A stretch of 64,000 bases of DNA, from assembly GCF_014207745.1 (NCBI RefSeq), contig NZ_JACHJB010000002.1, positions 248,001-312,000 on the forward strand. The letters run 5' to 3'. Below are positions 1 to 64,000 of the stretch, in pieces (the first letter of the stretch is position 1; each line of letters begins with the position of its first letter). Under the pieces are notes generated by a model. The model saw only the letters and a list, made by a program, of their open reading frames with translations, had not been told where the DNA came from and did no database searches. Both the position numbers and the translations under genes were made by a program. The DNA is from Nonomuraea muscovyensis. Lineage in GTDB: Bacteria > Actinomycetota > Actinomycetes > Streptosporangiales > Streptosporangiaceae.

Positions 1-1
1 G

Positions 2-367
2 CAGTTCTTCCTCGGCGTGCCGCGCGAGGTGGAACAGGCCGCGCTCATCGACGGCGCCGGCAGGGGGATCATCTTCTGGCGCGTGGTGCTGCCCATGACC
101 AAGGGGCCCCTGCTGACGCTCGCCCTGACCACCGCGGTGTGGACGTGGAACGACTACCTGTGGCCGCTGCTGGTGGCCCCGGGTGAGGAGACCCGGGTGC
201 TGACCGCGGCGCTCGGCATCTTCCTCAAGCAGTCGCCCAACACCGCGCCCGACTGGACCGGGCTGATGGCCGGCTCCGCCCTGTCGGTCCTCCCGGTCCT
301 GCTGCTGGTGGTCTTCTTCGGCCGCCGTCTCGTGGACTCCATCCAGTTCTCCGGCATGAAGGGATAA
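2..367 (+). CDS. Sugar ABC transporter permease, MalG type (C-terminal part)
   Basis: The frame is open from the window edge, so the N-terminus lies outside. The first visible residues carry the EAA loop typical of binding-protein-dependent permeases (E-Q-A-A-L-I-D-G-A, then a conserved V-L-P), which docks the ATPase subunit on the cytoplasmic side. After it come two hydrophobic stretches and the short C-terminal tail usual for the MalG/UgpE branch. The stop lies three bases before the start of the binding lipoprotein, so the two are one operon and form one importer, probably for a carbohydrate. The substrate cannot be read from the sequence. No ATPase gene is visible here; actinomycetes often share one. 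Confidence 0.9.
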   Translation, partial: QFFLGVPREVEQAALIDGAGRGIIFWRVVLPMTKGPLLTLALTTAVWTWNDYLWPLLVAPGEETRVLTAALGIFLKQSPNTAPDWTGLMAGSALSVLPVLLLVVFFGRRLVDSIQFSGMKG

Positions 368-370
368 GTC

Positions 371-1699
371 ATGAGAAGAGGTTGTGCGGCCGCGGCTCTG
401 CTGCTGCTGGCGGCGGCGTGCGGCAGCGGCGGTGGCGACGGGCCGGAGGACGGCAAGGTCACGCTCACCTACGCGCTGTGGGACGACGTCCAGCAGGGCG
501 CCTACCAGCAGTGCGCCGACGCCTTCCAGCAGGCCGACCCCGGCGTGACCATCAAGATCACGCAGAACGCCTGGGACCAGTACTGGCAGAACCTCACCAC
601 CCAGATGGTCTCCGGCCAAGCCCCCGACGTCATCACCATGCAGGCCTCCTACTACCCGCAGTTCGTCAAGAACGGCCAGCTCCTCGACATCGACCCCATG
701 GTCAAGGCCGACAAGGTGGACCTCACCCGCTACCGGCCCGGTCTGGCCGAGCCGTGGGTCAAGGACGGCAGGCGGTACGGCCTGCCCAAGGACTGGGACA
801 CCATGGCCGTCATCTACAACACCAAGCTCGCCGAGCAGGCCGGCGTGGACCTGTCCGAGCTGACCTGGAACCCCGCCGACGGCGGCACCTTCGAGAAGGC
901 CATCGCCAGGCTCACCGTCGACCAGAACGGCAAGCGCGGCGACGAGCCCGGCTTCGACAAGACCAAGGTCGCCGTGCACGGCATCGTGCCGGAGCTGAAC
1001 GACGGCTCGCAGGGCCAGAACAGCTGGGGCAACCTCGCCGTCTCCAACGGTTTCGGCTACATCGACAAGAACCCGTTCGGCACCCGCTACTTCTACGACA
1101 GCCCCAAGCTGGCCGAGACCGTCACCTGGTTCCGGCGGCTCATCGACAAGGGCTACGCCGCGCCGTACGACAAGACCAGCTCGCTCGGCATCGACGCGGT
1201 GCTGAACTCCGGCAAGGGCGCGCTCGGCATCACCGGCTCCTGGATGATCAGGACGTACATGGAGTCCACGGAGCAGAAGTTCGCCTTCGCGCCGCTGCCG
1301 ACCGGGCCGCAGGGCCGCAAGTCCGCCTTCAACGGCCTGGCCGACGTCATCTACTCCGGTACCCCGCACCCGGAGGCCGCCTGGAAGTGGGTGAAGTTCC
1401 TCGGCTCGCCGGCGTGCCAGGACATCGTGGCCCGCAACGCGGTGGTCTTCCCCGCTGTGGCCTCCTCCTCCGAACGCTCGCTGGAGGCGTACCGGGCCAA
1501 GGGCTGGGACGTTCGGGTCTTCGTCGAGGAGGCGGAAGCGGCGGACGGCACGTTCCTGCTGCCGGTCAGCGACCATGGTGACGAGATCAACCAGATCGTG
1601 TCCAGCGCTCTGGAGGAGGTCTGGCTGGGCCGCAAGGACGCCCAGACCGCGTTGACCGCCGCCAACCAGCAGGTCAACGCGCTCTTCACCGCCAACTGA
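371..1699 (+). CDS. Extracellular sugar-binding lipoprotein of the ABC importer
   Basis: This 442-residue protein is of family 1 (MalE-like) solute-binding type. It begins with a short lipoprotein signal: Arg residues, a Leu/Ala core and a lipobox L-A-A-A-C with the lipidated Cys at about residue 17, followed by a Gly-rich linker. The mature protein would sit on the outer face of the membrane and deliver a carbohydrate to the permease encoded just upstream (three-base gap). The body is rich in Trp/Tyr (Y-A-L-W-D-D, W-D-Q-Y-W), as is common in sugar binders. An AAGGGAT stretch precedes the ATG. Substrate specificity is not inferable. Confidence 0.93.
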   Translation: MRRGCAAAALLLLAAACGSGGGDGPEDGKVTLTYALWDDVQQGAYQQCADAFQQADPGVTIKITQNAWDQYWQNLTTQMVSGQAPDVITMQASYYPQFVKNGQLLDIDPMVKADKVDLTRYRPGLAEPWVKDGRRYGLPKDWDTMAVIYNTKLAEQAGVDLSELTWNPADGGTFEKAIARLTVDQNGKRGDEPGFDKTKVAVHGIVPELNDGSQGQNSWGNLAVSNGFGYIDKNPFGTRYFYDSPKLAETVTWFRRLIDKGYAAPYDKTSSLGIDAVLNSGKGALGITGSWMIRTYMESTEQKFAFAPLPTGPQGRKSAFNGLADVIYSGTPHPEAAWKWVKFLGSPACQDIVARNAVVFPAVASSSERSLEAYRAKGWDVRVFVEEAEAADGTFLLPVSDHGDEINQIVSSALEEVWLGRKDAQTALTAANQQVNALFTAN

Positions 1700-1712
1700 A
1701 CCCCCGCCGGCC

Positions 1713-1744
1713 CCGCCCGGCCGCCGCCGACGGCGGCCGGGCGG
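1713..1744 (+). terminator. Strong GC hairpin after the ABC operon
   Basis: A 13-bp perfect stem (CCGCCCGGCCGCC paired with GGCGGCCGGGCGG) closes a six-base loop 13 bases after the binding-protein stop codon. There is no U-tract, which is normal for actinomycete hairpin terminators. It would separate the importer genes from the following oxidoreductase or dampen read-through into it. Confidence 0.65.
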
Positions 1745-1781
1745 TTGCCCGGAACGAGTGATCGGCCCAGGAAGGAGCCAC

Positions 1782-3044
1782 ATGTCCGATGTGACGCTAG
1801 CTCTCGTCGGCGCAGGACTGCGCGGGCAGTCCTACGCCCGCCACGCGGTCTCGACCGGCAAGGGGCGCGTGATCGCGATCGCCGAGCCGGACCCGGAACG
1901 CCGCCGGGCTGTCGCCGCGGAGTTCGACGTCGCGCCCGAGCGGGTGTACACGGACTGGGCCGACCTCGCGGCGGCGGGCCGGCTGGCCGACGCGGCGATC
2001 GTCGCCACGCAGGACCGCATGCACACGGCCCCGGCCGTGCGGCTGGCCGACCTCGGCTATCACCTTCTCCTGGAGAAGCCGATGGCCACCAGCGCGGACG
2101 AGGCGGCACGGATCGCCGAAGCAGCCGAGCGCAACGACATCATGCTGGCCGTCTGCCACGTTCTGCGCTACACCCCCTACACGCGCGTGCTGAAGCGGCT
2201 GCTCGGCGAGGGCCGGATCGGCCGGCTGGTCAACCTGCAGCATCTGGAGCCCGTGGGCTGGTGGCACCACGCCCACTCCTTCGTGCGCGGCCACTGGCGG
2301 CGGCAGGACACCTCCGCGCCCATGCTGCTGACCAAGGCCTGCCACGACATCGACTGGCTGATCCACCTGGCCGGGCAGGCGCCCGCCCGGGTCAGCTCCT
2401 TCGGCACCCTCACCCACTTCCGTCCCGAGGAGCGGCCCCCCGGCGCGGCCGACCGGTGCGTGGACTGTCCCCTGGAGCCCTCCTGCCCCTACTCCGCCAA
2501 GCGGCTCTACCTCGGGTGCCTGGGTGATCCGCAGCGGGAGTTCTGGCCGCTGGGCGCGGTCACGGAGCGGCGCGACACCGAGGGCGTGCTGGCGGCGCTG
2601 CGCACCGGCCCCTACGGCCGCTGCGTCTACGCCTGCGACAACGACGTCGTCGACCACCAGGTCGTGGCGATGGAGTTCCCCGACGGCACGACCTGCTCGT
2701 TCACGATGAGCGCCTTCACTCCGATGGAACACCGCCGCACCCGGCTGCTCGGCACCCACGGCTACCTCGACGGCGACGGTCGCACCCTGCGCCTGGTCGA
2801 CTTCAGGACGGGCCGGGAGGAGATCATCGACAGCCACGCCGGCCATGGACCGAGCGCCGCGGACGGCCACGGCGGCGGCGACGAGGCGTTGACCGAGGCC
2901 TTCCTGGCGGCCGTGGCCGGCGGCGATCCGACGCTGATCTCCTCCGACGCGCTGACCAGCCTGGCCAGCCATCGCGTGGTGTGGGCCGTCGAGCGGGCCA
3001 GGACCACCGGCTCGGTGGTCGAGCTCGGCGCGCCGCCGGCCTGA
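1782..3044 (+). CDS. Gfo/Idh/MocA family oxidoreductase
   Basis: 420 residues. The N-terminus has the Rossmann dinucleotide motif (V-G-A-G-L-R-G, about residues 8-14). The family signature L-E-K-P-M-A-T follows near residue 95. The catalytic-type segment K-A-C-H-D-I-D lies near residue 185. Such enzymes act on sugars or cyclitols with NAD(P). Unusual for a simple dehydrogenase is a Cys cluster C-V-D-C-P-L-E-P-S-C near residue 225. An in-frame GTG exists 24 bases upstream, but ATG 1782 has GAAGGAG at 1771-1777 at good spacing and fits the Rossmann start. Its place after a sugar importer suggests catabolism of the imported compound. Confidence 0.88.
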   Translation: MSDVTLALVGAGLRGQSYARHAVSTGKGRVIAIAEPDPERRRAVAAEFDVAPERVYTDWADLAAAGRLADAAIVATQDRMHTAPAVRLADLGYHLLLEKPMATSADEAARIAEAAERNDIMLAVCHVLRYTPYTRVLKRLLGEGRIGRLVNLQHLEPVGWWHHAHSFVRGHWRRQDTSAPMLLTKACHDIDWLIHLAGQAPARVSSFGTLTHFRPEERPPGAADRCVDCPLEPSCPYSAKRLYLGCLGDPQREFWPLGAVTERRDTEGVLAALRTGPYGRCVYACDNDVVDHQVVAMEFPDGTTCSFTMSAFTPMEHRRTRLLGTHGYLDGDGRTLRLVDFRTGREEIIDSHAGHGPSAADGHGGGDEALTEAFLAAVAGGDPTLISSDALTSLASHRVVWAVERARTTGSVVELGAPPA

Positions 3045-3111
3045 CTCCGTTCGACCGCCGGCCGAGCGCCGCAGGCTCGCCTCCGGCTTCCCGCACACGC
3101 GACGAGGCGCG

Positions 3112-3846
3112 TCAACGGTGGTCGGCGACGTACGTGTCGAAGAAGGCGAAGGTGCGCCGCCAGGAGTCCTCCGCCGCCGGGCGGACGAGGCCGTGGCGCA
3201 ACGGGAACAGCGCGAGTCTCGCTAGTGGATGGTGTCCGTCGGTCATGAAGGAGTGCCCGGCGCCGGGATAGATCTCGACGTCGTGCTCGATGCCGAGCGC
3301 GCGCATGTGCTCCTGCAGCCGCCTGCCGTGCGACCGGAAGCCTGCGTCGCGGCCGCCGTAGGAGCCCACGACCGGGCACACCGCGCGCAACTCCTCTTCG
3401 TCGCGGGGAACCGCGCCGTAGTTCACCGACGCGGCCCGCACCCCAGGGGGCGCACTCGCCGCGTAGGCGAGCGCGAACCCACCGCCCATGCAGAATCCGA
3501 TCACGCCGAGCCGGTCGCCGTCGACGTCTTCGCGCCCGGCCAGCCACCGCCGCGTCGCGTCGATGTCGGAGGTGGGCCGGCCCGGCCTGCCGGTGGCCAA
3601 CTGGTGCATGGCCCGCGCCAGGCACCCGGTCCTGGTGCCATGGCTGTAAAGATCGGGCAGGACGGCCGCGTAGCCACGGTCGGCGAACAGATCCGCCACA
3701 TCCAGCATGTCAGGTTCGACACCGTAGATCTCGTGCACGACCACGATCCCCGGCCAGCCGGTCGCCGGCGCGGTCCCCTCCGGCAGGGCCACGGTCGCGG
3801 CCAGCGAATCGCCGTCCGGCAGCGGAACGCGCACCTCTCGTCTCAT
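3112..3846 (-). CDS. Dienelactone hydrolase family protein
   Basis: 244-residue alpha/beta hydrolase without signal peptide, so cytoplasmic. It shows the family marks: V-H-E-I-Y-G with the conserved Glu near residue 39, the nucleophile elbow G-F-C-M-G-G with Cys119, an acid at about Asp167 (G-G-R-D-A) and the catalytic His near 198 (G-A-G-H-S-F). A Cys nucleophile rather than Ser is the dienelactone hydrolase hallmark. The substrate could be a lactone or ester; no chlorocatechol genes are nearby, so a role in aromatic degradation is not supported. It converges with the upstream oxidoreductase. Confidence 0.87.
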   Translation of the reverse strand: MRREVRVPLPDGDSLAATVALPEGTAPATGWPGIVVVHEIYGVEPDMLDVADLFADRGYAAVLPDLYSHGTRTGCLARAMHQLATGRPGRPTSDIDATRRWLAGREDVDGDRLGVIGFCMGGGFALAYAASAPPGVRAASVNYGAVPRDEEELRAVCPVVGSYGGRDAGFRSHGRRLQEHMRALGIEHDVEIYPGAGHSFMTDGHHPLARLALFPLRHGLVRPAAEDSWRRTFAFFDTYVADHR

Positions 3847-3977
3847 CGGCGCTCCTCAATGATCTGGGCGAACGGGAACGTCACGTTACAGGTTCGCCGC
3901 CGACGCTCAGCACCCGCTGGACCGCGGGCTGTCGCCACATCGGCCGGGCCCACGGTGTCCACGTCACAAGGTGGAAC

Positions 3978-5192
3978 TCAGTGGTAGCGGGCGATCATGG
4001 GCCCGAAGTTCCTGCCGTAGGCGAGGCCGACGGCGTAGACCGTCCTCGTTCCGGGCACCGCGCTCACCGCGGAGACGTCGACCTCGCGCCTGCGGTTCGC
4101 CCCCGCCATCGGCGGCAGCTCGGTCCGGCTGCCGTCGGGCGCGACCCGGATGGTCCCGCTCAAGCCGCTCTCGGCGGCGGCCCAGTCGACCAGGATGATC
4201 CCGTTCGCGCCGTCGGAGCCCGACGCGCTGACGTCGGCCGAGCCCGGCACCCGCGACCAGGCGCTGCCGTCCCAGTGCAGGGTGATCGTGGTTCTGCTCC
4301 TGCCGTCCTCGTAGTCGAACTCCTCGCTGGTGCCGATCGCCCACACGTTGCCGGGACTGTGGGCGACGACCTGGGTGAGCATGATCGACGGGATGCTGCC
4401 GTCCGGCAGGCCCTGGCTGTTGATCCCCTTGCTCGGCGTGCGATCCTCGGGCGCGGGGACCAGCTGCCATGACCGGCCGTCCCAGCGCATGGTCGCCGCC
4501 TGCGAGCTGGAGCTCCCCTGCGCGAGCGGCCGGCCGGTGCCGCCGACCGCCCACACCTGGTCGGGCGCCGCGGCCGACACCGACGCCGCCCAGGCGGGCA
4601 GACGCATGACCGTCCAGGCCCGGCCGTCCCAGTGCGCGGCGTGATCCCCCACCACCAGCCACACGTCGTCGGGTGCGAGGGCGGTGGCACCGGCCCGCTC
4701 GCCCGGGTTGTAGTCCATGTCCGGTAGCGGAACCCGGCTCCAGCGCTCGCCGTCCCAGTGGTGCGCGGCCAGAGCGGTGGTGGTGGCGAAGATCCACGCG
4801 TCGCGCGGTCCGGTCGCCACCAGCGCGGGAAACCTCTCGTAATCCTTGGAGTCCCACGTCACCTCGGGTGCGGGGCGCTCGCGCCAACGCCGGCCGTCGA
4901 AGTGCAGGAGCAGCAGCCGGCCGGTGCCTTCGCTCGGGCTGCCGATCGCCCACACGTCGCGCGGACCGCTGGCTGCGACCGCGTTCAACCGGGTTCCGCG
5001 CTGGTCGCCGACGTGCTCGAGCCGCCAGCCCCGGCCTCGGGCCGTACGGACTGGAGAGGGTCTGGGGGTTGCCGTGGTGACGCTGGGGGCGGTGGCGGTC
5101 GGCGCGGGCGCACCTCGCGGCGGCGGCGCGGCGGCGCACCCCGCGCCCAGGACGGCAGCCGCGCACAACGCGGCCAGGCGCTTGGCACTCAT
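3978..5192 (-). CDS. Secreted lipoprotein with beta-propeller-like repeats
   Basis: 404 residues from the ATG at 5192. It begins with a lipoprotein signal (M-S-A-K-R, Ala/Leu core, lipobox L-G-A-G-C, Cys about 19) and a Pro/Thr-rich linker. The rest repeats a blade-like pattern about every 45-60 residues: a Trp or Tyr followed by A-I-G/A-V-G (D-V-W-A-I-G, Q-V-W-A-V-G, N-V-W-A-I-G, T-V-Y-A-V-G), each preceded by H-W-D-G-x-x-W-type strands. This looks like a six- or seven-bladed propeller exposed outside the cell. No catalytic motif is visible; function unknown. A GTG 93 bases further upstream would put a non-signal sequence in front and is less likely. Confidence 0.7.
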   Translation of the reverse strand: MSAKRLAALCAAAVLGAGCAAAPPPRGAPAPTATAPSVTTATPRPSPVRTARGRGWRLEHVGDQRGTRLNAVAASGPRDVWAIGSPSEGTGRLLLLHFDGRRWRERPAPEVTWDSKDYERFPALVATGPRDAWIFATTTALAAHHWDGERWSRVPLPDMDYNPGERAGATALAPDDVWLVVGDHAAHWDGRAWTVMRLPAWAASVSAAAPDQVWAVGGTGRPLAQGSSSSQAATMRWDGRSWQLVPAPEDRTPSKGINSQGLPDGSIPSIMLTQVVAHSPGNVWAIGTSEEFDYEDGRSRTTITLHWDGSAWSRVPGSADVSASGSDGANGIILVDWAAAESGLSGTIRVAPDGSRTELPPMAGANRRREVDVSAVSAVPGTRTVYAVGLAYGRNFGPMIARYH

Positions 5193-5546
5193 GGCACGGG
5201 ATGCTTGAGACGGGCGGTGATCTCGTTCAGCGGCTCCCCACGACACCAGCGCGGCAACCTCTGCGACGATCTCCGGATCTGACACCTTGCAACCCCTCTG
5301 CGGCGCACGCGGCGGACCAGATGGACCAGGCGTGGTGTTTGATCGATTTGGCCAATGCTGTCATCACCTGGAGCACGGACCGAAGAACGAGGTCGCAATG
5401 AGCCATGACAGCACCGCTCCCGGGAGTCGTGGAAAGGTCCTGGGGAGCCTCTACACCCGCAACCGGGCTGGGTCCGGATGGTCAACTGATCCCAGGACCC
5501 CACTGATCTGCGAACCCGGCTGACCCGAGCAACTGGAGACGACGAA
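5193..5546. other. Gap without a convincing gene
   Basis: About 350 bases lie between the propeller lipoprotein and the next plus-strand gene. On the minus strand two overlapping frames look weakly coding just upstream of the lipoprotein (D-P-E-I-V-A-E-V-A-A-L in one, L-N-E-I-T-A-R-L-K in the other). They would join after a frameshift near 5235, so they could be the tail of a decayed small gene. Nothing else is recognisable. The last 20 bases contain a GGAG that serves the gene at 5547. Confidence 0.3.
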
Positions 5547-6164
5547 ATGACCGATCGCCGAACCGCATCGCCAGAACACGATCAGTATGGGCTGCTGGCG
5601 GCGCACGGGTTCGATGAAGCCTTCTTCGGGCTCTGGGTGGAACGGGACGACCTCGACGAGCTCGCCGGGTTGCTGCGCCTGGATCCGCGATCCGGGCGTG
5701 ACGTGCGCCTGATCGAGGAAGCGGCCACGATGACGGACTGGTCCGTCCCGCTCGAGGAGAAGGACAGTCTCTGGATCGGACCCCACAGTCCTGGCTGGTC
5801 AGTTGTGATCAGCACCAGCGGCCCGGAAACGGGAGGGTGGTGCCTCAGCTCCGGAAATCGAGGAATGCTCATGGTCGATTGGCACCGAGAGATCGATGGC
5901 CTCTCCGACCTCGCCTATTACCGAGACGGAAACCTGGTCGCAGAAGTTCCGGCGTTGCCGTCGGGCGAACTGCTGCCCGGGCAACTGTTCGAACCCTATG
6001 CCCAGGGGCTTCCCCGGGATGGGGATCCAAATGAGGGCGACGAACGGCTGGCGCACGCCTTTCTGACCATCGTGGGACGGATGACAGGCCGCTTCCTCGA
6101 CGGGGACTGGTTCCGCACCCCCGGTCGTGCCCATCGATTTCCTCTGGTCGACACGCACGGATAG
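5547..6164 (+). CDS. DUF6461-type hypothetical protein
   Basis: 205 residues, acidic, with no signal peptide or membrane segment. I associate the pattern (D-Q-Y-G near the N-terminus, a central W-x-V-x-I-S-T-S-G, then C-L-S-S-G-N and F-E-P) with a DUF6461-like family of actinomycetes. That assignment is from memory and uncertain. A GGAG 13 bases upstream supports the ATG start. Base composition is slightly less GC-biased than its neighbours. No partner gene is evident, and the next gene is 115 bases downstream. Function unknown. Confidence 0.7.
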   Translation: MTDRRTASPEHDQYGLLAAHGFDEAFFGLWVERDDLDELAGLLRLDPRSGRDVRLIEEAATMTDWSVPLEEKDSLWIGPHSPGWSVVISTSGPETGGWCLSSGNRGMLMVDWHREIDGLSDLAYYRDGNLVAEVPALPSGELLPGQLFEPYAQGLPRDGDPNEGDERLAHAFLTIVGRMTGRFLDGDWFRTPGRAHRFPLVDTHG

Positions 6165-6288
6165 TCAGCAGTCCGCTCGATCGCTCTCCACGGGCGCGCC
6201 CGGTTTCCCGAGGAGAGCCGACTCCGTCCCGACGACCCAGCGCCCGCGCGGTTCGCGGGCCCGAGCCTGGTAGGCCAGGATGGCCCGC

Positions 6289-7038
6289 ATGCCCACTGTG
6301 CCTGAAGATCACGTTGAGCCCGCGCATCCGTCCCGGGTCAACGACTATGACAGTCTCGCCGAGGCGTACGCGGTCGAAAACGAGACCGGCATCATGAACG
6401 CCTACTACGAGCGGCCCGCCATCCTGGCCCTCGCCGGAGAGGTGACCGGCCGGCGGGTCCTCGACGCCGGCTGCGGCTCGGGCCCGCTGTTCGCGGCGCT
6501 GCGCGAGCGGGGTGCCGCCGTGTCCGGCATCGACAACAGCACCAGAATGCTGGAGCTGGCCCGGCGGCGGCTCGGTGACGGCGCGGACCTGCAGGTGGCC
6601 GACCTGCGTGATCCGCTGCCGTTCCCCGACGGTGCGTTCGACGATGTCATCGCGTCCCTGGTGCTGCACTACCTGGAAGACTGGGGGCCGACGCTGAGCG
6701 AAATGCGGCGCGTGCTGAGGACCGGCGGCCGGCTGATCGTGTCCGTAGACCATCCCATGATGGTCTACGCCCAGCACCGCCTGGCCGGGCGCAAGGTCAG
6801 CTATTTCGGAACCAGGAACTCGCTCGAAGAGTGGACCATGGGCGGCCGGACCGTCCCGATGAGCTTCTGGCACCGGCCGCTGCACGCGATGACCGACGCC
6901 TTCACCGCGGCCGGCTTTCGCCTGGCCGTCGTCAGCGAGCAGCAGCCCGTGCCGGAAGCCCGCGAGCTGTTTCCCGACGAATTCCGCTCCCTTGCCACCA
7001 CCCCAAGCTTCCTGTTCTTCGTCCTGCGTGCCGACTAG
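6289..7038 (+). CDS. Class I SAM-dependent methyltransferase
   Basis: 249 residues from ATG 6289, which has AGGA eight bases upstream; another in-frame ATG lies at 6280. The SAM-binding motif I V-L-D-A-G-C-G-S-G is near residue 60. It is followed by the acidic strand-2 end (S-G-I-D-N-S), motif II with D-L-R-D-P-L-P-F, and the post-motif G-G-R-L-I-V-S-V-D-H-P. This is the UbiE/Methyltransf_11 layout for small-molecule methylation. The C-terminal part has a W-H-R-P-L-H segment seen in several actinomycete enzymes. The acceptor substrate cannot be read. It stands alone. Confidence 0.87.
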   Translation: MPTVPEDHVEPAHPSRVNDYDSLAEAYAVENETGIMNAYYERPAILALAGEVTGRRVLDAGCGSGPLFAALRERGAAVSGIDNSTRMLELARRRLGDGADLQVADLRDPLPFPDGAFDDVIASLVLHYLEDWGPTLSEMRRVLRTGGRLIVSVDHPMMVYAQHRLAGRKVSYFGTRNSLEEWTMGGRTVPMSFWHRPLHAMTDAFTAAGFRLAVVSEQQPVPEARELFPDEFRSLATTPSFLFFVLRAD

Positions 7039-7130
7039 GGCCGTCCGCGCGGGCCCGTGTCACCCACCCTCAGGTAGCTTCTGGAGGTCCAGCCCGAGGT
7101 ACACGCTGTCCCTGCGCTCCGCACGCCGCA

Positions 7131-7949
7131 TCAGGTGGTGAGCGTGCTCAGGAGGGCCAGGGCCTGGGCTGAGCGGGACCCCGGCTCGGCCGGCTGGGCG
7201 ATGAGCCGCTGACCGGGGGCGCTGGCGATAGGGAAGATCTCGGTGCGCAGGTGCAGGTCACCGACGTCGGGGTGGTGGAAGTGACCGCCGTACGCAAGCC
7301 TGCCGCGTGGCTCGCGTGCGGCCCACAGCCGCCGGAAGTCCTGGCTGGTGATCGCCAGCTCGCCGACGAGTTCGCGCAGGCTGTGATCATCGGGAGTGCG
7401 GCGGGTCACCTGGCGCAGGTCGTGGACGGCCGCGCGGGCGGTGAGGTCCCAGTCGCGGAAGAACCGCCGTCCGGCCGGGTCAAGGAAGATCATGCGCAGC
7501 AGGTTGTCGCCGAGGACGAACCGGCTGTGCAGGACGGTCGCCAGGGAGTTGCGCACCAGCACGTCGCAGGACGGGCCCAGGATGAAGGCGGGAGCCGTCG
7601 TCCAGTCGCTGAGCAGGCCGAGCATCTCAGGGGAGACCCGTTCGACGCGGCCGGGTCGCCGCCGCCGAACCGTCGGGCGGGCCAGCCGGTGCAGCTCCAC
7701 GAGCGCCTGGTCGTCCAGGCGCAGCGCCCGTGCCAGGCTCTGCACGGTCTGGCGGGTGGGGCGCTCGCGGCCCTGCTCCAGCCGGGCGTAGTAGCCGGGG
7801 CTGAGGCCGGCCAGCCGGGCGACCTCCTCTCGGCGCAGGCCGGGAACCTGGCGGCGGCCGTGCGTGGCCAGCCCGAGCTGCTCAGGCCGCACGAGCGCGC
7901 GGCGTTCGCGCAGGAACCGCCCCAGCGGGTCGTTGCGCTCACTGTCCAT
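7131..7949 (-). CDS. XRE-family regulator with MmyB-like ligand-binding domain
   Basis: 272 residues. The N-terminal 75 residues form a helix-turn-helix (G-L-R-R-E-E-V-A-R-L-A-G-L-S, then Y-Y-A-R-L-E-Q-G-R). The remaining 190 form the PAS-like MmyB domain, with L-S-D-W-T-T-A-P-A, N-L-L-R-M-I-F-L-D-P and H-H-P-D-V-G-D-L-H-L. Members usually sense a small hydrophobic ligand and control an adjacent oxidoreductase or transporter. It is the last gene of a seven-gene minus-strand block that starts with a paralogue (13621-14499). ATG 7949 was chosen because the helix-turn-helix follows directly; longer in-frame starts add only unstructured residues. Confidence 0.88.
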   Translation of the reverse strand: MDSERNDPLGRFLRERRALVRPEQLGLATHGRRQVPGLRREEVARLAGLSPGYYARLEQGRERPTRQTVQSLARALRLDDQALVELHRLARPTVRRRRPGRVERVSPEMLGLLSDWTTAPAFILGPSCDVLVRNSLATVLHSRFVLGDNLLRMIFLDPAGRRFFRDWDLTARAAVHDLRQVTRRTPDDHSLRELVGELAITSQDFRRLWAAREPRGRLAYGGHFHHPDVGDLHLRTEIFPIASAPGQRLIAQPAEPGSRSAQALALLSTLTT

Positions 7950-8093
7950 GACATGTGAGGTTAGGCGCGCCGCGGCCGTGCAGCCTGGGTGCGTCATTCC
8001 CAGGTTGGGCCGGGGGAGGGGTTGGCAGGGAGACGGTGCGGCCATGCCTGGGCGGTTCGGAGGCCGCGGAGGCAGCTGGCGCTGCCTGCCGGA

Positions 8094-9743
8094 TCAGACA
8101 ATCCTGCGCTCCCGCCGACCGGCAGGCGCGCCTGTCCCGGCGGGCACTCCCGGACTTGGCCAGGCGTGGTCGTGTTCGAGCCCGCACGTGTCTTCCTCAC
8201 CTCCGTCAAGGCGTAGTTGTTCGGCGTCCAGCCGTCCTTGCAGGCGGCGCAGGACGATGTCGTCGATGTGCCGGCGATCGCGAAGCTGGATCAGGGTGGC
8301 GCGCTTGACCTGGAGCAGGGCCAACCTCAGCCGCCGGGTGTGCTCGGCCGCCTCCGCCCTGCCGTGGTGGTCCGGGCTGCCGAGGTCCTGGGCGAGCGCG
8401 TCGGCGAGGTGAGCGGGCACGTTCAGGCGGGCGGCCTGCTCGGGAAGGGCCGTCAGGGCCGCGCGCGTGATCTCGCGGACGGCCAGGCGCTCTTCCTCGG
8501 CCTGGGTGGGGTCGGCGGGCAGGCGGGCCCAGCGGATGACGGCGGGCAGCGGCGGACCGAGCAGGACCAGGGTGATCAGGATGACGACGGTGGTGATGAA
8601 CACGATGGCGTCACGGTCCTGGACGGGCGATCCTTGCGCGGTGACGGTGGGCACCGACAGCGCTGCGGCCAGGGAGATGGCGCCGCGCATGCCGGCCCAG
8701 GCGAGCGGCAGCCGGTGCCGGGCGCTGATGCGTCGTTCGCGCTGGCTGGGTCGCCGGTCGAGGAGCCTTACCACATAGGGGACGGTGTAGAACCACAGCG
8801 TGCGTACGCCGATGACCGCGACGCTCACTCCCAGCGCGAGCAGGAGCGCCCGCGGCAACGAGAACGATGACAGGCCCCGTACCGCAGCCGGGAGCTGCAT
8901 GCCGACCAGGACGAACAACGCCCCGTTGACCAGGAAGGTGGTCACCTCCCAGAACGAGACGGCCTGCAGCCGGGCGGTCGGGGAGATGAGCCGGGGCCCG
9001 GCCTGGCTCAGGGCCAGGCCGCAGGTGACGACCGCCAGGACGCCGGAGGCGTGCAGCAGTTCGGCGGGCAGGAAGGCGAGGTACGGGGTGAGGACGCTCA
9101 AGCCGCTGTTGAGCATCGGGTCGCGCCAGCGGCGGCGGATGAGGATGATCACCCCGGCGGCGGCGAGCCCGGCCGCGATGCCGCCGGCGTAGGAGACGGT
9201 GACGCGCAGCGTGGTGCCGCCCCAGGAGAACGGCGTGCCCTCCACGGCCGCTTCGAGCGCGACCGCGAGCAGCACCAGCGCGGTGGCGTCGTTGATGAGG
9301 GATTCGGCTCGCAGCATCGTGACCGTGCGGCGAGGCAGGCCGTGCGCCACCGCCGCAACGGCCACCGCGTCGGTGGGGCCGAGCACGGCACCCAGGACGA
9401 ACGCCGCAGGCCAGGAAAAGCCGGCGGCGTGGGCCAGCACCGCCACGGCCGCCGTGGTGAGGACGACCAGTCCGGTGGCCTGCAGGGTGATGGAGCGCAC
9501 GTTGGCCCTGATCTCACGCAGGGAGGTCGTCAACGACTCGTAGTACAGCAGCGCCGGCAGGAGGATGAGCAGCACGACGTCGGGCGGCAGCGGGATGTCG
9601 CCGAAGCGTGGCAGCAGCCCGACCAGAGCTCCCCCGGCCAGCAGCAGCATGGGCTCACTGACCTTGAGCCGTCGGGCGGTCCAGGTCAGGAACAGCACGG
9701 CCGCGACCACGACGACCATGATCTCGATGCTTCGGTGACTCAT
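8094..9743 (-). CDS. Na+/H+ antiporter, CPA1 (NhaP-like) family
   Basis: 549 residues. About the first 410 make some 11-12 membrane segments, followed by a charged cytoplasmic tail of about 130 residues rich in Arg and His. CPA1 signatures are present: G-P-T-D-A-V-A-V and the ion-binding E-S-L-I-N-D-A-T-A. A further R-G-A-I-S-L-A-A segment matches the late transmembrane arginine motif. It exchanges sodium (or potassium) for protons for pH and salt homeostasis. It lies 71 bases after the Atu4866-type lipoprotein on the same strand, so co-transcription is likely. Confidence 0.92.
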   Translation of the reverse strand: MSHRSIEIMVVVVAAVLFLTWTARRLKVSEPMLLLAGGALVGLLPRFGDIPLPPDVVLLILLPALLYYESLTTSLREIRANVRSITLQATGLVVLTTAAVAVLAHAAGFSWPAAFVLGAVLGPTDAVAVAAVAHGLPRRTVTMLRAESLINDATALVLLAVALEAAVEGTPFSWGGTTLRVTVSYAGGIAAGLAAAGVIILIRRRWRDPMLNSGLSVLTPYLAFLPAELLHASGVLAVVTCGLALSQAGPRLISPTARLQAVSFWEVTTFLVNGALFVLVGMQLPAAVRGLSSFSLPRALLLALGVSVAVIGVRTLWFYTVPYVVRLLDRRPSQRERRISARHRLPLAWAGMRGAISLAAALSVPTVTAQGSPVQDRDAIVFITTVVILITLVLLGPPLPAVIRWARLPADPTQAEEERLAVREITRAALTALPEQAARLNVPAHLADALAQDLGSPDHHGRAEAAEHTRRLRLALLQVKRATLIQLRDRRHIDDIVLRRLQGRLDAEQLRLDGGEEDTCGLEHDHAWPSPGVPAGTGAPAGRRERRIV

Positions 9744-9814
9744 CGGCGGATTCCGTACGGGTGTCGGCAGGGCGGGGGTGTGGTGGCGGCGGGGTCGCCG
9801 GGCGGTGGGCGCTG

Positions 9815-10135
9815 CTAGCTCTCGCGGTGGAGCACCAGGTGTTCGTGGTAGAGCACGCCGTCACGAACGTCACCGGTGGCGGTGAAGCCCAGGTCGTCGT
9901 AGTAGTCGATGTGGGTGCCGGTCACGGTGTAGCGGCCGGCGTAGGCGCGCTTGCGGCCGTCGCGTTCCTCTTCGTACCGGCCGTTGGGCAGGAGGTCTTG
10001 GCGGATGCGGCCATCCGCGGTGACCCACATGCCGACGTAGGGATGGGAGGCGGGCGTCGACCGGCCGCCGCTGGGAGCGGCGCACGCGAGCAGCGTGGTG
10101 AACAGTCCGAGCAGGTGAAGGGCGCTTGTGAACAT
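9815..10135 (-). CDS. Small lipoprotein of Atu4866 type
   Basis: 106 residues from ATG 10135. A short lipoprotein signal ends in L-L-A-C (Cys about 18). The mature part carries the conserved Atu4866 strand pattern: Y-V-G-M-W-V-T-A-D-G-R-I-R-Q, L-P-N-G-R-Y, Y-x-G-R-Y-T-V-T-G-x-H-I-D-Y, D-D-x-G-F-T-A. This is a small beta-barrel-like domain of unknown function often encoded beside short-chain dehydrogenases. Most family members lack a lipobox; here it would be anchored outside the membrane. The longer in-frame start at 10240 adds only a Pro/Arg-rich leader and was rejected. Confidence 0.8.
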   Translation of the reverse strand: MFTSALHLLGLFTTLLACAAPSGGRSTPASHPYVGMWVTADGRIRQDLLPNGRYEEERDGRKRAYAGRYTVTGTHIDYYDDLGFTATGDVRDGVLYHEHLVLHRES

Positions 10136-10246
10136 GGGCTGCGATCCTTTGCGACGAGGCCGAGGGGGCGGGCGGAGGGGCGAGGACGGAGGTGTGCGAG
10201 GGGCCGGCCGAGGCGCTGCCGGCCGGCCCGTACGCGGCATCGAGGG

Positions 10247-11623
10247 TCAGCGGCGGTTGCCGGCGTGCAGGACGCGGTCGCGTGAGGCGCGCACCTCTTC
10301 GCGCAGCGCCGTCAGGTCGATGTCGAGGACGGTGCCGGCCCACTTGCGCACCTGGCCGGCGATGAAGACGGCGTCGATGTTGCGCGGGTCGGAGCCGAGG
10401 ACGAGCGTGCCGATCGGGTCGTTGAGCGGCATGTTGTTCAGGTCCTCGGCGCGGACGACGAGCACGTCGGCCTGCTTGCCCGGGGTGAGGGAGCCGGTGA
10501 CGTCGCCGAGGCCGATGCTCCTGGCACCCTGCAGGGTGGCGAAGTCGAGCACGTCGGCCACGCCGATCCGGACGGGCGTCTCGCCGGTGCCGTAGGCGGC
10601 GTTGACGGCGCGCATGCGCTGGATGGCGTGCAGGGCGCGCATCTGCGTGAACATGTCACTGGCCAGTGCGACCTCGACGTCGATGCTCAAGCCCGGCCGG
10701 ATGCCGACGGCGAGCGCCTCGTCCACGGCCGGGATCGCGCTCTCCAGGCCGATCTGGGCGTCGGAGGTCGGGGCGAGGGAGACGGCGGCGCCGGTGTCGG
10801 CCATCGCCTGCCAGGCCTGTGGGGTCAGGCCGGTGCAGTGGATGAGCGCGACGTCCGGGCCGAGCAGGCCCTGCTTGGCCCAGCCCAGAATCGCCTCGGA
10901 GGAGGGCAGGCCGAAGACGGCGTCGACGCTTACCCCGATGCCGAGGTCGCGGGCGGCGCGGGCGAGGCGTTCGCCGTAGGCGAGGTCGGGGCCGGCGATC
11001 TCGTCGGTGGCGAGGGTCGCCAGGCGCAGGGTGAGCAGCCCGTCGCCGGAGGAGAAGTAGGTGTCCTGGAGCCGGGCCAGGTCGGCGGGCCACTGGCCGT
11101 CCCAGTCGCCGAAGTGCGGGCGCATCGAGGCGTGCACGCCGCGGATGCCGGTGTCGGCCAGCGCCCGGACGGCGGCGTCGGAGTGGGCGGCTGTGCGGGA
11201 GTTGTGGGAGAAGTCCAGCATGGTGGTGATGCCGCTGTCGATGGCGGTCAGCGCGGCCAGCCTGGTGCCGACGTACATGTCCTGCGGCTGGTAGGCGGGG
11301 GCGATGCCGGCGAGGGTGGCGGTGACGTACTCGCCGAGGTCGTTGACGTCGGGCATGATCCGGCGGAGCTGGGCCTCCCAGGCGTGCCGGTGGGTGTCGA
11401 CGAAGCCGGGGGCCAGGACGGCGCCGGTGACGTCGATGACCAGCGCGTCATCCGCTCGGAGGTCCGGGCCGACGGCGGCGATCGTGTCCGCCTCGATGAG
11501 CAGGTCGGCGCGGGGCAGGACGCCGAGGGCGGGGTCCATGGTGACGATGGCGGCTCCGGTGAGCAGGATGCGGCGTCCGGGGCCGGCGGCGCGGCGGCGG
11601 AGTTCGTCCAAGGTGGCGTTCAT
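10247..11623 (-). CDS. Amidohydrolase family protein
   Basis: 458 residues in the cytosine-deaminase/TrzN-like branch of the amidohydrolase superfamily. A small N-terminal beta domain (L-L-T-G-A-A-I-V-T-M-D) precedes the metal-binding F-V-D-T-H-R-H-A-W near residue 75. I-H-C-T-G-L supplies a later His, and the C-terminal G-S-L-T-P-G-K-Q-A-D-V-L-V-V motif is typical. The usual metal-binding Asp segment appears as S-I-D-V-E, so the metal site may be variant. ATG 11623 has AGGGAAG upstream. The reaction would be hydrolysis of a C-N or C-Cl bond in a ring compound; substrate unknown. Confidence 0.87.
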   Translation of the reverse strand: MNATLDELRRRAAGPGRRILLTGAAIVTMDPALGVLPRADLLIEADTIAAVGPDLRADDALVIDVTGAVLAPGFVDTHRHAWEAQLRRIMPDVNDLGEYVTATLAGIAPAYQPQDMYVGTRLAALTAIDSGITTMLDFSHNSRTAAHSDAAVRALADTGIRGVHASMRPHFGDWDGQWPADLARLQDTYFSSGDGLLTLRLATLATDEIAGPDLAYGERLARAARDLGIGVSVDAVFGLPSSEAILGWAKQGLLGPDVALIHCTGLTPQAWQAMADTGAAVSLAPTSDAQIGLESAIPAVDEALAVGIRPGLSIDVEVALASDMFTQMRALHAIQRMRAVNAAYGTGETPVRIGVADVLDFATLQGARSIGLGDVTGSLTPGKQADVLVVRAEDLNNMPLNDPIGTLVLGSDPRNIDAVFIAGQVRKWAGTVLDIDLTALREEVRASRDRVLHAGNRR

Positions 11624-11719
11624 GGTGCTTCCCTGTGCGGGTCGAAGGGTTGGTCGCGGGTCGGGTACTGCCACCTGGTCATGCGGTGCCGCAGGTCCAG
11701 CGTGGCGGAGCCGGAGGGC

Positions 11720-12499
11720 TCAGACGGCCTGTGCGGTGGGCAGGATGGTGATCTCGGTGAGGTTGACGTGCCGGGGTGAGGCGGCGATGAACGCCACGGT
11801 CTCGGCCACGTCGGCCGACTGCAGCGGGTCGATCTCGGTCAGCAGGCCCTCCATGAGGGCGCTGGCGTCGGGGTCGGTGACGTGGCTGGGCAGCTCGGTG
11901 TCGACCATGCCGGGCTCGATGGTGGCCACCCGGATGTTCTTGGGGCCGAGTTCGACCCGCAGCAGGCGGGTGAGGTGGCTGATGTAGGCCTTGGTGCCGG
12001 AGTAGACGGAGAACTTCTCGAGGACGCGGGTCGCGGCGATGGAGGAGGTGGTGATCAGGTCCGCGGGCCGGCCCGCCTCGCCGGCGGCGGTCAGATGCGG
12101 CAGGAAGGCGCCGATGACGTTCATGACGCCGGTGATGTTCAGGTCGATCTGGCGCTGCCAGTCGTCCTGGCGCAGGTCGGTGATCGGCGAGATGAGCTGG
12201 ACTCCGGCGTTGTTGACGACGAGGTCGGCGGTGCCGAGCCGCTCGGCGACCTCGGCGGCGGCGTCGCGGACGGCTTCCCGACCGGTGACGTCGATCGGGA
12301 TGGCGATCACGGTGCCACCGGCGGCGCTGATGGACGCGGCCAGTTCGTCGAGCTTGTCCTTGCGCCGGGCCAGCACGGCGACCTTCGCGCCGAGTTCGGC
12401 CAGCCGCAGGGCGGTGGCGGCGCCGATGCCGCTGGAGGCGCCCGAGACCACGGCCACACGGCCGGCCAGCGGGGTTCCGGTGAGCAGAGCAGCAGTCAT
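11720..12499 (-). CDS. Short-chain dehydrogenase/reductase
   Basis: 259 residues, classical SDR: cofactor motif S-G-A-S-S-G-I-G near residue 17, N-N-A-G near 90, catalytic Ser in T-T-S-S-I-A, and Y-S-G-T-K with the catalytic Tyr/Lys. An Arg pair after the second strand (A-R-R-K) suggests NADP preference. It lies 97 bases before the amidohydrolase and 102 bases after another SDR, all on the minus strand and probably under the MmyB regulator at 13621. Start ATG 12499 follows a short leader from a GTG at 12532, which I judged less likely. Confidence 0.92.
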   Translation of the reverse strand: MTAALLTGTPLAGRVAVVSGASSGIGAATALRLAELGAKVAVLARRKDKLDELAASISAAGGTVIAIPIDVTGREAVRDAAAEVAERLGTADLVVNNAGVQLISPITDLRQDDWQRQIDLNITGVMNVIGAFLPHLTAAGEAGRPADLITTSSIAATRVLEKFSVYSGTKAYISHLTRLLRVELGPKNIRVATIEPGMVDTELPSHVTDPDASALMEGLLTEIDPLQSADVAETVAFIAASPRHVNLTEITILPTAQAV

Positions 12500-12600
12500 G
12501 ACAAAGACCTCTTGAGTGTGAGAAGGCGGCACCCGCGATCAGCCGCGGGCGGATGGAGCGCGGATGGTGAGGGGGCGGCGCCGGCGTCGAAGGCCGGCCG

Positions 12601-13443
12601 TCAGGCCGCGGCGTCGTCGTGGGCGGTGGCGGCGGACTTCTCGCGCCAGGGGGCCACGTCCTGCTCGATCTGGCGCAGCTTGACCTGCAGCCGGTCGAGG
12701 GTGTCGGGCCCCACGTACAGATGCGTGGGCAGGGTGTCCTGGGAGGTGACCTCATAGATCAGCGCGGCTCCCCTGACCGGGTCGCCGAGCTGGGTGTGGT
12801 TGGCGGTGCCCGCCCAGTCGAGGGTCACGTGGGCCGGGGTGCCGTCGTAGGCGGCGATCCGGCCCGCGGGCATCGACAGCGAGCTGGCGTCGAGGAAGTC
12901 TGTGCGCAGCACGCCCGGCTCCACCACCATCGACTGGACGCCGAACGGCGCCAGCTCCTTCGACAGCGCCTCGCTGATCCCGGCCACGGCGAACTTCGTG
13001 GCGCTGTACATGCTCACCCCGGGCTCGCCCTCGAACCCCGACCGCGATCCGATGTGCACGAGCTTGCCGGCGCCCTGACGGCGCATGACGGGCAGGACGG
13101 CGCGGGTCATGTCGATGAGGCCGAAGACGTTGAGGTCGAACAGGGAGCGGGCCTCGGCGTCGCTGATCTCCTCCAGAGCGCCGAGCAGGCCGCGGCCGGC
13201 GTTGTTGACCAGGACGTCGATGGTGCCGAACCGGTCGACGGCGGCCTGGACGGCGGCGGGGATGGCCGCGCCGTCGGTGACGTCCAGGGCGAGAGTCAGC
13301 ACGTGGCCCGACTTCTTGAGGTCCTCCGGGACGCGGGCCGGGTTGCGTACGGCGATGACGACGTCGTCGCCCTTGCCGAGGGCGGTGCGGGCGATCTCGG
13401 CGCCCAGGCCGCGGGATGCTCCGGTGATGAACCAGGTGGTCAT
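12601..13443 (-). CDS. Short-chain dehydrogenase/reductase
   Basis: 280 residues with I-T-G-A-S-R-G-L-G at the N-terminus, D-V-T near residue 60, N-N-A-G-R-G, and catalytic Y-S-A-T-K. This is the subgroup with an extended C-terminus (about 40 residues after the SDR core), common beside XRE/MmyB regulators in actinomycetes. A clear GAAGGA precedes ATG 13443. A 7-of-8 inverted repeat at 13524-13548 lies in its upstream region and is the likely binding site of the neighbouring MmyB regulator. The substrate is probably a small carbonyl compound. Confidence 0.92.
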   Translation of the reverse strand: MTTWFITGASRGLGAEIARTALGKGDDVVIAVRNPARVPEDLKKSGHVLTLALDVTDGAAIPAAVQAAVDRFGTIDVLVNNAGRGLLGALEEISDAEARSLFDLNVFGLIDMTRAVLPVMRRQGAGKLVHIGSRSGFEGEPGVSMYSATKFAVAGISEALSKELAPFGVQSMVVEPGVLRTDFLDASSLSMPAGRIAAYDGTPAHVTLDWAGTANHTQLGDPVRGAALIYEVTSQDTLPTHLYVGPDTLDRLQVKLRQIEQDVAPWREKSAATAHDDAAA

Positions 13444-13523
13444 GGCGGTGTCCTTCGTTCCGTTCCGGTTGCCTGACATCAGCGAGTCTGTCGAGCTCGA
13501 CGGGGTGGAAGAAGGTCGGGAAA

Positions 13524-13548
13524 TTCCTGGGAGTGATGTACCTAGGAA
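13524..13548. promoter_or_regulatory. Inverted repeat upstream of the SDR gene
   Basis: TTCCTGGG (13524-13531) and CCTAGGAA (13541-13548) form an inverted repeat with a nine-base spacer and one mismatch. It lies about 80-105 bases upstream of the SDR start and just downstream of the MmyB regulator gene. It is a plausible operator of that regulator; inferred from position and symmetry only. Confidence 0.45.
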
Positions 13549-13620
13549 CGGGCCGGAGCAGGTCCGGCGAGGACGAGGAGGCCGGGGCACCGCCCCGGCC
13601 TCCTCGATCTCGCGGGTGAT

Positions 13621-14499
13621 TCAGCCGGCCCGCTCGTCGGCCGACAACGCCTCGTCGGCGGCCCGCAGGGTGCGCGAGAGCGCGTCGTCGGCTCGCGTGC
13701 GCAGCCGTTCGAACGCCTGCGCCGTCGGTGTGGCGGGCTCGGCCTGGTAGACGACGAGCTGCTGGTGCGGCGCGCCGTTGACGGTGAACGCGGAGAACAG
13801 GATGTGCAGGTCACCCACGTGCGGGTGGCGCAGGTGCTTGCCCTCCTGGGTCTTGGGCTTGACGTCGTGGCGGGCCCACAGGTCGGCGAACTCCGGGCTG
13901 TGCGCCGACAGGTCCGCCACCACCTCGCCGATGCGCGGGTTGTCCGGGTCGTGGCCGTAGGCGGCGCGGATCTCCGCCACGCACGAGTGCGCCGCCCGCT
14001 CCCACTCCTGGTAGAACTCACGCCCGGCCGGATCCACGAACACCATGCGGGCCAGGTTGTCGGCCGGGCTGAAGCTCTCGTGCAGCGCGGCGGCCATGGC
14101 GTTGCAGGCCAGGATGTCCAGCGCGGGGCCGAGCGCGAAGGCGGGCGAGGCGGACCAGCCGTCCATGAGCTGCAACAGTTGCGGGCTGACCGCGGTGTCC
14201 TGCGCCTGCCGCCGGGTTCGCGCCTCCGGCGGCTGGACCAGCCGCCACAGATGGTCGCTGGCGGCCGCGTCCAGGCGCAGCGCCCGGGCGACCGCCTCCA
14301 CGACCTGCGGGGAGGGGCTGGACTCGCGGCCCTGCTCCAGCCGCACGTAGTAGTCGCTGCTCATGCCGGCCAGCAGGGCGACCTCCTCGCGGCGCAGACC
14401 CTTGACCCGGCGCCGCCCGTACTCGGGCAACCCGACGTCCTGGGGCTTGAGCGCTTCGCGGCGGGCGCGCAGGAAGTCGCCCAGCGGGGTCCCGCTCAT
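13621..14499 (-). CDS. XRE-family regulator with MmyB-like ligand-binding domain
   Basis: 292 residues with the same architecture as the regulator at 7131-7949. The N-terminal helix-turn-helix (G-L-R-R-E-E-V-A-L-L-A-G-M-S, Y-Y-V-R-L-E-Q-G-R) is followed by the MmyB domain (W-S-A-S-P-A-F-A-L-G-P, N-L-A-R-M-V-F-V-D-P, R-H-P-H-V-G-D-L-H). It heads the seven-gene minus-strand block, 177 bases before the first SDR, and probably controls it in response to a ligand bound by the C-terminal domain. The two intact paralogues at the ends of one block, plus remnants at 14.8 and 33.8 kb, point to local duplication or repeated gain. Confidence 0.9.
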   Translation of the reverse strand: MSGTPLGDFLRARREALKPQDVGLPEYGRRRVKGLRREEVALLAGMSSDYYVRLEQGRESSPSPQVVEAVARALRLDAAASDHLWRLVQPPEARTRRQAQDTAVSPQLLQLMDGWSASPAFALGPALDILACNAMAAALHESFSPADNLARMVFVDPAGREFYQEWERAAHSCVAEIRAAYGHDPDNPRIGEVVADLSAHSPEFADLWARHDVKPKTQEGKHLRHPHVGDLHILFSAFTVNGAPHQQLVVYQAEPATPTAQAFERLRTRADDALSRTLRAADEALSADERAG

Positions 14500-14587
14500 G
14501 CCGTGTCCCTTGCCGGCGCGGCCTTGAAGACCGTGCCGAGCGTGCTCGTGCGGGCTGTCATGTCCGTCCTTTCACCTGGCGAAGACG

Positions 14588-14703
14588 TCAGGAGGTGATG
14601 GTCACCTTCCCCTGGTTGTGCTGCGTGGCGAGGTCGATGAGCGCCTGGCGGTCTCCGCTACAGCCTGGCCGACCGGGGACGATACCGGCATCGGCGAGAA
14701 TCA
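14588..14703 (-). pseudogene. Tail fragment of a zinc/quinone-type alcohol dehydrogenase
   Basis: On the minus strand a short open stretch ending at 14588 reads as the last 35-40 residues of a medium-chain dehydrogenase (A-L-I-D-L-A-T-Q-H-N-Q-G-K-V-T). No upstream body exists: the sequence beyond 14703 changes character to AT-richer DNA. It appears to be a leftover C-terminus. The assignment rests on a short motif and is tentative. Confidence 0.35.
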
Positions 14704-14828
14704 TTTATCAGGACATATCACCACATTGTTTACGTAGGTTCTGCCGAGGCCGCCGCCCCGGCGCTGCACGGAGGCCGACACGCGAGCGAGGAACCCGACC
14801 GGCCGCTGGAGGACGCCCATCGCGCCCG

Positions 14829-14973
14829 GCGGCCACTTCTCCCGCCCGCTGTCGGAGATCTGCACCTGCGCACCGAGATCTTCCCGATCGCCGGCGCGCC
14901 CGGACTGCGGCTCGTCGCCCGCCCGGCCGCGCCGGACTCCCGATCCGCCCGGGCGTCGGCCCTGCTGGGCGCG
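14829..14973 (+). pseudogene. Remnant of an MmyB-type regulator C-terminus
   Basis: From 14851 the plus strand reads V-G-D-L-H-L-R-T-E-I-F-P-I-A, then an S-R-S-A-R-A-S-A-L-L tail. This is nearly identical in pattern to the end of the intact regulator at 7131-7949. Just before it, in another frame, is G-G-H-F-S-R-P, which matches the preceding segment of the intact protein, so a frameshift lies near 14845. The helix-turn-helix part is missing and no stop follows at the expected place. The roughly 100 bases after it, up to the DUF1330 gene, hold nothing I can name. Confidence 0.6.
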
Positions 14974-15078
14974 CCGACCACCTGGCCCTTCGGCGGGACC
15001 GGCCTGCGCCGCCACGCCGACGAGGCCCGTCAGTCCGGACGCCGCGTCACCCTGATCGGCGGCCGCGACCTCGCGAGG

Positions 15079-15366
15079 TCAGAGGCCATCGATGACCAGG
15101 GCATGAGCCTTGGCGAAGGTCTGCCGGAACTCCTTCAGCGGGGCGTAGTCGTCGGAGTGGTAGAACGCCTCGACCGCCTGCTTGTCGTCAAACCGCAGGA
15201 TGACAGCCAGGGCGGGCTTGGCGTCGGTCTCCAGGACGAGCGGCTGCGCATCGCGGGCGACCGGCACGCCGCCGTGGCGGCCGACGACCTCCAGCGTGGC
15301 GGCTTCGTACTGGCGGAACTTCTCTTCGTCCTCAGGGGTGACGCTGATGACCATGTATGCACTCAT
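15079..15366 (-). CDS. DUF1330 family protein
   Basis: 95 residues from ATG 15366. This is a small ferredoxin-like alpha-beta fold protein with the family pattern: M-V-I-S-V, E-x-F-R-Q-Y-E-A-A, a Gly-Gly-x-P turn, L-V-L-E, and A-F-Y-H-S-D-D-Y-A-P-L. The biochemical role of DUF1330 proteins is unknown; many sit next to stress regulators. Here it is divergent from an OhrR-like MarR gene with overlapping palindromes between them, so it is probably the repressed target. Confidence 0.88.
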   Translation of the reverse strand: MSAYMVISVTPEDEEKFRQYEAATLEVVGRHGGVPVARDAQPLVLETDAKPALAVILRFDDKQAVEAFYHSDDYAPLKEFRQTFAKAHALVIDGL

Positions 15367-15381
15367 GCCCCGAAGTCTAAG

Positions 15382-15403
15382 GCACAAGAATCTTGTGCAC
15401 AAA
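15382..15403. promoter_or_regulatory. Overlapping palindromes between DUF1330 and MarR genes
   Basis: GCACAAGAATCTTGTGC (15382-15398) is a perfect palindrome around one central base. TTGTGCACAA (15394-15403) is a second perfect palindrome overlapping it. Both lie in the 65-base divergent intergenic region. Such dyads are typical MarR/OhrR operators and would let the regulator control both genes. Confidence 0.7.
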
Positions 15404-15431
15404 ATAAGTGTGCGCATGATAGGTTCGGAAC

Positions 15432-15845
15432 ATGCGGCTTGACGACCAGATCTGCTTCTCCCTGGCGACCGCGTCGCGGTCGGTGGCGGCGCTGTATCGG
15501 CCCCTCCTGGACCAGGCGGGACTGACCCAGCCGCAGTACATGGTGATGCTGGCGCTATGGGAGCGCAGCCCTGCCACGATCAAGGAGATCGCGGCCGCGG
15601 TCCAGCTCGATCACGGCACCCTGACGCCGTTGCTCAAACGCCTCGAAGCGGCCGGCCACATCGTCCGCCGCCGCCGTGCCGACGATGAACGCAGCGTCGA
15701 GGTTGACCTGACCTCGCAAGGCAGGGCGCTGCGGCAACGGGTCGAGACCATTCCCGACAGGATCACCCAGGCGCTGCCACTGACGCCAGAGGAAAACCGG
15801 CACCTGCGCGAACTGCTCGCCAAGCTCGGCGGCGAACCTGCCTGA
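15432..15845 (+). CDS. MarR-family regulator, OhrR-like
   Basis: 137 residues with a winged helix (I-K-E-I-A-A-A-V-Q-L-D-H-G-T-L-T-P-L-L-K, wing R-R-R-R-A-D-D-E-R-S-V). The N-terminus D-D-Q-I-C-F-S-L-A-T-A-S-R places a Cys at residue 8, where OhrR proteins carry their peroxide-sensing Cys; Y-M-V-M-L-A-L-W also fits that group. It would repress in the reduced state and release upon organic hydroperoxide oxidation. No ohr gene is adjacent; the divergent DUF1330 gene is the only visible target. Tyr partners of the sensing Cys were not checked. Confidence 0.87.
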   Translation: MRLDDQICFSLATASRSVAALYRPLLDQAGLTQPQYMVMLALWERSPATIKEIAAAVQLDHGTLTPLLKRLEAAGHIVRRRRADDERSVEVDLTSQGRALRQRVETIPDRITQALPLTPEENRHLRELLAKLGGEPA

Positions 15846-15879
15846 AGGCCCCCTCGGGTCGTCGCGACCGGACGTGACG

Positions 15880-15906
15880 CGCCTGCCGGATGCGGTCCGG
15901 CAGGCG
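15880..15906. terminator. Hairpin between convergent genes
   Basis: CGCCTGCCGGA and TCCGGCAGGCG form a perfect 11-bp stem with a five-base loop. CGTGACG/CGTCACG outside it (15873-15879 with 15919-15925) could extend the structure. It lies between the MarR stop and the stop of the convergent membrane-protein gene and probably acts in both directions. Confidence 0.6.
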
Positions 15907-15920
15907 ATCGCCCCCGCACG

Positions 15921-16376
15921 TCACGCCAGGTTCGCCCCCTGGCCCCGGGCTGCTGCCGGCCGTTCCCTCTTCCGCGCCGCCACGATGATGAGTGCCCCCG
16001 AGACGACCCCGGCGAAGAACGGGGACGGCACGAGAAGCACGCCGCCCAACGCGCACCACGCCGCGAGGGCCCAGCCGACCCCGGCGGGCACAGCCACGCC
16101 CCGTCCGGCGAGGTGCCATGTCAGGCACGCCAGGAGAACCAGGGGCACGGCGAAGCTTCCCGGACCGGCCCAGAAGGTGACCGTGTTCCGCAGGGACTCC
16201 ACCGTCGGAGCGGCGCCTCCGTCCGCGAGTACGAGCGGGACGGCTGCCCACATCCCCCGATCCACCCAGCCGGTGATGGCCTCTCCGGCGATGAGCGCCA
16301 GCAGGGACAGGTGCCCGACCCCCAGCACGAACATGATCCCGCTCGCCCAGCGCAGCAGCCGTTTCCTGGAGTTCAT
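15921..16376 (-). CDS. Small membrane protein, DUF6463-like
   Basis: 151 residues with four predicted membrane helices: A-S-G-I-M-F-V-L-G-V-G-H onward, a central W-A-G-P-G-S-F-A-V-P-L-V-L-L segment, and two C-terminal ones. It ends in a short basic tail. It resembles a family of small four-helix actinomycete proteins I recall as DUF6463; tentative. Its ATG overlaps the stop of the preceding DUF2867 gene by four bases (ATGA), so translation is coupled. Function unknown. Confidence 0.75.
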   Translation of the reverse strand: MNSRKRLLRWASGIMFVLGVGHLSLLALIAGEAITGWVDRGMWAAVPLVLADGGAAPTVESLRNTVTFWAGPGSFAVPLVLLACLTWHLAGRGVAVPAGVGWALAAWCALGGVLLVPSPFFAGVVSGALIIVAARKRERPAAARGQGANLA

Positions 16377-16990
16377 CGTGAGGACCCTTCCTCGGGCTCC
16401 GTCGTTGCCCGGTCGCGGTCGCGCCAGGCTCGTTCCCATTGCCGGGTCAGTGCGGGGTAGACGATGAGGTGCCGGAAAGGTGCGATGGCGGCCATGTAGA
16501 GCCGCCCGAACCATCCGTTGGGCTTGACGAGGACGGCCATCCGCAGCTCGTAGTCGCCGTTGTCTCCGTTGACCCAGCCGAGATGCATCACGGTGTGCAC
16601 GGTCTTGTTCGCCAGCTCGCGGGCGGCCTCCCTGTCGAGCTCGTAGACCGCCTTGAGCGGCATGCGCTCGTTGTCCGCGCCGCGCGGAGCGTCGCGGAGG
16701 TCGCCGGGCAGGCGGTCGCGGAGCGAGGCCACCCGCTCACCGACGCCCGCTGATGGTTTGTCCCAGCCGAGAAGTGCGCCGAGCTTCCATCGAAGGGCGA
16801 ACAAGAATCTCGCCGGCCGCGGCAGCCTCACGGGTCCGCCGGCAGCCCGCGTCGCCGCGAGCATGTTCGGGAAGTCGTCGGGCCCCGCTCCGGGAGTGCG
16901 GAACGACCACACATCCTCGACCGAGAAGTCGCTCGTGAACTCGTGGATGCGCCACGGGTGGGAGGTGTACGCGGTCTTCGGCAGGCTCAC
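16373..16990 (-). CDS. DUF2867 domain protein
   Basis: 205 residues starting at GTG 16990, which overlaps the stop of the upstream fusion gene (GTGA). The body has features I associate with DUF2867, a SRPBCC-like domain: W-R-I-H-E-F near the N-terminus, W-K-L-G-A-L-L-G-W, V-Y-E-L-D-R-E-A, H-L-G-W-V-N, and Y-M-A-A-I-A-P-F-R-H-L-I-V-Y-P near the end. Related domains are often found next to NAD(P)-binding oxidoreductases or small membrane proteins and may bind a hydrophobic ligand. It is the middle gene of a coupled three-gene operon. Confidence 0.82.
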   Translation of the reverse strand: MSLPKTAYTSHPWRIHEFTSDFSVEDVWSFRTPGAGPDDFPNMLAATRAAGGPVRLPRPARFLFALRWKLGALLGWDKPSAGVGERVASLRDRLPGDLRDAPRGADNERMPLKAVYELDREAARELANKTVHTVMHLGWVNGDNGDYELRMAVLVKPNGWFGRLYMAAIAPFRHLIVYPALTRQWERAWRDRDRATTEPEEGSSR

Positions 16991-18918
16991 GAGAGCCCCC
17001 TTCCGGCCATCATGGCCATCAGCGTCATCTGGTCCAGATCGGGTGTGGCGGTGGGGTCGAGCTCGCGGTAGCGGCGGTGCAGGTTGACCACGATCCGCTC
17101 GGCGTCCAGCCAGGTGGCGTACACATCGAGGTCCACCTTCTCGATCGCCTCGACGAAGGACAGGCCCCGGGCGTGGGCGGCGTCCGCCTGCTCGACCACG
17201 TGGGTGAGGTAGCCGCGCACCGCGCGGATCCCGTCGGGATCGGTGACCGGGCCGTGGCCGGGGACGATCGTGCCGGCGCCGGTGGCGATCATCTTGTCGC
17301 AGGCGGCGATCCAGTTGGCGATCGGGCCGCTCCACACGATCGGGGTGCAGCCGACGAACAGCAGGTCGCCCGCGAAGAGCACGCCCGCGTCGGGCACGTG
17401 CACGACGGAGTCGGCGGCGGTGTGGGCGGGACCGAGGTTCGTCACGCGCACCTCGCGGCCGCCGATGTCCAGGGTGAGCTCCCTGTCATAGGTCGAGTCG
17501 GGCAGTCGCAGCCGGATGCCGCTGAAGTCGAAGGCGGCGAAGCGCTCGCGGAAGTAGGGGGTGGCCGGGCCGATGTCCAGGACCTGGGTGGCGGTCAGCA
17601 TCTCAGGGGGCATCTCGTGCCGCATCTCCGCGCAGGTGGCCTCCGCGGCGATGATCTGGACGTGCTCGCCCAGCAGCTGGTTGCCGTGGGTGTGGTCGCC
17701 GTTGGAGTGGGTGAGGACGGCGTGGGTGAGCGGGTGCCGATCGCTGACCGGGCGCATGGCGTCGAGCATCTCGGCCGTCAGCGGCAGGTCGAACAGGGTG
17801 TCGACCAGGAGGGAGGCGCCCTCGCCCGCGACCAGTCCCGCGTTGCTCCAGCCGTACCCGCCGTCGGGCAGCAGCCAGGCCCACACGCCGTCGCCGACCT
17901 CGTGCAGCCCGCGGGTGTAGGGCAGCTTCGACGGGGCGCGGTTGACCCGCGGGCGGGGCGGCCGCCTGTCGGGGTCGTGCCGGGGCGTGAGCGGGTACGG
18001 CGCGGCGGACGCGCGGACGGTCTGGCGGGTCCGGCCCAGCCCTTCGACCGTCAGCTCGACGACGTCGCCGTCACGCAGCCAGCCGGGGAAGGCGGCCGGA
18101 TCGGTGAGGGACAGGTGCTCGATGAGGCAGCAGCCGGGCACCGTGCCTGAGCCGAACACGTCACCGGGCAGCAGGTCCACGCCGCGCGAGGCGTAGGAGA
18201 TGACCTCGCCGAAGCTCCAGTCCATGGCGTCGGTACGGCCGGAGCCGATGGCTCTGCCGTTGACGGTGGCCTCGACCCGCAGAGCGAGCCTGCCGTCGCG
18301 GCGATAGGGCTCGAGCTCGTCGGGGGTGACCAGGAACGGACCGAACGTGGTCGCGCCGTCCTTGCCCTTGGCCTGGCCGATCGCCAACGGCGCCTCGCGC
18401 AGTTGCAGGTCGCGTGCCGACCAGTCGTTGTAGACGGTGTAGCCGACGATGTGCTCCTCGGCCTGCTCCGGCGTGAGGTCCCGGCCGCCCGGTCCGATGA
18501 CCGCGGCGATCTCCAGCTCGAAGTCGAACCAGGCGCTGCCGGGCGAGATCGTCACATCGTCGTACGGGCCGGTGATGGTCGAGGGGCAGGCGAAGTAGAA
18601 GGCGGGGATCTGGTACCAGGCGTCCTTGAGCGTGCGGGGCGAGCCGGCCGCCTGCTGGCAGTTGCGCAGGTGGTCCAGGAAGCACAGGCAGTCGCGGACG
18701 GAGGGTGGGCGCGGAATCGGCGCGCGCAGTCTGGCCTCGGCCAGCGGGACCGGCCCCGCCCCCGAGGCCAAGGCCGCGTCCCCGGCCGCCCGCAGTTCCG
18801 CCGCGCCGCGGCCGATGAGCTCGATGAGGCTGACGCCCGGCGCGACGGGGTGGATCAGGTCCTCGCCGATCACTCCGACGCGGTCGCCGATGTCCGTCAC
18901 GTAGGTCACCCAACGCAT
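16987..18918 (-). CDS. Fumarylacetoacetate hydrolase-metallo-beta-lactamase fusion
   Basis: 643 residues. Residues about 1-320 form a fumarylacetoacetate hydrolase domain: R-D-C-L-C-F-L-D-H, Y-F-A-C-P, metal-binding F-E-L-E-I-A, V-Y-N-D-W-S-A-R-D, G-K-D, and G-S-G-T-V-P-G-C-C. After a Pro/Arg-rich linker, residues about 350-640 form an MBL-fold hydrolase: V-L-T-H-S-N-G-D-H-T-H-G-N, in which Asn replaces the second His of HxHxDH; G-P-A-H-T-A-A-D; A-G-D-L-L-F; and V-P-G-H-G. No stop or frameshift separates them. ATG 18918 has AGGGGG upstream. It heads a coupled operon. Combined cleavage of a C-C bond in an acyl-pyruvate and hydrolysis of an ester or thioester is a guess. Confidence 0.88.
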   Translation of the reverse strand: MRWVTYVTDIGDRVGVIGEDLIHPVAPGVSLIELIGRGAAELRAAGDAALASGAGPVPLAEARLRAPIPRPPSVRDCLCFLDHLRNCQQAAGSPRTLKDAWYQIPAFYFACPSTITGPYDDVTISPGSAWFDFELEIAAVIGPGGRDLTPEQAEEHIVGYTVYNDWSARDLQLREAPLAIGQAKGKDGATTFGPFLVTPDELEPYRRDGRLALRVEATVNGRAIGSGRTDAMDWSFGEVISYASRGVDLLPGDVFGSGTVPGCCLIEHLSLTDPAAFPGWLRDGDVVELTVEGLGRTRQTVRASAAPYPLTPRHDPDRRPPRPRVNRAPSKLPYTRGLHEVGDGVWAWLLPDGGYGWSNAGLVAGEGASLLVDTLFDLPLTAEMLDAMRPVSDRHPLTHAVLTHSNGDHTHGNQLLGEHVQIIAAEATCAEMRHEMPPEMLTATQVLDIGPATPYFRERFAAFDFSGIRLRLPDSTYDRELTLDIGGREVRVTNLGPAHTAADSVVHVPDAGVLFAGDLLFVGCTPIVWSGPIANWIAACDKMIATGAGTIVPGHGPVTDPDGIRAVRGYLTHVVEQADAAHARGLSFVEAIEKVDLDVYATWLDAERIVVNLHRRYRELDPTATPDLDQMTLMAMMAGRGLS

Positions 18919-19265
18919 GAGAACCCCCTCAGTTTCTATGTTGGCTGACACAGGCTATACCCATCAACATCCGATCTGATATTCGGCATACCTGTTCCGC
19001 AGGGTCTCCATGCCTGGTGTGGGAATGATCCGCCGCCAGACTCCGGCAGCAGGCGGAAGCGGCGCCGGACTCTGGCGGCGGGGCGTGAATCCCGACGTTC
19101 TCCTGAAGTTGACGCGGGCTTCAGGGCGCCGTTCCTCGCGAACGCGATGATCGGCCGCGATCGGGGAGCCGTGAGGGCGGGCCGCGGGGCCGCTTGTCGC
19201 CTTCCCCTGAGGATGTCTCGGCCCCGAGAAGGGCGGCACTCGTCCGCCTCGCGAAGGAGTTCCAC
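18919..19265. other. Gap upstream of the fusion gene
   Basis: About 350 bases with no supported gene. The first 60 bases, around 18935-18990, are AT-richer and probably hold the promoter of the minus-strand operon. A minus-strand stretch ends in a possible protein tail (R-N-R-Y-A-E-Y-Q near 18970), but nothing upstream of it is coding-like. The plus strand just before 19266 has GAAGGAG serving the broken phospholipase gene. Confidence 0.3.
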
Positions 19266-20409
19266 ATGCCCTCCGTGCTGGCCGCTGCCGTCATGGCCGC
19301 TGCGGCGCTCGCCGCTCCGGCTGCTGCGAGCGCCTCCACCTGCGCGGACGCGCCCGATACGGCGGTGACCCCCAAGGGCGGTGTTCAACGATCCGGTGGG
19401 AGGCGACGCCGCTGCCATCGTCCGCACGCTCTGCGGCATGATCCGTCAGACCCCTGCCGGGGCGAGCATCCAGGTCGCCCACTTCGTCATGTCCGGCGCG
19501 GACGGCACCGCGTTCGCCGACGAGCTGCTCAGGGCGTACCGGCGGGGCGTGGACGTCCGGGTCGTCGTCGACGGTGACAGCCGTGGCCAGACCGTGGCAT
19601 GGCGACTTGCGGACGTGCTCGGCACCGACACGGCGACCCGGTCGTAGCTGCACGTGTGCACCGGCCCGATGTCCGGCGGCACCGCCGCGTGCATCGGCGA
19701 CAAGGGTCAGCACAACAAGTTCTACCTGTTCTCCCGCACGGGCGGCGCGTCCGACGTGGTCGTGCAGTCCTCGGCCAACCTGACCGACCTCAACTCCTCG
19801 ACCTACTGGAACAACGCCCTCGTCCTGCCGGGCAACAGGCGCCTGTACGCGACGTACGACGCCTACTTCGCCGACCTGGCGGCCGAGCGGAAGAACCTCG
19901 ACTACTACCGCGTCGTCCAGACCGGCGCCGCCGGCGGTGCCGTCCGGGCCTCCTTCTTCCCCAAGGCCGACGGGGACCCGATCGTCGAGGAGCTGGACAG
20001 GGTGTCCTGCAAGGGAGGCGCCACGGTCCGCGTCGGCATGTCCGAATGGGACACCTACCGCGTGGCGATCGCGGAGAAGCTGCGCGACCTGGCCGGGCGC
20101 GGCTGTACGGTGCGGATCGTCTACGGGATCATGGCCGACGACGTCAGGCGCCTGCTGCAGGCGGAACCGCGCATCACCCTGCACGTCCTGGGCGGCGGCG
20201 GCGCCCTGCCCGGTCGCCTGCACTCCAAGTGCCTGCTGATCGAGGGCCCTTCCAACGGCCACTGGGTGCTGACCGGCAGCCACAACTACAACCAGACGTC
20301 GCTGCGCCGCAACGACGAGACGTTGCTGAAGCTCAACAACAAGGCGATCTACCAGCAGTACGTGAAGAACTTCGAGCACATGCGGGAGGTGGCCCCGCCG
20401 GCCTCCTGA
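19266..20409 (+). pseudogene. Secreted phospholipase D-like protein, disrupted twice
   Basis: The gene starts at ATG 19266 with a clean Sec signal peptide (hydrophobic Ala/Val core, A-S-A-S cleavage region). The frame breaks near 19382, where V-F-N-D-P-V-G-G continues in another frame as if bases had been lost. A TAG at 19645-19647 interrupts that second frame, and the protein then continues unchanged to 20409. The tail carries both catalytic half-sites of the PLD superfamily: H-N-K-F-Y-L-F near 19710 and H-S-K-C-L-L-I with G-S-H-N-Y-N near 20220-20285. The original product was an exported phosphodiesterase of about 380 residues. GAAGGAG precedes the start. Confidence 0.85.
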
Positions 20410-20530
20410 CGCGCGCTTGTCACCGGAAATTCCGCCACAATTGGGCCACTATCGAATTTCGGTCCGTACCATAATTGCCGCGGTGATCACCGGTGAGAGT
20501 CGCCGGCCTGGACACCGCAGGGAGTCTCAC

Positions 20531-21691
20531 GTGCGAAAGATCGCAGCAACCACCCTGGCCGTCCTCGTTCCCCTCGCAGGAGCGGGCACGGCCTCGTCCG
20601 CGGCCACTGCCGAGCCCGCATCCGACCGGTCCAAGGTCGTCGTCGTCGGCCATCGCGGCGCGGCGGGTCACCGCCCCGAGCACACGCAGGGCAGCTACGA
20701 GCTGGCCGTGGCCTTGGGTGCCGACTGGATCGAGCCCGATCTGGTGCCCACCAAGGACCACGTACTGGTCGTCAGACACGAGAACGAGATCTCCGGCACC
20801 ACTGACGTGTCGCTGCGCCCCGAGTTCGCCGCGCGCAAGACCACCAAGGTCGTCGACGGGCGCAACGTGACCGGGTGGTTCACCGAGGACTTCACGCTGG
20901 CCGAGCTGAAGACGCTGCGAGCGGTCGAGCGGTTGCCCGCGATCCGCCAGCGCAACACCGTCTACAACGGCTCCTACCAGGTCCTCACGTTCCAGGAGGT
21001 GCTCGGCCTGGCCAAGCGGCTCTCGCGCCAGTACGGCAGGCAGGTCGGCGTCTTCCCCGAGACCAAGCATCCGACGTACTTCAGGTCGATCGGGCTGCCG
21101 CTGGAGGAGCCGCTGATCAAGACCGTCAAGCGCAACGGGCTCGACCGGCCCAACAGCCCGGTGGTGGTGCAGTCGTTCGAGCCGTCCAGCCTGAAGCGGG
21201 TGGCCACGGAACTGCGCGTGCCGCTGTGGCAGGCGCTGGGCACCACCGGTCAGCCGTACGACCTGAAGGCCGCAGGCGACCCGACGACCTACGCGGACAT
21301 GATGAAGCCCGAGGGGCTGGCGAAGATCGCCGAGTACGCCCAGTGGATCGGGCCGGACAAGTCGTCGGCGATCCCGATCAACCCGGACGGCAGCTGGGGG
21401 ACCCCGACGACGCTGGTGTCCGACGCGCACAAAGCGGGGCTGAAGATCGGCGTGTACACCTTCCGCAGCGAGAACCAGTATCTGCCCCTGCAACTGCGCC
21501 GTGGCCAGGCTCCGATCGACCACGGTGACGCGCTGTCGGAGTATCGGGCGCACCTGGATCTCGGTGTGGACGCCTTCGTCACCGACTATCCCGACGCCGC
21601 CGCCCTGGCCAGGGCCGAGGGGGCCAAGCCGAACAAGCACGTGCAGCCGCAGCACTTCGACAACGGCCTGCCGGAAGAGGGCCAGGAGTAG
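20531..21691 (+). CDS. Secreted glycerophosphodiester phosphodiesterase, GlpQ type
   Basis: 386 residues from GTG 20531 (GGAG at 20521-20524). A signal peptide of about 30 residues ends near A-S-S-A-A. The catalytic core follows: V-G-H-R-G-A-A-G-H-R-P-E-H-T with the first His, I-E-P-D-L-V with the metal Glu/Asp, then R-H-E-N-E-I, P-E-T-K-H-P and V-V-Q-S-F-E-P. The C-terminal V-D-A-F-V-T-D-Y-P-D closes the TIM barrel. It releases glycerol 3-phosphate from glycerophosphodiesters outside the cell. It follows a former phospholipase D gene by about 120 bases, so the pair may have degraded phospholipids in steps. Confidence 0.92.
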   Translation: MRKIAATTLAVLVPLAGAGTASSAATAEPASDRSKVVVVGHRGAAGHRPEHTQGSYELAVALGADWIEPDLVPTKDHVLVVRHENEISGTTDVSLRPEFAARKTTKVVDGRNVTGWFTEDFTLAELKTLRAVERLPAIRQRNTVYNGSYQVLTFQEVLGLAKRLSRQYGRQVGVFPETKHPTYFRSIGLPLEEPLIKTVKRNGLDRPNSPVVVQSFEPSSLKRVATELRVPLWQALGTTGQPYDLKAAGDPTTYADMMKPEGLAKIAEYAQWIGPDKSSAIPINPDGSWGTPTTLVSDAHKAGLKIGVYTFRSENQYLPLQLRRGQAPIDHGDALSEYRAHLDLGVDAFVTDYPDAAALARAEGAKPNKHVQPQHFDNGLPEEGQE

Positions 21692-21896
21692 GCGAGGCGC
21701 ACACGGCCGGACCTCGCCCCAGCTCGGCGCCGGTGGGCGGGGCCCGGCCCGGACGGTCAGGCGCCGCGAGCGCGCCGCGCGCCTGGCCGGCGGGATGGGT
21801 GATCCCGACTGGGCGGGCATCGCGACCCGGCTCGCTTCCGCGAGCCCACGTGGTCCCCGCCGAACCGGGGGAGTGGGGCTGCGTCGTAGGCTGCGG

Positions 21897-22607
21897 TCAC
21901 GATGTGAGGCCGAGAGAGGCGATGAGGTCGCGCATCTCGTCGTGATAGACAGCGGCCGGGTCGTGGATCAGGATGCTCAGGTGGCCGTAGATCTCCAGGG
22001 CGATGAGCCCGTGCATGCGGCCCCACACTCTCAGCGTCATCGCGATGCCTGCCGGGGGCAGGTCCGGAAAGTCCTCCCGGACATGAGCGACAAAGTCCGG
22101 GTCGAAGTCGGCCCAGGCGTAGGCACGGTCCTCGGTTCGGCGCGCCTGGACTGCCGGCCAGGCTGCGGCGACGAGGCCGATCAGTCCGCTGCAGGCGCGC
22201 GCCTCGGCCTGTCTGCCGGGCCCGTCGCCGGGCGGACGGTAGCCGGGCACGGGGTCGCCGTAGATCAGCCGGAAGCCTTCGGGGTTGGCCAACGCCCACT
22301 CTCGCATGGCTTGGGCCCAGGCCAGGATCCGGCCGCCTGGATCGGTTTCCGGGACCGCGTCGCGGGCGGCCTCGGCGGCGTCGACCGCTGAGGTGTAGAC
22401 GTCGCCGATGAGCGTCGTGATCAGGTCATCGCGGGTGGCGAAGTAACTGTAGATCGCGCCGGCCGTCATGCCCATCTCGCGGGCGATCGCGCGCAGCGAG
22501 ATGGCGTCCGGGCCGCCGTCGGCCATGAGCTTCATGGCGATCGCCTTGATCTCGGCGCTGGTCTGGGCTCGGAGCCGGCCCCGGCGGCTCGTCGTCTGGT
22601 CGCTCAC
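21897..22607 (-). CDS. TetR-family regulator
   Basis: 236 residues from GTG 22607. The helix-turn-helix (I-S-L-R-A-I-A-R-E-M-G-M-T-A-G-A-I-Y-S-Y-F) is followed by a C-terminal domain of the type with W-A-Q-A-M-R-E-W-A and F-R-L-I-Y-G-D-P-V-P-G-Y, seen in many actinomycete TetR proteins (WHG-like). It is divergent from the SnoaL-like gene at 22735; the intergenic region holds a clear sigma70-type promoter for that gene. Repression of the divergent gene and of the reductase behind it is the natural reading. The ligand is unknown. Confidence 0.9.
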   Translation of the reverse strand: MSDQTTSRRGRLRAQTSAEIKAIAMKLMADGGPDAISLRAIAREMGMTAGAIYSYFATRDDLITTLIGDVYTSAVDAAEAARDAVPETDPGGRILAWAQAMREWALANPEGFRLIYGDPVPGYRPPGDGPGRQAEARACSGLIGLVAAAWPAVQARRTEDRAYAWADFDPDFVAHVREDFPDLPPAGIAMTLRVWGRMHGLIALEIYGHLSILIHDPAAVYHDEMRDLIASLGLTS

Positions 22608-22609
22608 AC

Positions 22610-22637
22610 TTGACAGTCTACAGGGTTTGGCTAATCT
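22610..22637 (+). promoter_or_regulatory. Sigma70-type promoter for the SnoaL-like gene
   Basis: TTGACA (22610-22615) and TAATCT (22632-22637) are spaced by 16 bases and read toward the SnoaL-like gene, leaving a leader of about 90 bases. The region also overlaps the start of the divergent TetR gene, so binding of that repressor would block it. Imperfect inverted sequence (ACAGGGT with ACCCCGTGT) lies within. Confidence 0.5.
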
Positions 22638-22734
22638 ACCCCGTGTTATATCTGAACGCCGTGTAGTTGATGCTGCCCGGCATCGGGAACGCGCTGCAAT
22701 CACGGCGAACGTCCCCTTGGAAAGGAGCCGACAC

Positions 22735-23067
22735 GTGAGCGCCACCGATGTGATCCTCGCCTACCTCGACATCTGGAACGAGCGAGACGCCGCCGCCCGG
22801 CTGACACTGATGAAGTCCGTCCTCACCGAGGACTCGCTCTACGCCGACCCCGACCACGCGGCCCTGCGTGGGCACGCCGAACTGTCGGAGTCCATCGGCC
22901 GCGCCCGGGAGAATCTCGGCGACCTGAGGTTCACCCTCGACACCGTGGTCGGCGCCCACCACGACCGCGCGCTGTTCAGCTGGAAACTCGGCACGGTCGC
23001 CACCGGCTACGACGTCGTCGAGTTCGCCGGGGACCGCATCCGCAGCATCGTCGGGTTCTTCACCTGA
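22735..23067 (+). CDS. SnoaL-like / NTF2-fold protein
   Basis: 110 residues from GTG 22735 with AAAGGAG at 22721-22727. The pattern is that of the SnoaL-like cone-shaped fold: V-I-L-A-Y-L-D-I-W-N-E-R-D near the start, D-P-D-H-A-A-L-R-G-H-A-E-L in the middle, H-H-D-R-A-L-F-S-W-K and V-V-E-F-A-G-D-R-I at the end. Such proteins are cyclases, isomerases or small-molecule binders; nothing identifies the ligand. It is divergent from a TetR gene and about 105 bases before an imine-reductase-like gene on the same strand. Confidence 0.85.
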   Translation: MSATDVILAYLDIWNERDAAARLTLMKSVLTEDSLYADPDHAALRGHAELSESIGRARENLGDLRFTLDTVVGAHHDRALFSWKLGTVATGYDVVEFAGDRIRSIVGFFT

Positions 23068-23172
23068 GGCGCCCCCAACTGGGTCCGGACCGGCGAGCTA
23101 CCACGCCCAAGCCCTGGCCACGGCAACGACACCCGTCGCGGCGGACGCCGCATGAGCCACGCAGGAGCACAC

Positions 23173-24066
23173 ATGTCCACCCTCTCCGCCTCGCAATCGC
23201 CGGTCACCGTGGTCGGCCTGGGACTGATGGGCCAGGCGTTGGCCGCCGCCTTCCTGGCGAACGGTCACCCGACCACCGTCTGGAACCGCTCGGCGGCCAA
23301 GGCCGACGCTCTCGTCGCCGACGGCGCCACCTTGGCCGACTCGATCAGGAGCGCGGTCGAGGCAAGCCCACTCGTCGTCGTCTGCGTCTCGGACTACGAC
23401 GCCGTGCACGAGTTGCTGGACCCGGTCGGCGCCTCACTGGCCGGCCGTACCCTCGTCAACCTGACCACGGCCAGTTCCACCCAGGCACGCGAAACCGCCG
23501 AGTGGGCGACCAAGATCGACAGCGCATACCTCGACGGGGCGATCCTCGCCCTTCCCCAGGCCATCGGCACCGCCGATGCCACGCTGTTGTACTCCGGCCC
23601 CAAGGCCGCCTTCGAGGAGCACCAGGCCGCCCTTCAGGCACTCGGCGAGACCGGAACCGTATACCTCGATGAGGACCACGGCCTGTCTGCCCTGTACGAC
23701 ATGTCCATCCTGAGCATCATGTGGGGTGTCCTGAACGGCTTCATGCAGGGTGCCGCACTGCTGGGCACCGCGAACGTCAAGGCGACGACTTTCGCGACCC
23801 TGGCCAACACCGCGATCAACGTGACGACCGACTACGTCTCCGCATTTGCACAGCAGATCGACGAGGGCAGGTATCCGGCCACCGACGCCACTGTCGCCAT
23901 CCACATGGGCGGGATGGAGCACCTGGTCCAGGAGACCGTGGCGCTCGGCGTCAACACCGAGTTGCCGAATCTCTTCCTGGATCTGGCCAGACGTGCGGCA
24001 GCCGACGGCCACGCCAACGACAGTTACGCAGCGATGATCGAACAGTTCCGCAAGCCCTCCATCTGA
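23173..24066 (+). CDS. NAD(P)-dependent oxidoreductase, imine reductase-like
   Basis: 297 residues from ATG 23173 with AGGAG upstream. The N-terminal Rossmann fold shows V-V-G-L-G-L-M-G-Q-A-L and W-N-R-S-A-A-K-A, whose Arg after the second strand favours NADPH. V-V-C-V-S-D-Y-D and L-V-N-L-T-T-A-S-S follow, as in beta-hydroxyacid dehydrogenase relatives. The all-helical C-terminal half (M-W-G-V-L-N-G-F-M-Q-G, H-M-G-G-M-E-H-L, D-S-Y-A-A-M-I) resembles the dimerisation domain of actinomycete imine reductases. It is probably co-regulated with the SnoaL-like gene. Confidence 0.88.
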   Translation: MSTLSASQSPVTVVGLGLMGQALAAAFLANGHPTTVWNRSAAKADALVADGATLADSIRSAVEASPLVVVCVSDYDAVHELLDPVGASLAGRTLVNLTTASSTQARETAEWATKIDSAYLDGAILALPQAIGTADATLLYSGPKAAFEEHQAALQALGETGTVYLDEDHGLSALYDMSILSIMWGVLNGFMQGAALLGTANVKATTFATLANTAINVTTDYVSAFAQQIDEGRYPATDATVAIHMGGMEHLVQETVALGVNTELPNLFLDLARRAAADGHANDSYAAMIEQFRKPSI

Positions 24067-24199
24067 GGCCAGTGCTTCCGACGCTACGGCGAGCCGCAAA
24101 GTAGCCCAGCGGGAGATATCAACGTCAGTGCGTAACCATCACGGCCGGCGTTGTCTTGATCGTCATCTCTGTTCATCGGGGATCGGCGATCGAGGGAAG

Positions 24200-24840
24200 A
24201 AGCGTGGGTGTGGCCTGGGCGCGAGCCGGACGAGGTGATCGACGCCTGGACACGGGGCGAGGGTGACTGGGACCTGGTAGGCGACAAGAGCGGCGCGACC
24301 CGGATGGGGTTCGCGTCGCTGAAGTCCTACGAGATCGAGGCTCGCTTCCCGCCTACCCCGAACAGGTCCGGCCGGCTGCGGTCGGCTATGCCGCCCCGCT
24401 GGTGAAGGTGGAGCCGGCCCCGTCCACCACGTACGCCTGGCACGGATGATCGAGTACCACCGGGCGCAGATTCGCCGTCCCTTCGGTACCCGGCCGGCAA
24501 GCGAGGACGACGAGGAGCGGTGGGCGGGCCGGCCGGCCGCCGAGGTGTGCCCGGTGCAGATCGACTCCGGCCGCCTGGCCGATGCGCTGCCGCAGCGAGA
24601 AGATCGAGCCGCTCAGTGACGGCCAGGTCGAGCGGGTGGTCGCCTCGGCGGGGCGCCGGTTCGAGGACGCCTTCGCTGTGCGGATCACGCACCGGCTCGG
24701 GTCGATGGTGTGCGGCCAGATGGAAGAGCTGCTGGGTCAGCCGGGGCTTGCCGGCACAGTTGAAGGCCGACCCGGGCCCGCTGGGGCTGGAAACGCAGTT
24801 GGAGGAGATCGGCAAGCTGGCCACGGTGCGCGCGCTGGGG
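24200..24840 (+). pseudogene. Decayed N-terminal part of a Tn3-family transposase (DUF4158 type)
   Basis: Several plus-strand frames in succession give a recognisable DUF4158-type Tn3 transposase N-terminus: W-x-L-V-G-D-K-S-G-A-T-R-M-G-F-A, then S-Y-E-I-E-A-R-F-P; later M-I-E-Y-H-R-A-Q-I-R, A-E-V-C-P-V-Q, I-E-P and L-G-L-E-T-Q-L-E-E-I-G-K-L. At least three frameshifts separate them. The catalytic DDE part is absent, and at about 24840 the sequence switches to an IS110 fragment on the opposite strand. This is an old, truncated element. Confidence 0.7.
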
Positions 24841-24844
24841 CAGC

Positions 24845-25015
24845 GCCTCGATCCGGCCGTCACGCTGCTCGGGGGTGCCGGTCCGGTCCCCGGCCAGCGC
24901 GGTCTCGGCTGCCTGGACAGCGTCGATCGGGTCGGACTCGCCGGGGAAGCGGCGGGTCTTGCGGTCAGGCCGGTCGACCTCGATCACGTTGATGTGCTCG
25001 TGGTGCGGCAACTGG
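24845..25015 (-). pseudogene. IS110-family transposase fragment
   Basis: On the minus strand the reading N-V-I-E-V-D-R-P-D-R-K, then G-E-S-D-P-I-D-A-V-Q-A-A and G-T-P-E-Q-R-D-G-R-I-E-A-L matches the N-terminal DEDD domain of IS110 transposases, in which the S-D-x-x-D-A segment carries catalytic acids. Only about 55 residues remain. It abuts the Tn3 remnant, suggesting insertion into it followed by deletion. The next 190 bases up to 25205 hold nothing I can name. Confidence 0.6.
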
Positions 25016-25205
25016 GTCAGGCCGGCCCCGTGCCGCCGGGGACTTCAGCGAGCGGCTCCACGTCCGCCGGACACGGCAAGCCTCGGCCGAAGCCCTCATC
25101 GCTGGCAGGAATGAGCTGCGGCAGAGGGCTGTTCGCCGCGGCCGTCAGTCGCTGCCGGCCTTCATGATTTCGGTCACAGTTACTCCCTCACGCGAATATC
25201 GCCCA

Positions 25206-25244
25206 CTACATATGTAGAGTGTCTGCTGTCTGCTACAAGTGTAG
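25206..25244. promoter_or_regulatory. Two CTACA-N2-TGTAG operators before the monooxygenase
   Basis: CTACATATGTAG (25206-25217) and CTACAAGTGTAG (25233-25244) are perfect-arm palindromes whose centres are 27 bases apart. The second touches the ribosome binding site (GAGGAGG) of the monooxygenase. The same motif lies directly before the TetR gene at 28378 and twice in the decayed divergon at 31.3 kb, so it is very probably that regulator's operator. Confidence 0.75.
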
Positions 25245-25255
25245 AGGAGGCTGAG

Positions 25256-26452
25256 ATGGGTGGGATGGAACGCGGCACCGGCGTGAGCCGGCGCACCGCG
25301 ATCGTGGTGGGGGGCGGTATCGGCGGCATGGCCGCCGCCGTCGCGCTGATCCGGATTGGCTGGCAGGTCGAGGTACTGGAACGCGCCACCGCGTTCGGTG
25401 AAGTGGGTGCGGGGCTGTCGCTGTGGCCCAACGGCCTGCGCGCGCTGGACGCGCTGGGCGTGGGCGAGCAAGTCCGCGCCCATGCCCTGGTCGAAACCAA
25501 GACCGGCATCCGGGACGTGTCCGGCCGCTGGCTGTCACAGACCGACACCCACGAGCTGGGACGCCGCTACGGTCCGCTCGTGATGATCCATCGTGCCCAC
25601 CTGCTCGACATCCTTCGCGAAGCCGTTCCCGCCGCTTCGCTGCGCAAGGAGACCGAGGTCACCCAGGTTGTTCAGGCCGGTAGTGGCACATCTCAGGTCG
25701 AGGTCGAGCACACCCACGGGGTGTCGCGCGCTGATCTGCTGGTGGGCGCCGACGGGATCCACAGCACGGTGCGGCGCTCACTGTGGCCGCAGGCCGCCGA
25801 GCCCCGCTACGCCGGGTACACGGCCTGGCGACTGATCGCCGACACGGACCGTCCGCTGTCGGCCGGCGGCGAGACCTGGGGGCGCGGGGAGCGCGTGGGA
25901 ATCGCTCCTCTTCCGGATGGCCGAGTCTACTTCTTCGGCGTCGCCAACACCCTCCCGGGGCAGCGCAGCCCCGGCCGGGAGCTTGATGAGATGCGGCGGC
26001 GTTTCAGCAGCTGGCATGCCCCGATCCCCGACCTCCTGGCGGCCGCCAGCGAGGACACGGTCATGCGCCACGACATCTACGCACTGCCGCCGCTCAGCAC
26101 TTACGTCGCCGGCAGAACCGCGCTGCTCGGCGATGCCGCGCACGCGATGACGCCCAACATGGGGCAGGGCGCCATCCAGGCCCTCGAGGACGCCGTCACC
26201 CTGGCCGCGCTGCTGGCTTCCCAACCCCGCGTGGAGTCCGCGCTGGCCGCCTACGACCAGCAGCGACGCCCCCGTACCCAGCTGATCGCCGGACGCTCCC
26301 ACCGGATCGGGTCCGTCGCGCAATGGAGTTCGGCCCCCGCCAGCACCCTGCGCAACTGGCTGCTCCGCCTCACTCCCTCCTCATCCATGCTCAACGCACT
26401 CGGCCCGGTGCTGACCTGGCAGCCGCCTGCCCCGGCGCATGAAGCGTCATGA
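25256..26452 (+). CDS. FAD-dependent monooxygenase (PHBH family)
   Basis: 398 residues. The FAD-binding fold begins at V-V-G-G-G-I-G-G-M-A-A (about residue 17) with E-R at the end of strand 2. The DG motif appears as L-L-V-G-A-D-G-I-H-S-T, and the second FAD motif as A-L-L-G-D-A-A-H-A-M-T-P-N-M-G-Q-G. It is a single-component aromatic hydroxylase or related flavin monooxygenase using NAD(P)H and O2; substrate unknown. ATG 25256 follows GAGGAGG at ideal spacing. Two operators overlap its promoter, and the matching TetR gene lies 3 kb downstream beyond a secreted hydrolase. Confidence 0.93.
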   Translation: MGGMERGTGVSRRTAIVVGGGIGGMAAAVALIRIGWQVEVLERATAFGEVGAGLSLWPNGLRALDALGVGEQVRAHALVETKTGIRDVSGRWLSQTDTHELGRRYGPLVMIHRAHLLDILREAVPAASLRKETEVTQVVQAGSGTSQVEVEHTHGVSRADLLVGADGIHSTVRRSLWPQAAEPRYAGYTAWRLIADTDRPLSAGGETWGRGERVGIAPLPDGRVYFFGVANTLPGQRSPGRELDEMRRRFSSWHAPIPDLLAAASEDTVMRHDIYALPPLSTYVAGRTALLGDAAHAMTPNMGQGAIQALEDAVTLAALLASQPRVESALAAYDQQRRPRTQLIAGRSHRIGSVAQWSSAPASTLRNWLLRLTPSSSMLNALGPVLTWQPPAPAHEAS

Positions 26453-26662
26453 GCTGAAACCGCCGGCCACCACGGAACGTCACTGCCGACGCCGATCACG
26501 GCCGGGACCCCGAAATGGCCGCTCATCCGACCCGAACCCGCACGTGGCGTAGGTCATACGCGGGAGCGGTAACGCGGCGAAATCCTGCCCCGTCCAGAAG
26601 ACATCCGAGCGATGTGCTCGTGGCCGCTTCGGTGGCCGACCCATCAAGCAAGGAGTAGGCAT

Positions 26663-27907
26663 ATGCAATTCATGAGCCGCCTCGCGGCGGTGCTGCTTAC
26701 CGTGGGAGCGATGGCCGCGGCGTCGACCACACCCGCGTCGGCCGACCTGGCCTACTGCGACCAGCAGTGCCAGTGGCAGTGGGATCAGCAACAGCAGAAT
26801 GCCCTGCCGCGCACCGACTTCTACGATGCGCCCGACCCCCTGCAACCGGCGCCGGCCGGCACGCTGATCCGTCAACAGGACACCAGCGAATTCCGGGTGG
26901 CCGGCGCGCCCGTTACGGCGACCAGGATCCTCTACCACTCGCGCACCTCCGCTGGGCGGGACGTCGCGGCTTCGGGAGTCGTGTTGGTGCCCGCCGGCAC
27001 GGCGCCGGCCAGTGGCTGGCCGGTGGTGGTCAACGCCCACGGCACCAGCGGCAGCGGCGTCAACTGCGCCCCGTCGCTGATGCGCGACCTGTATCACGGC
27101 GACCAGATGATGCAGTTCGTGGAACGTGGCTGGGCAGTCGTCGCGCCCGACTACGCAGGATTGGGCACCACCGGCCAGGACGAGTTCCTCAACAAGACCG
27201 CCGAGTCCAACGATCTGATCAACGCGGCACGCGCGGCGCGTCAGGCACTCCCGGGCCTGTCCGACCAGTGGGTGCTGTGGGGCCACTCCCAGGGCGGCGG
27301 GGCCGCGCTGGGAGTGGCCGAACGCCAGGCCGACACGCCTGAGCCCGGCTACCTGGGAGCGGTAGTCACTTCACCAGCCGCCGACCTGCCAGCCGCTGTC
27401 GCCTCCGTTGTGGCAACACCGGGAATGGGTGGCTTCGTGCCGCTCATCACCGAGGGTGCCGAAGTCACCGACCCGCAGATCGATCTGGGCCGGGTGCTCT
27501 CCCCGAAGGCACTGAGCCGGCTGAGTTTCACCCGCACCGGGTGCCTGGGGGTGGTCATGTCGGTCTACAGTGGCCTGTCCGGCACCGATCTGGTCCGCCC
27601 GAACTACCTCTCCGAGCCGCACTTCGCCAAGTACCTGGACGAGAACACCACCGGCCGGCGCCCGGTGGGCGGCCCGGTGCTGCTGCTGCAGGGCGACGCC
27701 GATCACGCGATTCCCAGATCGATCACCGACCACGTCGCCGCCACGCTGTGCCAACTCGGCAGTCAGGTGGACTATCGGACCTATCCCGGGCTCGGCCACG
27801 ACACCTACCCAGGCGTGACCGGCATCGATGACGGCGCGATGCCCGACATCCTCGCCTGGACCGCCGACCGCTTAGCCGGAAGGCCGGCCACCAGCACCTG
27901 CTCCTAG
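26663..27907 (+). CDS. Secreted lipase/esterase of the secretory lipase type
   Basis: 414 residues from ATG 26663 (AGGAG at 26651-26655). A Sec signal peptide of about 30 residues ends near T-P-A-S-A-D. The alpha/beta hydrolase core shows the oxyanion segment N-A-H-G-T-S-G-S-G, V-V-A-P-D-Y-A-G-L-G, the nucleophile elbow G-H-S-Q-G-G-G, an acid in L-Q-G-D-A-D-H-A, and the His in L-G-H-D-T-Y. This matches the LIP-type secreted lipases that cleave triacylglycerol or polyester substrates. Two Cys pairs could form disulfides. It follows the monooxygenase by 210 bases and may share its regulation. Confidence 0.9.
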   Translation: MQFMSRLAAVLLTVGAMAAASTTPASADLAYCDQQCQWQWDQQQQNALPRTDFYDAPDPLQPAPAGTLIRQQDTSEFRVAGAPVTATRILYHSRTSAGRDVAASGVVLVPAGTAPASGWPVVVNAHGTSGSGVNCAPSLMRDLYHGDQMMQFVERGWAVVAPDYAGLGTTGQDEFLNKTAESNDLINAARAARQALPGLSDQWVLWGHSQGGGAALGVAERQADTPEPGYLGAVVTSPAADLPAAVASVVATPGMGGFVPLITEGAEVTDPQIDLGRVLSPKALSRLSFTRTGCLGVVMSVYSGLSGTDLVRPNYLSEPHFAKYLDENTTGRRPVGGPVLLLQGDADHAIPRSITDHVAATLCQLGSQVDYRTYPGLGHDTYPGVTGIDDGAMPDILAWTADRLAGRPATSTCS

Positions 27908-27938
27908 GCTGCGGGGTGCCGCGCGAGGCTGCTTGACC

Positions 27939-27974
27939 CAGCCGCGACCTGGACACTCGTCCAGGTCGCGGCTG
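27939..27974 (+). terminator. Perfect 16-bp hairpin after the lipase gene
   Basis: CAGCCGCGACCTGGAC (27939-27954) pairs perfectly with GTCCAGGTCGCGGCTG (27959-27974) around a four-base loop, 31 bases after the stop. It is the strongest simple hairpin in this part of the window and surely a transcription terminator, or an inverted repeat left from an element end. Confidence 0.75.
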
Positions 27975-27984
27975 AGTCGCCGAA

Positions 27985-28130
27985 CCAGAATGCCTCGATC
28001 ACCGCGTTGTCGAAACCCTCGTTGTCGACAGCTGCCTGACACCTCGGTTCGAGGGGTGAAGGCCCCTGGGCGAACTGCGGCCCCATGTCGGAGCGAACGG
28101 CCGGCCGACACCAGCAGATGGGCTGGTTGG
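27985..28130 (-). pseudogene. Possible IS3-family transposase fragment
   Basis: The minus strand reads S-D-M-G-P-Q-F-A and, about 20 residues on, F-D-N-A-V-I-E-A-F-W. These resemble the integrase-core signatures S-D-R-G-x-Q-Y and Y-D-N-A-x-x-E-S-F-F of IS3 elements. The rest is scrambled. The stretch from 28130 to 28351 gives no better match. It is separate from the larger IS3 remnant at 29.0-29.5 kb. Confidence 0.4.
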
Positions 28131-28351
28131 ATCGATGGACATGCCGAGAGCGTTGCTGACCGACGCCGCGGGGGGCCATGAGTCGATCGACCAACTGAGC
28201 ACCCGGCGGGAGTAGACATCGGGAGCCGGCCGTTCGACGCGATCTCCGCGATCCTCGGCCGGCGGTGATCGCCGATGCCGACCGCCGGCTGATGGCCACG
28301 CGCCCATCGACGCCACTATCAAGGGAGACACCCGGACAGTGTGCCTGCTCA

Positions 28352-28367
28352 CTCTATACTTGTAGAG
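28352..28367. promoter_or_regulatory. Operator in front of the TetR gene
   Basis: CTCTATACTTGTAGAG is a near-palindrome matching the motif found twice before the monooxygenase (CTACA-N2-TGTAG). It ends 10 bases before the TetR start, so it implies autoregulation. Confidence 0.65.
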
Positions 28368-28377
28368 GGCAGTGTCG

Positions 28378-28980
28378 ATGAGTGGGGGGACTGTGACCGA
28401 AGCCGTGACTCGACGGCAGCAACTGACCGACGCGGCGATCAGCACACTGGCGCAGGCCGGAATGCGCGGGCTGACGCACCGCGCGGTTGACGAGATCGCC
28501 GGCGTGCCGTCGGGCTCGTGCTCATACTACTTCCGCACGCGCCAAGCACTCCTGCAGGCAGCAGTCGAGCGACTGGCCGAACTCGATGGTCTCGAGCATG
28601 CCGAACGTCTTGCTCTCACCGCGTCCACGGACATCGCTCAGATCGCAGACAGCGCCGCTGGTCTGATCGAGCAATGGATCGTCGCCGGGCGCGAACGCAT
28701 GTTGGCTCGCTACGAGCTTTCCCTTGAGGCCATCCGGCGGCCTGAGCTGCGGACCGTCCTGGTCACTGTGGGGAAACGCCATCAGGATCTGGCCGTGAAG
28801 ATGCTGGTCGCCGCGGGTGCGCCCGATCCCGCCGCGCAGGCGCCGGTATTCGTCGCCCTTCTCGACGGACTGATCTTCGGCCATATCGCCGGCACGGGCG
28901 GCCTGTCCCTCACACCCGGCGAACTCCGCCAGACGCTCATCGACCTCCTGCACGCCCTGACGCAGCCCACGCCGTCCTGA
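28378..28980 (+). CDS. TetR-family regulator
   Basis: 200 residues from ATG 28378. A GTG at 28393, behind a G-run, is an alternative start. The helix-turn-helix reads L-T-H-R-A-V-D-E-I-A-G-V-P-S-G-S-C-S-Y-Y-F. The C-terminal domain has R-Y-E-L-S-L-E-A and a Gly-rich end like that of the TetR_C_31-type group. A site of the CTACA-N2-TGTAG class precedes it, and the same sites flank the monooxygenase at 25256, so it is the probable repressor of that gene and of itself. It is followed at once by IS3 debris. Confidence 0.9.
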   Translation: MSGGTVTEAVTRRQQLTDAAISTLAQAGMRGLTHRAVDEIAGVPSGSCSYYFRTRQALLQAAVERLAELDGLEHAERLALTASTDIAQIADSAAGLIEQWIVAGRERMLARYELSLEAIRRPELRTVLVTVGKRHQDLAVKMLVAAGAPDPAAQAPVFVALLDGLIFGHIAGTGGLSLTPGELRQTLIDLLHALTQPTPS

Positions 28981-28989
28981 CGCCGGCGT

Positions 28990-29520
28990 GGGGTGTGCCA
29001 AGGATCTTGGACAGGTGCTCCGGGTTGATCGACGCCGCGAGGCGGCCGTCGGTGGCCGGGACAGGGCCTCGGCGGGGGTGCGGTAGCCGAGCGTCGGGTG
29101 CAGGCACTGCGGGTCGCAGAACACCTCGATGTGGTCGGCGACGGCGAATCGGGCCCGCGCCCGGGTCGGGAACGGCTGCCCGGGGGTACATGTCGTTCTT
29201 CAGCGCGGCCAAGAACGATTCGGCTGCGGCGTTGCCCCAGCCGGCTCGGCCCGTTGAGTCGACCAAATCCGTTGCGGCGCAGCGCTTCGACGAACTTCCG
29301 AACCGGAACCGCCTCGGTCCGAGTGCACCACCGTCTTGACGGGAGAGCGGAGCCGGAGCCGCGTTACGCAGCGCGGCACCGGCCAGGGACGCCTTCATCC
29401 GGAAGCGGCATTGCACCAGGTCCTTCGCGATGTGCGCCGTCGGCGCCTCAGTCTTGCCGGCGACCGCGACCACATCACGACGACGCTCCGAAGGGAACGC
29501 TTTCGGCATGACAGGCATCC
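28990..29520 (-). pseudogene. IS3-family element with internal deletion and frameshifts
   Basis: Reading the minus strand from 29509, M-P-K-A-F-P-S-E-R-R-R-D-V-V-A-V-A and A-H-I-A-K-D-L are the start of an IS3 orfA (helix-turn-helix protein). Soon afterwards the sequence jumps to the end of orfB: S-F-L-A-A-L-K-N-D-M-Y near 29200, then, in other frames, L-H-P-T-L-G-Y-R-T-P-A-E-A-L near 29075. Most of the catalytic core is missing. This was one element that lost its middle. No intact terminal repeats were seen. Confidence 0.7.
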
Positions 29521-29614
29521 TCCAGCGAGGAACGCATCCTCACAGGTCAGGAGCCAACCGAACCGGGGGGCAGTCCCCACCATGCGGTCGAAGGTGGTGC
29601 CGCAACTGCGACGT

Positions 29615-30421
29615 TCATCCGCGGCGGCGCGGTTGGGCACGAAGAGTGACGGCAGAGGCCACGATCGCGGTGAGCACACCGCTGATCAGCAGGCTGTGGG
29701 TCATGGTGTAATCCGGTATCGCTGCGGCGCAGACGTTGGCCATGGCGTGCATCAACGTAGCCGTCAGCACGCTCTTGCCGCTCTTGTAATACAGCCACAC
29801 CACGATCGTCCGCAAGGCGATGGTGCCGACGAACCAGCTCACGATCCAGAGCGGCCCGTGGTGGGCCTGGATCAGCGGCAGGAGATGCCATGCACCCCAG
29901 AATGCCCCCAGGATGAGGCCTGCGCCCAGCGCTCCGAACCGGCGCCGCAGCGGGTCGGTGGCGTATCCGGTCCAGCCCAGTTCCTCGAACGCAGCAGCCA
30001 GCAGGAACGCCAGAAGGAGAACCGGGACCGCCGCGAGCGGCGTGGGCCATCCCGAGAAGTGGACAAGGCCCATCAGCCAGGCGACCCCGTACGACATCAG
30101 TGCGATCGTGGGCGTCGCGACCATGGCGAACACGTACGAGCCTCTGCGCTCGCTTGAATAGTCGACCGCCCGCTTCAGTAGCCGGACGAGTTCGGGGCGT
30201 CCCCCGTGGCGGTAGGTCAGGATTCCGGCGGCGATGACCGGGCAGGCGAACATCAGCGCGCTGAGCGGGAGCCCGATCGGTGTGCGGTCGGTGATGTCCA
30301 CCATCGCGGCGGCCACCCAGAACGGAATGGCCGACACCGAAACCAGCACGAAGAACGGCACAAGCGGTCTGTGCTCCGCCTCGGCCGGGGGAGTTGTCGC
30401 CTGGCTGGCGGTGTCGGTCAC
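29615..30421 (-). CDS. CPBP-family intramembrane metalloprotease
   Basis: 268 residues with about eight membrane helices. All three CPBP (Abi/CAAX protease) motifs are visible: A-A-F-E-E-L-G-W-T-G-Y with the Glu pair, F-W-G-A-W-H with the first His, and L-M-H-A-M-A-N with the second His and Asn. Active-site residues would lie in the bilayer. Bacterial members process or protect against peptides; the substrate is unknown. GTG 30421 overlaps the stop of the preceding gene (GTGA), so the two are translated together. The open frame continues far upstream of 30421, but that part is antisense to other coding-like sequence and was not used. Confidence 0.88.
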   Translation of the reverse strand: MTDTASQATTPPAEAEHRPLVPFFVLVSVSAIPFWVAAAMVDITDRTPIGLPLSALMFACPVIAAGILTYRHGGRPELVRLLKRAVDYSSERRGSYVFAMVATPTIALMSYGVAWLMGLVHFSGWPTPLAAVPVLLLAFLLAAAFEELGWTGYATDPLRRRFGALGAGLILGAFWGAWHLLPLIQAHHGPLWIVSWFVGTIALRTIVVWLYYKSGKSVLTATLMHAMANVCAAAIPDYTMTHSLLISGVLTAIVASAVTLRAQPRRRG

Positions 30422-31101
30422 GTGCTGTCTCCGATCTTCTTCTGGGGCGAGCGATCTGCGCTGGTCTGCACCTCGTGTAGTGACAAGGCCGCGCGTGCCG
30501 CGGATCCATGAGGTGGCGCGACAGAGGGCGGTCGCCCGTTCCGTGCCGGTCGGCGTGCTCCCGCACCGCCGCGCTCGGCGCGCCGGGCGATGGCCCGCAG
30601 CACATCGAGGCGGATCAGCCTGCTGCCAAGGAACACCATCGGCCAATAGATCATGAACAGCCGTCGTGCTTTTGCGCTGGTGGCATACACCCGGGTCTCG
30701 GTGGACAACCGGGTGCCCGCGCCCTCCGCGGCGATCCGGATGGACATCGCGGCTTTCACCCAGTCCGGTTCGTCGAAGTTCAGAAACCTCCGCGGGTCCG
30801 GCCTGCCCGGAAGGGCATCGGGCGAGTTGCGCCTCCAAAACTTGCCGATCACGCCGAACACGACCTCCTGGCCGTCCACCACAGCCAGCAAGGGGATGGG
30901 CACCGCACCGTCCAGCAGGCGGCCCGACATCCCGGGGTTCCTGCCGTGTCTCAGGGTCATCAGCGGCTTGAAGATCACCAGGTCCTGGGTGGTGGCAGTC
31001 ATGGTGGCCTTCCAGACCGCGGCAGGGGTGGCGGCGACCTTGCGACTGCACTGCGTACGGCGGTCGAAGACCGGCACAAGTGCGTTCAGCGACCAGTCCA
31101 T
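30418..31101 (-). CDS. Hypothetical protein, SRPBCC-like
   Basis: 227 residues, soluble. The pattern resembles actinomycete proteins of the START/SRPBCC fold: C-S-R-K-V-A-A-T-P-A-A-V-W-K-A near the start, F-G-V-I-G-K-F-W, F-N-F or L-N-F-D-E-P, and T-E-T-R-V-Y-A-T. The final 60 residues after I-A-R-R-A-E-R are Arg/Ala/Pro-rich and look less like a fold, so the true protein may once have ended earlier. The stop overlaps the CPBP protease start. Function unknown. Confidence 0.7.
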   Translation of the reverse strand: MDWSLNALVPVFDRRTQCSRKVAATPAAVWKATMTATTQDLVIFKPLMTLRHGRNPGMSGRLLDGAVPIPLLAVVDGQEVVFGVIGKFWRRNSPDALPGRPDPRRFLNFDEPDWVKAAMSIRIAAEGAGTRLSTETRVYATSAKARRLFMIYWPMVFLGSRLIRLDVLRAIARRAERGGAGARRPARNGRPPSVAPPHGSAARAALSLHEVQTSADRSPQKKIGDST

Positions 31102-31189
31102 TCCAGCCTTCCTCTCTCCTGACGAGTGATTCCGAATTGATCAGTGGTCGTAGGTGATCAAGAACTGCAATGACGGGTGCCTTGAAGGT

Positions 31190-31296
31190 CCAGTTGCGCC
31201 AGATGTCGGCGGCCATGCCGCCGATACCGCCCCCACCACGATCGTGGTGCGCGGGCTCATGCTGGTGCCGCGTTCCATGCTGCCCATCTCAAACTC
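31190..31296 (-). pseudogene. 5' remnant of a second FAD monooxygenase
   Basis: Read on the minus strand from 31289, this stretch is a diverged duplicate of the start of the monooxygenase at 25256: same ribosome-site context, M-G-S-M-E-R-G-T, a second short Met/Ser segment, and T-I-V-V-G then, one base out of frame, G-I-G-G-M-A-A. Similarity stops near 31200, where the sequence runs into unrelated DNA. One base missing in the Gly run would break the frame even if the rest were present. Confidence 0.8.
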
Positions 31297-31298
31297 CT

Positions 31299-31336
31299 CT
31301 ACATTTGTAGCAGGCACACACTCTACATCCATAGAG
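31299..31336. promoter_or_regulatory. Two operators between the decayed monooxygenase and TetR genes
   Basis: CTACATTTGTAG (31299-31310) and CTCTACATCCATAGAG (31321-31336) belong to the same class as the sites at 25.2 and 28.35 kb. They sit in the 65-base divergent region between the monooxygenase 5' fragment and a frameshifted TetR gene, which is the expected ancestral layout. Confidence 0.7.
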
Positions 31337-31361
31337 GGTGACGGTCGGTTGAGTCAAGACT

Positions 31362-31888
31362 GTGATCAAGGCCACGGCAACATCCGTTCCTTGCGACTGT
31401 TCGGCGTTGTCGGACTCGACGGCCCAGGCCAAGATCCGCAACGCGGCCATCGCGCACTTCGCCCGGGACGGCTTCCAGAAGACCAACCTGCGCGCCATCG
31501 CAGCGACCGCGGGAGTGAGCGCCGGCCTGGTCATCCACCACTTCGGCAGCAAGGACCAACTCCGAAGCGTCTGCGACGACCACGTCCTGCGCATCTTGGT
31601 TCAGCGGGCCAACGACGCCCGCTCTCCAACCCGGAGGCTGACGGCATGATGCGCCCGCCCTCGGACGTGCGGGCGCTGGCGGTGCTGAGCGTGCTCAACA
31701 GCGTGGCCACGCTGACCATGCCGCCAGCCCTGGCGCGGGCGCTGGGCCACGAGCGGTTCGGCTCCGACGTGCTGTGCCGCCTCGCGCTGCCCACGCTGGA
31801 GCGCTACACCCACGGGCTGTACGCCGGCGACGCCGCGCTGAAGGCAGCCAGGGCCGCGCTGGACAACTCGCCACAGGAAAAGGACTGA
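31362..31888 (+). pseudogene. TetR-family regulator with one frameshift
   Basis: From GTG 31362 the frame gives a full TetR DNA-binding domain (R-N-A-A-I-A-H-F-A-R-D-G-F, I-A-A-T-A-G-V-S-A-G-L-V-I-H-H-F). It continues to D-A-R-S near 31623 and then stops prematurely at 31649. Moving by one base, the next frame continues as S-N-P-E-A-D-G-M-M, then a helical C-terminal domain ending at 31888. A single-base loss near 31623 explains this; the joined product would be about 175 residues. It is divergent from the monooxygenase remnant with shared operators. Confidence 0.8.
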
Positions 31889-32037
31889 CATGAGGGCGTC
31901 ACCCTGCCCAACCTCGCGCCCCCGGAGAACACGCTCTGGCTCACCCTGGCGGGCAAGACGCTCGACTACCGGGCACTCAGCGCGTGCAGGCGATCCTTGT
32001 GCTGCAACTCATGGAAGAAGGCCGCTACTCAGGATGA
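31889..32037 (+). pseudogene. Short frameshifted remnant after the TetR pseudogene
   Basis: An ATG at 31889 would start directly after the TetR stop. Out of frame with it, the DNA reads L-P-N-L-A-P-P-E-N-T-L-W-L-T-L-A-G-K, and in a further frame L-V-L-Q-L-M-E-E-G-R-Y-S-G before a TGA at 32035. This looks like a short gene start joined to a short gene end. I do not recognise the family. The DNA from 32038 to 32194 holds nothing clear. Confidence 0.4.
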
Positions 32038-32194
32038 AAAAGGCTCATTCCGTCAACGTGATTGCTGAGAGTTGCTTTGGGGCTGGAGGCACGGACCTGA
32101 GTGGGGGCTTGAAGGACCGGCCGACCGACTAGGAGATCCACGTACGATGCTGCATCGCTGGCATGTCGATCAAGCCTTGGGTGCCCAGATGCGA

Positions 32195-33460
32195 TCAGAA
32201 TTTCGTGGTCGTATCAACGTGGGCCACTTTCCTGATTTCGCTTTCTGTGATTCCCCGTACGGACCTCAGATTCGCGCCGTACAGGTTCGTGCCGGTCAGG
32301 TTCGCGTCGGTCAGATTCGCGCCGGTCAGGTCCGTGTCGGTCAGGTTAGCGTCCATCAGGTTCGCGCCGGTCAGGTTTGCGCCGGTCAGGTATGCTTCGG
32401 GCATGTAGACCGACGTCAGGTCCGCTTTGGTCAGGTTCGCTTCGTCCAGGTGTGTGCCCTTCAGGTTCCCGTGCAGCATTGCGCGGGTCAAGTTCGCGCC
32501 GACCAGGAACGCACCCTCCAGGTTCGTGCCGTTCACGTTCGCGTTGGTCAGGTCCGCGCCGTTCAGGTCCGCGCTGCCCAGGTCCGCGTTGAACAGGTTT
32601 ACGCCGCGAAGGTTCGCGCGGTCCAGTTCCGCGCCATGAAGGAGGCTACGGGACAGGTCGAGTGCACTCACATCTCGGGTGCCGTTTCGACGGCCGATGA
32701 CGGTCAATGCGGCTTGCGCGTCAGCGGCGGGATCAAAGGACGATTGCGTTTTTTCGTCAATGGGTTTCCGATCGTGCTCGCGAACGAACGCGGCCAGCAC
32801 GTCGTAAACGGTTTGATGATCGCGCGGGGAATCTTGCGCGAGCCGTTCCAAGGCGTATATGCCGCCCAGACGGACGTTCATTTTCGTGGCGCCGAGTTGT
32901 TCCACGGCCTTGGTGTACCGGTCGGCGATCTGCCCCTGCTCAGAGGTCCGCTGGGCCTGCCGGGAGGCGTCGAGGGACTGCGCCGTGTACCACAAGCCCT
33001 GCGCCGTGAAGACGACACCGCCGATGACGACCAGCCCCGTCGCGGCCTGGATCAGGGTGTGGCGGGCGGCGTTGACGGCCTCCACGCGTTCAGCGGCGGT
33101 CATCTGCCCGAGCTCGGCCTGGGTGAGCGGGTGGCGTTCGCCTGCCAGGCGGCGCGCGGCCGGGCCGACGAGTACGGCGATGCCGAGGACGGCGGCACCG
33201 GCCAAGGCGGTACCGGCCAGCGTCCAGCGTCCCCAGTCGGGGATGCTCTCGTCGGTCGCCGCGACAGTGGCCCCGGCGATTCCCACCAGCAGGGGGATGA
33301 GCCACAGTAATCGGCGTACCCACCGCTGCGCCCAGTGCCCCGGCGGGGGCGGGGCAGGTGGAGGAGCCGCTTCTGCGGCTCTGGCCATGCGACGTGCCCT
33401 GGCTGTGGTCGCCACCGCAATGACCTGCCGGGTCGGTAGTCGCGGTTGCCTGGCTCTCAT
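32195..33460 (-). CDS. Membrane protein with C-terminal pentapeptide-repeat domain
   Basis: 421 residues. The first 45 are basic and Pro-rich. Two membrane helices follow (about residues 50-65 and 80-100), and a third hydrophobic segment lies near 140-160. A linker with R-Y-T-K-A-V-E-Q-L-G-A-T-K and R-L-G-G-I-Y-A-L-E-R-L-A-x-D-S follows. The last 160 residues are pentapeptide repeats of A-(D/N)-L-x-x type (A-N-L-T-G-A-N-L-M-D-A-N-L), forming a right-handed quadrilateral helix. The Y-A-L-E-R-L-A pattern is usual before such repeats in actinomycetes. Role unknown; gyrase protection is not implied by the membrane anchor. Start codon choice is uncertain. Confidence 0.85.
   Translation of the reverse strand: MRARQPRLPTRQVIAVATTARARRMARAAEAAPPPAPPPPGHWAQRWVRRLLWLIPLLVGIAGATVAATDESIPDWGRWTLAGTALAGAAVLGIAVLVGPAARRLAGERHPLTQAELGQMTAAERVEAVNAARHTLIQAATGLVVIGGVVFTAQGLWYTAQSLDASRQAQRTSEQGQIADRYTKAVEQLGATKMNVRLGGIYALERLAQDSPRDHQTVYDVLAAFVREHDRKPIDEKTQSSFDPAADAQAALTVIGRRNGTRDVSALDLSRSLLHGAELDRANLRGVNLFNADLGSADLNGADLTNANVNGTNLEGAFLVGANLTRAMLHGNLKGTHLDEANLTKADLTSVYMPEAYLTGANLTGANLMDANLTDTDLTGANLTDANLTGTNLYGANLRSVRGITESEIRKVAHVDTTTKF
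32280..32640. repeat. 15-base coding repeats of the pentapeptide domain
   Basis: About twenty-odd degenerate copies of a 15-base unit (on the plus strand close to CAGGTTCGCGCCGGT) follow each other without spacers. They encode the A-(D/N)-L-x-x repeats on the minus strand. The regular phase and lack of unique spacers show a protein repeat, not a CRISPR array. Slippage here could change repeat number. Confidence 0.85.
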
Positions 33461-33769
33461 CTCCCAATTGGATCTCTTCCTGCGTACGGGCGGGGCCGCG
33501 GTACCTCAATCGTTACCGCAGGCCCGATGAGCCTGGTACGGATCCGAGCACCGGGCTTATCTCTACAGCCAGCGGCGCCCCTTCCTCCACATCGAGACAG
33601 GCTGACCAGGAAGAAGGAGCAGGAAGGGGTGACGCCCAAAACGCCCCACACTCGCCGGGCCTGGTTTCAAGGACGGTGGGCCGCGCGAGCCCGGGAGGTT
33701 CTCAACCCCCCTCAATCCTCGTCGTCGGCCTCAGGATCACGCTCCTCGACCCGCGCGTGCGCGCTCTAC

Positions 33770-34054
33770 CCCGACTGGCCGGTCGTGGCCGCGGAGGCGG
33801 TGGCCCGGCTGTGGATGGACGCCGTGCACTCGCCCGACGATCGGCGCCTGGCCGCGCTCGTCGGCGAGCTGTCCGAGATCTGGAGCTGGACTGGCAGGCG
33901 ATGCGGCCCGGCGACGCCCCCGACCGGCTCCTGGTTGCCCACCGCCCCGGCCGGCACCCCGGCCCGTGACGCGCTGCGCATCCTCACCTCCTGGTCCGCC
34001 GAGACGTCAACCCGGCAGCAGGGCCCTTCGGGAGGGGTCGCTTCAAAAACTTAA
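33770..34054 (+). pseudogene. Second remnant of an XRE/MmyB-type regulator
   Basis: The plus strand reads L-Y-P-D-W-P-V-V-A-A-E-A-V-A-R-L and L-A-A-L-V-G-E-L-S, typical of the middle of the MmyB domain. In a shifted frame comes D-L-E-L-D-W-Q-A-M, then P-D-R-L-L-V-A-H-R, and back in the first frame A-R-D-A-L-R-I-L-T-S-W-S-A-E-T-S, which is the usual end. About 30 residues between the first two blocks are missing. The 300 bases before it (33461-33769) show no helix-turn-helix and no other gene. Confidence 0.65.
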
Positions 34055-34066
34055 TTAGCGCTCATT
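34053..34066. promoter_or_regulatory. Dyad around AGCGCT before the TetR gene
   Basis: AATTAGCGCTCATT is an imperfect palindrome (12 of 14 bases) in the only AT-rich stretch here. It ends 13 bases before the TetR start, a good position for autoregulation of the TetR-HXXEE gene pair. Confidence 0.5.
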
Positions 34067-34079
34067 TATTATTGGTGGC

Positions 34080-34736
34080 ATGGCATCACCATCAGCTCCT
34101 CGACGGCGCGGGCGGCCACCCGGCAGTGAAGGCCGCGACACCAGGGAGGCCCTGCTCAACGCCGCGCTCGCGCTCTTCGCCCGGCAAGGGTTCGCGGCCA
34201 CCACCGTGCGGCAGATCGCCGCCGAAGTCGGCGTCCGCGACACGGCCATCTACGCCCACTTCCCCAGCAAGCAGGCGATCTACGACGCCCTGTTCGCCGA
34301 AGGGGGCCCGCCGTCCTGGCAGCAACTCGGCCTCGACCCCCGTGAGGTCGCCGAGCGGAGCCCGGCCGAGGTCGTGCCCGAGCTGGTCCACCGGGCACTG
34401 CAGCAGTGGTCCACCCCCCGGGCGAGGCTGTTCGGCAGCTTCCTCCTGCGTGAGGGAGCCGGCCCCAACGGGATGGGCCGCGTCTACGACGGCATCGAGG
34501 CCACGCTCGGGCACGTCGCCGGCCTGTTCGCCCACTGGCAGGAGCGTGGCCTCATCCGCACCGACGTCACCCCGCGCCAGCTCGTGTGGGAGCTGTTCGG
34601 CCCGCTGCAGGTGCCCCGCTTCCTGTTCCTGCACGCCGACGCCACCGACGCCGAACTCGCCACCTGCCGCCGCTGGGCGGACGACCACGTGGCGTTCTAC
34701 CTCACCTGCACCACCCCGGAAAGGCCCCGGACATGA
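34080..34736 (+). CDS. TetR-family regulator
   Basis: 218 residues. A basic R-R-R-G-R-P-P-G leader precedes a typical helix-turn-helix (T-T-V-R-Q-I-A-A-E-V-G-V-R-D-T-A-I-Y-A-H-F). The C-terminal part has F-G-S-F-L-L-R-E-G and a W-E-L-F-G-P-L-Q-V-P-R-F-L-F segment. Its stop overlaps the ATG of the HXXEE membrane gene by four bases, so regulator and target are one coupled transcription unit. It probably represses its own promoter through the dyad at 34053. Confidence 0.9.
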   Translation: MASPSAPRRRGRPPGSEGRDTREALLNAALALFARQGFAATTVRQIAAEVGVRDTAIYAHFPSKQAIYDALFAEGGPPSWQQLGLDPREVAERSPAEVVPELVHRALQQWSTPRARLFGSFLLREGAGPNGMGRVYDGIEATLGHVAGLFAHWQERGLIRTDVTPRQLVWELFGPLQVPRFLFLHADATDAELATCRRWADDHVAFYLTCTTPERPRT

Positions 34737-35410
34737 CCCTCGCCGCCGTCCCACCCCTTACCCCCTGGAAGCTCAACCGCCACGACGTCGCCATCGCCAC
34801 TGTGCTGGCCGTTGTCCTGGCAGCCACCTTCACCTGGCTCAGCTCGGGCGCCTCCCTGCTCGTCACGTTCCTGCCCGGCGCCTTGTTCGCCTGGCTGATC
34901 CTGATCCAGTTCTACCGCGGCCGCTACGAGATGCCGGGCACGGCGACGTTCCTCCCGGTCTATGTGCTGGCGCTGTCGGTGCAGTTCGTGCACTTCGCGG
35001 AGGAGTTCATCACCGGGTTCCCGACCGACTTCGCGCTCCTGTACGGCGGTCGGCCCTACGACGTGAACCTGTTCGTCGCCTTCAACCTGAGTGCCTATGC
35101 GATCTTCCCCGCCGCCGCCGCGATCGCGTTCACCAAGCGGCTGGGCTTCCTGCTGACGCCCGCGCTGTTCTTCCTCATGTACGGCTGCATCGGCAACGCG
35201 ATCGCGCACACCACCTGGTCGATCATGCTCGGCGCGTACTTCCCCGGCCTCTACACCGCCCAGCTGTTCTGGATCGCCGGCCCCTGGGCGCTGAACACGC
35301 TCACCGGCGGGCGGCACTGGCGCCTGGTCATCGGGCTGACCGTCGCGTTCGCGGCCGTCATGATCCCCCTGCTCGTGGTCTTCGCCGACCCCGCCCGCCT
35401 GTCCGGCTGA
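34733..35410 (+). CDS. HXXEE-domain membrane protein
   Basis: 225 residues with about six membrane helices. It shows the motif F-V-H-F-A-E-E-F-I-T-G-F-P, the H-x-x-E-E that names the family, and a later C-I-G-N-A-I-A-H-T-T-W with a second His, as in putative membrane metal-dependent enzymes. The reaction is unknown. ATG 34733 overlaps the TetR stop. The hydrophilic frame upstream of 34733 is antisense-like and was left out. Confidence 0.85.
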   Translation: MTLAAVPPLTPWKLNRHDVAIATVLAVVLAATFTWLSSGASLLVTFLPGALFAWLILIQFYRGRYEMPGTATFLPVYVLALSVQFVHFAEEFITGFPTDFALLYGGRPYDVNLFVAFNLSAYAIFPAAAAIAFTKRLGFLLTPALFFLMYGCIGNAIAHTTWSIMLGAYFPGLYTAQLFWIAGPWALNTLTGGRHWRLVIGLTVAFAAVMIPLLVVFADPARLSG

Positions 35411-35441
35411 CATCATCCCGACGACACCCTGCGAGAAGCCC

Positions 35442-35882
35442 ATGATCATCGACTTTCCCCTGGCCGAGAGCGTGCTGGCCGCCCAGCCGTACAGCCGTGT
35501 GATCGGCGCGCGCCTGGCCGTGTTCGAGACCGGCACGGCCACCCTGGAGATCCCCGTTCGCGACGAGCTGCTCCAGCACGACGGCTTCGTGCACGGCGGC
35601 GTGCTCTGTTACGCGGCGGACAACGCGATCACCTTCGCCGCCGGCAGCGTCCTCGGTCCGGCCGTGCTCACCAGTGGCCTGTCAATCGACTACCTGCGGC
35701 CCGCGCGGGGCCGGACGCTGCTGGCGCGGGCCTTCGTCATCCACAGCGGGCGCCGCCAGGCCGTCTGCCGGTGCGACGTGCTCACGATCGGCGACCAGGA
35801 CACCGGCGAGGATGCGGCGGGCACGCTGTGCGCGGTCGCCCAGGGCACCGTCCTGACCAGGCAGCCCGCCCCTCAGCTCTGA
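35442..35882 (+). CDS. PaaI-family hotdog thioesterase
   Basis: 146 residues with the hotdog pattern: D-E-L-L-Q-H-D-G-F-V-H-G-G-V-L-C-Y-A-A-D-N-A around residues 38-59, then S-G-L-S-I-D-Y-L-R-P-A-R-G. These are the central helix and the strand of acyl-CoA thioesterases of the PaaI group; the G-F-V-H-G-G turn holds the catalytic region. It probably hydrolyses an aryl- or acyl-CoA. It follows the HXXEE gene by 31 bases on the same strand and may belong to its operon. Confidence 0.9.
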   Translation: MIIDFPLAESVLAAQPYSRVIGARLAVFETGTATLEIPVRDELLQHDGFVHGGVLCYAADNAITFAAGSVLGPAVLTSGLSIDYLRPARGRTLLARAFVIHSGRRQAVCRCDVLTIGDQDTGEDAAGTLCAVAQGTVLTRQPAPQL

Positions 35883-35891
35883 ACACCGCCG

Positions 35892-35931
35892 AGGCCGCCG
35901 GGCGGCGTCAGCTCCACCTGCCCGGCGGCCT
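35892..35931. terminator. Hairpin between convergent genes
   Basis: AGGCCGCCGGGC (35892-35903) pairs perfectly with GCCCGGCGGCCT (35920-35931) around a 16-base loop. It lies between the thioesterase stop and the stop of the convergent membrane-protein gene at 35954 and could end transcription from both sides. Confidence 0.65.
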
Positions 35932-35953
35932 TGATCCGCGCGGCCCGCTCCAC

Positions 35954-36412
35954 CTACTTGCTCGGGCGTGTTCCGCCGCTCCGGGGACGCGACCTGCTGA
36001 ACCATCCGACATAGGTGAGCCACAGGCCCACCAGCGCCAACAGCCCGAAGAAGCCTCTGGCCGCGGCGAGCGGGCCCGACTCCAGAGTCACGGCATCGAC
36101 GGTGTCCTGCACCACTGACGTGGTGGCGATCAGTCCCAGACCGCGCAGCGCCACGAACCAGCCGAACAGGGACACCGTGACCGCGGCGGGCCCACGCCAG
36201 TTCCGGTGCCCGCCGATGATGACCAACCCTCCGGCGAGCATCACGGCGCCGAGGATCCACACGTTGGCCGCATCGGCGAACAGGTCGCCGATCAGTGCGG
36301 TCATGTCGGGCAGCCGGATCGCGAGGACCGTGGTGAAGATCGCTATGTAGGGCCCGAGCACCCGCGCGAACGCTCGAGTGCGCAGGTGGGGGTCGATGCC
36401 GATCTCGGACAT
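35954..36412 (-). CDS. Small membrane protein divergent from a TetR gene
   Basis: 152 residues from ATG 36412. It has about four membrane helices (Y-I-A-I-F-T-T-V-L-A-I, W-I-L-G-A-V-M-L-A-G-G-L-V-I, V-S-L-F-G-W-F-V-A-L-R-G-L, F-F-G-L-L-A-L-V-G-L-W-L-T-Y) and a basic tail. I do not recognise the family beyond a general four-helix small membrane protein. Its promoter overlaps a perfect 11-bp inverted repeat shared with the divergent TetR gene, so it is the likely target of that repressor. Confidence 0.75.
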   Translation of the reverse strand: MSEIGIDPHLRTRAFARVLGPYIAIFTTVLAIRLPDMTALIGDLFADAANVWILGAVMLAGGLVIIGGHRNWRGPAAVTVSLFGWFVALRGLGLIATTSVVQDTVDAVTLESGPLAAARGFFGLLALVGLWLTYVGWFSRSRPRSGGTRPSK

Positions 36413-36427
36413 GGATACACTCCTCGA

Positions 36428-36454
36428 TTCATAAACCGCTGGTCGGTTTATGAA
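36428..36454. promoter_or_regulatory. Perfect TetR operator
   Basis: TTCATAAACCG and CGGTTTATGAA form a perfect 11-bp inverted repeat around a five-base spacer in the divergent region between the membrane-protein gene and the TetR gene. The core AAACCG-N5-CGGTTT is a typical TetR-type operator (ATAAACCGACNNGTCGGTTTAT-like). It lies 16 bases from the membrane-protein start and would block its promoter. Confidence 0.8.
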
Positions 36455-36547
36455 AACGGTACGCTTCTCTCCCAGGAGCGTCAACCGACCTCCAGATCGC
36501 GAGTAGTGGCCCAGGATGGTTGGCTGGGACCCTGCGAAAGGGGAGCG

Positions 36548-37258
36548 ATGGCGCGACGAGTCAACCCGGAGGAGTACGCCGCCCGGCGGGCCCAAATCCT
36601 TGCTGCCGTCTTTGAGCTGATCCAGGACAAGGGCTATCAGGAGATGACGATCTCCGATGTGCTGACCGCGCTCGGCATCTCCAAGGGCGCCTTCTATCAC
36701 TACTTCGACTCGAAGCGGGCGCTGCTCGACGGCATCGTGGAGATGATGACGGCCGATGCGTTCGGCGTGATCCAGGGTGTCGTGTCGGATCCGTCGCTCG
36801 ATGCGGTGACCAAACTGCGGACCTACCTCGCCTCCGCGGTCGCCTGGAAGGCCGCTCACGACATGGAACTGGCGGCGATCGCGCGGATCTGGCGGCACGA
36901 GAACAACACGGTGCTCAAGCAGCGGATCAGCGACGTGTCGGTGCGGACTCTGGCCCCGTTGATCGCCGTGATCATCCGCCAGGGCAGAGCGGAAGGGGTG
37001 TTCGACGCGACGTACCCGGAGGAGGCGGCCACGATCATCGCCGGGATGGGGCTGCACCTCGGAGACGCCTTGATCGACGCCTTCACCGGACCGGTGGACA
37101 GCTCCTCCGAGGACCGCCGTGAAGTCCTCGTCCAGGCCTACCTCGAAGCCCTCGAGCGGATCCTGGGTGCCACGCCGCGATCCCTGACCTCCCTGACGAC
37201 GCAGATCGCCGGCGCGGTGACGTTCACCGGCCGGCCGGGTTCACGAGAAGTGGGCTGA
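36548..37258 (+). CDS. TetR-family regulator
   Basis: 236 residues from ATG 36548 (GGGGAGCG upstream). The helix-turn-helix reads M-T-I-S-D-V-L-T-A-L-G-I-S-K-G-A-F-Y-H-Y-F-D-S-K. The ligand domain has W-K-A-A-H-D-M-E-L, R-I-W-R-H-E-N-N and G-M-G-L-H-L-G-D-A, a pattern common in TetR proteins beside small membrane proteins. It is divergent from the gene at 35954 with a perfect palindrome between. The last 25 residues, after the final helix, are low-complexity Thr/Gly. Confidence 0.9.
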   Translation: MARRVNPEEYAARRAQILAAVFELIQDKGYQEMTISDVLTALGISKGAFYHYFDSKRALLDGIVEMMTADAFGVIQGVVSDPSLDAVTKLRTYLASAVAWKAAHDMELAAIARIWRHENNTVLKQRISDVSVRTLAPLIAVIIRQGRAEGVFDATYPEEAATIIAGMGLHLGDALIDAFTGPVDSSSEDRREVLVQAYLEALERILGATPRSLTSLTTQIAGAVTFTGRPGSREVG

Positions 37259-37460
37259 GCCCCCGGCTCGTGCAGATCCGGCGCGCCTCATCAGTGGTCA
37301 TCGCCGTCATGGACAGCGGTCTTGGCGTGTCACCAGCCGCAGACGAGCGTGTTCGGGCAGGTCAGTGGCCGGGTGCGTACATGATCACGACGACGCCGAT
37401 CCCTGACTGCCGGAGGGAAATTCGGGTGCGGAGGGTCGGGGGGTGGTGTGTGATCGAGGG

Positions 37461-38330
37461 ATGGCGATCGAGATGGGTAGGCCGGGGGCCGACGGGCTCG
37501 GTGACGTGGTGCGGGTGCTGGGGGAGTGGCAGCACGACGGATGGCCCGTGCAGCTGCACCCGGGGGATGTGGGGTGGTTCTGGCGGTTCGGTGCGGAGCG
37601 GACGGCGGAGGCTACGCGGACCTGGAGTCGGGCTGGGGAGGTTCTGGCGGTCGGGCTGCTGGACGGTGCGGAGTTGCTGCGGTTGGCGTTCGCGCCGGAG
37701 GCGTTGCGGGACGAGGAGCTCGCGCGGCAGGTGGTCGAGGACGTGTCGGCGCCTGAGCGTGGTGTGCTGCTCGAGGGCAAGGTGCACGTCGAGGCGCCGA
37801 TGGGCGCGCTGGTCCAGGACCTGTTGTTCGAGGACGGCTGGGAGAGTGGCGAGCGGTGGACACCACTTCGGCGTGACCTCGGCGCGCCTGTGCCGGATCC
37901 CGGCGTTCGCGTCGAGATGATCGGGCCGCCACAGGTGCACGAGTGGGCCGCGGTCCTGCGGGCGTCGTTCGACGGGTCGACGTTCACCGACGAGCGCTGG
38001 CACGCGATGGCGGCAGGTGCGCCGTATGTCGACGCGCGGTGCCTGGTCGTTCGCAGTGAGCAGGGCGAGGCGGTCGCGGCCGTGACGGTGTGGTCGGCGG
38101 GTGAGGGCAAGCTGGGGCTGATCGAGCCGATGGGGGTGCACCGGGCACACCGTGGTCACGGTTACGGCCGAGCGATCACGGTCGCCGCGGCGCGCACACT
38201 CCAGGAGTTGGGTTCGTCCAGCGTGGTCGTGTGCTGCCCGAGCTCCAACGTCGGCGCCGTCGCCACCTACCGGTCGGCCGGCCTCGAGCAGTTGGCTGAG
38301 AGACGAGACCTGTATCGCGACGCTTCCTGA
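37461..38330 (+). CDS. GNAT-family N-acetyltransferase, two-domain
   Basis: 289 residues from ATG 37461. The N-terminal half is a degenerate GNAT-like region (G-E-W-Q-H-D-G-W-P-V-Q-L-H-P-G-D-V-G-W). The C-terminal half is a regular GNAT domain with acetyl-CoA binding loop G-V-H-R-A-H-R-G-H-G-Y-G-R-A preceded by L-I-E-P-M, then V-V-C-C-P-S-S-N and a final Y-R-S-A-G-L-E. The acceptor is unknown. The 200 bases before it hold nothing recognisable. It has strong third-position G bias compared with the C bias of its neighbours. Confidence 0.87.
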   Translation: MAIEMGRPGADGLGDVVRVLGEWQHDGWPVQLHPGDVGWFWRFGAERTAEATRTWSRAGEVLAVGLLDGAELLRLAFAPEALRDEELARQVVEDVSAPERGVLLEGKVHVEAPMGALVQDLLFEDGWESGERWTPLRRDLGAPVPDPGVRVEMIGPPQVHEWAAVLRASFDGSTFTDERWHAMAAGAPYVDARCLVVRSEQGEAVAAVTVWSAGEGKLGLIEPMGVHRAHRGHGYGRAITVAAARTLQELGSSSVVVCCPSSNVGAVATYRSAGLEQLAERRDLYRDAS

Positions 38331-38479
38331 GGCTTTCGGTGTGAGGCCGGGTGTGGCCGGTGATCGCGAGGCCGGTCTCGGGTCCGGGGTGCACGACCAT
38401 GGACCCTCGCTCGATGTGCCGGTGGAAAGGTGCCTCCACCGCTGCCCGGGCTCGCCAGGCGGCCGGCCGGTCCTCCTTT

Positions 38480-38690
38480 GGCCGGGCAGCATGGTGCCGG
38501 TGGCGCTGCCTGCGCACCTTCGCGTGCAGGGCCGCGACACGGGCGACCGGCTTGGTGGGAGCCGTGTTTCTGGTGAGACAGTTCTCGCTGAGCCGCCGCG
38601 AGCCGGTCAGCGGACGCGGCAAGATGACGGCAATGGGCGACCTGCTCGCCCTCGCTGGTGATGACAAGCCAGGCGACGACGCCCTGCGGC
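38480..38690 (-). pseudogene. TnpB (IS200/IS605-type) fragment
   Basis: The minus strand reads T-S-E-G-E-Q-V-A-H-C-R-H-L and S-A-D-R-L-A-A-A-Q-R-E-L-S. In another frame it continues as P-V-A-R-V-A-A-L-H-A-K-V-R-R-Q-R-H. Together these match the segment before the RuvC core of TnpB-like RNA-guided nucleases (R-x-L-x-x-A-Q-R-x-L-S then R-V-A-R-L-H-x-x-V-x-x-Q-R). The nuclease motifs themselves are absent. It is a small orphan fragment with one frameshift; no right-end RNA structure was found. Confidence 0.6.
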
Positions 38691-38744
38691 AGAGGCCGGC
38701 GTCCTCGGCGTGACCGCGTCCGCACCGCCGGGCGGGGGTGTACG

Positions 38745-39080
38745 TCAGACGGTGGCGTCGGCCTCGGGATTCGGCACCGCCATGGCCCAGGTCCCCATGG
38801 CCTCCAGGACGTCGCGCAGCCCCTCGCCGAGAGGGGTGAGTTCGTATTCGACGCGGGGCGGGATCTCCGCGTAGGTGGTGCGCGTCACGATGCCGTGCCG
38901 CTCGAACTGGCGCAGCCTGCTGGTCAGGGTGTGGGGGCTGATGCCGGGCAGTGCGTCGCGCAGTTCGGTGAAGCGGTGGGGGCCATGCAGCAGTTCGCGC
39001 ACGATCAGGGTGGCCCACGGGCCGTTGAGCAGGGTGAGGAATCGGGCGACACCGCACTCGGGAAGACAGGGATCGGTCAC
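38745..39080 (-). CDS. HxlR-family regulator
   Basis: 111 residues, winged helix of HxlR/YodB type: G-P-W-A-T-L-I-V-R-E-L-L-H-G-P-H-R-F-T-E-L, then I-S-P-H-T-L-T-S-R-L-R-Q-F-E-R-H-G-I-V, and the wing with P-R-V-E-Y-E-L-T-P-L-G. Two N-terminal Cys (positions 5 and 9, C-L-P-E-C) could be redox or quinone sensors, as in YodB/QorR. It is divergent from an NmrA-like reductase with nested palindromes between them, a classic QorR-type arrangement. Confidence 0.92.
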   Translation of the reverse strand: MTDPCLPECGVARFLTLLNGPWATLIVRELLHGPHRFTELRDALPGISPHTLTSRLRQFERHGIVTRTTYAEIPPRVEYELTPLGEGLRDVLEAMGTWAMAVPNPEADATV

Positions 39081-39096
39081 ACTTTTGACCGTACCC

Positions 39097-39139
39097 CATT
39101 AGTGCAGTTAATGTAACTGGTGCATCGTATGCACTAATG
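39097..39139. promoter_or_regulatory. Nested palindromes between HxlR and NmrA-like genes
   Basis: CATTAGTGCA (39097-39106) and TGCACTAATG (39130-39139) form a perfect 10-bp inverted repeat with a 23-base spacer. Inside lie GTTA-N3-TAAC (39107-39117) and GTGCAT-N3-ATGCAC (39120-39134). The last site ends only ten bases before the NmrA-like start. Several dimers of the HxlR repressor could bind side by side. Confidence 0.7.
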
Positions 39140-39144
39140 AGGTC

Positions 39145-39987
39145 ATGACCTACGTGATTCACGGCGCCACCGGCGCCCAGGGTGCCCCCGTCGTCGCCGC
39201 TCTCGCCGCCGCGGGCAAGTCCGTGACCGCTCTGACCCGCAACCCGGACGCCGTCGTGGACGGCGCGCGAGTGCTGGCCGCCGGATACTCCTCCACGGAG
39301 GAACTGACCGAGGCGTACCGGAGCGCCGACGGGGTGTTCGTCCATCTGCCGGTGGTCTCCGAAGAAGACCGCCAGACCTACGCGCGCAACATCGTCGCCG
39401 CCGTCCGCGCGGCCCGCCAGGCCCGCGTGGTGTTCTCCACCAGCGGTTACCCGATCGACCCCGCCGGCGACGACGCGGTCTCGTCGCTGGTCAGAGGCCT
39501 GGCGGACAGCGGGGTGTCCCACGCGGTGATCGCGCCCGAGCTGTACCTGGAGAACCTGCTCATGCCGTACGTCATCGACACGGTCCGCGAACGGGGCGTG
39601 CTGCCCTACCCGATCCGCGCCGACCTCCCCGTCTCGTGGGCGTCGCACCTGGACATCGCCGACGCCGTCGTCGCCCTGTTCGACCGCACGGACGTCACCG
39701 GCGTGGTCTCCGTCGGCCAGTACCCGGCGATCACCGGACCGGACCTGGCCGAGGCGTTCGGCGCCCACTTCGGCAAGAACGTGGTCTTCGAGCAGATCAC
39801 CCCCGAGCAGTTCCGCACCTCCGTGGCGCCCGTGATCGGCGAAGGCCCCGCCGCCGACGTGGCCGGGGCCTACGCGGCCATGAGCACGCTCCCGGACCGC
39901 TCGATCGCGCCCGAGAACTCCGCCCAGAAGCTGCTCGGCGTCACCCCCCGCACCACCGGGCAGTGGCTGAGCGACATCGGCCTCTGA
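39145..39987 (+). CDS. NmrA-like NAD(P)H-binding oxidoreductase
   Basis: 280 residues, atypical short-chain dehydrogenase: Y-V-I-H-G-A-T-G-A-Q-G-A-P-V at the start (glycine motif G-A-T-G-x-x-G), T-R-N-P-D for NADP phosphate contact, then V-V-F-S-T-S-G-Y. A substrate-side Y-L-E-N-L follows. This group includes QorB-like quinone reductases, and the divergent HxlR regulator supports a redox or quinone response role. No classical Y-x3-K is present, as expected for NmrA-like proteins. Confidence 0.9.
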   Translation: MTYVIHGATGAQGAPVVAALAAAGKSVTALTRNPDAVVDGARVLAAGYSSTEELTEAYRSADGVFVHLPVVSEEDRQTYARNIVAAVRAARQARVVFSTSGYPIDPAGDDAVSSLVRGLADSGVSHAVIAPELYLENLLMPYVIDTVRERGVLPYPIRADLPVSWASHLDIADAVVALFDRTDVTGVVSVGQYPAITGPDLAEAFGAHFGKNVVFEQITPEQFRTSVAPVIGEGPAADVAGAYAAMSTLPDRSIAPENSAQKLLGVTPRTTGQWLSDIGL

Positions 39988-40137
39988 CCGCAACCACTGT
40001 CGGCTTCGGCCGAGTTGGGCAGGCAGGACCTGGCAGACCGCCGTACTCCGTGGGCGGCCTGCCAGGTCCTCGAGAACCGCCGACCGCCCGGCACCAAGGC
40101 CCGCACGCCCCACTTCAACACGCTGAACTCGACAGGG

Positions 40138-40540
40138 AGCCCAGCTGGAGGCCTACGCGCGAACGGAGTTCGGGATCGGCCGCTCCCGTACCTACCGACT
40201 CGTGGACCAGGCCGCCACCGCCGAGCAACTGAGCCGAGCCGGACTCCGCGGCGCACCGCTACGGCGCCGGAGTGCTCACGCTGGTCTCCCAGACCATGCT
40301 GACGATCTGGGAGCACCCCGAAAGGAGCCGGCCGCAAGGCCCTGGGGCCCCTCTGCCGGGACAGCCCAGCGACACCCCGCCGAACGTGGCGTTCAGCCCG
40401 GACGGGCGGATACTGGCCACGGGCGGCCACGACGGGACCGCGCCGCTGTGGGACGTGGCGACGCGGCGCCGCCGCTGTCCATCCAGGACTGGGAGCGCTA
40501 CGCGCCCGGCGAGCCCTACCGGCCCGCCTGCGCACCCTGA
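40138..40540 (+). pseudogene. Gene fragments including a WD40 tail
   Basis: At 40384-40470 the plus strand reads [25 protein letters not shown], a WD40 blade. One frame over, 40480-40540 gives [15 protein letters not shown] and a stop, the usual end of actinomycete WD40 kinases or NACHT-WD proteins. Near 40140-40240 another fragment reads L-E-A-Y-A-R-T-E-F-G-I-G-R-S-R-T-Y-R-L-V-D, possibly a helix-turn-helix of a mobile-element protein. The rest of 39988-40657 holds nothing clear. Confidence 0.55.
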
Positions 40541-40657
40541 AACGGCCGCCCTCGTCCGTCCCACGGAGATCCGGGGGAGCGGACGGTAAGGAGACGGTAA
40601 GGGGCGACCGGCAGGCTTGTGGTCATCGGGAAACACACAGATCAAAGGAGCAGGACG

Positions 40658-41224
40658 ATGCGCAAGCTCATCGAGTCGACATTCGTGTCATTGGACGGCG
40701 TCATCGACGACACCCGCCCGTCCACGGCGCCCCGGGCGGAGCCGCACCGCTGGGGCCAGCCGTACTGGGACGAGGACCACGCCGCCTACGCCGGGAAGCT
40801 GATGAGCTCGGCCGGCGCCATGCTGTTGGGGCGGGTGACGTACGAGGGGTTCGCGCAGTCCTGGTCGGAGCGGACCGGACCTGACGCCGACCGCATGAAC
40901 AGCCTCCCCAAGTACGTCGCGTCGCGGACCCTGACCGAGGCCACCTGGAACGCCACCATCCTGCGGGGTGACGTGGCCGAGGAGGTCGCGAAGTTGAAGG
41001 AGCAGCCGGGCCCGGACATCCTGAAGTGGGGCACCGGAGAGCTGGACCGCACCCTGGTGGAACACGGCCTGGTCGACGAGTTCCACTTCTGGTACTTCCC
41101 GGTCATCGTCGGGGCGGGCAAGCACCTGTTCGAGGGCGCCGGGTTCGACACCACCCACCTGAAGCTGGCCGACGTCGAACGCTTCGGCTCCGGGATCGTC
41201 GTCCACGTCTACGTGCCCAAGTAG
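40658..41224 (+). CDS. Dihydrofolate reductase-like (RibD C-terminal) protein
   Basis: 188 residues from ATG 40658 with AAAGGAG upstream. The pattern is that of the RibD_C/YyaP group: S-T-F-V-S-L-D-G-V-I, M-L-L-G-R-V-T-Y-E-G-F, Y-V-A-S-R-T-L, D-I-L-K-W-G-T-G-E-L, and H-G-L-V-D-E-F-H-F-W-Y-F-P-V-I-V-G-A-G-K. Such proteins bind NADPH and reduce unknown substrates; a true folate role is unlikely. It converges on the large regulator at 41237 with a gap of only 12 bases. Confidence 0.88.
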   Translation: MRKLIESTFVSLDGVIDDTRPSTAPRAEPHRWGQPYWDEDHAAYAGKLMSSAGAMLLGRVTYEGFAQSWSERTGPDADRMNSLPKYVASRTLTEATWNATILRGDVAEEVAKLKEQPGPDILKWGTGELDRTLVEHGLVDEFHFWYFPVIVGAGKHLFEGAGFDTTHLKLADVERFGSGIVVHVYVPK

Positions 41225-41236
41225 GCCGCGAGCGCG

Positions 41237-44200
41237 TCAGCCGGGGTCACCGTCCACCAGGGACCGAGCCTGCTCGGGCGTCAGCTCGGCGCCCCGCGCC
41301 AACAGCGCGGCACAGCCGGGAGCGGCGCCCTCCACGGCGGCCGTGATCCGCTCCAGCTCGGCGCGGTCCGAAGCGGACAGTGCCTGACCGGCCCGGCGCC
41401 GGGCGCCGGCGGCCGCGCCGAGCAGTTCGGCGGCCAGCGCGGGCCGCCCGCCCCGCACCAGCGCGTCGGCCATGCCCGCCAGCGCCCAGGCCACGCCGGG
41501 CGGCGAGCCCAGCTCCCGGGACACGTCGAAACCCTCCCGGTGCCGGGCCAGCGCCGTGGCCGGGTCGCCCCGCTGCCCGGCCAGCAGTCCGAGCTCGACC
41601 AGGATCATCGGCAGGTACGGCGGGTGGCCGCCGCCGCTCTGCTGCTCGCGGGCCGACGCCAGCAGCCACCGCAGGTGCTCCTCGGCCGCCTCCGACCGGC
41701 CGGACCGGCGGGCCGCGAACGCCAGGCTGATGGCCGCGAACACCTCCCCGACACGCTGTCCCTGCTCGGCGGACAGCCGCCGGGCCCGCTCGGCGTGCTC
41801 CATCGCGCTCGCGTAGTCGCCGTCCTGCACGCAGATCCACGCCAGCCAGGCCAGTCGGCCGGCCACGTCGGGCCACAGTCCCAGGTCCTCGGCGATCCGC
41901 AGCCCGTCCTTGCTGAGCCTGGCCGCCTCCGCCTGGTCGCCGGTCAGGTCGGCGAGGGCGATCAGCCAGTCGGTGGCCTGGAGCACGCCCCAGTCGTCAC
42001 CCAGCTCATCGAACAGCTCGGCGCTGCGCCGCGCGTCACGCTCCAGGGCGGCCAGGTCGTGCCGGATGTGCGCGAGCATGGCGCGGGTGCTCAACACCGC
42101 CGCCTCGCCCCACCGGTCGCCCGCGGCCCGGAACGTGTCGAGCGCGGGCTCCAGCAGCGCGCCGGTGACCTTCTCGTCGCCGAAGTCGATGACCGCCGTG
42201 GCCAGGACCCAGGCGGCTCGGGCCCGCCCGAGCGGGTCCGCCGCCTTCTCGAACCCGTGCAGCGCCGACGCCGCCCGCTCGGGGCCGGCCTGCCCCTGCC
42301 GGATCTCCAGGGCGGCGCACCAGGCCTCGGCCGCGGCACGGACCGCGGCGGGCGCCTCGCCCGGCACCGCCAGTGCCGCCGACAGGGCCCGCCGGGCCTC
42401 GGCGAGCCGGCCGCGCATCAGCCAGTACCACGCCAGCGCCCCGGTGAGCCGCAGTGCCTGCTCGGCCGCGCCCTCACGCCGGAACGTGTCCAGGGCCGTA
42501 CGCAGGTTCGCGGCCTCGGCGTCCAGCCGGCGCAGCCATTCCCGCTGGCCGGGACCGCGCAGCAGCCGCTCGCCCCGTTCGGCCAGGGCCAGGTAGTGGT
42601 CGGCGTGCCGGCGCCGCAGCGCCGCCTCCTCTCCGGTGTGGCGCAGCCGGTCCAGGCAGTACGCGGAGACCGACTCCAGCAGCCGGAACCGGGATCCGTC
42701 ACCGCGCATCACCAGCGAACGGTCCACCAGCCCGGCCAGCACCTCCACGGCGTCGTCCCCCCGCCTGGCGACCCCCGCCCCGTCCTCGCGGCGGGCACGC
42801 ACGTCCTCGGCCGCGTAGCCGGTGTGCGCGGCCCCGGCATCGCCCTCGAAGCGCCCCTCGAAAAGGTCGCCGCACAGCGCCTCGACCGAGTCGAGGGTGC
42901 AGCCGCCGGCGTGTACGGCCAGCCGGCACAACACCGCCCGCTCCGCCGCGTCCAGTAGCTGCCAGCTCCAGTCGATCACCGCGGCGAGCGTGCGCTGCCG
43001 GACGGGCGCGTCCCGCGGGCCAGAGCCCAGAAGCCCGAACCGGTCGCGGGGCACCCGCAGCCGGGCCGCCAGCTCGGACACCCCCAGCGCGGGCACCCGG
43101 GTGGCGGCCAGCTCCAGCGCCAACGGGAGGCCGTCCAGCCGCCGGCACACCTCGGCGACCCTGGCGGCGGTCTCCGGCGCCGGCTCCAGCCCGGCGCGGG
43201 TCAGGAACAGCCGGACGGCGGGGGAGCCGGCCAGCCGGACCGGGTCGTCGGTGTCGGGGACGTCCAGCGGCGGCAGCTCCCAGCGGGCCTCGCCGCGCAG
43301 CCGCAGCGGCTCACGGCTGGTGGCCAGGACCCGCAGGCCGGACGCCGCCGGCAGCAGCGCCCCGGCCAGCGCGGCCGCCGGCTCCACCACGTGTTCGCAG
43401 TTGTCCAGCACCAGCAGGGTTCGCCGCTCGCGCAGCACGGCGGCCAGCCGCTCGGTCGCGGGCCTGGCGTCGCCCGGCGGATCCGGGATGGACAGCACGG
43501 ACAGGACCAGCTCGGCGAGGTCGCCGGACCCGTCCCAGGCTGTCAGGTCGACCAGCCACGCGCCGTCCGCGTGGGCGTTCGCCAGGGTGCGGGCCACCGC
43601 CAGGGCCACGCTGGTCTTGCCCACCCCGCCCGGCCCTGTGACGGTGACCAGCCGGCCGGTCGCCAGCAGTTCGCGCACCCGCTGGACGGCATGCTCCCGC
43701 CCGATCAGCTCGGTCACCGGCGCCGGCAGGTTGCCGGTGGGCCGGACCGGCCGCGCAGACGGCGCGTCCTCGGACGGGTCGCCGGCCAGGATGGCCCGGT
43801 GCAGCGCGGCCAGCTCCGGGCCCGGGTCCAGGCCCAGTTCCTCGGCCAGCCGGCACCGCAGCTCCCGAAAGCTTTCGAGCGCCTCACTCGCCCGGCCGGC
43901 CCGGTAGAGGGCCCGCATGTGGGCCGCGCGCAGCCGCTCGCGGTAGGGATGCCTCGCGACGAGCTCGCCCAGCTCGCCGACCAGCTCCTGATGGCCGCCG
44001 AGCTCCAGCCGGGCCTCGGCGTACGCCTCGGTGGCGGCCAGCCGCTGCTCCTCCCACCTGGCCACGGTCGTCCGGGCGAACCCCTCGTCGGCGAAGTCGG
44101 CCAGGGCCGGGCCCCGCCACAGGGCGAGCGCGTCGGCGAGCAGCCCGGTCCTGGCCCGCGGGTCGCCTGCCGCCCGAGCCTGCCCGGTCAGGGTCTCGAA

Positions 44201-44518
44201 CCTCTCCGCGTCCACGGCACCGGGCGCGGCCCGAAGCGCGTACCCCGGCGCCTGGGACACCACCAACTCCCGGCCGCCCGGCTCGACGGCGGCCAGGGCG
44301 CGGCGCAACTGCGAGACCCGCACGTGCAGCGCCGCCATGGGGTCGACCGGGGGTTTCTCACCCCACAGGTCGTCGACCAGCCGGTCCACCGACACCGCCC
44401 GCCTTTCGTGAACCAGCAGGTCGGCGAGCAGAACCCGCACCATGCGCCCGCGGATCGTGACCGGCTCGCCCCGGTCGGTCCACACGGCCAGCGGCCCCAG
44501 CACCTCGAATCGCACCAC
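41237..44518 (-). CDS. Large SARP/AfsR-type regulator (BTAD, NTPase, repeats)
   Basis: 1093 residues. Residues 1-95 form an OmpR-like DNA-binding domain (F-E-V-L-G-P-L, R-x-V-L-L-A-D-L-L, H-V-R-V-S-Q-L-R-R-A-L). Residues 95-245 are the bacterial transcriptional activator domain (F-A-R-T-T-V-A-R-W-E-E, Y-R-E-R-L-R-A). Residues 270-600 are a STAND-type NTPase with Walker A G-P-G-G-V-G-K-T-S and Walker B L-L-V-L-D-N-C-E-H. The last 450 residues are Ala/Leu-rich TPR-like helices. Such proteins switch on secondary metabolism or stress genes after ATP-driven assembly. No biosynthetic cluster is visible beside it, so its target is elsewhere or it is autonomous. Confidence 0.92.
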   Translation of the reverse strand: MVRFEVLGPLAVWTDRGEPVTIRGRMVRVLLADLLVHERRAVSVDRLVDDLWGEKPPVDPMAALHVRVSQLRRALAAVEPGGRELVVSQAPGYALRAAPGAVDAERFETLTGQARAAGDPRARTGLLADALALWRGPALADFADEGFARTTVARWEEQRLAATEAYAEARLELGGHQELVGELGELVARHPYRERLRAAHMRALYRAGRASEALESFRELRCRLAEELGLDPGPELAALHRAILAGDPSEDAPSARPVRPTGNLPAPVTELIGREHAVQRVRELLATGRLVTVTGPGGVGKTSVALAVARTLANAHADGAWLVDLTAWDGSGDLAELVLSVLSIPDPPGDARPATERLAAVLRERRTLLVLDNCEHVVEPAAALAGALLPAASGLRVLATSREPLRLRGEARWELPPLDVPDTDDPVRLAGSPAVRLFLTRAGLEPAPETAARVAEVCRRLDGLPLALELAATRVPALGVSELAARLRVPRDRFGLLGSGPRDAPVRQRTLAAVIDWSWQLLDAAERAVLCRLAVHAGGCTLDSVEALCGDLFEGRFEGDAGAAHTGYAAEDVRARREDGAGVARRGDDAVEVLAGLVDRSLVMRGDGSRFRLLESVSAYCLDRLRHTGEEAALRRRHADHYLALAERGERLLRGPGQREWLRRLDAEAANLRTALDTFRREGAAEQALRLTGALAWYWLMRGRLAEARRALSAALAVPGEAPAAVRAAAEAWCAALEIRQGQAGPERAASALHGFEKAADPLGRARAAWVLATAVIDFGDEKVTGALLEPALDTFRAAGDRWGEAAVLSTRAMLAHIRHDLAALERDARRSAELFDELGDDWGVLQATDWLIALADLTGDQAEAARLSKDGLRIAEDLGLWPDVAGRLAWLAWICVQDGDYASAMEHAERARRLSAEQGQRVGEVFAAISLAFAARRSGRSEAAEEHLRWLLASAREQQSGGGHPPYLPMILVELGLLAGQRGDPATALARHREGFDVSRELGSPPGVAWALAGMADALVRGGRPALAAELLGAAAGARRRAGQALSASDRAELERITAAVEGAAPGCAALLARGAELTPEQARSLVDGDPG

Positions 44519-44595
44519 CCAAGGCTACGGAACTCCATCCCGGCGCCCGGAAGCGCGATCGCTCCGGGCCTCCCGCACCGAGGTGCCGTTCTCGG

Positions 44596-45006
44596 GTCAT
44601 CCTCGACGTCCCGGGGAGCGGGCCGGTCGAGCAGCGTCGTGAGGTCACCGACGTCAGCCTCCCGTTCGTCTCGTTCCGCTGCACCTACCGGTTCCTGTCG
44701 GACGGCGCGGTCGTCACCTCCGACTCGACCCTCCGGTTCCGCAGCCGCGACGAGGTGGAATCTGATCTGCTCGCCCATGGCCACCGAGTGCTGGACGTGC
44801 GGGAAGCCCCTGATCGTCCAGGCCGTGAGTTCGTGTTCATCTCCGAGCGCATGGCCTCCCCGCCCCTCGACGGGAGGCGGTCGGGAACCGTCCTGCCGGA
44901 CCGCTGGCTCCGGCGCTGTGGCCGGACGGGAGCCGAGAGCGCAGCCGGACCCCCAGAACCACAGGAGAGCCGCGACGGCGAGGGTCCCGCGAGCCACCGC
45001 CGCTGA
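44596..45006 (+). pseudogene. C-terminal remnant of a SAM methyltransferase
   Basis: In frame from about 44596 the plus strand gives V-T-D-V-S-L-P-F-V-S-F-R-C-T-Y, then S-D-S-T-L-R-F-R and H-R-V-L-D-V-R-E-A-P-D-R-P-G-R-E-F-V-F. This is the typical end of actinomycete class I methyltransferases, normally followed closely by a stop. Here the frame runs on for about 50 more low-complexity residues to 45006. The SAM-binding half is absent; upstream is the promoter region of the AfsR-type gene. Confidence 0.6.
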
Positions 45007-45284
45007 CGTGTGACCTGACGTCGGCGCACCCGGGGCCGAGGGGTTGAGACGTCTGGTCACATCAATAAATCTACTTTGTAAAGGACGGGGGTTACGATGT
45101 CCCCGGCTCCATAATCAACACAACCTCGCGACGACCGCCCAGCGCACCGGCCACACCCGCGTCTGCATCGACATGACCAGCTGTTCGGCCACTACACCTA
45201 CGAGCATCTGGTCCGCGGACCGGCAGTGGGATACCTCGCGAAGGCGTACGAGTTCCGCCGGGACGCACGTCATGGACGGCTACC
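45007..45284. other. Gap with unidentified coding-like debris
   Basis: An AT-rich patch around 45058-45082 follows the methyltransferase remnant. Near 45170-45270 one plus-strand frame reads L-F-G-H-Y-T-Y-E-H-L and V-G-Y-L-A-K-A-Y-E-F-R-R, which looks like a real protein fragment of unknown family, without start or stop in context. Nothing else is supported. Confidence 0.3.
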
Positions 45285-45314
45285 GTCACAGGCGCGCTGG
45301 TGGCGTGCTAGGGT
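45285..45314 (+). promoter_or_regulatory. Candidate promoter of the rsgA leader
   Basis: GTCACA (45285-45290) and TAGGGT (45309-45314) are 18 bases apart, matching the actinomycete housekeeping pattern (TTGACR, TAGRRT) fairly well. Transcription would begin near 45321 and give a 5' leader of about 200 bases before rsgA, containing the 22-codon ORF and the hairpins. Confidence 0.4.
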
Positions 45315-45363
45315 TCTGATCGTTTGGTGTCGGATTCCTGGATGAGAAGGGGGGTGAGGTTTA

Positions 45364-45432
45364 ATGACCGCGGTGAAGACCGCTGCCGTGCGCAGCGCCC
45401 GGACATTCCTCACGTCCCGGGCCCCGGTCTGA
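45364..45432 (+). CDS. Possible 22-residue leader peptide upstream of rsgA
   Basis: ATG 45364 follows a strong ribosome binding stretch (AAGGGGGGTGAGG) at five to six bases. It opens a 22-codon frame rich in Ala, Val, Thr and Arg (M-T-A-V-K-T-A-A-V-R-S-A-R ... A-P-V) ending in TGA at 45432. It lies 92 bases before the TTG start of rsgA, with stable hairpins between. Short leader ORFs with such structures commonly control ribosome-related and antibiotic-resistance genes through ribosome stalling. Whether it is translated is not proven. Confidence 0.45.
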   Translation: MTAVKTAAVRSARTFLTSRAPV

Positions 45433-45444
45433 CCCACTTCTTCC

Positions 45445-45524
45445 CCTTGCCGTGAGTCGTTCGGCTCACCCGGCAGGGTGGTGTCTGCGTCTCGTCGGGG
45501 CCCCTTCCCGCAAGGTGTCTCACG
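45445..45524 (+). promoter_or_regulatory. Hairpin region between leader ORF and rsgA
   Basis: CCTTGCCG-TGAG (45445-45456) pairs with CTCA-CC-CGGCAGGG (45465-45478), giving a 12-bp stem with one G-U pair and a CC bulge. The same left arm could instead pair CCTTGC with GCAAGG (45510-45515), which contains the AAGG used as rsgA ribosome binding site, or CGTGAG with CTCACG (45519-45524), abutting the start codon. An outer GGGCCCCG/CGGGGCCC pairing (about 45418 with 45496) is also possible. The alternatives exclude each other, as in attenuators. Confidence 0.45.
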
Positions 45525-46607
45525 TTGCAAAACCTCTTCAGGGATCCATCCAACCTCGGCCTGTCCCGGTACGGATGGACCGAAACACTCGACAACGACT
45601 TCGCCGAACACCGCGAGGCCGGCCTGGTGCCGGCGCGGATCGCGCGTGTGGACCGCGGCCTGTGCGACGCGGTCACCGAGTCCGGCCCGGTGCGTGCCGG
45701 GCTCACGGCGCTGTACTCGCCCGATCCGCTCCTGGCGCCCTGCACCGGCGACTGGGCGGCGCTGCGCCCGGGGCCCGCTCCGGAACTGGTGGCCCTGCTG
45801 CCGCGTAGTAGCACGATCGTGCGTTCGTCCGCCTCCCGGTCCTCCCACGGGCAGCTTCTCGCGGCCAACGTCGATACCGTCGTCATCGCCGTCTCTCTCA
45901 CCGTCGCGCTGGACGCGGCCCGGCTGGAGCGGCTGCTGGCGCTGGCGTGGGACAGCGGCGCCCGGCCGCTGATCGTGTTGACCAAGGCGGATCTGGCCGC
46001 CGACGCCGCCGCCGTGCACGCTGAGGCGAGTGCGCTGGCACCGGGCGTGGACATCCTGGTCACCAGCGTGACCACCGGTCAGAACATCGATGTGCTGACC
46101 GCCTTGCTGAACGGCACCACGGTCCTGCTCGGCCCTTCGGGCGCGGGCAAGTCCAGTCTCGGCAACGCGTTGCTCGGTGACGAGGTGCTGGCCACCGGCG
46201 AGGTGCGGGCGCAGGACGGAAAGGGTCGCCACACCACCGTCCGCCGCGAGCTGGTTCCCCTTCCCGGTGGCGGTGTCCTCATCGACACGCCCGGCCTGCG
46301 CGGGATCAGCCTCTACGACGCCGCCGACGGTCTGGAACAGGTCTTCGCCGAGATCGAACGCCTCAGCGAGGACTGCCGCTTCGGTGACTGCGGCCACGAC
46401 ACCGAACCGGGTTGCGCCGTCCAGGCCGCCATCCGGGCGGGTGAGTTGACCGAACGCCGTCTCAACAGTTATCGCAAGCTGTTGCGCGAGAACGCGTGGG
46501 CGGCCTCGCGCACCGATGCCCGGCTGCGCGGCGAGCGGACCAACCGGCAGAAGGCCATCACCACCCATCTGCGCGCGACCTACAAGTTCAGGGACCAGCA
46601 GTCATGA
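45525..46607 (+). CDS. rsgA: Ribosome small-subunit-dependent GTPase A
   Basis: 360 residues from TTG 45525 (AAGG at 45512-45515). An N-terminal OB-fold region is followed by the circularly permuted GTPase order G4-G1-G3: V-L-T-K-A-D-L, then G-P-S-G-A-G-K-S-S-L-G-N-A-L, then D-T-P-G-L-R-G. The C-terminal zinc-binding segment C-R-F-G-D-C-G-H-x-x-E-P-G-C is intact. RsgA binds the 30S decoding region and releases assembly factors late in maturation. Genomes often carry more than one copy; this one, coupled to a methyltransferase-acetyltransferase and preceded by a leader, may be the accessory copy. Confidence 0.94.
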   Translation: MQNLFRDPSNLGLSRYGWTETLDNDFAEHREAGLVPARIARVDRGLCDAVTESGPVRAGLTALYSPDPLLAPCTGDWAALRPGPAPELVALLPRSSTIVRSSASRSSHGQLLAANVDTVVIAVSLTVALDAARLERLLALAWDSGARPLIVLTKADLAADAAAVHAEASALAPGVDILVTSVTTGQNIDVLTALLNGTTVLLGPSGAGKSSLGNALLGDEVLATGEVRAQDGKGRHTTVRRELVPLPGGGVLIDTPGLRGISLYDAADGLEQVFAEIERLSEDCRFGDCGHDTEPGCAVQAAIRAGELTERRLNSYRKLLRENAWAASRTDARLRGERTNRQKAITTHLRATYKFRDQQS

Positions 46608-47980
46608 CCGACCGCGTCCCGCCGGGCGGGCGCGGCTCCGCGCCTGCCCGTGTGCCGCAAGGAACGGCATCCGACGTTCGCGGCGCCTCGCCCGATCCGA
46701 TCACCGACCCCGGCGTGGCGGCGTTCTTCGCCCTGCACCATGGCCTGCCCCGCCAGGGTCCCGGCTCCGACGCGACCACCCGTCGCCTGCTGGCCATGGC
46801 CGGGCCGCTTCCGCCGCGTCCGCGTGTGCTGGACATCGGCTGCGGGCCGGGCCGGGCCTCGCTGCTGCTGGCACAGGAGGTCGCCGCCGAGGTCACCGCG
46901 GTCGACGTGCATCGGCCGTTCCTGGACGAGCTGACGCGCGCCGCCGCTGCCCGGGGCGTCGGCCACGCCATTCGCACGGTCGAGGCGTCGATGGCGGATC
47001 TGCCCTTTCCTGATGGGAGCTTCGACCTGATCTGGGCCGAAGGATCCGTCTACAACATCGGTTTCGACACCGCGCTGCACTCCTGGCGGCGGCTGCTCGC
47101 CCCTGGTGGCACGCTGGTCGTCACCGAATGCGAGTGGACCGCCGATTCCCCGTCCGTCGAGGCACAGGTGTTCTGGGAGCGGCACTACCGGCTGCGCACC
47201 CAGGCCCGGAACGCGGCCGCAGCGCGCGATGCCGGATATGACGTCGTCGCGTCGTACCCGCTTCCCGACAGCGACTGGTTCGGGGAGTACTACACGCCGC
47301 TTTCCGAACGAGCCGGCGCGGCCGACTTGACCGTGCCCGGGATGCGTGAGGCGGTCGCGGCCACCCTGCAAGAGATCATCCTGCGTCGTGAACATGGCGC
47401 GGACTACCAGTACACCGGTTACGTCCTGCGCCCGCAGGCGAGCACAGAAACGGATTTGAGCACTCCCATGACCACCTCCTGGATCACTCGTCCCGAGACC
47501 GCCGCCGACCTCGCCCAGATCCGCGAGGTCAACCTCGCCGCCTTCCCCACCTCTCACGAGGCCGACCTGGTCGAGGCCCTGCGCGCCGACTCGCAGGCGT
47601 GGATTCCCGGCCTGTCCTGGGTCACCGAGGCCCCTGACGGCTCCATTGCCGGATTCGCGCTGTTCACGCGCTGTCACGTCGACGGCTCTGCGGCGCTCAC
47701 CCTGGGCCCGTGCGCCGTCAGGCCTGAGTACCAGCGGTCGGGTGCCGGTTCGGCCGCCATCCGCGCGGGGCTGCAGGCGGCGCGTGAGCAGGGGGAGAAC
47801 CTCGTGCTCGTGCTCGGTCACGCCGAGTACTATCCGCGTTTCGGTTTCACCCCGGCCTCCGGCTACGCCATCCGGCCGCCTTTCGAGGTGGAGGACAAGT
47901 ACATGATGGCGCTTGTCTTCGACCCGAACGTGTCCGTGCCGACCGGTACCATCCGCTATCCGGCGGCGTTCGGCGTCTGA
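46604..47980 (+). CDS. Methyltransferase-acetyltransferase fusion protein
   Basis: 458 residues from ATG 46604, overlapping the rsgA stop by four bases. Residues about 30-280 are a class I SAM methyltransferase: V-L-D-I-G-C-G-P-G-R-A-S, V-D-V-H-R, S-M-A-D-L-P-F-P-D-G-S-F-D-L-I-W, P-G-G-T-L-V-V-T-E. After a short linker (T-E-T-D-L-S-T-P), residues 289-458 are a YhbS-like GNAT domain with L-G-P-C-A-V-R-P-E-Y-Q-R-S-G-A-G, L-G-H-A-E-Y-Y-P-R-F-G-F and V-E-D-K-Y-M-M. An in-frame ATG at 47468 could start the second domain alone but lacks a good ribosome site. Substrates unknown. Confidence 0.88.
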   Translation: MTDRVPPGGRGSAPARVPQGTASDVRGASPDPITDPGVAAFFALHHGLPRQGPGSDATTRRLLAMAGPLPPRPRVLDIGCGPGRASLLLAQEVAAEVTAVDVHRPFLDELTRAAAARGVGHAIRTVEASMADLPFPDGSFDLIWAEGSVYNIGFDTALHSWRRLLAPGGTLVVTECEWTADSPSVEAQVFWERHYRLRTQARNAAAARDAGYDVVASYPLPDSDWFGEYYTPLSERAGAADLTVPGMREAVAATLQEIILRREHGADYQYTGYVLRPQASTETDLSTPMTTSWITRPETAADLAQIREVNLAAFPTSHEADLVEALRADSQAWIPGLSWVTEAPDGSIAGFALFTRCHVDGSAALTLGPCAVRPEYQRSGAGSAAIRAGLQAAREQGENLVLVLGHAEYYPRFGFTPASGYAIRPPFEVEDKYMMALVFDPNVSVPTGTIRYPAAFGV

Positions 47981-48103
47981 TCTCCGTCGCTGGACAAGGA
48001 GACGACGCCTGAGGTGGGCGGTCTGCGGGCGATGGAGGCATGTCGTTTGCAGGCCGCCACGCTCCGCGCGTTCAACCTTCGCTGACAGCGCTCCGAAAGC
48101 ACG

Positions 48104-48135
48104 CCGCCCGCTCCGTCCTGACGGGGCGGGCGGCC
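48104..48135 (+). terminator. GC hairpin after the rsgA operon
   Basis: GCCGCCCGCTCCGTC pairs with GACGGGGCGGGCGGC with one G-U pair, about 125 bases after the fusion-gene stop. It is the likely end of the rsgA transcript. The bases between 47981 and 48103 hold no gene. Confidence 0.6.
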
Positions 48136-48284
48136 TGGGGCTGAGGAACATCCGTGTCAGATCGTGTGCTGAGGGTTCGGTGGGCTGTTTGGCGCTTTGA
48201 CCTGGGGGATTGAGCGGCGGAAAGAAGCTGCTGGGCGGCGAGGTGTGGGAGCAGGTGAGGCCCGCCGTGCCGGCTTCCCTGAAA

Positions 48285-48400
48285 TGGACCTCGCGCGGAT
48301 CGAGCGGTCTTGGGAGGACATCCTGCGGGTCATCGGCTCCATCCACACCGGAGCCGTCCGCGCCTACGACGTCATTCGTGCCGGATGGGCGGCGCGAAGG
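48285..48400 (+). pseudogene. Tn3-family transposase fragment
   Basis: The plus strand reads M-D-L-A-R-I-E-R-S-W-E-D-I-L-R-V-I-G-S-I-H-T-G-A-V-R-A, an excellent match in pattern to the segment W-x-D-I-L-R-x-x-G-S-I-x-x-G of Tn3 transposases (between the second and third catalytic acids). It is cut off by the end of the convergent map gene. It comes from a different Tn3 subtype than the fragment at 49.44-50.03 kb, which contains the equivalent segment in another form. Confidence 0.65.
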
Positions 48401-49168
48401 TCAAGGCAGGGTCAGAATGCGGGGGCCCTGGTCGGTGATGGCGACGGTGTGCTCGATGTGGGCGGCCCGGCTGCCGTCGGTGGTGTGCAGGGTCCAGCCG
48501 TCGGTGCCGGTGCGGTAGGTGTTCTGCCCGCCGGCCATGAGCATGGGTTCGATGGCGAGGACCAGGCCGTGGCGGAGGGGGAAGCCGCGGCCGGGGCGTC
48601 CGCGGTTGGGGACGTGGGGGTCTTCGTGCATGCGGCGGCCGATGCCGTGGCCGCCGAAGTCGGCGGGCATGCCGCAGCCCGCTTTGCGGGCGACGGTGTC
48701 GATGGCGTGGGAGATGTCGCCGATGCGGCTGCCGACCTGAGCGGCAGCGATGCCGGCGTCGAGGGCCTGTTGGGTGGCGTCGATCAGGTGGAGGTCCTTG
48801 GGGCGTGGAGTTCCGACGGTGAAGGTGATGGCCGCGTCGCCGGCCCAGCCGTCGAGCTGGGCGCCGCAGTCGATGCTCACCAGGTCGCCGTCGCGCAGTC
48901 GGTAGCTGGTGGGGATGCCGTGCGACACGGCGTCGTTGACGGAGGTGCAGATCACGGCGGGGAAGGGGACCGGGGCGAAGGACGGCCGGTACCCGAGGAA
49001 TGGGGAACCGGCCCCCGCCTCGGCCAGAACCTCGCGGGCCGCCTCGTCGAGTTCCTGCAGGGACACTCCGACGCCGGCTGCTTTTTGGACTGCGGCCAGG
49101 GCGTGGGCCACCACGCGTCCGGCTTCTCGCATCGCGTCCATCGCGGCATCGGTCTTGATCTCCACCAT
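48401..49168 (-). CDS. map: Type I methionine aminopeptidase
   Basis: 255 residues from ATG 49168 (GGAG upstream). All metal ligands are visible: V-S-I-D-C-G-A-Q and D-A-A-I-T-F for the two Asp, G-H-G-I-G-R-R-M-H-E-D-P for the His, A-I-E-P-M for the first Glu and A-H-I-E-H-T-V for the second. The His S-H-G-I-P of the substrate pocket is present. It removes the initiator Met from nascent proteins. There is no N-terminal SH3-binding extension. It sits between Tn3 remnants, away from the usual ribosomal context, so it is probably an accessory copy. Confidence 0.94.
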   Translation of the reverse strand: MVEIKTDAAMDAMREAGRVVAHALAAVQKAAGVGVSLQELDEAAREVLAEAGAGSPFLGYRPSFAPVPFPAVICTSVNDAVSHGIPTSYRLRDGDLVSIDCGAQLDGWAGDAAITFTVGTPRPKDLHLIDATQQALDAGIAAAQVGSRIGDISHAIDTVARKAGCGMPADFGGHGIGRRMHEDPHVPNRGRPGRGFPLRHGLVLAIEPMLMAGGQNTYRTGTDGWTLHTTDGSRAAHIEHTVAITDQGPRILTLP

Positions 49169-49195
49169 GTGCTGTCTCCGTCTCAATCGGGTCCA

Positions 49196-49217
49196 ATACT
49201 TATACCGGTATTAGTAT
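49196..49217. promoter_or_regulatory. 22-bp palindrome upstream of map
   Basis: ATACTTATACC and GGTATTAGTAT form a contiguous 22-bp dyad with 10 of 11 pairs matching (core ATACCGGTAT perfect). It lies 27 bases upstream of the map start and just before the XRE remnant on the other strand, so it is probably the operator of that vanished regulator. Confidence 0.6.
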
Positions 49218-49224
49218 CACGGTC

Positions 49225-49459
49225 ATGGTGGGGAACGGGAACGCGGCGAGCGGTTCGGCTCGCTGCTGCGGCAGGTATGCGGCAGCCGGAGCATGGCGGA
49301 GGCCGCCGCGGCAGGAGTTTCCGCCGAGACGCTGCGCAAGATCGAAACCGGCAGGGTCCCGACCCCTGCCTTGTTCACCATCGCAGCCCTGGCCTCGGCG
49401 TTGCGCGAGTCTCTGGATGGGTCGGCGGCCGCGTGCGCGCACAAATCGAGGGCCTGCTG
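49225..49459 (+). pseudogene. XRE-type helix-turn-helix remnant
   Basis: ATG 49225 starts a frame that does not look coding. One base shifted, from 49233, the DNA reads R-F-G-S-L-L-R-Q, then M-A-E-A-A-A-A-G-V-S-A-E-T-L-R-K-I-E-T-G-R-V-P-T-P and L-A-S-A-L-R-E-S-L-D, a good XRE helix-turn-helix of about 75 residues ending at TGA 49459. No start codon exists in that frame after the preceding stop, so an early frameshift inactivated it. It is divergent from map with a strong palindrome between. Confidence 0.6.
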
Positions 49460-50032
49460 AAGAACACCTCCGAGGTGAGGCTGACCACCGTGCACGCCGA
49501 CGCCCAGGGCCAGTCCCAGCCGGTGTTCGCGCTCGCGCACCTGCTGGGCTTCGACCTGATGCCCAGGATCAGGAACTGGAAGGGCCGACCTTCTATCGGC
49601 CGTCGAAGGAGACCGAGTACGTGCACATCGATGCGCTGTTCGGCGAGCCGAGCAAGAACGTCATCGACTGGGACCTGATCGAGTCCCAGTTCTGGCACCT
49701 GATGCGGGTGGCCATCTCCGTCAGGGAGTCGGATGCCCCGCTGCGCCGTTGGGTGACCGCGGCGACGCTCTGCTCACGAACGCGGTCATTTTTCACAACG
49801 CCCTGGACATCGCCGAGATCGTCCGCCAGCTGCCGGCAGAGGGCTGGACGATTGAGCCGGAAGAGTTGCCCACATCTCGCCGTACCTGACCGAGCACATC
49901 AACCGGTTCGGCGAGTACAGCACGCATGAACTCGGCATCCAGCCGGAGGCGTACGACCCGAAGTTGGACGTGGATTTCACCCCGCTGCGCGAGCACGACC
50001 TGACCGCTGCCGGCCTTGGCCAGGCCGCCTGA
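49440..50032 (+). pseudogene. C-terminal part of a Tn3-family transposase, frameshifted
   Basis: The plus strand carries, in successive frames, E-V-R-L-T-T-V-H-A-D, L-A-H-L-L-G-F-D-L-M-P-R-I-R-N-W-K-G, F-Y-R-P-S-K-E-T-E-Y-V-H-I-D-A-L-F, I-D-W-D-L-I-E-S-Q-F-W-H-L-M-R-V-A-I-S, then N-A-V-I-F-H-N-A-L-D-I-A-E-I-V-R-Q-L and finally the end (I-N-R-F-G-E-Y-S-T-H-E-L-G, L-G-Q-A-A and stop at 50032). These are the conserved end regions of Tn3 transposases. About 90 residues between the fourth and fifth block are missing and several frameshifts occur. No terminal inverted repeat was identified. Confidence 0.75.
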
Positions 50033-50088
50033 AAGACGAGGATCGGGGCCGGCGCAGGAAGTCTGTCGCCACCCGCGCGGCCACCTGC

Positions 50089-50262
50089 TCAGTCGTAGAC
50101 CGCCTCCACCTTCTCCTGAACCGACCGAGGAGTCTCCACCCGCCAGCCCACCAGCCGTTTCGCCGCGTCCCCCGTCCACTCGAACTTCCCCGTCCGCGGA
50201 TGCCTGGGTGGGTTCAGGATGCGCTCGATCTCCTCGTACGCGTGCGTGAGACACTCCCGACC
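50089..50262 (-). pseudogene. C-terminal coding remnant of unknown family
   Basis: The minus strand holds a coding-like stretch: H-E-G-R-E-C-L-T-H-A-Y-E-E-I-E-R-I-L-N-P-P, then T-G-K-F-E-W-T-G-D-A-A-K-R-L-V-G-W-R-V-E and Q-E-K-V-E-A-V-Y-D, with a stop at 50089. Composition and helix pattern look real, but no start codon or ribosome site is present upstream in this frame, where the sequence becomes low-complexity. I do not recognise the family. The rest of 50033-50385 is empty. Confidence 0.45.
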
Positions 50263-50385
50263 TTCGTGCCTGTGGGCATCAGGCCACCCCCTGCGGCGCG
50301 GGGCGCCAGCTCTCCTCCCGCCGGCGACAAGCCCCGGCCCACTCCACGCCTGAGCATGCGTGTACGAGCCTTCCGATTCAGGTTC

Positions 50386-50976
50386 TCAGCGGGACTCCTG
50401 TGCGCTGAGCAGAGTGAGGGCGTTGTGGATGCCCTCTTCGAGGAGTTCGTCGGAGAGTCGCCGGTCGGCCAGGGCGCGGGAGAGCTGCAGCGTCCCGACC
50501 ATCATGGCGTAGACGCTGAGGATCCTCGTGTGCACCGAGCGCGGATCGGCGGGCGCCAGGCGAGCGGCGATACCGTCGATGACGGCGAGCACGCCGTCGG
50601 TGTACGCCTGCTTGGTCTCGTCCGCGCAGCGCCCGATCTCATCGAGGAGTGCCGCGGAGGGGCAGCCGTCGTCGGGACTGTCGCGGTGCTGGGGCGACAG
50701 ATACCGCCGTACGATCTGCTCGACTCCGGCGATGCCGGGGGCCGCCTGCTCGATGACGTTCGCGTACTGGGCGCGCAACTGGTCCGCGACTGCGGTGGCC
50801 ACGAGGTCGTCCTTGGATGCGAAATGGGTGTAGAAGGCGCCGTTGGTCAGTCCGGCGTCCGCCATCAGCGTCGAGATGCCCGAGCCGTCGATACCGTCCC
50901 GCTTGAACCGGCGGCCGGCGGTCTCGATGATCCGCTGCCTCGTCGCCTGCTTGTGCTCTTTCCCGTAACGCGCCAC
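50386..50976 (-). CDS. TetR-family regulator
   Basis: 196 residues from GTG 50976 (AAAGGAG upstream). Helix-turn-helix: I-S-T-L-M-A-D-A-G-L-T-N-G-A-F-Y-T-H-F-A-S-K-D-D-L. The C-terminal domain with R-R-Y-L-S-P-Q-H-R, G-C-P-S-A-A-L-L-D-E-I and M-V-G-T-L-Q-L-S-R-A resembles the TetR_C group found beside zinc-type dehydrogenases and short-chain dehydrogenases. It ends a minus-strand set of SDR, hydrolase fragment, quinone reductase and regulator. Confidence 0.9.
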   Translation of the reverse strand: MARYGKEHKQATRQRIIETAGRRFKRDGIDGSGISTLMADAGLTNGAFYTHFASKDDLVATAVADQLRAQYANVIEQAAPGIAGVEQIVRRYLSPQHRDSPDDGCPSAALLDEIGRCADETKQAYTDGVLAVIDGIAARLAPADPRSVHTRILSVYAMMVGTLQLSRALADRRLSDELLEEGIHNALTLLSAQESR

Positions 50977-51040
50977 GCGCTCGCTCCTTTGTGCGCCGGA
51001 AGGGTCGCCTGCGCTTCGCCATCGTATTGGATTGTGAACG

Positions 51041-51074
51041 TACTCCAATGGTGTGCTGACGGTGTCTTGGAGTA
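51041..51074. promoter_or_regulatory. Inverted repeat upstream of the TetR gene
   Basis: TACTCCAA (51041-51048) and TTGGAGTA (51067-51074) are perfect inverted arms with an 18-base spacer; ATTGGA (51026-51031) gives a further half-site. They lie 65-100 bases upstream of the TetR start, just after the quinone reductase gene, consistent with a repressor site. Confidence 0.5.
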
Positions 51075-51104
51075 CCGACACGCCTTCTCTGCAGCCGGCC
51101 CGAT

Positions 51105-52118
51105 TCAGTCGTTGTCGGGCGCCATCGAGATCACGACCTTTCCGGCCGTGGTACGGCCCTGCTCGACGTACGCCATCGCCTTGAGCGTCTGGTCGAAGGG
51201 GAACGTTCGGTCGATGACCGGGCGGAGCTGTCCGTTGTCGTACAGGGTGCCGAGTTCACGGAGCTGGGCGCCGCTGGCCTGCATGAAAGAGAACTGATAG
51301 CGCACACCCAGGGCCTTGGCCTGCTTGCGCACCTTGCGGCTGAGCGCGGTCATGACCACGCCCATGAACGACGGGGCGTCGAGTTGCCTGGCGAACCCGA
51401 CGTCCGGCGGGCCGACGACACCGATGGCCAGGCCGCCCGGCTTCAGCACAGTCAGCGACTTCTCGAGGTTCGCCCCGCCGAGGGAGTCCAGCACCAGGTC
51501 GTAGCCGGACAGCACCTGCGAGAAATCCTCCTTGGCGTAGTCGACGACGATGTCGGCGCCGAGGCTCCTGACCAACTTCTCGGTGCGGGAGTTCGTGGTC
51601 GTCGCCACCGTGGCACCGAGGTGCTTGGCGAGCTGGATGACCGTCGATCCGAGGCCACCGGCACCGGCGTGGATGAGCACCTTCTGACCCGGCATCACGT
51701 GGGCGCGGTCGACGAGGATCTGCCAGGCGGTCAAGGCCACCAGCGGCACCGCGGCCGCCTCGCGGAGGGTGAGTGACTCCGGCTTGGGCGAGACGTCGTC
51801 CTGGTCAATCGCAATGTACTCGGCGAAGCCTCCGATCCGCAGGTCGCGGGGACGTGCGTAGACCTCGTCGCCGACTGTCAAGTCGCGCACGGCCGACCCG
51901 ACCTGCGTCACGATGCCGGCGACGTCGTGGCCGAGCACGAACGGAAGCTTGTACTTCAGGAGTCGTTTGAACTCCCCGTTGCGGACCATTTTGTCCAGCG
52001 GGTTGATGCTGGTGGCGCTCACTCGGACCAGGACGTCGCCGTCCCCGACGGTGGGCTCGGGAACGTCTGCGGCGCGTAGGCCGTCCTTGCCGTACTTCTC
52101 GACGACGAATGCCTTCAT
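51105..52118 (-). CDS. NADP-dependent quinone oxidoreductase-like dehydrogenase
   Basis: 337 residues of the medium-chain (zeta-crystallin-like) dehydrogenase type. The N-terminal GroES-like domain (M-K-A-F-V-V-E-K-Y, N-P-L-D-K-M-V-R, L-G-H-D-V-A-G) is followed by V-L-I-H-A-G-A-G-G-L-G-S-T-V-I-Q-L-A-K-H-L-G-A for the dinucleotide. Catalytic zinc Cys residues are lacking, so it acts as a reductase of quinones or enones. ATG 52118 is nine bases after AAAGGG; an earlier in-frame ATG at 52127 abuts it and is less likely. The TetR gene follows in the same direction after about 130 bases. Confidence 0.92.
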   Translation of the reverse strand: MKAFVVEKYGKDGLRAADVPEPTVGDGDVLVRVSATSINPLDKMVRNGEFKRLLKYKLPFVLGHDVAGIVTQVGSAVRDLTVGDEVYARPRDLRIGGFAEYIAIDQDDVSPKPESLTLREAAAVPLVALTAWQILVDRAHVMPGQKVLIHAGAGGLGSTVIQLAKHLGATVATTTNSRTEKLVRSLGADIVVDYAKEDFSQVLSGYDLVLDSLGGANLEKSLTVLKPGGLAIGVVGPPDVGFARQLDAPSFMGVVMTALSRKVRKQAKALGVRYQFSFMQASGAQLRELGTLYDNGQLRPVIDRTFPFDQTLKAMAYVEQGRTTAGKVVISMAPDND

Positions 52119-52195
52119 ATCAGCCATCCCTTTGAGTGATCTTCTCGGTTGCCTTTCGGCGGACGATGCGCATGTCCAGGCAGCTTCCACATCAG

Positions 52196-52378
52196 CTACC
52201 GAGGTGCCGGCGAAGCGTCCACGTCGGCGTAGGTGACGCCTTCCGGCTCGGTCGATGCTGAAGCATGTGTGTCGACGATGTCGCGGGCGACGGCCAGATC
52301 GAGTCCCGGTGTCGACGCCTTCGCGGGCACGCTTTCGAGGAACTGCGCGAACTGCTGTGCTTCCGAGCTGATTCCCAT
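52196..52378 (-). pseudogene. Truncated alpha/beta hydrolase (N-terminal 60 residues)
   Basis: From ATG 52378, with a very good GAGGAG, a 60-residue frame reads A-Q-Q-F-A-Q-F-L-E-S-V, then S-T-E-P-E-G-V-T-Y-A-D-V-D-A and stops. This resembles the lid region and first strand at the start of actinomycete acetyl esterases of the HSL group, which normally continue for 260 more residues with H-G-G-G and G-D-S-A-G. Both are absent. It may still be translated. The quinone reductase gene begins 78 bases downstream. Confidence 0.5.
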
Positions 52379-52452
52379 GGTGATACTCCTCGTCAGGTCA
52401 GAGCTGAACGCCCTTCTCGCGCGCACTGCAGGTCGATGGGCCGGGTGCGACG

Positions 52453-53268
52453 TCAGCCGGGCATCCGGTTGAATCTGCGGATCTGCTTGTCGAAGATCCC
52501 GGCGGGGACGAGGCGTCGCGCGGTGGTGATGCGTGAGGCGAGCGGTCCGGCGGTGTAGCGCAGCCTCGGCTTCGGGGCGGTGGCTGCCGTGACGATCTCC
52601 TTGGCGACGACGGCGGGGTCGTCGCCGGTCTTCATCGCCGCAGCGACCACTTCGTCGAAGACACGTCGCCGCTCCGCATACAGCGGCAGCGGGGTGTCGG
52701 GCTGCGCGGCATTGGCATCGAAGGCGGTCCGGGTGTAGCCGGGCTCGACGAGCAGGACGCGGACGCCGTGCTCGCGGACCTCGTGGTCCAGGGACTCTGA
52801 GTAGCCCTCGATGGCGTGCTTCGCGGCGACGTAGAGGGCCATGTAGGGCTGTGGGATGACGCCGAGGACGGACGAGAGGTTGACGATGCGTCCACGACCC
52901 TGGGCGCGCATGTGCGGCAGGACGGCCTTCGTCATGCGGACGTGACCGAAGAAGTTGAGGTTGAAGAGGCTCTGGGCCTGGGCGACGGAGTTCTCCTCGG
53001 CGGCGCCGGCCGAGCCGAGACCGGCGTTGTTGACGAGGACGTCGATCCGTCCGAACCGTTCGATCACTTCCTGGACGGCGGCGGTGACGGATTCGTCACT
53101 GGTCACGTCGAGGTCGAGGAAGGTCACACCGGCGGGCGGGGTGAGTCCCGAGGTGTTCCGTCCGGTTCCGATCACCTCGAACCCGGCTGTGACGAAGGCG
53201 CGAGCGGTTGCGTTACCGATCCCCGATGACGCCCCCGTTACGAGTGCTACCGGCCGATGTGTCGCCAT
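52453..53268 (-). CDS. Short-chain dehydrogenase/reductase
   Basis: 271 residues from ATG 53268 (GGGAG upstream). Motifs: L-V-T-G-A-S-S-G-I-G near residue 9, D-L-D-V-T near 52, N-N-A-G-L-G near 87, N-L-S-S-V-L-G with the Ser, and catalytic Y-V-A-A-K-H-A. An extended C-terminus (R-Y-T-A-G-P-L-A-S-R) marks the group of so-called oxidoreductases often repressed by TetR or XRE regulators. It lies first in the minus-strand set ending with the TetR gene at 50386, and twin palindromes precede it. Confidence 0.92.
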   Translation of the reverse strand: MATHRPVALVTGASSGIGNATARAFVTAGFEVIGTGRNTSGLTPPAGVTFLDLDVTSDESVTAAVQEVIERFGRIDVLVNNAGLGSAGAAEENSVAQAQSLFNLNFFGHVRMTKAVLPHMRAQGRGRIVNLSSVLGVIPQPYMALYVAAKHAIEGYSESLDHEVREHGVRVLLVEPGYTRTAFDANAAQPDTPLPLYAERRRVFDEVVAAAMKTGDDPAVVAKEIVTAATAPKPRLRYTAGPLASRITTARRLVPAGIFDKQIRRFNRMPG

Positions 53269-53293
53269 CACAGACTCCCTGTGTCATTGAATT

Positions 53294-53316
53294 ACGATCG
53301 TTCAGCTTACGATCGT
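53294..53316. promoter_or_regulatory. Two ACGATCGT palindromes before the SDR gene
   Basis: ACGATCGT occurs at 53294-53301 and 53309-53316, each within the direct repeat TTACGATCGT, 15 bases apart and 26-48 bases upstream of the SDR start. Two perfect palindromes at one and a half helical turns are a typical cooperative operator for a TetR dimer pair. Confidence 0.65.
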
Positions 53317-53564
53317 CAGGTTATAGCGGGACGGCGCGGATGGCAAGGAGCGGCTTCGGTGATCGCCGGGAACCTGCGGCTTGGTGCGGGAGGGGAAAGG
53401 GGGCGTTGAAGGCGGCAGGCCACCGATGCAAGCCAGCAGCGGCGCCCGCCGACAGCCGTGCCCCGCGAGGTGTTCCTCGGCAGCCACCCCTACCGGCAGA
53501 ACCGTGACCTGCTGTGGGGGCCGGTCTCCCGTAGCGACCGCGGCGAGGAGGACAGGGGCTTGGC

Positions 53565-53804
53565 CTACCGGCCTTCCAAGTAGTCGGCGGCGCGTTCGGC
53601 GGCCTCCTCGCGGGGCAGCCTCCGACTCTGACGGGCTGGCGGCCGGTCTCGCCAGTCCACGCCGCTCAGATCTTCAGCGGCCCGCTCCGCTGCCTCAGCC
53701 CACGACAACCGCCGCGGTCCCCGCTTGCGACGAGCGTCCCGCCGACGCTCAAGGAAGCGGGCCAGCCAGCCACCGCGCACACCAGAATTCTGCTGATCAA
53801 TCAT
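53565..53804 (-). CDS. Small basic hypothetical protein
   Basis: 79 residues, very rich in Arg, Ala and Glu. It contains a repeated half: A-E-A-A-E-R-A-A-E-D-L then, 25 residues later, E-E-A-A-E-R-A-A-D-Y-L. The repeat and the amphipathic helical pattern make it plausible as a real gene, but there is no recognisable family and no strong ribosome site. It could be a chance frame. Confidence 0.35.
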   Translation of the reverse strand: MIDQQNSGVRGGWLARFLERRRDARRKRGPRRLSWAEAAERAAEDLSGVDWRDRPPARQSRRLPREEAAERAADYLEGR

Positions 53805-54175
53805 GGAGCAAGATCATCCCGTGGTCCCTCTTGGGCCCACCTCGGCGATACCCCTCACGGCTTCAAGATCAACTTATTGCCCCTTTGGCGCGCTTTGCGC
53901 ACGATCTGGCACAGATGTTCCTCGGGCCCCGGCCTCGTCTGCGCGTATGCGGTCCCGTGTGTGCGGCGAGCGGCGGGTCGTCGTCGCCGAAAGTGACGGC
54001 GGCCTGCAGGTACCCCCCGTGTCGCCGTGCTGTTCGAGCACGCTGCCGAAGACGGCGCCAACGCCTCCACCCCGTGTGCCTTCGCGGGTCGCGGTCGGCA
54101 ACCCCGTCGTCTACGCCAATCTCGGGATCAAGGACTCCGATTCCTGCTCGCGGGTGCCGGTCGCAGCCGGGCCGT
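53805..54175. other. Gap without a supported gene
   Basis: About 370 bases between the small Arg-rich frame and the MarR gene. One plus-strand frame near 54080-54160 reads V-A-V-G-N-P-V-V-Y-A-N-L-G-I-K-D, which looks like a piece of a protein, but no start, stop or neighbour context supports it. No hairpin of note. Confidence 0.25.
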
Positions 54176-54640
54176 TCATTCCTCGCCGAGGGCGGCCGCC
54201 ATGTGGTCGAGGTCGGTGAGCAGGGCGTCCAGGCGGTGGGCGGGGATCGCTTCGAGCATGCGCCGCTCGACCGCGTAGACCGCCGTGCGCGCAGCCTCCA
54301 GGCGGCGCAGTCCTTCCTTTGTGAGGTGCACCGGCAGGACTCGGCCGTGGTCGGCGGCGGCGGGCCTGGTGACCAGGCCGCCCTCCTGCAGGCCCCGCAG
54401 CACCACGCTGGAGGACTGGCGGGTGACGAAGGTCCCTCGGGCGAGTTCCGAGCCGGAGATCCCGGGTCGCTCGTCGAGTAGTTCCAGGCATGAGTACTGG
54501 GGCACGGTCAGGCCGTGCTCGCGCAGTGTCTGGTCCATCGCGCCGCGCAGCGCCGCGGCGGCCCGCTTGAGCCGGTACCCCACGTGCTCGGTGATGCCTG
54601 CGACCTCGTGTGGTGGGACGGGCCTTTCCCTCTCTCTCAT
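54176..54640 (-). CDS. MarR-family regulator
   Basis: 154 residues from ATG 54640. Winged helix: L-T-V-P-Q-Y-S-C-L-E-L-L-D-E-R-P-G-I-S-G-S-E-L-A, then V-T-R-Q-S-S-S-V-V-L-R-G-L-Q-E-G-G-L-V and the wing D-H-G-R-V-L-P-V-H-L-T. It is divergent from a VOC-family gene, with two identical-spacing palindromes between, one of which covers the MarR start codon. Autorepression and control of the VOC gene are therefore very likely. The ligand is unknown. Confidence 0.92.
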   Translation of the reverse strand: MRERERPVPPHEVAGITEHVGYRLKRAAAALRGAMDQTLREHGLTVPQYSCLELLDERPGISGSELARGTFVTRQSSSVVLRGLQEGGLVTRPAAADHGRVLPVHLTKEGLRRLEAARTAVYAVERRMLEAIPAHRLDALLTDLDHMAAALGEE

Positions 54641-54702
54641 GTCAGTATTTTGACATAGGCGGCGGGTTGCGCATACCGTCAGATATGTCAAAGTCCTGAC
54701 AT
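54639..54702. promoter_or_regulatory. Twin MarR operators ATGTCA-N6-TGACAT
   Basis: ATGTCA-N6-TGACAT occurs at 54639-54656, including the MarR start codon, and again at 54685-54702, with centres 46 bases apart. Both arms are perfect. They flank the divergent promoters of the MarR and VOC genes. Confidence 0.8.
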
Positions 54703-54736
54703 CAGGACTCGGTTCCAGTCCACCTGGGAGCACTGC

Positions 54737-55105
54737 ATGACCGCCACGATCACCGGTCCCGACTTCCTCGCCCTGCAGGTGCGCGACGTCGAAGCGGCCG
54801 CCGCCTTCTTCGAGCAGCACCTCGGCCTGACCCGGGCGCCGGTCGCGCCTCCGCACGCCGTGGTGTTCGCCACCCAGCCGATCCCGTTCGCCGTCCGTGA
54901 GCCGCTGCCCGGCGTCGACCTCGACAGCGGACGGCCCGGCCTCGGCGTCGCTCTCTGGCTCGCCGCCGACGACGCCCAGGCCGTGCACGACCGCATCGCC
55001 GCCGCGGGCATCCCCATCCTCAGCGCACCGCAGGACGGGCCCTTCGGCCGGATGTTCACCTTCTCCGGCCCCGAGGGCTACGCCCTCACCGTGCACGGCG
55101 GCTGA
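54737..55105 (+). CDS. VOC-family (glyoxalase-like) protein
   Basis: 122 residues with one vicinal-oxygen-chelate fold made of two beta-alpha modules: F-L-A-L-Q-V-R-D-V-E-A-A-A-A-F-F at the start and V-A-L-W-L-A-A-D-D-A-Q-A-V-H-D-R-I in the middle, ending F-S-G-P-E-G-Y-A-L-T-V-H. Such proteins are lyases, dioxygenases or drug-binding resistance proteins. The usual first metal His is replaced (L-A-L-Q-V), so a binding role or altered chemistry is possible. It is controlled by the divergent MarR gene. Confidence 0.9.
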   Translation: MTATITGPDFLALQVRDVEAAAAFFEQHLGLTRAPVAPPHAVVFATQPIPFAVREPLPGVDLDSGRPGLGVALWLAADDAQAVHDRIAAAGIPILSAPQDGPFGRMFTFSGPEGYALTVHGG

Positions 55106-55470
55106 CCCCGCGCGGCCCAACCACCCCCTCAGGCTGCCACCTGCTACGGGCTCGCTCGTCGTCGGGTCGAACGGGCAATCGACGTTCAACCGGTGCAAGA
55201 AGCCCGCCCGGCGGGCCATCTGGTCGCGGTTCAGGGATCAGGTGGCGTGGCTGGATCAGGTGGACGCCCTGGGCGGCACCGGCGCGTGGTCGGAAGGCAT
55301 CGCGCCATCCAGCGGATTTCGCGGGTGGGGCTGAGGCGCAAGACACGGTGCTGATCGTGGGCGGCACCCCGGTTCCACCACTGGCGTGACGCGGCGAGCT
55401 GGCCTGCTGCCCCTGTGGGGATCCGTCGCTTGAGGACGAGATCGGCGAGGGCTGGCAGCGGCCGATCGCC
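55106..55470. other. Gap with a possible coding fragment
   Basis: One plus-strand frame at 55180-55334 reads F-N-R-C-K-K-P-A-R-R-A-I-W-S-R-F-R-D-Q-V-A-W-L and L-G-G-T-G-A-W-S-E-G, followed by a stop. Its composition is protein-like, but I cannot assign it and no start is evident. It may be the end of a lost gene. Confidence 0.3.
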
Positions 55471-55776
55471 GTGGACGCCATCCGGCGGCCGCGCGACATC
55501 CAGGACGGGGTGGAGGTTCGCGGGGACAACCTCAAGGACAGCACCGTCAGCGTCACGTGGTCTGGGGGGACCAAGGAGACGGTGGTGGCTGCCGTGGGGT
55601 GGCTGGATGAGGATCCGATCGGGGAAGGGCTGCCGGTGGGGATGGCTCCTGCCTGGTGCCGTTCGACTGCAGGGGGCTGGGTGCAGTTCGGGGTCAAGGT
55701 GCCGTCCGGGCTCGGGACTACGGAGCCGCTGCATGTGCGGATCGCCGCGCAGGCGAATGTGACGCCGGGGGCCTGA
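55471..55776 (+). CDS. Hypothetical protein, beta-rich
   Basis: 101 residues from GTG 55471; the open frame continues about 70 bases upstream without another start. The sequence alternates like an immunoglobulin-like beta sandwich: V-E-V-R-G-D-N-L, S-T-V-S-V-T-W-S-G-G-T-K-E-T-V-V-A-A-V-G-W-L, W-V-Q-F-G-V-K-V, L-H-V-R-I-A-A-Q. There is no signal peptide, so it could be the C-terminal part of a larger exported protein whose start has been lost. Family not recognised. Confidence 0.45.
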   Translation: MDAIRRPRDIQDGVEVRGDNLKDSTVSVTWSGGTKETVVAAVGWLDEDPIGEGLPVGMAPAWCRSTAGGWVQFGVKVPSGLGTTEPLHVRIAAQANVTPGA

Positions 55777-56096
55777 CTGACGCCGGGGCGGGGTGCGGGC
55801 CATGTGGCGCCGGCGTGGATTGGGCCGCGTAGCCGGATGAGCTTGTTCGGGTTGCTGGTCTCTTCGATGCCCCGCCTTTACGGCCTGGTGCATCGCACGT
55901 GCGTCGACGCGGACGAGGGTTGCCCGATCATGGTCTGTGGCTGCCACATCTCATTTCGGTGTGGGCGGCCTTCAGCGCGTCCTCCGCGTTGAGGGCGCGT
56001 TCTCGCCAGGTCGTTGCGAAGGCGTGCCGGAAATTGGCGTGAAGAAAACCTGCCGAGCGGCGAACACTGGGCGACAGTTGCCTTCGGAAGGACGCC
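55777..56096. other. Gap before the ECF sigma gene
   Basis: About 320 bases without a supported gene. The 45 bases before 56097 hold GGAAGGA, the ribosome binding site of the sigma factor gene. No clear autoregulatory ECF promoter (AAC at -35) was recognised by eye. Confidence 0.3.
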
Positions 56097-56681
56097 ATGA
56101 CTGCACCACCTGACGCCAACGATGTGATGGAAGACGTCACAGTGGTCGAGCAGTCGCTGGACAATCCCGAGCTTTTCGCCCTCCTGTACGACCGGTACTT
56201 CAAGGAGGTCTACCGATATCTGGCCGCCCGGCTCGGCAGCGAGCAGGCCGAGGACCTGGTCGCGGACGCCTTCCTGCTCGCGTTCGACGGCAGGCGCGGC
56301 TTCGACCCGCAGCGGGGCACCGTGCGGTCGTGGTTATTCGGCATCGCCACGAATGTCGTGGCCCGGCACCGCCGCAGGGAGGGCCGCCGCCTGAACGCGC
56401 TCAGCAAGATCGCGGCTGAGGACTCCGCCGACGGGCACGAGGACCGGGTGACCTCGCAGCTCGCGGCGCAGGCCAGCCGGCCGGAGCTCGTACGGGGGCT
56501 GAAGGGCCTGGCGAAGGGCGATCGCGACGTGGTGTTCCTGCTCGTGTTCGGCGGGCTGGGCTACGAGGAGATCGCCACCGCCTTGGACATACCGGCGGGT
56601 ACCGTCGCGTCCCGGATCAACAGGGCACGCAAGAAGCTGCGCAAGACACTGGGCGACGTCAACCCGATCGGGGAATGGTGA
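56097..56681 (+). CDS. ECF-type RNA polymerase sigma factor
   Basis: 194 residues. Region 2: [22 protein letters not shown] and [12 protein letters not shown], then [18 protein letters not shown]. Region 4: [25 protein letters not shown]. The segment between carries no extra domain. ATG 56097 has GGAAGGA upstream. Its stop overlaps the next start by one base (TGATG), a layout I know for sigma factors paired with proteins of the CU044_5270 family, which may act as anti-sigma factors. Confidence 0.93.
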
Positions 56682-57739
56682 TGGACGAGCTGAAGCTGAT
56701 CGAGGCCGTGTTCGCGGAGCCCGAGCCCACGCGGGAGGCGGCGGCGAAGGGGCGTGAGCGCCTCCTGCGCTTGGCCCGCGGGGCACAGGCGTCACGGTCG
56801 CACCGTCCGCGCCGCAGGTGGCCGGCCGCGCCGCCGATCCGGCGCGTCGCCCTGGTCGGCGTCATGGCGGTGATGCTCACCGGCGGAATCGTCGTCACCC
56901 AGGTGAGCCTGGGTGGCTCCGATCCGCGTACCCCCGGATACCTGATCGCTGCCCCTCCGGCCGACGCTCAGGCGCTGCTCACCCTGGCCGCGCGGGCCGC
57001 CGCGGGCCGACCCGACCCGGTGCCGGCCCGCGGCCAGTACGTCCACACCAGGATGCTGGCCCAGCACAGCCTGTACACCAAGGACGAGTCGGGCCGGACG
57101 CTCTACACCAAGGTGCTGGTCAGCGAGGAGCGCTGGGAGGCCGCCGACGTGGGCAAGCCCTGGCTGAGCCGCAGCCAGAACCTGTCGGCCACGGGACCGG
57201 CGCCCCGGAAGTACTGGGACCGCGGCGTCGAGGACATCGTGTCCGAGCCGGGAGCCTGTCCCGGACAGCCGGCGTACGCGCGGCTGGGCGCCTGGCCGAC
57301 GGACCCCGCCCGGGTACGCGCGAAGATCGTGGCCGACACGGGGGAGGAACCGCTGCGCATCTGGCGCTCCCTCCAGAACCTGGTCCGCGAGTCCGTGGTA
57401 CGGCCCAGCCTGGGCGCCGCGCTGTACCAGGTCGCCGCTGGGCTGGACGGCATGGAGCTCATCGGTGACGCCGTGGACGCCGCCGGCCGCCCCGGCCTGG
57501 CCGTCGCCATGGACGAGGGCGACGGCACCCGGTCCGAGCTGATCTTCGATCGGAAGACCTACCGCTATCTGGGCGAGCGCACGGTGAACACCAGGGACCG
57601 CAAGGTGAAGGTGTCCTCCGGCGGCGAGTACACCGCGAAGAAGGGCACGGCGACCGGCACCGCCGTGCTCGCCGTCGATCTCGCGCCCAGCTTGCCCGAG
57701 GTGTCGCCGAAGGCGTCCCGCATGAAGATCCCCTGCTGA
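56681..57739 (+). CDS. CU044_5270-like membrane-anchored protein, probable sigma partner
   Basis: 352 residues from ATG 56681; another ATG at 56675 is possible. A cytoplasmic N-terminus of about 50 residues ([19 protein letters not shown]) is followed by one membrane helix near 55-75. A 275-residue extracytoplasmic domain rich in strands ([31 protein letters not shown]) completes it. The topology is that of an anti-sigma or sensor protein. It lacks the zinc H-x3-C-x2-C motif of ZAS anti-sigma factors. One-base overlap with the sigma gene indicates coupled translation. Confidence 0.82.
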
Positions 57740-57836
57740 GACTTTCCCCCTGATCCGGCCTTTCCGGCCGTGAGTTCTGTTTCGCATGCCCTCAGATCGA
57801 GATCCGGCATGCCCCGAAGGAAGAAGGAGAACATCC

Positions 57837-58718
57837 ATGTTCATCGCCAAGGTGGTCACGGTCACCCTGCTCGCCGGCTCGTTCGGCGCTCTCACCTCGC
57901 CGCCGTCGGGGGACGCCGCCGCGTACGAGAAGCAGACGCAGCTGGAGGCCAAGCGCGTCGCCTGCATGACGGAGCGGGGCCTGGACTATGTGGCCTCGCC
58001 GGAGCCTCGGTACACGTGGCAGCCCGGGGAGCAGGAGCGGCTCGCGGGTGACCTGGAGGCGCTGCGGGCGTACCGGGCCAGGTACGGCTTCGGCGTCTGG
58101 TCCCCGAACGTCTATCCGAAGGACAAGGTCGTCAACCCCGTCCAGCACGAGAACCCGAACAACAAGATGCTGATGTCGCTCTCGGCCGGCCGGCTGAAGA
58201 AGTGGCGCGCCGCCGACCAGTCCTGCTTCTCCCAGGCGGTCAAGGAGGTGCTGGGCAAGACCGTCACCTCCCAGGAGGACTACTACGACCAGCTCGAAGC
58301 GGCGGTGCGGAAGTCGTTGAGCGTCCTCGACCAGGACAGGCAGCTCGTCCAGCTGGGCAAGCAGTTCGCCGCGTGCCTGGGCGTCAGCCGGACCGAGCCG
58401 ACGGCGCTGGACGGTCTGAGCCACACGAAGATCGTGCGGCAGGCTTCGGACGTCGCCAAGAAGGCGTGGAAGGGCGAGCTGCCCAAGGCGCCCAAGGGCA
58501 AGAGCGTCATCTTCCGGCCGAACCTGAAGCCCGCGGAGGCCAGGCCGTACCTGGACAAGGAGATCCAGGCGGCGCTGAAGGACCTGGAGTGCGGTAAGGA
58601 CTTCTACCCCGCCTACTCCTCCAAGGCCATGGAGATCACGTCGCGGGTCTACCAGGAGTTCGGCCGGGAGGGCGCGGCCCAGGCGATCCCGTCCCGGATC
58701 TACCACAAGCTCGTCTGA
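57837..58718 (+). CDS. Secreted hypothetical protein in the sigma-factor cassette
   Basis: 293 residues from ATG 57837 (GAAGGAG upstream). A signal peptide of about 25 residues precedes a helical, Lys-rich mature protein with four Cys (V-A-C-M-T-E-R-G-L, Q-S-C-F, A-A-C-L-G-V, L-E-C-G-K), probably two disulfides. The first half resembles small actinomycete exported proteins with an R-x-x-C-M-x-x-x-G-x-x-Y motif. There is no enzyme motif. It follows the sigma/partner pair by about 100 bases and ends at a strong terminator, so it is likely the cassette's output. Confidence 0.75.
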   Translation: MFIAKVVTVTLLAGSFGALTSPPSGDAAAYEKQTQLEAKRVACMTERGLDYVASPEPRYTWQPGEQERLAGDLEALRAYRARYGFGVWSPNVYPKDKVVNPVQHENPNNKMLMSLSAGRLKKWRAADQSCFSQAVKEVLGKTVTSQEDYYDQLEAAVRKSLSVLDQDRQLVQLGKQFAACLGVSRTEPTALDGLSHTKIVRQASDVAKKAWKGELPKAPKGKSVIFRPNLKPAEARPYLDKEIQAALKDLECGKDFYPAYSSKAMEITSRVYQEFGREGAAQAIPSRIYHKLV

Positions 58719-58731
58719 CGCAGCGCTCCCG

Positions 58732-58764
58732 GGGGTGCCGCTCGCGACGCGCGAGCGGCACCCC
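58732..58764 (+). terminator. Perfect 15-bp hairpin
   Basis: GGGGTGCCGCTCGCG (58732-58746) pairs perfectly with CGCGAGCGGCACCCC (58750-58764) around a three-base loop, 13 bases after the secreted-protein stop. It separates the sigma cassette from the subtilase gene. Short repeats of GACGAGT follow at 58768-58788. Confidence 0.75.
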
Positions 58765-58805
58765 TCGTGACGAGTGACGAGTGACGAGCTCGGAAAGGCA
58801 TGAGC

Positions 58806-61646
58806 ATGATCAGAGTTCTGCTCTCGCTGGCGCTCTTAGGCGTCCCCCCGGTTGCCGCCGGGGGATCTGGTGCCCAGGCCGCGGGAACGGTGACGCTGCT
58901 GACCGGCGACAAGGTCGTGGTGAGCGGCTCCGGCCATCGCGTCGAGCCCGCGCAGGGGCGGCGGGTGCGCTTCACGGCACGCGAACGTGACGGTCACCTG
59001 ATCGTCGTCCCGTCCGACGCCGCCCCGCTGATCGCCCGCGGCGTCCTCGACGAGCGGCTCTTCGACGTGACCGGGCTGCTCGCCTCCAGGTACGGTGACG
59101 CTGACCGCCCCGACATCCCGATCATCACCCAGTCGAGCCTGCCCGCGGGCGCCAGGCAGGCGCGCGGCTTCGCCGATCTGGGCCTGACGGCGGGCGGCAT
59201 CCGCAAGGACCTCGCCGCCCAGACCTGGAAGCAGCTGACCTCGGCCCGCGCGCTGCCGGGCAAGATCTGGCTGGACGCGCTCGTGCCGTACGCGCTGGAC
59301 CAGAGCGTCAAGCAGATCGGCGCGCCCCAGGTCTGGCAGAAAGGGCTGACCGGCAAGGGCGTCACGGTGGCGGTGCTCGACTCCGGCTACGACGCCACCC
59401 ACCCCGACCTGAAGGACGTGGTGACCAAGTACCGGAACTTCACCGGCGACCCCGACGGCGACGAGGTCGGCCACGGCACCCATGTGGCCTCGATCGTCGC
59501 CGGGGCCGGGGAGAAGTACCGCGGAGTGGCGCCCGGGGCCGAGCTCGCCTTCGGGAAGGTCGGCAACCGGTCCGGAGCCACGTTCTCGGCGATCATCGTC
59601 GGGATGGAGTGGGCCGCGGGCGAGGCCGGGGCCAAGGTGGTCAATCTCAGCATCGGCGCTGCTGACACTCCCGGCCTCGACCCGGTCGAGCTGGCCGTGA
59701 ACAGGTTGTCGGCCACCACGGGCACGCTCTTCGTGATCGCTTCGGGCAACGGCGGCGGTTCCGGCACCGTGAACTCGCCGGGCAGTGCGGACGCGGCGCT
59801 CACCGTGGGGGCGGTGGACCGCGAAGGCCGGCCGGCCGACTTCTCCAGCCGCGGCCCGCGCTCGTTCGACCATGCGGTCAAACCGGACATCACCGCGCCG
59901 GGAACCGACATCATGGCCGCCAACGTCGGCGGCGGTCACATCGCGCACAGCGGGACCTCCATGGCGGCACCGCACGTCGCGGGGGCCGCCGCCATCATCG
60001 CCCAGCAACACCCCGACTGGAACGGCGAGCGGATCAAGGCGGCGCTGGTCGAATCGGCCACACCCGGCAGCGGCGGCCTCTTCGACGAGGGCGGCGGGCG
60101 CGTCGACCTGGTGAACGCCACCGAGCGCACGGTCACGGCCGAGCCCGTCAGCGTGTCCTCCGCCCACCTGTGGGGCGCTGCCAGCCGGGTGATCACGCGA
60201 AAGGTCACCTACCGCAACGACTCCGACAGCCTGGTCACGCTGGACCTCAAGGCCGGAGGCGAGGTGCTGAAGCTGCCGGTGGACAAGCTCGCGGTACCGG
60301 CGCACGGGCAGGCCGAGCTCACGCTGACGCTCGACGCCACCGGGAAGGCGCCGGGCGACCATCCGGGCGTCGTCACCGCCACGGGCGGCGGGCAGACCGT
60401 GCGCACGCTCGTGAACGCCTGGTTCGAGCCGGAGTCGTACGACCTGTCCATCGAGACCGTGGGCTCGGACGGGGCATCGACCAGCGGCTTCGGCGTGATC
60501 TACAACCTGGCGACCGGCGAGGAACGCTGGCTGGACATCGACGGGAGCAGCGGGCCGCTACATCTGACCAAGGGCGAGTGGAATGTCTACGCGAGCCTGA
60601 GCGAACCCGGCCTGGACACCCTCGCGCACCGCCCGGTGAGCCTGACCGACGACGTCGAACTCACCCTGGACGCCCGCGAGGGCAAGGAGATCCGCTTCAC
60701 GCTCGACGATCCCGCGGCCGTGCAGGCGGACAGCCTGGAGCAGCAGCTGTCGAACGGCACCTGGTCCATCACCATGCTGCCCTTCGAGTCTCCCGGTACG
60801 CGCTACCAGCTCCTTCCCGTCCGGCAGGCGGGCCTGTCATACATGAGCAGGAGCGTGTGGTCCAGGCCGGGCCACCGCTACGACCTCGTCGACCGCCGCG
60901 AGGGCGGCCTGCCCGAGGACCCCAGATATGCGGGGAGGGTCAAGGAACTGACCCGGACCGTCTCGACCTACCGGGCGGCGGGGACGGCGCAGAACGCGGA
61001 GGTCCTCGTGGGCGTGCAGGCGTTCGAGGGCGCCCAGCCATGGGCGGAGGTACCCGTCGGCGTGTCGCTGCCCGGCACACTGACCCATCACCGCACCCCG
61101 GGGCTGCGGTGGATGTCCCTCGTCGAGAACGGCTCCTGGCAGGCCGTCTCCGGGGTCGCGCCCCAGGTCGCCCGGGAGGTGTGGAACGGCGCGGTGGCCG
61201 GTCCGTCGTTCGCCACGTCCGGCGCCGGCCGTACGGGGGACGAGTTGTGGTTCGACGCGGCGCGGCTGTTCGCCGACGGCGGGGCAGGGCGCACCGGCAT
61301 GGACGCCGCCGCCACCGGTGAGCTGACGCTGGCCCGTGAGGAGACGGTCGTGACGCGGGCGCCGCTCGCCGGATGCACGCTGGACGAAGGGTGCACGCTC
61401 ACCGCGATGCTGCCGCCCGAACCCACGGCCTACACGCTGACCGCCGTCGTCAAGCGGCCCGGCGCGCTATCCACCGCGGTGAAGTCGGTGTGGTCGTTCC
61501 GCTCGCGGCACACGGACGAGCCGCAGGCGCTTGCGCTGATGGCGGTTCGCTTCGCGCCCGCCGGGCTCGACGAGGCCAACCGGGCGCGAAGCGAACTCGG
61601 TCACCAGGGTGCCGATCCGGGTGGAGCACAATCCGGGCGCGCCTGA
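58806..61646 (+). CDS. Secreted S8 (subtilisin-like) peptidase, 3' end frameshifted
   Basis: 946 residues in this frame, starting at ATG 58806 with GGAAAGG seven bases upstream (the ATG at 58800 is too close). A signal peptide and a pro-region of about 150 residues precede the S8 domain. Its triad is Asp about 192 (V-L-D-S-G-Y-D), His about 226 (G-H-G-T-H-V-A) and Ser about 385 (G-T-S-M-A-A-P). A long beta-rich C-terminal part follows. Near 61583 the frame ends in a non-protein-like tail, while an adjacent frame continues the protein to 61854, so the last 80-90 residues are displaced. The catalytic part is intact and probably active. Confidence 0.9.
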   Translation: MIRVLLSLALLGVPPVAAGGSGAQAAGTVTLLTGDKVVVSGSGHRVEPAQGRRVRFTARERDGHLIVVPSDAAPLIARGVLDERLFDVTGLLASRYGDADRPDIPIITQSSLPAGARQARGFADLGLTAGGIRKDLAAQTWKQLTSARALPGKIWLDALVPYALDQSVKQIGAPQVWQKGLTGKGVTVAVLDSGYDATHPDLKDVVTKYRNFTGDPDGDEVGHGTHVASIVAGAGEKYRGVAPGAELAFGKVGNRSGATFSAIIVGMEWAAGEAGAKVVNLSIGAADTPGLDPVELAVNRLSATTGTLFVIASGNGGGSGTVNSPGSADAALTVGAVDREGRPADFSSRGPRSFDHAVKPDITAPGTDIMAANVGGGHIAHSGTSMAAPHVAGAAAIIAQQHPDWNGERIKAALVESATPGSGGLFDEGGGRVDLVNATERTVTAEPVSVSSAHLWGAASRVITRKVTYRNDSDSLVTLDLKAGGEVLKLPVDKLAVPAHGQAELTLTLDATGKAPGDHPGVVTATGGGQTVRTLVNAWFEPESYDLSIETVGSDGASTSGFGVIYNLATGEERWLDIDGSSGPLHLTKGEWNVYASLSEPGLDTLAHRPVSLTDDVELTLDAREGKEIRFTLDDPAAVQADSLEQQLSNGTWSITMLPFESPGTRYQLLPVRQAGLSYMSRSVWSRPGHRYDLVDRREGGLPEDPRYAGRVKELTRTVSTYRAAGTAQNAEVLVGVQAFEGAQPWAEVPVGVSLPGTLTHHRTPGLRWMSLVENGSWQAVSGVAPQVAREVWNGAVAGPSFATSGAGRTGDELWFDAARLFADGGAGRTGMDAAATGELTLAREETVVTRAPLAGCTLDEGCTLTAMLPPEPTAYTLTAVVKRPGALSTAVKSVWSFRSRHTDEPQALALMAVRFAPAGLDEANRARSELGHQGADPGGAQSGRA

Positions 61647-61854
61647 GCCTGCCGTGGACAAACTCGCGATGGAGGTCTCCGTGGACGACGGCATCACGTG
61701 GCGCGCGGTGCCCGTCGTACGCACCGGCGAGGAATGGATCGCGCTGGTGGCCAACCCGCGCGCGGGCCACGTCTCGCTCCGCGCGACGGCCGGCGACGGC
61801 TCGGGGGCCGGCGTCGTCCAGACGATCATGCGTGCCTGGGCGGTCGGCTCCTGA
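61609..61854 (+). pseudogene. Displaced C-terminus of the S8 peptidase
   Basis: This frame reads V-P-I-R-V-E-H-N-P-G-A, then V-D-K-L-A-M-E-V-S-V-D-D-G-I-T-W-R-A-V-P-V-V and H-V-S-L-R-A-T-A-G-D-G-S-G-A-G-V-V-Q-T-I with a natural stop. This is the usual last beta domain of large actinomycete subtilases. It continues upstream in its own frame as N-S-V-T-R, so a small insertion or deletion around 61580-61590 separates it from the main frame. It has no ribosome binding site of its own. Confidence 0.75.
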
Positions 61855-61949
61855 GGCCGTGCGACACCCGTCGAAGGTCGCGTGCTGGTCGCGTGCGCAG
61901 GTGGTGTGCGGGCGGGGCGGGCGGCAGGCTGGGCCGGTGGAGGTTCTCG

Positions 61950-62085
61950 CGTGCGGGCGCGGCGGACCGCTTCAGCCTGGGATTCGCGGGCCGCGGCCAG
62001 CAGCCGGGCAGCAGCAGTAGCACCGCGACCAGCAGTGCCGGCACACCGACCAGGGGCAGGCTGGCGAAGGCGCCGTCGTGGCCGG
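61950..62085 (-). pseudogene. Fragment of a membrane protein
   Basis: The minus strand reads G-A-F-A-S-L-P-L-V-G-V-P-A-L-L-V-A-V-L-L-L-L-P, a membrane helix with no gene around it, directly after the beta-lactamase stop. It is probably the last helix of a lost protein. Confidence 0.35.
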
Positions 62086-63054
62086 TCAGAGCCTGCCGAG
62101 GGCTTTGGCCAGCGCGGTCGCGGTGGAGGCGATCACCTTGTCGTCATGCGGGGTGTTGTCGGTGTTGCGGTTGGTGAACACCGACAGGATCATCGCCGCG
62201 TCAGACCCTGGCGCCCAGACGATCGCCAGGTCGTTGGCGGTGCCGTAGTTGCTCGCGCCGCCGGTGCCGGTCTTGTCGCCGACCGTCCAGTCCTTGGGGA
62301 GTCCCGCCCGGATCCGGTTGGCGCCGGTGAGGCTGGCCTTCAGCCAGCCCACCAGTCGCGCTCGGTCGCGAGGGTGGAGGGTCTTACTGGTGGTGAGCTT
62401 GGTGAAGGTCTGTGCGGCCGCCGCGGGGGTGGTGGTGTCGCGCAGTTCACCGGGCTTCCACTCCGTCAGCGTGGGCTCCGGTCGGTCCAGACGACTCGTC
62501 CGATCACCGGTGGCGCGGAAGAACTCGGTCAGCCCGCGCGGCCCGCCGATCTGCTTCAGCAGCGTGTTGCCCGCGAAGCCGTCGGATTTGGTGATCCCGG
62601 CGCGGCACAGCTGTGCAGGTGTCATGCCGGTGTCGGTGTATTCGGTGGTCTCTGGGGAGTTCGCGGTCAGCCCGGCCATCTCGGCAGGCTCCCAGCGAAC
62701 CACTTTGTCCATCAGTCCGGGGTCGCTGGTGCGCGCTTTGTGCAACACTGCCGAGCACGCGAACACCTTGAACATGGAGTTGAACGGGAAACGCTCGCCG
62801 GCCCGGTAGCCGACCGTTCTACCGGTCCCCAGGTCGATGCCCACCGCGCCGATACGCCCGTCGTAGGACTTCTCCAGTTCCCGCAGCGCATTGTTCAGGT
62901 CGAAGCCGGAAGGGGCGTTGCTCCCTGTCCGGGCGGCGACGCTGGAGGCACTCGTCTCGCCGGTGACGGCACCCGCCACCTGGGCGGGGCCGCACAGCAG
63001 CGCAGAAGCGGTCAATGTCGCGACCCCCAGTCGCGGCCGGAAACGTTGTGTCAT
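62086..63054 (-). CDS. bla: Class A beta-lactamase
   Basis: 322 residues from ATG 63054. A signal peptide ends near residue 28-30, and a Ser/Ala linker precedes the catalytic domain. Active-site motifs: F-N-S-M-F-K (S-x-x-K with the acylated Ser), K-S-D-G-F-A-G-N (S-D-G in place of S-D-N), R-P-E-P-T-L-T-E-W (the deacylating Glu; Thr where N170 is usual) and D-K-T-G-T-G-G. The fold-wide pattern is complete. It hydrolyses beta-lactam antibiotics outside the membrane. The variants could alter spectrum. Longer in-frame GTG/ATG starts add a non-signal stretch and were rejected. It stands alone, without a BlaI/BlaR or AmpR-like gene beside it. Confidence 0.92.
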   Translation of the reverse strand: MTQRFRPRLGVATLTASALLCGPAQVAGAVTGETSASSVAARTGSNAPSGFDLNNALRELEKSYDGRIGAVGIDLGTGRTVGYRAGERFPFNSMFKVFACSAVLHKARTSDPGLMDKVVRWEPAEMAGLTANSPETTEYTDTGMTPAQLCRAGITKSDGFAGNTLLKQIGGPRGLTEFFRATGDRTSRLDRPEPTLTEWKPGELRDTTTPAAAAQTFTKLTTSKTLHPRDRARLVGWLKASLTGANRIRAGLPKDWTVGDKTGTGGASNYGTANDLAIVWAPGSDAAMILSVFTNRNTDNTPHDDKVIASTATALAKALGRL

Positions 63055-63741
63055 GCCGAAGAGAAGATCAGAAACTATCCAGGGATGTCCAATATCGATA
63101 TGTAGCAACTCGTAATAGCGATATGGATATCAGGAGTCGTCTCAAGCGCAGATGGCGCCGGTGGGTGTGCCGTTCGACCTGCCCATACCCGCAGGGCAGT
63201 CGACTGTGGCGACGGGGAGCCCGTGGCAGGACCGATGTGTCCCGCGTGCCAGGTGCGGCTGCGTCACGTCGACTCGGCGATCCCCTCGGGCGGCTGCGCG
63301 CAGGGGAGGGCGAAGTTCCGTGCCGACCAGGTCTTTCTGCCGGTCGTCGAGCTCGGGCTGGTTGAGCAGCCGGAAGCGGATCGGCGGCCCTGCCGGTCAC
63401 GCGTCCGCAGCGCCCCCGAGGCCGCGCGCCCCGCGCCGGCGCTGTGACCTCCGGCCGCGAAAGGTTGAACCCGCCAACCTCCGACGGATTACTGCCAAAT
63501 ATTGGGCGGCCCCCGGGTCGGTCACTTCGCTCGCTGTCTCTTGGATTGATTCTCGCTGTAAGCGGGCAGTGAGGATACCGGTGGCTCCAGCATGGCTGTG
63601 GAGTGATCGTAACGCCATCTTCAACACCTTCGAGATGTTAATTTAGTTTTACATGTGCTCTTCTGGTGCTGACCTCGACGTACGTCGGCAATTCGCTGCG
63701 CGTGAGGCCTACTGACAACCACGCTGACGAAAGGTTCATTC
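63055..63741. other. Gap between the beta-lactamase and atpF-like genes
   Basis: About 690 bases with no supported gene. A minus-strand frame near 63250-63350 looks weakly coding (L-N-Q-P-E-L-D-D-R-Q-K-D-L-V-G-T-E-L) but has no clear start or end. The DNA from about 63490 to 63670 is much less GC-rich (for example GTTAATTTAGTTTTACATG near 63634) and probably contains the promoter of the atpF-like gene. No atpB or atpE gene is present. Confidence 0.35.
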
Positions 63742-64000
63742 GTGAACCCCCTCTTCCCGGACAACTACTACGAGCCCGTTATCGGACTCGTCGTGTTCCT
63801 CATCACTCTGTTCGTCATCGGCAAAGTGCTCGTACCGCGCTTACAGAAGACGCTGGCCGAGCGGGCCGACGCGATTGACGGCGGAATCATGAGGGCAGAG
63901 AAGGCTCGAGCCGAGGCCCGGAATCTGGAGCGGCAATACCACAAGCAGCTGGAAGAGGCCCGGCGCGACGCGGCGCTGCTACGGGAGGAGGCCCGCGAGC
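63742..64000 (+). CDS. atpF: ATP synthase F0 subunit b-like protein (N-terminal part)
   Basis: The frame starts at GTG 63742 (GAAAGG upstream) and runs off the window. One membrane helix (V-I-G-L-V-V-F-L-I-T-L-F-V-I-G-K-V-L-V-P-R) is followed by a highly charged coiled coil (L-A-E-R-A-D-A-I-D-G-G-I-M-R-A-E-K-A-R-A-E-A, L-E-E-A-R-R-D-A-A-L-L-R-E-E-A-R-E). This is the peripheral stalk subunit b. In a complete atp operon subunits a and c precede it; here a 690-base gap and a beta-lactamase gene do. It may be a paralogue or part of a rearranged operon. Confidence 0.87.
   Translation, partial: MNPLFPDNYYEPVIGLVVFLITLFVIGKVLVPRLQKTLAERADAIDGGIMRAEKARAEARNLERQYHKQLEEARRDAALLREEARE

Follow-up and report, generated by a model that had tools for sequence, protein, structure and literature searches.

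The window, a 64,000-nt stretch of the 9.2 Mb genome of Nonomuraea muscovyensis, carries a noncanonical rsgA homologue (PF03193, 160 bits; TIGR00157, 148.3 bits against a cut-off of 100) followed by a gene for a fused methyltransferase-GNAT protein (PF13649, PF08241 and PF00583, all above cut-offs), whose ATG overlaps the stop codon of the rsgA homologue. The leader of this gene pair contains a short upstream open reading frame (uORF), which ends 92 nt before the TTG start of rsgA at 45525, and several stems:

45309..45314, forward strand: TAGGGT, a candidate -10-like hexamer within TGCTAGGGT, proposed from a TGCTA motif in relatives
45349..45359, forward strand: ribosome site of the uORF, GGGGGGTGAGG, 5' arm of stem P1 (consensus folds)
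45364..45432, forward strand: uORF of 22 codons, ATG to TGA, MTAVKTAAVRSARTFLTSRAPV, conserved in relatives
45408..45418, forward strand: CCTCACGTCCC over the L-T-S codons of the uORF, 3' arm of P1 (RNAalifold consensus, both leader classes)
45419..45427, forward strand: GGGCCCCGG, last codons of the uORF, 5' arm of helix A (partner-swap test)
about 45443..45480, forward strand: middle hairpin (swap test, folding)
45496..45503, forward strand: CGGGGCCC, 3' arm of helix A, just upstream of the rsgA ribosome site (partner-swap test)
45503..45515, forward strand: CCTT-CCCGC-AAGG hairpin holding the rsgA ribosome site AAGG at 45512-45515 (shuffles 0/100)
45525..46607, forward strand: noncanonical rsgA homologue, TTG start, 360 codons
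46604..47980, forward strand: fused class I methyltransferase / GNAT acetyltransferase

Three RsgA homologues of this genome score above the Pfam cut-off: the window copy, a paralogue 51% identical to it, and a distant copy that is taken as the canonical RsgA. A protein tree places 47 noncanonical RsgA rows apart from the canonical copy (L001), which sits on a very long branch, and the window class clusters with one other row (L260) inside the noncanonical rows. The window gene is an accessory, noncanonical rsgA in an operon with the methyltransferase-GNAT protein, not canonical rsgA. An RsgA match of some kind occurs in all 54 genomes of the genus; in surveys of 394 genomes of the class, 54 gave RsgA matches at E <= 1e-100 and 67 gave GNAT homologues.

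Of the 88 leaders of the two classes described below (A1 and A2), 42 have the TGCTA motif 54-70 nt ahead of the uORF, and our guess is that the transcript starts near 45320, upstream of the uORF. A sigma-70 consensus scan of 45150-45560 returned no promoter. Four relatives (L017, L018, L019 and L021) have in common a block with inverted repeats just upstream of the promoter region; the repeat GTCCGTTTGGAC is found in all four and TACACAGGATGTGTA in two of them. Upstream of the leader and divergent from it is an ORF of 1093 aa (41237-44518, minus strand), whose product, we presume, resembles an AfsR/SARP-type regulator. An integrase remnant considered at about 45100-45300 was rejected for want of Pfam support.

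The first-pass annotation had described a 22-codon ORF with a strong ribosome site, 92 nt before the TTG, and this was borne out: a uORF with the L-T-S codons is present in all 27 leaders first read. Protein searches contributed 23 of these (L010-L031 and L034) and searches with leader DNA three (L039-L041), the window making up the total; L041 and L017, which share one leader, are both counted. A lack of conservation of ORF and stems in relatives, which that annotation had named as refuting its reading, was not what was seen; both are kept. A pattern scan of species genomes then gave 105 stretches, 80 of which were fetched. Class A1 comprises 55 leaders, after 13 sharing identical first 150 nt were dropped, and class A2 comprises 33 of 44 GNAT-first leaders, the 11 without a usable ATG start being left out. 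The L-T-S codons are CTC/CTT, ACG and TCC in 88/88 of these leaders; the pattern scan demanded these letters, and the 23 protein-found loci agree without that demand.

Three of the fetched loci were too short to read. In all 77 readable ones the leader is followed either by a noncanonical RsgA gene (37 loci) or directly by a GNAT gene (40 loci). A GNAT gene stands behind RsgA in 31 of the 37 RsgA-first loci, the remaining six ending 694-1742 nt from the leader, and a methyltransferase occurs in 14 of the 37 RsgA-first and none of the 40 GNAT-first loci. Thus, the leader travels with a GNAT operon that has taken in RsgA, in some cases together with the methyltransferase. Five loci (L056, L108, L117, L118 and L127) retain the leader and GNAT with only a truncated or fragmentary RsgA match; this decay of RsgA while leader and GNAT stay suggests that RsgA is the dispensable part. 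The leader was also found on Streptomyces plasmids, in two cases adjoining a Tn3-family transposase.

Surveys that started from the proteins gave a broader view of uORF occurrence. A strict filter asked for an ATG, a strong ribosome site and a length of 13-30 codons, at a distance of 60-420 nt from the gene. An upstream ORF of this kind lies before 88 of 96 noncanonical RsgA genes, as against 6 of 169 background genes; an earlier, looser filter had let through 30 of the 169. The 88 are made up of 26/29 loci fetched from the matches at E <= 1e-100 (including seven window-class leaders), 17/20 further loci, 38/40 Nonomuraea paralogues and 7/7 more paralogue loci, including that of the window genome. 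The one canonical rsgA gene examined has no such uORF (0/1). For the 51% RsgA paralogue the strict filter found a uORF at 45 of 47 loci, and the window-type leader is absent from six loci of this paralogue. The copy in the window's own genome (L003; C2:2475403-2476488, minus strand) has its own uORF, MRVCFSMPSVHLRVPA.

The L-T-S leader does not always precede GNAT genes, and that proposal was rejected: among protein-chosen GNAT homologues, 7 of 57 upstream regions carry the L-T-S uORF (three further genomes, L043-L045, have it too). In several of the other upstream regions there is a different uORF, 21-27 codons long and starting with MT or MA, and no uORF was found in 19 of 24 re-examined GNAT upstream regions. 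An 8-9-codon uORF, MSARQA..A, lies about 64-83 nt upstream of the GNAT match in L221-L224, L227, L229 and L231, seven GNAT genes that belong to one family of genomes. A gene pair on plasmids of Proteus, Providencia and Morganella, annotated as MerR regulator and N-acetyltransferase (L342, 4539-6223), aligns with 90% of the methyltransferase-GNAT protein, with 35% identity.

Three stems recur in these leaders. P1 was returned unasked by RNAalifold in two separate leader classes, the class consensus GGGAGGTGAGG pairing with CCTCACGTCCC. It is nearly invariant within a class, and partner swaps were as good as the real partners in 441/5000 cases in the window class and 1421/5000 in the Streptomyces clade (not significant); codon shuffles in 50 other leaders gave a mean z of -0.83, with many values near zero. 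In some other classes P1 is rebuilt in the same place with different letters, GGAGCTGAGG pairing with CTTCAGCTCC and GGAGGTG with CACCTCC, and outside the window class the case for this predicted stem comes mainly from such rebuilt sequences.

In helix A the last codons of the uORF pair with the bases just upstream of the rsgA ribosome site. When run on the complete window-class alignment, RNAalifold brings this helix out only partly because two leader types are one base out of register, and it was therefore tested per sequence. None of 5000 swaps and none of 100 shuffles was as stable as the real partners in the window class. Compensation is seen elsewhere (GGACCCCG with CGGGGTCC, and GGGCCTTGGC with GCCAAGGCCC), and a series of G-C, G-U and A-U pairs runs across Streptomyces leaders. 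For the ribosome-site hairpin of the CCTT/AAGG type, shuffles were never as good (0/100) and swaps were as good in 727/5000 cases in the window class. The same three stems, in other letters, are found in the RsgA clade of Streptomyces, for which 25 of the 27 leaders listed were used: helix A at 43/5000 swaps and 0/100 shuffles, the ribosome-site hairpin at 32/5000 swaps and 0/100 shuffles, and P1 at 0/100 shuffles. They are also recognisable by inspection in the Nonomuraea paralogue. Swap tests ignore shared descent, and the rebuilding of the stems between classes is the stronger argument. Rfam gave no match at E <= 1 for window positions 44500-46800 or at E <= 0.1 for five loci.

As judged from sequence comparison, then, the uORF is conserved, the downstream ribosome site lies in a conserved predicted structure, and nucleotides of the uORF are predicted to pair with the downstream leader. 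Since the conserved stems include the uORF, their formation must depend on its occupancy by ribosomes. Translational attenuators of the erm/cat type combine a leader peptide with a ribosome site in a hairpin, as does the window leader; they differ in that the ribosome's point of action would here be helix A, beside the ribosome-site hairpin, and in that the classical alternative pairing is without support in the window class. We consider it probable that the leader is a ribosome-sensing attenuator and, by analogy, that stalling turns the operon on. In the unstressed cell ribosomes would translate the uORF and leave it; all three stems (P1, helix A, ribosome-site hairpin) would form, and rsgA and the methyltransferase-GNAT gene would be poorly translated from the folded leader. 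If an antibiotic or some other block kept a ribosome in the uORF, that ribosome would cover the arms which the uORF contributes to P1 and helix A, so that the leader could refold and the operon be translated. The output would be a spare RsgA together with modifying enzymes that may aid recovery of the small subunit or detoxify the drug. On the best reading the leader belongs to a known type of attenuator, its targets and layout being new; the many GNAT homologues without an L-T-S leader are a point against it.

The form of attenuator first put forward for this leader was a different one. The first-pass annotation had proposed that an arm, CCTTGC-CGTGAG, forms a 12-bp hairpin with 45465-45478 or else pairs with the rsgA ribosome site and start region. 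The 12-bp hairpin, which is the middle hairpin of the list above, does fold as described (z -2.9 against letter shuffles), and its real halves beat all 5000 swaps across 51 leaders, in keeping with covariation; the region that forms it is absent from 4 of 55 leaders. The uORF is still present in these four (L018, L062, L084 and L123), as are the sequences for helix A and the ribosome site. Every partner sequence of the proposed switch occurs in the window, but CCTTGC, the partner of GCAAGG, is found in the middle region of only 3 of 55 related leaders, and CGTGAG together with a start-side CTCACG in only 2 of 55. Both pairings, being close to private to the window, were dropped as the switch, and with the middle region itself dispensed with in some leaders this mechanism is very improbable. 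The 1:3 pairing fares no better as a classical switch in the window class: several individual leaders look good, and 2346/5000 and 1447/5000 swaps and 89/100 shuffles were as good. It is weak in the Streptomyces clade (606/5000 swaps; 2/100 shuffles) and is backed in the Nonomuraea paralogue only, where the ribosome site of the uORF can also pair with the arm covering the rsgA ribosome site (2/3000 swaps). Conserved pairing links the uORF instead to the ribosome site that serves it and to the bases just upstream of the one that serves rsgA. Of the translation-attenuator idea, the conserved uORF, the structured ribosome site and the stems that involve the uORF have therefore stood, and the named alternative pairings have not; the idea is strengthened and widened, with conserved pairings in place of the named ones.

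The main rival shares these stems and reverses the sign. It holds that a ribosome at the end of the uORF blocks helix A and thereby frees CGGGGCCC to lengthen the ribosome-site hairpin, turning the operon off, and that helix A persists, with the operon on, when initiation is weak or when ribosomes halt at the uORF start or close to it. When a late ribosome is modelled on the uORF, the cost of opening the segment that includes both the rsgA ribosome site and the start codon goes up in 35 of 55 leaders and down in 11; masking the uORF tail alone raises it in 30 of 55, as this reading predicts. The class means near the uORF end also rise in all three classes folded: by 1.3-1.8 kcal/mol in the window class (30 of 55 leaders), 0.7-0.9 in the Streptomyces clade (22 leaders) and 0.2-0.6 in the Nonomuraea paralogue (30 of 34 parsed, of 44). 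A precedent is lmrC, for which the accessible part of the literature describes constitutive expression on disruption of uORF2. The reverse is seen, however, for the ribosome site alone, where the cost falls in 24 of 55 leaders and rises in 17, and in the window itself, where a late ribosome lowers both costs, by 0.5 and 1.3 kcal/mol. Masking the uORF ribosome site alone lowers the ribosome-site-to-start cost by 2.0 kcal/mol in the window; across the 55 leaders it raises the cost in 18 and lowers it in 21. Equilibrium folding of GC-rich RNA is rough, and as folding leaves the direction undecided, stalling-on is preferred because of the analogy with described drug-sensing uORFs; the opposite sign is possible, though we doubt it. 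Less likely again is that the leader acts on transcription, RNA polymerase being stopped, by an intrinsic or Rho-dependent route, unless a ribosome stalls in the uORF. Other actinomycete uORFs (wblC/whiB7, lmrC) are described as acting in this way, and the toiL leader of Escherichia coli includes Rho-dependent termination (PMC12121999), as far as the accessible sections of these papers go; yet the conserved stems here enclose the ribosome site, and a consensus scan of 45150-45560, whose scope takes in neither Rho sites nor terminators lacking a T run, found no terminator-like site and no terminator hairpin with a T run before the gene. That the uORF encodes a functional small protein, with the RNA stems incidental, would account for the conservation of the peptide end within a class, but it is hardly credible given that the peptides diverge widely between classes while the stems are rebuilt, and that covariation ties the final codons to RNA beyond the ORF.

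To return to the stalling-on attenuator, the closest described system is the E. coli toiL-topAI-yjhQ-yjhP operon, which, in the portions of the account available to us, is uORF-controlled and drug-induced and includes the GNAT protein YjhQ (PMC12121999). The likeness extends to a uORF, a YjhQ-like GNAT, a methyltransferase and proposed pairing of the uORF to the downstream leader. The window GNAT is 39% identical to YjhQ over 159 residues, as against 27% to YhbS; the window methyltransferase is a weak, generic relative of YjhP only (24%, E 2e-5). The operon described there has topAI between uORF and GNAT and, unlike the window, no RsgA; in the window rsgA takes the place of topAI, and at the 40 GNAT-first loci nothing does. 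Repression is there proposed to come from uORF pairing across the topAI ribosome site itself (PMC12121999), whereas the window uORF pairs just 5' of the rsgA ribosome site.

Among actinomycetes, uORFs tied to ribosome inhibitors have been described for wblC/whiB7, lmrC and are5sc/tiaA (PMC7157823, PMC8546547, PMC12421871); according to the accessible parts of these papers, they are mainly transcription attenuators and differ from the window leader in targets and uORFs. One of the same sources lists an RsgA pair of Streptomyces coelicolor, SCO6149 and SCO5211, among WblC-activated genes and their paralogues (PMC7157823). By the order of that list, as far as it is accessible, SCO6149 is the WblC-activated member of the pair, and it may belong to the noncanonical RsgA family described here. 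Within the open-licence literature, a coverage that leaves most subscription papers and bioRxiv outside, no uORF before rsgA was recognised.

The leaders taken together lead us to favour, with somewhat less assurance than the attenuator itself, a wider proposal: that the noncanonical RsgA GTPases of actinomycetes form a family-wide ribosome-stress response under uORF attenuators of shared layout (P1, helix A and ribosome-site hairpin), in which the sensor peptide varies by clade and the leader is also placed before YjhQ-like GNAT genes of resistance type, on chromosomes and plasmids. If this is true, a direct cis-acting sensor would tie small-subunit maturation to ribosome inhibition in antibiotic-producing bacteria, and the RsgA paralogues would gain a testable function. 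The leaders would be a source of numerous natural sensor peptides whose RNA partners are known, and the actinomycete leader-GNAT operons would form a second pairing of uORF sensing with an acetyltransferase of this type beside E. coli toiL-yjhQ. Trouble at the ribosome would then control ribosome-care or resistance-like genes in many actinomycetes.
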